9,851 nucleotides of DNA, from contig CAIYYW010000110.1 in the NCBI GenBank assembly GCA_903930515.1, forward strand, positions 1 through 9,851, in the 5' to 3' direction. This document shows, piece by piece, positions 1 to 9,851 of the stretch. Source of the stretch: an uncultured delta proteobacterium. GTDB taxonomy: Bacteria; RBG-13-61-14; DRUE01. The first letter of the stretch is position 1. Every line of letters starts with the position of its first letter. The position numbers were made by a program, and so were the translations under genes. The notes under the pieces were generated by a model, which had not been told where the DNA came from, made no database searches, and saw only the letters and a program-made list of their open reading frames with translations.

Positions 1-1
1 A

Positions 2-1243
2 TTATTTCCCGCAACATTTTTTATACTTCAAACCCGAGCCGCACGGGCAAGGATCGTTGCGGCCGGCGGTCCTGGAAATCCCGGTCGCGGATTTTGACGC
101 CCGGTTTCGTTCCTGATCCTTTTTCCATTTCCGGGCCAGGGCCTTGAAAGTTTCATCGCTGTGTTCAAAAAATATTTTATATGCCGGGCAGAGCAGATTA
201 TTTTTCCCTCCCATCCGCTCCTTGGGACATCCGCCGGAGCAATATTTCAGCCATTGGCATCTTCGGCAATCCTCGGATAAACCGGCTTTCCTTTTTCCAA
301 ACCCGGCCTGGTCCGGCGAATTCAGCAGATCAATCAGCCGGTCCTGCTCAAGATTTCCCAGCAGACAATCCGGCTCCACGAAAAAATCGCAGGAATACAC
401 CCCGCCGTTATGCTCCACCACCAGGTAGGTTCCGCATTCCTTCTGCAAGGTGCATTCCGGCGGCTCCAGGCCGACATATTGGAAGAAGAGCGAGTCAAAA
501 AATCTGATGGAGGTGGTTGGAACCCCGTTCTTGAAATCCGCGATCCAGAGGTCGAAAATTTTACCGAGGAATTCCCCCAGATTTTCCGCAAGGACGGAAA
601 AAGACGCAGGCTTGCCCGGGTCTTGCAGGTCCGGCTCCAGACAGGGGATGAACTGCATATATTTTAGGCCGAGTTGTTTATGGAATTGATATATCTCTTC
701 TGCGAATCGGCTGGAATAATCGCTGACCACCGACAGGGCATTGACTTCCACCCCGGCGTCCAGCATCAGCTTGGCGCTGTCCGTCACCTTGGACCAGGAG
801 CCCGAGCCGGCGGGCATACGCCGATACTGGTTATGAATATGCTCGGGGCCGTCCAGGGAAAGCCCGATCAGGAATTTATGGTTTGCGAAAAAATTCGCCC
901 AATCTTGATTGATCAGGATGCCGTTGGTTTGAAAACCGTTCCCGATCACTTGCCCTTGGTGGAATCGTTTCTGGAACTCAACTGCTTTTTCGAAAAAGTT
1001 CAGGCCCATCAGGGTCGGCTCCCCGCCCTGCCATCCGAAGGTGATCTGATCTTTGGACTGCTCCATTGCCTGTCGGATCAAATTCTCCAGGACCGGCTCG
1101 CCCATCCGATGAACTTTCTGCGACGAGAACAGGGCTTGTTTGGGAAGATAGAAGCAATAAGCGCAGGCCAGATTGCAATCCGGCCCGGCCGGCTTGACCA
1201 GGAGGGTGGTCAGAGGTTTTTGGTTCACCGGCCGAGAATTCAC
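2..1243 (-). CDS. Anaerobic sulfatase-maturing enzyme (radical SAM/SPASM) with C-terminal SEC-C zinc motif
   Basis: This enzyme oxidises the active-site cysteine (or serine) of a sulfatase to C-alpha-formylglycine in the cytoplasm, using S-adenosylmethionine and iron-sulfur clusters. With the GTG start at 1243 the protein has 413 residues. The radical-SAM motif CNLACAYC gives Cys23, Cys27 and Cys30, followed by GWQGGEPT near residue 70. The SPASM region holds Cys264, Cys270, Cys285, Cys293, Cys326, Cys329, Cys335, Cys339 and Cys352. It includes CDFF, whose Asp (286) corresponds to the proposed catalytic base of characterised anSMEs. The last ~16 residues form a SEC-C motif (Cys399, 401, 410, 411; pattern CxCx8CC), an added zinc-binding tail. 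The frame stays open to an ATG at 1306, but that would overlap the sulfatase by 67 bases. The GTG at 1243 overlaps the sulfatase TGA as GTGA, has GGAAG just upstream and places the conserved PLTTLLVKPAG start close to the N-terminus. The stop is at the window edge, so the gene is complete. Confidence 0.93.
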   Translation of the reverse strand: MNSRPVNQKPLTTLLVKPAGPDCNLACAYCFYLPKQALFSSQKVHRMGEPVLENLIRQAMEQSKDQITFGWQGGEPTLMGLNFFEKAVEFQKRFHQGQVIGNGFQTNGILINQDWANFFANHKFLIGLSLDGPEHIHNQYRRMPAGSGSWSKVTDSAKLMLDAGVEVNALSVVSDYSSRFAEEIYQFHKQLGLKYMQFIPCLEPDLQDPGKPASFSVLAENLGEFLGKIFDLWIADFKNGVPTTSIRFFDSLFFQYVGLEPPECTLQKECGTYLVVEHNGGVYSCDFFVEPDCLLGNLEQDRLIDLLNSPDQAGFGKRKAGLSEDCRRCQWLKYCSGGCPKERMGGKNNLLCPAYKIFFEHSDETFKALARKWKKDQERNRASKSATGISRTAGRNDPCPCGSGLKYKKCCGK

Positions 1244-2910
1244 TTCTTCCGGTCTTTCTTTAAAAATTCCTTGACAAACGGCCAGTACTTGTTGACCGGG
1301 TTCCAAGGCTCCACCCAGCAGCGTCCGGCCCAGGCCTCATATAAATCCATCAGCTCTTTCACCTGCTCCGGATATTTATCCGCCAGGTTGTTATTCTCCG
1401 GCCGGTCCTCTTCCAGATCATACAACTCCCACGGATGAGGATAGCTGGAAACCAGTTTCCAGTTCTTCCTCCGTAGCGCCCGGTTGCCCTCGTGCTCCCA
1501 CCCGATCAACTCGTGTCCCGCCCTGGTTTTCCCTTCCAAAATGGGCAGCAAACTTTTCCCCTCCACCGGCGTGAGCCGGTTCCCGGCAAATTCCTTCGGA
1601 TATTCCGCGCCGGATATTTCCAGGCAGGTCGGCATTATGTCCATAATATGCCCGACCTCGCCGGTCATTTTCCCCTGCTCCTTGATCACCTTGGGCCAAT
1701 ACGCGATCAAAGGCGTGGAGATGCCGCCCTCGTGCACCCAATGCTTGTGGAGACGGAACGGGGTGTTCCCGGCATTGGACCAGGAGCGGCCGTAGCTGAC
1801 AAAAGATTTATCCGTGCCGATCTCGCTGACCGTCCGGTATTTCTTCATTGAATATTTGGGATTAAAATCAAAACCGAACGCGCCGGTTTCCCAGCAGGCG
1901 CCGTTGTCTGATAAAAACAGGACCAGGGTGTTGTCCTGGATTCCCATTTTTTCCAGCGCCGTCATCAGCTTGCCGATGTTCTGATCCACGCAGTCAATCA
2001 TCCCGCCGTAAACCGCCATCTTCCGCGCCATCTTTTCCTTCAGCCCCGCGCCGAGCTCGTCCCAGGCCGGCGCCTCGGGATCGCGGCTGGAAAGAGACCA
2101 TTTCGGGGAGATGATCCCGAGCGCCTTCTCCCGCTCATAGCGTTCCTCCCGGAGCGCGTCCCATCCTTTGGTATATCGGTTCTCATACTTGGCGATGTCA
2201 TCGGGCTTCGCGTGCAAGGGCCAGTGCGGGGCGTTGTAGGCTAGATAAAGAAAAAAGGGCTTGCCGTCCGGATGATGGTTCCGGATCATTTCAATCGCGG
2301 CGTCGGTAAAGGCGTCAGTGGTGTAATAATTTTCCGGCAGGTCCCCGGGATCAATATATTGATCGTTCCGCATCAGCTCGTTGGGCCGGAAATAATTGCC
2401 GGCGCCCTCGTTCAGCCCGTAATACTCCTCAAACCCGCGGTCAAGTGGGAAGGTTCCGTGCTCCTTGCCCAGATGCCACTTGCCGGTGATAAAGGTATGG
2501 TACCCGGCCGGCTTCAGGGCCTCGGCAATGGTCACGCAATTCCGGTTCATCCGGCCCCGATACCCGGGCTTGCCGTAATCAAATTCCGGGTTGGTCATTT
2601 GGCCGATCCCGGTCTGATGAGGATACAGGCCGGTGAGGATTGACGCCCGGCTCGGACAGCAGCGGGAGCAATTGTAAAACTGGGTGAACTTGAGCCCGTT
2701 TTCCGAAAGCCGGTTCAGATTGGGAGTCGCGATCTCCGAGCCGAAACATCCGATGTCCGCAAAACCCATATCATCCACCAGGATCATCACGATGTTCGGC
2801 TGCCGGCCGGTTAATAACGACTCCGGCCCTGAACCCGATCTGGCTTTCTGGGACAAAGACGCCGAAACCGAAACCGCGGCCGCGGTTTTCAAAAAATTCC
2901 TTCGGTCCAT
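1240..2910 (-). CDS. Tat-exported Cys-type sulfatase (arylsulfatase family)
   Basis: This enzyme hydrolyses sulfate esters with a formylglycine nucleophile and a divalent metal ion. The protein has 556 residues, normal for a type I sulfatase. The N-terminus DRRNFLK followed by an Ala/Ser-rich stretch is a twin-arginine export signal. Metal ligands are Asp46-Asp47 (LVDDMG) and Asp335-Asn336 (SDNG). The signature CxPxR is Cys84-Cys85-Pro86-Ser87-Arg88, so Cys84 is the residue expected to become formylglycine, and ILTG follows. GKWHLG (143-148) supplies the conserved Lys and His, His229 lies in NAPHW, and the KHWVHEGG segment is near 389-396. The substrate cannot be told from sequence; the family covers aryl and carbohydrate sulfates. 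The gene lies 101 bases after the symporter and overlaps the maturase by four bases, so the three look like one operon. A G-rich stretch GGGGAGAGGGGG ends 12 bases before the ATG and is the only candidate ribosome binding site, at slightly long spacing. Confidence 0.95.
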   Translation of the reverse strand: MDRRNFLKTAAAVSVSASLSQKARSGSGPESLLTGRQPNIVMILVDDMGFADIGCFGSEIATPNLNRLSENGLKFTQFYNCSRCCPSRASILTGLYPHQTGIGQMTNPEFDYGKPGYRGRMNRNCVTIAEALKPAGYHTFITGKWHLGKEHGTFPLDRGFEEYYGLNEGAGNYFRPNELMRNDQYIDPGDLPENYYTTDAFTDAAIEMIRNHHPDGKPFFLYLAYNAPHWPLHAKPDDIAKYENRYTKGWDALREERYEREKALGIISPKWSLSSRDPEAPAWDELGAGLKEKMARKMAVYGGMIDCVDQNIGKLMTALEKMGIQDNTLVLFLSDNGACWETGAFGFDFNPKYSMKKYRTVSEIGTDKSFVSYGRSWSNAGNTPFRLHKHWVHEGGISTPLIAYWPKVIKEQGKMTGEVGHIMDIMPTCLEISGAEYPKEFAGNRLTPVEGKSLLPILEGKTRAGHELIGWEHEGNRALRRKNWKLVSSYPHPWELYDLEEDRPENNNLADKYPEQVKELMDLYEAWAGRCWVEPWNPVNKYWPFVKEFLKKDRKK

Positions 2911-2922
2911 TTTCAGATCAAT

Positions 2923-2959
2923 CCCCCTCTCCCCAACCCTCTCCCGCCAGGGGAGAAGG
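2923..2959. repeat. Small CT/GA-rich hairpin repeat before the sulfatase gene
   Basis: The intergenic stretch holds two CCCTCTCCC-like units followed by a complementary GGGAGAAGG. The clear stem is 2937-2945 against 2951-2959, nine base pairs with one mismatch and the five-base loop GCCAG. Similar CCCTCTCCC...GGGGAGAGGG sequences recur as short interspersed elements in many bacterial genomes, so this may be a degenerate copy; that is from general knowledge, not a search. In the sulfatase transcript the element would lie in the leader and its G-rich strand provides the apparent Shine-Dalgarno sequence. Confidence 0.45.
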
Positions 2960-3011
2960 ATTAGATGATGATATTTCTATTTCCAACTTCGGCGCTCATT
3001 TAAATATTAGC

Positions 3012-4787
3012 TCACTCCGCCACGCTTTTCCAGCCGCGGCGGTTCAAGTCCCAATAGATGAAAGCTCCTGCGAGCAGTCCCAGGGCGATCAGCAGGCCGC
3101 CGACGAGAAACTCTTTGAACAAGATTTTTCCGATCCCGAACAGGAAGGCGTAGATGAGCGCGCAGCCGGCGATCCAATCCAGGAACGAGTAGAAGAGGTT
3201 GTCGGTGACTTTGACGGAATCTCCCAAAGACTTTCGGACCCGGGCCCAGCCCGGCCCGGCCGGACGGGCGCGCCGGAAAAATTTTTCCAAAACCGGCCCG
3301 GTTTCCGGCCGGGTGAAAAAAGTCGCGGCCAGCCAGACAATTGTGGTGATCAGGACGGTGATGATCAACTGGTAGGCGAACTCCAGTCCGGCTGGAAAAT
3401 GAACCCAGCCGACTCCGATCCCAACCTTGAGCCCGAGCGAGACGATCAGGGCGGAAATCATTGCCGAGATTTCCGACCAGGCATTGATCCGCCACCAGAA
3501 CCAGCGCAGGATAAACACCAGCCCGGTGCCGGCGCCGACGGTCAGTAGCAGTTCCCATCCGCCCACCTGCGATTCCATCACATAGCCGATGATGCCTCCG
3601 GAGATCATCAGGAACACGGAGAGGATCCGGGAGACCTTGATGTAATGCTTCTCGCTCGCCTCCGGTTTGATGAACCTCTGGTAAAAATCGCGGACCACAT
3701 AGGAAGTTCCCCAGTTCAGGTGCGTGGAGATGGTTGACATATAGGCCGCGGCCATTGCCGCGAGCATCAAGCCGAGCAGGCCGGGCGGGAGGTAATGGAT
3801 CATCATCAGGACATAACCCTCGCGCGGGTTCTTCAGGTTCGGGAAAAGGACTACCGCGACCAGTGCGGTAAGAATCCAGGGCCAGGGCCGAAGCGCGTAA
3901 TGGGCGATATTGAACCAGAGCGTGGCGAGCAGGGAATGTTTCTCGTCCTTGGCGCTGAACATCCGCTGGGCAACATAGCCGCCCCCGCCCGGCTCCGCGC
4001 CCGGATACCAGGACGCCCACCACTGCACCGCGAGGTAGGTGAAAAATAACATTGGAGGCAGCCAGGCCGCTTTTCCCACCGGCGGCAGCATTGACAGGAA
4101 TGCCCCGGCCTTTTCCGGCGAGCCTACCTGCTCAATCAGTCTTTCCTTCAAACCGGAAATCCCGCCCACCGCGTTCACGCCGAAAACGGCGAGCACGATG
4201 CACCCGGCCATGGCAATAATGAACTGGAAGAAGTCGGTGACCACCACCCCCCAGAGTCCGGAAAGGCTGGCGTAGATCACGGTGATCACCAAGCAGACCG
4301 CGATCGCGATCCAGCGGTCAATCCCGAGCGAGACATTGATGATGGTGGCCATCGCGGAATTGACCCAGCCCATAATCACGGAATTGATCAGGACCCCAAG
4401 ATAGAGCGAGCGGAACCCGCGTAAAAACGCGGCCGGCTTTCCCCCGTAGCGGAGCTCGGTGAACTCTATGTCCGTGAGCACCCCTACCCTGCGCCAGAGC
4501 CGCGCGTAAAAAAATACCGTGAGCATCCCGGAGAAAACAAAATTCCACCAGAGCCAGTTCCCGGCGATGCCGTGCCGGTAAACCAGCTCGGTCACCGCCA
4601 GGGGCGTATCGGAGGAAAAAGTGGTCGCCACCATTGAGGTTCCGGCCAGCCACCAGGGTAAACTCCGGCCGGCGCCGAAAAACTCGGTGGTGCTCGCGCC
4701 GGCGCGGCGGGTGTAATAAAGTCCGATCAGGAGCGAGATCAGGAAATATATTCCGACTATGCTCCAATCCAACCGGGATACCGACAA
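3012..4787 (-). CDS. Sodium:solute symporter (SSS family)
   Basis: This is an inner-membrane transporter coupling solute uptake to the sodium gradient. The protein has 591 residues and about thirteen to fifteen hydrophobic segments. The first is at 8-25, followed by the family's typical N-terminal pattern of a charged loop and EFFGAGRSLPWWLAGTSM (about 35-52). The segment YMSTISTHLNWG...VVRDFY (349-369) matches the conserved SSS region that contributes the sodium-binding serines and threonines. A charged cytoplasmic stretch (about 495-525) precedes the last membrane segments. The start is a TTG at 4787. It is chosen because GGAGGTGA lies five bases upstream and the protein then begins immediately before the first membrane helix. 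The gene heads the symporter-sulfatase-maturase unit, so the cargo is plausibly the desulfated product or the sulfated substrate, but SSS substrates (sugars, sialic acids, amino acids, organic acids) cannot be assigned from this sequence. Confidence 0.92.
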   Translation of the reverse strand: MSVSRLDWSIVGIYFLISLLIGLYYTRRAGASTTEFFGAGRSLPWWLAGTSMVATTFSSDTPLAVTELVYRHGIAGNWLWWNFVFSGMLTVFFYARLWRRVGVLTDIEFTELRYGGKPAAFLRGFRSLYLGVLINSVIMGWVNSAMATIINVSLGIDRWIAIAVCLVITVIYASLSGLWGVVVTDFFQFIIAMAGCIVLAVFGVNAVGGISGLKERLIEQVGSPEKAGAFLSMLPPVGKAAWLPPMLFFTYLAVQWWASWYPGAEPGGGGYVAQRMFSAKDEKHSLLATLWFNIAHYALRPWPWILTALVAVVLFPNLKNPREGYVLMMIHYLPPGLLGLMLAAMAAAYMSTISTHLNWGTSYVVRDFYQRFIKPEASEKHYIKVSRILSVFLMISGGIIGYVMESQVGGWELLLTVGAGTGLVFILRWFWWRINAWSEISAMISALIVSLGLKVGIGVGWVHFPAGLEFAYQLIITVLITTIVWLAATFFTRPETGPVLEKFFRRARPAGPGWARVRKSLGDSVKVTDNLFYSFLDWIAGCALIYAFLFGIGKILFKEFLVGGLLIALGLLAGAFIYWDLNRRGWKSVAE

Positions 4788-4791
4788 AAGC

Positions 4792-4799
4792 TCACCTCC
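4792..4799 (-). promoter_or_regulatory. Strong ribosome binding site fixing a TTG start for the symporter
   Basis: On the minus strand GGAGGTGA, nearly the full anti-16S complement, ends four bases before the TTG at 4787. This strong site supports the rare start codon. No ATG or GTG is as well placed before the first transmembrane helix. Confidence 0.75.
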
Positions 4800-4823
4800 G
4801 GATTTTCGTTACAATTTTTCCAT

Positions 4824-4850
4824 AAAACCCGGCCGAGCGCAAAGCCCGGC
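4824..4850 (-). terminator. Probable intrinsic terminator after mtgA
   Basis: On the minus strand, GCCGGGC and GCTCGGC form a seven-base-pair stem (one G-U pair) around the loop TTTGC. CGGG and then TTTTAT follow. It starts 11 bases after the mtgA stop codon. The stem is GC-rich but the T-run is short and offset by four bases, so efficiency may be partial. It suggests that the symporter-sulfatase-maturase unit is transcribed separately from mtgA. Confidence 0.45.
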
Positions 4851-4861
4851 TCAAGCGATTT

Positions 4862-5590
4862 TTAAATCAGCTTTTTCAGGAATTGCGCCTTGCTCATCCG
4901 GTCCAAGACGATCCCAATCCTTTTCGCGTAATATTTGCTTTGGCTTCCCGGATGCCAGTATCTGGGCAATGGCAGGCTCGCGGACAGGGACGCGGCTTGA
5001 TCCTCGGTCAACTCGGACGCGGATTTTTTATAGTAGGCGCGGGAAGCCGCTTCCGCCCCATAAATTCCGGGACCGAATTCCGCGATATTAAGATAGATTT
5101 CCAGGATCCTTTTCTTGGAGATAAAATGCTCCAACTCCATCGTCAGGAGGGCTTCCTTGAGCTTGCGCAAGGGGTTGCGGGAGGGAGAGAGCCAGAGGTT
5201 CTTGGACACCTGCTGGCTGATGGTGGATGCCCCGCGCGGAAGCTCTCCCTGTTCCATTGCGTCGCTAATGGCGTTTTTCATCTCGTCGGCGTCAAATCCG
5301 TTATGATGAAAAAAATTGATGTCCTCCGACACCAAAACCGCGATTTTCAGGTTGGGAGAAATCTTGCTATAAGCCACCCACTTCCAGGCCACCCACGGTT
5401 TTTTGCCCGATTGCTTCTGCCGCTCCTTATAAAGTTCCATGAACGCGGTGGTTTTGGGATTCTTTTTCTCGAGCGCCGCGACATTCGGCCAGACCAAGGC
5501 CTGATAAATAATCAATCCGCCGGCCAACAGGCCCAAAACCAGGCCCGAAATTTTCCGCCCGGTTTTGGTTTTACCCTTGCTCCGGACCAC
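4862..5590 (-). CDS. mtgA: Monofunctional biosynthetic peptidoglycan transglycosylase (GT51)
   Basis: This enzyme polymerises lipid II into glycan strands at the periplasmic face of the inner membrane, without a transpeptidase domain. The protein has 242 residues, the usual MtgA size. A basic N-terminus precedes one membrane anchor (about 15-35). The GT51 motifs appear in order: SEDINFFHHNGFD (88-100) with catalytic Glu89, RGASTISQQVSKNLW (119-133), RKLKEA (142-147) with the second catalytic Glu146, and KKRILEIYLNIAEFGPGIYG (159-178). The absence of a penicillin-binding domain rules out a class A PBP. The start is GTG at 5590. An in-frame TAA lies two codons upstream, and no ATG follows before the membrane segment. 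The ribosome binding site is weak. The gene is divergent from the methyltransferase gene, with 115 bases between them, and no partner genes for cell-wall synthesis are visible. Confidence 0.93.
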   Translation of the reverse strand: MVRSKGKTKTGRKISGLVLGLLAGGLIIYQALVWPNVAALEKKNPKTTAFMELYKERQKQSGKKPWVAWKWVAYSKISPNLKIAVLVSEDINFFHHNGFDADEMKNAISDAMEQGELPRGASTISQQVSKNLWLSPSRNPLRKLKEALLTMELEHFISKKRILEIYLNIAEFGPGIYGAEAASRAYYKKSASELTEDQAASLSASLPLPRYWHPGSQSKYYAKRIGIVLDRMSKAQFLKKLI

Positions 5591-5659
5591 GGCTGTTTAT
5601 TTTAACCCCATCAGAAATTTCAGCCTGTTATGATAGTCCATTTTCAGAACAATTTAAAC

Positions 5660-5688
5660 TTGACCCGCTTCGCAAGATCGCCGAAAAT
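5660..5688 (+). promoter_or_regulatory. Promoter-like element before the ICMT-family gene
   Basis: TTGACC (5660-5665) is followed 17 bases later by GAAAAT (5683-5688), matching five and four of six positions of the sigma70 consensus. Transcription would begin only about ten bases before the ATG, close to the ribosome binding site, so the leader would be very short. The element resembles the one at 6279-6308. Confidence 0.3.
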
Positions 5689-5705
5689 ATGGGCGAGGAT
5701 CAAAG

Positions 5706-6236
5706 ATGCCGGTTTGGAAACATATTTTATCCATTTTGGCTTTGCCCTTTATGGCCGCGGCCGCGGCGCCGGGGATGATTCTTTATTCGGAGGGCAAGCT
5801 TAATCTTGACGGGTCATTTGCCTCCGGCCTGGGAATCCTTGCGGTCATCATCGGATCGCTTTTCATTCTCTCCGGTTTGTACTTGATGGCCCGGACCATT
5901 TCCCTGTTCGCCCGGGTCGGAAAAGGCACCCTGGCCCCCTGGATGCCTACTCAACATCTGGTGGTCCAGGGGATATATCGGCATCTGCGAAACCCGATGA
6001 TCAGCGGGGTGTTCGGCATCCTGCTGGGGGAGTCGGTTCTTTTCCGGAGCTGGACCCTCCTGGGTTGGTTCATTTTATTTGTCCTGCTAAATATCATCTA
6101 CCTTCCCGCATTTGAGGAACCGGGATTGGTCAGGCGATTCGGAGAAGAATATTCAAATTACCGCAAAAATGTCCCGCGCTGGCTTCCGCGGCTCAAGCCC
6201 TGGCAGCCGGGACCGGGTCCGGACGCAACGGCTTGA
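5706..6236 (+). CDS. Isoprenylcysteine carboxyl methyltransferase (ICMT)-family membrane protein
   Basis: This is a small integral membrane methyltransferase of the ICMT/PEMT type, expected to use S-adenosylmethionine. The protein has 176 residues with hydrophobic segments at about 7-27, 40-64 and 100-133. The family's conserved C-terminal half is clear: GIYRHLRNPM (89-98), then EEPGLVRRFG (137-146), EYSNYRKNVPRWLPR (148-162). These are the residues that in related enzymes bind the cofactor and close the active site. Bacteria lack prenylated CaaX proteins, so the true substrate (a lipid or another small hydrophobic molecule) is unknown for most bacterial members. The start ATG has GAGG about seven bases upstream. 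The C-terminus is proline and glycine rich and probably not part of the fold. The gene stands between mtgA and the tandem-domain gene without an obvious functional link. Confidence 0.88.
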   Translation: MPVWKHILSILALPFMAAAAAPGMILYSEGKLNLDGSFASGLGILAVIIGSLFILSGLYLMARTISLFARVGKGTLAPWMPTQHLVVQGIYRHLRNPMISGVFGILLGESVLFRSWTLLGWFILFVLLNIIYLPAFEEPGLVRRFGEEYSNYRKNVPRWLPRLKPWQPGPGPDATA

Positions 6237-6278
6237 ATTAGGCGACAAACCGTGCTATTGGTTTAATTCTCAGCGTAG

Positions 6279-6308
6279 TTGACCTTCCTGACTTTGCCGG
6301 CTGAAAAT
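6279..6308 (+). promoter_or_regulatory. Promoter-like element before the tandem-domain gene
   Basis: TTGACC (6279-6284) and GAAAAT (6303-6308) are 18 bases apart. A start of transcription near 6315 would leave room for the ribosome binding site AAGGAG (6324-6329) and the ATG at 6335. Only four of six bases match in the -10 box, so this is a moderate candidate. Confidence 0.35.
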
Positions 6309-6334
6309 TTTTAAGGGGTATTCAAGGAGCAAGG

Positions 6335-7444
6335 ATGGACCGAAAAGTAAAAGGCGCGTTCCTGGCGGACTTTGCTCGGATGATCAAAGCCAGGAAAGAT
6401 CTTGACTGGAGCCAATATCTTCAGCCTCAGGATTTGCGGTTCCTCCAGGATAAAATCCTGCCCCGGGAATGGTATCCCTTTGACACCTTTGAGCGGATGG
6501 GAAGTGCGATCGTGAAGGAGATCGCGCATGGCAATATGGAGATCGTCCGGATGTGGGGCCGGATTTCGGTGGAGGCCCTGAAGGCGCTTCACCAGGATAT
6601 GGTCGTGGCCGGCAACCCTTATGAATCCCTGATCCGGTTCCAGGTGGTGCGGAAGGATTTCTTCAGCTTCAACCCGGTGAATATCACGGTTTTCTTTCAG
6701 AACTACGCCAAGGTGGAAAGCGCCTACCAGATGAGCGCGTTGGCGGAAGAGTCCGCGGTATATCAGAGTCTGGGGTATCTGGAGCGGTTGCTGGAGCTAT
6801 CCGGGGCGAACAATGTCCAGCATAAGTTCCTGAGAAAAATGTGGGAAGGATCTCCCTCCACGGTGATGGAATTATCCTGGAGCAATGTCACTCCGGAGAT
6901 GAAGGTAAGAGGAATTTTGTTCCAGGATTATGTCCGGATGATCAAAAATTTCAAGGACGCGGATTGGAACCGATACCTGTTGCCGCGCGACCTTCCCTTT
7001 TTAGGAGAAAAAATCGGCCAGACCGAGTGGTATCCGCTTGAAAGCTTTGAGCGGATGGGAATTGGAATCCTGAACGAGATTGCCGACGGCAGCACCGAGG
7101 CGGCGCGCTTCTTCGGCCAGTCGGATGTGGAAACCCAGGTCCAGACCAATCCGGGCCTGGTCTGCCCGGGGGATCCGCTGGAATCCCTGCTCCGGTTCCA
7201 GGTTCTGCGCTCAAGCTTTTTCAATTTCAACGCGATCAATGTGGAAAGCGTTCACGGCAATTTCGCCAAACTCAGGATTGAATACCGGATGTGCCGGCTC
7301 GCGGAAGAGGCCGCAACCTATCAGGCCCTGGGTTTTTTTGAAAAATTACTGAAGCTGGCCGGGGCCAAAAATGTGGATTACCAATTTACCAGCAAGTCCT
7401 GGGAAGGCGATCCCACCACCATCCTGGAATTGAAATGGCTCTAA
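6335..7444 (+). CDS. Unrecognised protein of two tandem homologous domains
   Basis: I do not recognise this 369-residue protein with certainty. It has no signal peptide and no membrane segment, so it is probably cytoplasmic. Residues 5-182 and 191-368 are two copies of one domain joined by eight residues. Aligned by eye without gaps, about 87 of 178 positions are identical. Each copy has, in order, a helix with RMIK, DW..YL.P.DL, EWYP..(S/T)FERMG, a stretch ending in ESL(I/L)RFQV(V/L)R, FF.FN, YQ.LG...(K/R)LL.L.GA and a final WEG.P.T..EL.W. The order of helices, an E-W-Y-P segment and a terminal beta strand recalls the small ligand-binding or regulatory domains typified by DUF2378 and V4R/heme-NO-binding families, but this is memory of pattern only. 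Cysteines are few and a zinc site is not seen. AAGGAG lies five bases before the ATG. The gene appears monocistronic, convergent with the TatT-like gene. Confidence 0.9.
   Translation: MDRKVKGAFLADFARMIKARKDLDWSQYLQPQDLRFLQDKILPREWYPFDTFERMGSAIVKEIAHGNMEIVRMWGRISVEALKALHQDMVVAGNPYESLIRFQVVRKDFFSFNPVNITVFFQNYAKVESAYQMSALAEESAVYQSLGYLERLLELSGANNVQHKFLRKMWEGSPSTVMELSWSNVTPEMKVRGILFQDYVRMIKNFKDADWNRYLLPRDLPFLGEKIGQTEWYPLESFERMGIGILNEIADGSTEAARFFGQSDVETQVQTNPGLVCPGDPLESLLRFQVLRSSFFNFNAINVESVHGNFAKLRIEYRMCRLAEEAATYQALGFFEKLLKLAGAKNVDYQFTSKSWEGDPTTILELKWL
6347..7438 (+). repeat. Internal gene duplication: two 534-base domain copies
   Basis: The coding segments 6347-6880 and 6905-7438 encode the two aligned domains of the protein above, with a repeat period of 558 bases. 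At protein level they are about half identical without insertions; at DNA level they have diverged much further, so the duplication is old and both copies have been kept under selection. Confidence 0.88.
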
Positions 7445-7465
7445 TCCCAGATTCCACGTTTTTCA

Positions 7466-7485
7466 GGTTGATTGACCGATCAACC
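7466..7485. repeat. Inverted repeat between convergent genes
   Basis: GGTTGAT (7466-7472) and ATCAACC (7479-7485) form a perfect seven-base-pair stem with a six-base loop, placed in the 60-base gap between two convergent genes. It could end transcription from either side, but no T-run follows it on either strand, so it is not a classical intrinsic terminator. Confidence 0.35.
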
Positions 7486-7504
7486 TATCCACATTATCAA
7501 CCGA

Positions 7505-8344
7505 TTATTTATTCGGATATTCCTTGCCGGTGATCTTCTTCCAGAGCTCCCGGCCTTCCCTTTGCGCCACTTTATTGGGGGTAATCTCCGTGGGCATCAC
7601 GGTATTGGCATCCTGGCCCAGGGCGAATTCCAGGAGCTTGATCGCCGTGTCCTTGTCTTCGAAATAATTGAAATAGAACCGGGCCTTATAGGCATAATTA
7701 TCCAGGTATCCCGGATATTCCTTGATCGCGTCATTGATCTGGTCAATAGCGTCCTGGACATTCCAGTGAACCATCTCCACCACTATCTTGGGCACCCGGA
7801 CCATGATTTCCGACCAGAGCCGGCCGGTAGCGCCGTAATAATATTTGGAGTCATGGTCCGTGACATAATCGGCATTTTTCTTAATGGAAGGGAAACCCGC
7901 GGCCTGGGCGAAAATGGAGCTGAATTCCAGGCTCGAGGACTTGTTCACCGCGAACCAGTAATGCCCGGCCGAGGTCTCCTTGAGCGCCAAAGATTTCCCG
8001 GCATAGGTCATCCCTTTGCCATAGATTTCTTCCAGGAACTTTTGCTGTTCCTTGGTCTGCTTGGGCAGATTGTCTCCATAGTTCCACCAGTAGCGCGACA
8101 AATCAATCAGGATCAGATAGTTATCGGGGTCCAGCTTATCCGCCTGCTCCAGCCAGCCGGTGCAGTCCTTGAAAATCTTGGCGGTATTATCCAAATGTTC
8201 CAGATTCCAGGCCTGGTCAATCAGCTTTTGCGCCTCCGGATTTTTGGAAATCGTCTTCTGCAGACCGCCGGCAAAAACCGGCCCGGAAATCAACAGCGCC
8301 GCCATTAAACCAGCCACAAAAACCGACATCCGAGAAACTTTCAT
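7505..8344 (-). CDS. Secreted TatT/TPR-like periplasmic protein
   Basis: The protein has 279 residues. A clean Sec signal peptide (basic MKVSR, hydrophobic core about 7-23, cleavage likely after VFA at 25) sends it to the periplasm; there is no lipobox. The mature part is helical with tetratricopeptide-like pairs, for example WLEQADKLDPDNYLILIDLS (64-83) and DAINDAI-like helices near 198-207 followed by YPGYLDNYAYKARF (210-223). The segment YYYGATGRLWSEIMVRVP (168-185) resembles the conserved core of TatT, the TPR component associated with TRAP transporters (Pfam TatT). That family call is by pattern. No TRAP permease or solute-binding gene is present here. The frame is open to an ATG at 8512, but the start at 8344 is preferred because GGGAGGG lies six bases upstream and the signal peptide then begins at residue 1. 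The gene is divergent from the URO-D-family gene. Confidence 0.85.
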   Translation of the reverse strand: MKVSRMSVFVAGLMAALLISGPVFAGGLQKTISKNPEAQKLIDQAWNLEHLDNTAKIFKDCTGWLEQADKLDPDNYLILIDLSRYWWNYGDNLPKQTKEQQKFLEEIYGKGMTYAGKSLALKETSAGHYWFAVNKSSSLEFSSIFAQAAGFPSIKKNADYVTDHDSKYYYGATGRLWSEIMVRVPKIVVEMVHWNVQDAIDQINDAIKEYPGYLDNYAYKARFYFNYFEDKDTAIKLLEFALGQDANTVMPTEITPNKVAQREGRELWKKITGKEYPNK

Positions 8345-8449
8345 TTTTTCCCTCCCCCTTCTATTTTTTTCCTTGAATCCCCGCGTCTGATTTAGACCAT
8401 CATCAGGGCTGATCCGTTCATTTCCTGGAAACGATGCCCGGCAAAAGTT

Positions 8450-8478
8450 ATTATAATAATTTTCCAGGCTCAAGGCAA
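8450..8478 (-). promoter_or_regulatory. Sigma70-type promoter of the TatT-like gene
   Basis: On the minus strand TTGCCT (8478-8473) and a perfect TATAAT (8455-8450) are exactly 17 bases apart. Transcription would begin near 8443, giving an untranslated leader of about 100 bases before the ATG at 8344. The -10 box is embedded in the 12-base palindrome TTATTATAATAA (8448-8459). The position also argues against translation from the ATG at 8512, which would lie upstream of this promoter. Confidence 0.55.
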
Positions 8479-8491
8479 ATCCCCGGAAACC

Positions 8492-8520
8492 TTGATTTCT
8501 CCCCGGGCGCATACTAAGAT
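8492..8520 (+). promoter_or_regulatory. Possible promoter of the URO-D-family gene
   Basis: The intergenic region 8345-8600 has no gene. On the plus strand TTGATT (8492-8497) and TAAGAT (8515-8520) are 17 bases apart, four of six matches each. A transcript from here would have a leader of about 74 bases before the ATG at 8601. It is a weak candidate, placed back to back with the stronger minus-strand promoter. Confidence 0.25.
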
Positions 8521-8600
8521 GGTAATCAATAATTCAGGCCGGATAAAATTACCCCGGCAAGTTTCGGTCGCCAAAAATTAAATCGCGGGGAAGGGCAGAG

Positions 8601-9707
8601 ATGAACGGAAAAGAAAGAATAATGACGGCTTTGAACCGGGGCGTCCCGGATCTGGTTCCGGTCTGGGAGTTGGCCTTTAACGAGGCGAGCGTCATCAAAA
8701 TTGCGGGCAAGTTTTTGGAGCCCGATCAGCTCCCGGAGCCCAAGAACATTATGGATATGACCGATCTGGAAGCGCTTAAGCTGGTGAACGCGTTCCGGGC
8801 GATTGGTTTGGAACTGGGCCTGGACGGCGTCACCGCCACTTCAATGGCGCCGATGCAACGGGTGGATCAATCGCATTTCAAGGACGCTTTCGGCGTGATT
8901 CATCATTCCAGCCAATTCGGTGAGCCCTTTCCGGTGGAAGGTCCGATCCAAGGGCCGGAAGACCTCAAAAAATATAAAATGCGCGCTCCAGAGGAAAGCG
9001 ATTTCCTTTTAATTGACTTGATGCGCGCCAATTTTCCGGACCGGGCCGTTGCCTACATCCTTGACGGCCCCTTTCTGATGAGTATGTGTTTATGCGGAGG
9101 TCTGGAGAATCTTCTGCTCAATTACGCGCTGAATCCGGGGCTGGCGACTGACCTGGCCCGGATGATCACCGACTATAACCTGGCCAGCCTGGAGATGATC
9201 GCGAAAAAAGGCGCGGATTTCGTGGTCAGCGATTGCGACTTGGCTTACAATAGCGGGCCGATGATGAGCCCGGCTCATTATGACCGGTTCCTCGGACCGT
9301 ATCACAAGCAAATCGTGGACCGCGGACATCAACTCGGGCTCAAGATGGTCAAGCATACGGACGGCAAGATCCAGACCCTGATCCCGAAATTCATTGCCGA
9401 AGGCTTTGACGCCATCCATCCCTTCCAGCCCCAGTGCATTGACATCGCGGAATCCAAGAAAAAATATGGGGACAAGGTTTGCGTGATGGGCAATATTGAC
9501 TGCGCCTATCTTCTGGTGTTTGGAACGCCAGAACAGGTTCGCGAGAAAGTTAAGCAGACCATTTCCGCGGTCGCTCCCGGGGGCGGTTACATCCTCAGCA
9601 GCTCCAACACCATCCACCCGGGGGTCAAGCCGGATAATTATATCGCCCTGGTCAAGGCGGCGCGGGAATTCGGAAAGTATCCGGAGTTGGCGCAGGGTAA
9701 AAATTGA
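8601..9707 (+). CDS. Uroporphyrinogen decarboxylase-family protein, probably a methyltransferase-type enzyme
   Basis: The protein has 368 residues and the TIM-barrel pattern of the URO-D superfamily. The N-terminus NGKERIMTALNRGVPDLVPV is typical of the family. It is followed by DCDLAYNSGPMMSP (211-224), KMVKHTDGKI (248-257), GFDAIHPFQP (268-277), the CVMGNID strand (294-300) and GGGYILSSSNTIHPGVKPDN (327-346). It lacks the PVW.MRQAGR motif of the haem enzyme HemE, so it is more likely related to the corrinoid-linked methyltransferases (MtaA/MtbA/CmuA-like). In those, zinc is held by a His-x-Cys pair and a later Cys. Here the corresponding pair is His252-x-Asp254 and the SSSN region has no Cys, so metal binding may differ. 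The substrate is unknown, and no corrinoid protein gene is visible before the window ends. The ATG has GGAAGGG about six bases upstream. A tightly spaced second gene may follow. Confidence 0.9.
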   Translation: MNGKERIMTALNRGVPDLVPVWELAFNEASVIKIAGKFLEPDQLPEPKNIMDMTDLEALKLVNAFRAIGLELGLDGVTATSMAPMQRVDQSHFKDAFGVIHHSSQFGEPFPVEGPIQGPEDLKKYKMRAPEESDFLLIDLMRANFPDRAVAYILDGPFLMSMCLCGGLENLLLNYALNPGLATDLARMITDYNLASLEMIAKKGADFVVSDCDLAYNSGPMMSPAHYDRFLGPYHKQIVDRGHQLGLKMVKHTDGKIQTLIPKFIAEGFDAIHPFQPQCIDIAESKKKYGDKVCVMGNIDCAYLLVFGTPEQVREKVKQTISAVAPGGGYILSSSNTIHPGVKPDNYIALVKAAREFGKYPELAQGKN

Positions 9708-9754
9708 ATCGGCTGGTTTTCAAATCCAAATTTTCCAGATAGGAGGACAGAGCA

Positions 9755-9775
9755 ATGGCGGAACCGAAATGCTGA
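9755..9775 (+). other. Six-codon ORF behind a perfect Shine-Dalgarno (leader peptide or remnant)
   Basis: AGGAGG (9741-9746) lies eight bases before an ATG at 9755, an ideal arrangement. The frame codes only MAEPKC and then stops with TGA at 9773-9775. It overlaps the ATG at 9769 of another frame, so translation of the short peptide could feed the next frame by reinitiation. It could also be a frameshifted gene start or a sequencing indel. Confidence 0.35.
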
Positions 9776-9851
9776 TAATGTTCAAACGGAAAAATAAATC
9801 CTCGCGAAAACTTCCCTTCTTCACGAGGCCGCTCAAATCTTTATTGGTGGC
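9769..9851 (+). CDS. Possible partial gene, N-terminus only
   Basis: An open frame starts at ATG 9769 (or at the in-frame ATG 9778) and runs off the window end after 27 complete codons. The visible part begins [14 protein letters not shown] and goes on through PFF, T, RPL to KSLLV. It is strongly basic and then turns hydrophobic, as in a signal peptide or the start of a membrane protein. It has no close ribosome binding site of its own; the good AGGAGG is 22 bases upstream and fits the overlapping six-codon ORF better. It may be translationally coupled to that ORF and cotranscribed with the URO-D-family gene, whose stop lies about 60 bases upstream. No family can be named. Confidence 0.35.

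What the first reader, a model, noticed from the sequence alone, without database searches (positions are those of the whole stretch)
6335..7444. Orphan protein built from an ancient, gap-free tandem duplication
Two 178-residue domains share about half their residues without a single gap but have diverged strongly at DNA level, so both copies are under selection. Conserved positions (DW, EWYP, FERMG, LRFQV, FF.FN, WEG.P) mark a compact fold with a likely pocket. The pattern recalls DUF2378 or V4R/heme-NO-binding domains but the protein lacks any attached signalling domain. A stand-alone tandem sensor or a pseudo-dimer would be novel.
Basis: partly seen in the sequence, partly recalled or inferred. 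Interest (0 to 1): 0.6.

Follow-up and report, generated by a model that had tools for sequence, protein, structure and literature searches.

The report
Tandem haem-less H-NOX-fold protein
This gene encodes two fused copies of a DUF2378-like domain that is predicted to fold like the bacterial nitric-oxide sensor H-NOX but has lost its haem-holding residues, so it is most likely a small two-pocket sensor or adaptor protein: a modest new arrangement of a known but little-studied family.

Summary
ORF 6335-7444 (+, 369 aa) holds two halves 186 residues apart that align over 181 residues without a gap, 48.6% identical, with saturated synonymous change (dS about 2.2, dN about 0.43). It is not an orphan. 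The same genome has six further family members, all single-domain genes, and the order-level relative Deltaproteobacteria RBG_13_61_14 has more than a dozen. The tandem gene itself is present in three genomes of this small lineage.

The family profile matches DUF2378 (PF09536/TIGR02265) along its whole length (hhalign 97.6%, E 3e-12). AlphaFold models of both halves match H-NOX crystal structures (VIA Z 14.8-14.9 over about 170 residues), with TRAPP/Bet3 and AraC-type ligand domains next. In two alignments the haem-ligating histidine is replaced by arginine (R106 and R292), and the YxSxR motif is absent.

Most likely it is a soluble, haem-less, ligand-pocket domain pair acting in trans as a fused dimer. 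Ligand and partner are unknown, and no operon partner is conserved. New variant of a known kind; moderate interest.

The parts
6335..7444 (+). Tandem DUF2378-like / H-NOX-fold protein, 369 aa, soluble (no hydrophobic segment of membrane type)
6335..6886 (+). Domain 1 (aa 1-184), H-NOX-like fold, AF2 pLDDT 91.4
6893..7441 (+). Domain 2 (aa 187-369), H-NOX-like fold (VIA Z 14.8 to 3tff)
6650..6652 (+). Codon of Arg106, at the position of the H-NOX proximal haem-ligating His in domain 1
7208..7210 (+). Codon of Arg292, same position in domain 2
6324..6329 (+). AAGGAG, likely ribosome-binding site
   Evidence: sequence
5706..6236 (+). Upstream neighbour: PEMT/ICMT-type membrane methyltransferase; also beside the tandem gene in the congeneric genome G001, not in G002. 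Probably not part of the finding

Best explanation
The gene encodes a soluble stand-alone protein made of two fused, diverged copies of a DUF2378-like domain. Shown: the duplication, constrained protein change, profile homology to DUF2378, and a confident H-NOX-type predicted fold for both halves. Shown by alignment: the haem-ligating His is replaced by Arg and the YxSxR motif is missing, so it is a haem-less branch of the H-NOX/V4R/TRAPP fold. Inferred: each half keeps the inter-subdomain cavity of this fold and binds a small, probably hydrophobic or aromatic, molecule or a lipid tail. Inferred: the two halves pack as a pre-fused dimer, as V4R, TRAPP and sGC alpha/beta H-NOX domains pair between chains. 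Inferred: ligand state is passed in trans to a separately encoded partner (kinase, c-di-GMP or transcription-factor type), because no effector domain is attached; more distant relatives have such domains in cis. The paralogues would then be a set of sensors or adaptors with different ligands or partners.
For: Duplication and selection. Family: A2 against DUF2378 alignment A8, hhalign 97.6%, E 3.1e-12, score 80.3 over 169 columns, against at most 14.8 for 20 column shuffles and 8.9 reversed. Relative L024 scores 29.5 bits on PF09536 (cut-off 22.2), and L106 links DUF2378, V4R and HNOB in one protein. Fold: domain 1 pLDDT 91.4; Foldseek H-NOX 4u9b E 5.8e-6; VIA Z 14.9, 172 residues, 3.7 A; domain 2 Z 14.8. 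Weaker sequence link to H-NOX: hhalign E 6.2e-5, score 36.1 against at most 17.7 for shuffles. Haem residues absent in all 23 members. No PF07700 H-NOX hit at E <= 0.01 in G000-G002. Fused relatives: kinase plus domain (L107), domain plus GAF plus HD plus PilZ (L109). Ligand binding in the fold: palmitate in TRAPPC3 and phenols in PoxR (PMC10933270); haem-less alpha H-NOX paired with beta in sGC (PMC8196705). Tandem model pTM 0.74 is compatible with a preferred packing.
Against: pTM 0.74 does not prove an interface. The fused relatives match the profile more weakly (E 7e-8 and 5e-5), so their role may not carry over. No operon partner is conserved. A structural, adaptor or enzymatic role is possible on this fold (BcsD and TRAPP are not sensors).
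Confidence: 0.5

Rival explanations
1. It is a haem-based gas sensor of the H-NOX type, with haem held in one or both halves.
For: Same predicted fold as H-NOX over nearly the whole domain; N-terminal 'KG' and the mid-domain Gly align with H-NOX.
Against: Two alignments put Arg at the proximal His position; none of 23 family members has His there, and none has the combined H...P...YxSxR motif that 5 of 6 H-NOX-model hits have. The protein has four His and two Cys in all, and no His or Cys column reaches 25% in the family.
Confidence: 0.06
2. It is a protein-protein scaffold or adaptor with no small ligand, like TRAPP subunits or BcsD of the same fold.
For: Bet3/TRAPP and BcsD are among the fold matches (Z 10-11); no effector domain and scattered single genes without an operon partner.
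Against: Most characterised proteins of this fold hold something in the cavity (haem, phenol, palmitate: PMC10933270, PMC8196705). Its nearest profile family, DUF2378, is uncharacterised, so this cannot be settled.
Confidence: 0.3
3. It is an enzyme or lipid-handling protein working with the adjacent PEMT/ICMT-type methyltransferase.
For: A methyltransferase gene of this type lies beside the tandem gene on the same strand in the window genome and in G001; TRAPPC3 of the same fold binds palmitate.
Against: Gene order is swapped between the two genomes, the methyltransferase is not next to the tandem gene in G002, and paralogues have unrelated neighbours. No catalytic residue set is conserved; invariant positions are Gly and Trp.
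Confidence: 0.06

Closest known systems
DUF2378 / TIGR02265 (PF09536), the multi-copy myxobacterial family
   Same: Full-length profile homology, stand-alone proteins of about 200 aa, many scattered copies per genome (15 in genome G030), unknown function; one member is induced by the quinolone signal HHQ in two myxobacteria (PMC9257966).
   Different: The window protein does not itself reach the Pfam or NCBIfam models, has two fused domains, and lies outside the myxobacteria to which the family has been called exclusive.
H-NOX / HNOB (PF07700) haem-NO/O2-binding domain
   Same: Predicted fold over about 170 residues, topology and N-terminal start.
   Different: No proximal His, no YxSxR, no PF07700 match.
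V4R domain (PF02830), e.g. sensor domains of PoxR and DmpR
   Same: Same fold class; bridging relatives score on both models.
   Different: No PF02830 match in the window protein; no attached AAA+ or other effector; the C-terminal Cys/His residues seen in V4R-like relatives are missing.
TRAPP Bet3/TRAPPC3
   Same: Fold (Z 10-11).
   Different: Only about 130-140 residues match; no sequence-level link found.
sGC alpha H-NOX
   Same: A haem-less H-NOX-fold domain that works as one half of a pair (PMC8196705).
   Different: In sGC the pair is two chains with long effector regions, and one partner keeps haem.

Membership tests
DUF2378 (PF09536) / TIGR02265 | Window protein reaches the curated score of the family model | tested here: not met
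   No hit at E <= 1 in Pfam or E <= 5 in NCBIfam.
DUF2378 (PF09536) / TIGR02265 | Its close family reaches the model or aligns with the family profile | tested here: met
   L024 29.5 bits against cut-off 22.2; hhalign 97.6%, E 3.1e-12 over 169 columns, shuffled controls at most 14.8 against 80.3.
DUF2378 (PF09536) / TIGR02265 | Single-domain protein of about 200 aa | tested here: not met
   Two domains in 369 aa; paralogues are single.
H-NOX (PF07700) | H-NOX fold | tested here: met
   Foldseek E 5.8e-6 and VIA Z 14.9 over 172 residues; domain 2 Z 14.8. Predicted structure only.
H-NOX (PF07700) | Proximal haem-ligating His | tested here: not met
   Arg106/Arg292 at that column in two alignments; no His in 23 members.
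H-NOX (PF07700) | YxSxR motif | tested here: not met
   Absent from both window domains and, at the equivalent position, from the family.
V4R (PF02830) | Match to the V4R model | tested here: not met
   No hit for the window protein or anywhere in the window's genome at E <= 1; distant members only.
TRAPP/Bet3 | TRAPP fold with acyl-binding channel | tested here: inconclusive
   Fold match Z 10-11 over 130-140 residues; channel not measurable.
H-NOX/V4R-type dimer | Two domains packed as a dimer | tested here: inconclusive

The most novel reading that the evidence does not exclude
A haem-free offshoot of the H-NOX fold that expanded into many stand-alone sensors per cell, with this gene a covalently fused pseudo-heterodimer whose two different pockets integrate two signals and act on a separate partner.
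Probability: 0.3. Interest if true: 0.55.

Novelty: new variant of a known kind. Interest (0 to 1): 0.36.

Why it matters
DUF2378 has been described as exclusive to myxobacteria and has no known function. Placing it and this sister family on the H-NOX fold without haem gives a concrete, testable reading (ligand-pocket sensor or adaptor). It also extends the family to other uncultured deltaproteobacterial lineages, Syntrophaceae and a Lokiarchaeota bin. The tandem protein is a convenient single-chain form in which to look for ligands and for the dimer interface.

Tried and rejected
Direct Pfam and NCBIfam scans of the window protein gave nothing. Profile searches of solved structures by sequence gave only chance-level matches. 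A first genome-contig search with the single protein found nothing; alignment A3 was too diverse to give patterns. 'Family', 'class' and 'phylum' searches returned at most three genomes, so this is a small lineage in the held set. The operon idea (PEMT partner) was dropped after G002 and the paralogue neighbourhoods did not show it. Whether all three tandems come from one duplication is unsettled: the two G002 halves group together (85/91), D1 of all three as one clade has p-AU 0.040, D2 of all three 0.145. Either the halves were partly homogenised in G002 or the fusion arose twice. No paper on TIGR02265 was found. A direct DUF2378-to-H-NOX profile comparison was weak (E 0.014); the link rests on the structure and on this family as intermediate.

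Full report
OBSERVATION. The ORF at 6335-7444 (+) is open from ATG to TAA, 369 aa. Its halves align ungapped at offset 186 over residues 2-182 and 188-368, with 88 of 181 identical (48.6%). The score of 479 stands against 30 for the next off-diagonal and -80 for the best of 300 shuffles. Third codon positions are 44% identical and dS is about 2.2 with dN about 0.43. The duplication is real and old, and both copies are constrained. The length is 181, not 178.

NOT AN ORPHAN. Neither Pfam nor NCBIfam names the protein. The same genome nevertheless holds further copies of the domain as single-domain genes: C207, C26, C150, C357, C230 and the more distant C237, beside the two halves in the window. 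The congeneric genome G001 has the tandem (about 60% identical) and one more copy. The order-level genome G002 has 14 matches, including a tandem gene at C94:44108-45208. The named records show G002 to be Deltaproteobacteria bacterium RBG_13_61_14 and G001 an uncultured deltaproteobacterium (AlinenSedimentsD2 bin-1424); relatives also lie in two Syntrophaceae and one Lokiarchaeota bin. Across 386 genomes of many groups, 31 have a match at E <= 1e-4, most of them in reading frames of about 185-250 aa.

FAMILY. Single members reach DUF2378 above Pfam's cut-off (L024, 29.5 bits against 22.2; L106, 30.6 bits, with V4R and HNOB below cut-off). I collected 14 DUF2378 proteins from one 9-Mb genome with 15 copies and compared profiles: 97.6% probability, E 3.1e-12, score 80.3, 169 columns, end to end. 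Column-shuffled controls scored at most 14.8 and the reversed control 8.9. The window family is therefore a sister group of DUF2378, which PMC9257966 calls exclusive to myxobacteria and of unknown function.

FOLD. AlphaFold2 gives pLDDT 91.4 and pTM 0.86 for domain 1. Foldseek's best PDB matches are all H-NOX (4u9b E 5.8e-6, TM about 0.65), followed by Bet3. VIA-align gives Z 14.9 over 172 residues at 3.7 A to 4u99; sGC beta follows, then Bet3, VirS, BcsD and YslB at 10-11. In the tandem model (pLDDT 90.7, pTM 0.74) domain 2 gives Z 14.8. Sequence-level support for an H-NOX link is weaker but above controls (E 6.2e-5, score 36.1 against at most 17.7 for shuffles).

HAEM. H-NOX holds haem by a proximal His on helix F, and a YxSxR motif stabilises the haem propionates (PMC8196705). 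In the multiple alignment the His column holds Arg106 and Arg292 in the window protein, and the profile alignment also puts the His against Arg106 (read by eye). In 23 family members the column holds R, A, Q, Y, W, I, V or L, never H. The combined motif is found in 5 of 6 H-NOX-model hits used as controls and in none of the family. No H-NOX gene was found at E <= 0.01 in the three genomes of this lineage.

CONTEXT. A methyltransferase of PEMT/ICMT type sits beside the tandem gene in G000 and G001 but not in G002; the paralogues stand next to unrelated genes. No partner is conserved. Adjacent but unfused pairs of family genes occur in G002 (C94), G058 and G370, which suggests how a fusion could arise. 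More distant relatives carry effectors in cis: a Ser/Thr kinase with the domain at its C-terminus (L107) and the domain followed by GAF, HD and PilZ domains (L109).

HISTORY OF THE TANDEM. All six halves form one clade (100/98) with a single-domain gene of G002 as sister. For the G001 first half, which is interrupted by a frameshift, two in-frame fragments were joined for the tree only. D1 of the window and G001 group together, as do their D2, but the two halves of G002 group with each other; D1 monophyly across all three is marginally rejected (p-AU 0.040) and D2 is not (0.145). Partial homogenisation in G002 or two fusions remain open.

MECHANISM. I commit to a haem-less ligand-pocket domain pair acting in trans (about 0.5). 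Shown: duplication, family, predicted fold, missing haem residues. Inferred: cavity, ligand class, dimer-like packing, partner. The best analogues are TRAPPC3/PoxR (palmitate and phenol cavities, PMC10933270) and the haem-less sGC alpha domain (PMC8196705). The prokaryotic V4R domain is regarded as a hydrophobic-ligand domain signalling in cis or trans and as homologous to Bet3 (PMC2253512), which fits this reading.

VERDICT.

Noticed in passing
window 2-1306 (-) and 1240-2910 (-): A sulfatase with TAT-like signal and a Cys-type active-site motif (CCPSR) lies directly before a radical-SAM/SPASM protein with a SEC-C tail, a likely sulfatase and maturase pair.
   Followed up: no
L008 1495-2654 (-): In G001 the tandem gene is broken by a frameshift inside the first half; assembly error or real damage cannot be told from one bin.
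   Followed up: no
L107 2766-4646 (-): A Ser/Thr protein kinase with a domain of this family at its C-terminus.
   Followed up: partly
L109 997-3300 (-): A domain of this superfamily followed by membrane segments, GAF, HD (HD-GYP-like) and PilZ domains: a likely c-di-GMP-linked sensor.
   Followed up: partly
L063 4758-5357 and 5453-6034 (+); also G058 C157 and G370 C28: Adjacent unfused pairs of genes of the same family recur in unrelated genomes.
   Followed up: partly
L071 8282-9298 and 9289-9858 (-): One paralogue overlaps the start of a gene for a protein that looks like a winged-helix/ferredoxin fusion, the only tight operon-like link seen for a paralogue.
   Followed up: no
window 8601-9707 (+): URO-D/MtaA-CmuA-type methyltransferase, hinting at corrinoid methyl transfer in this genome.
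   Followed up: no
L061 6001-6546 (+): A Lokiarchaeota bin encodes a member 26% identical to the query, with the closely similar motif SAWYPFDTY; could be transfer or misbinning.
   Followed up: no
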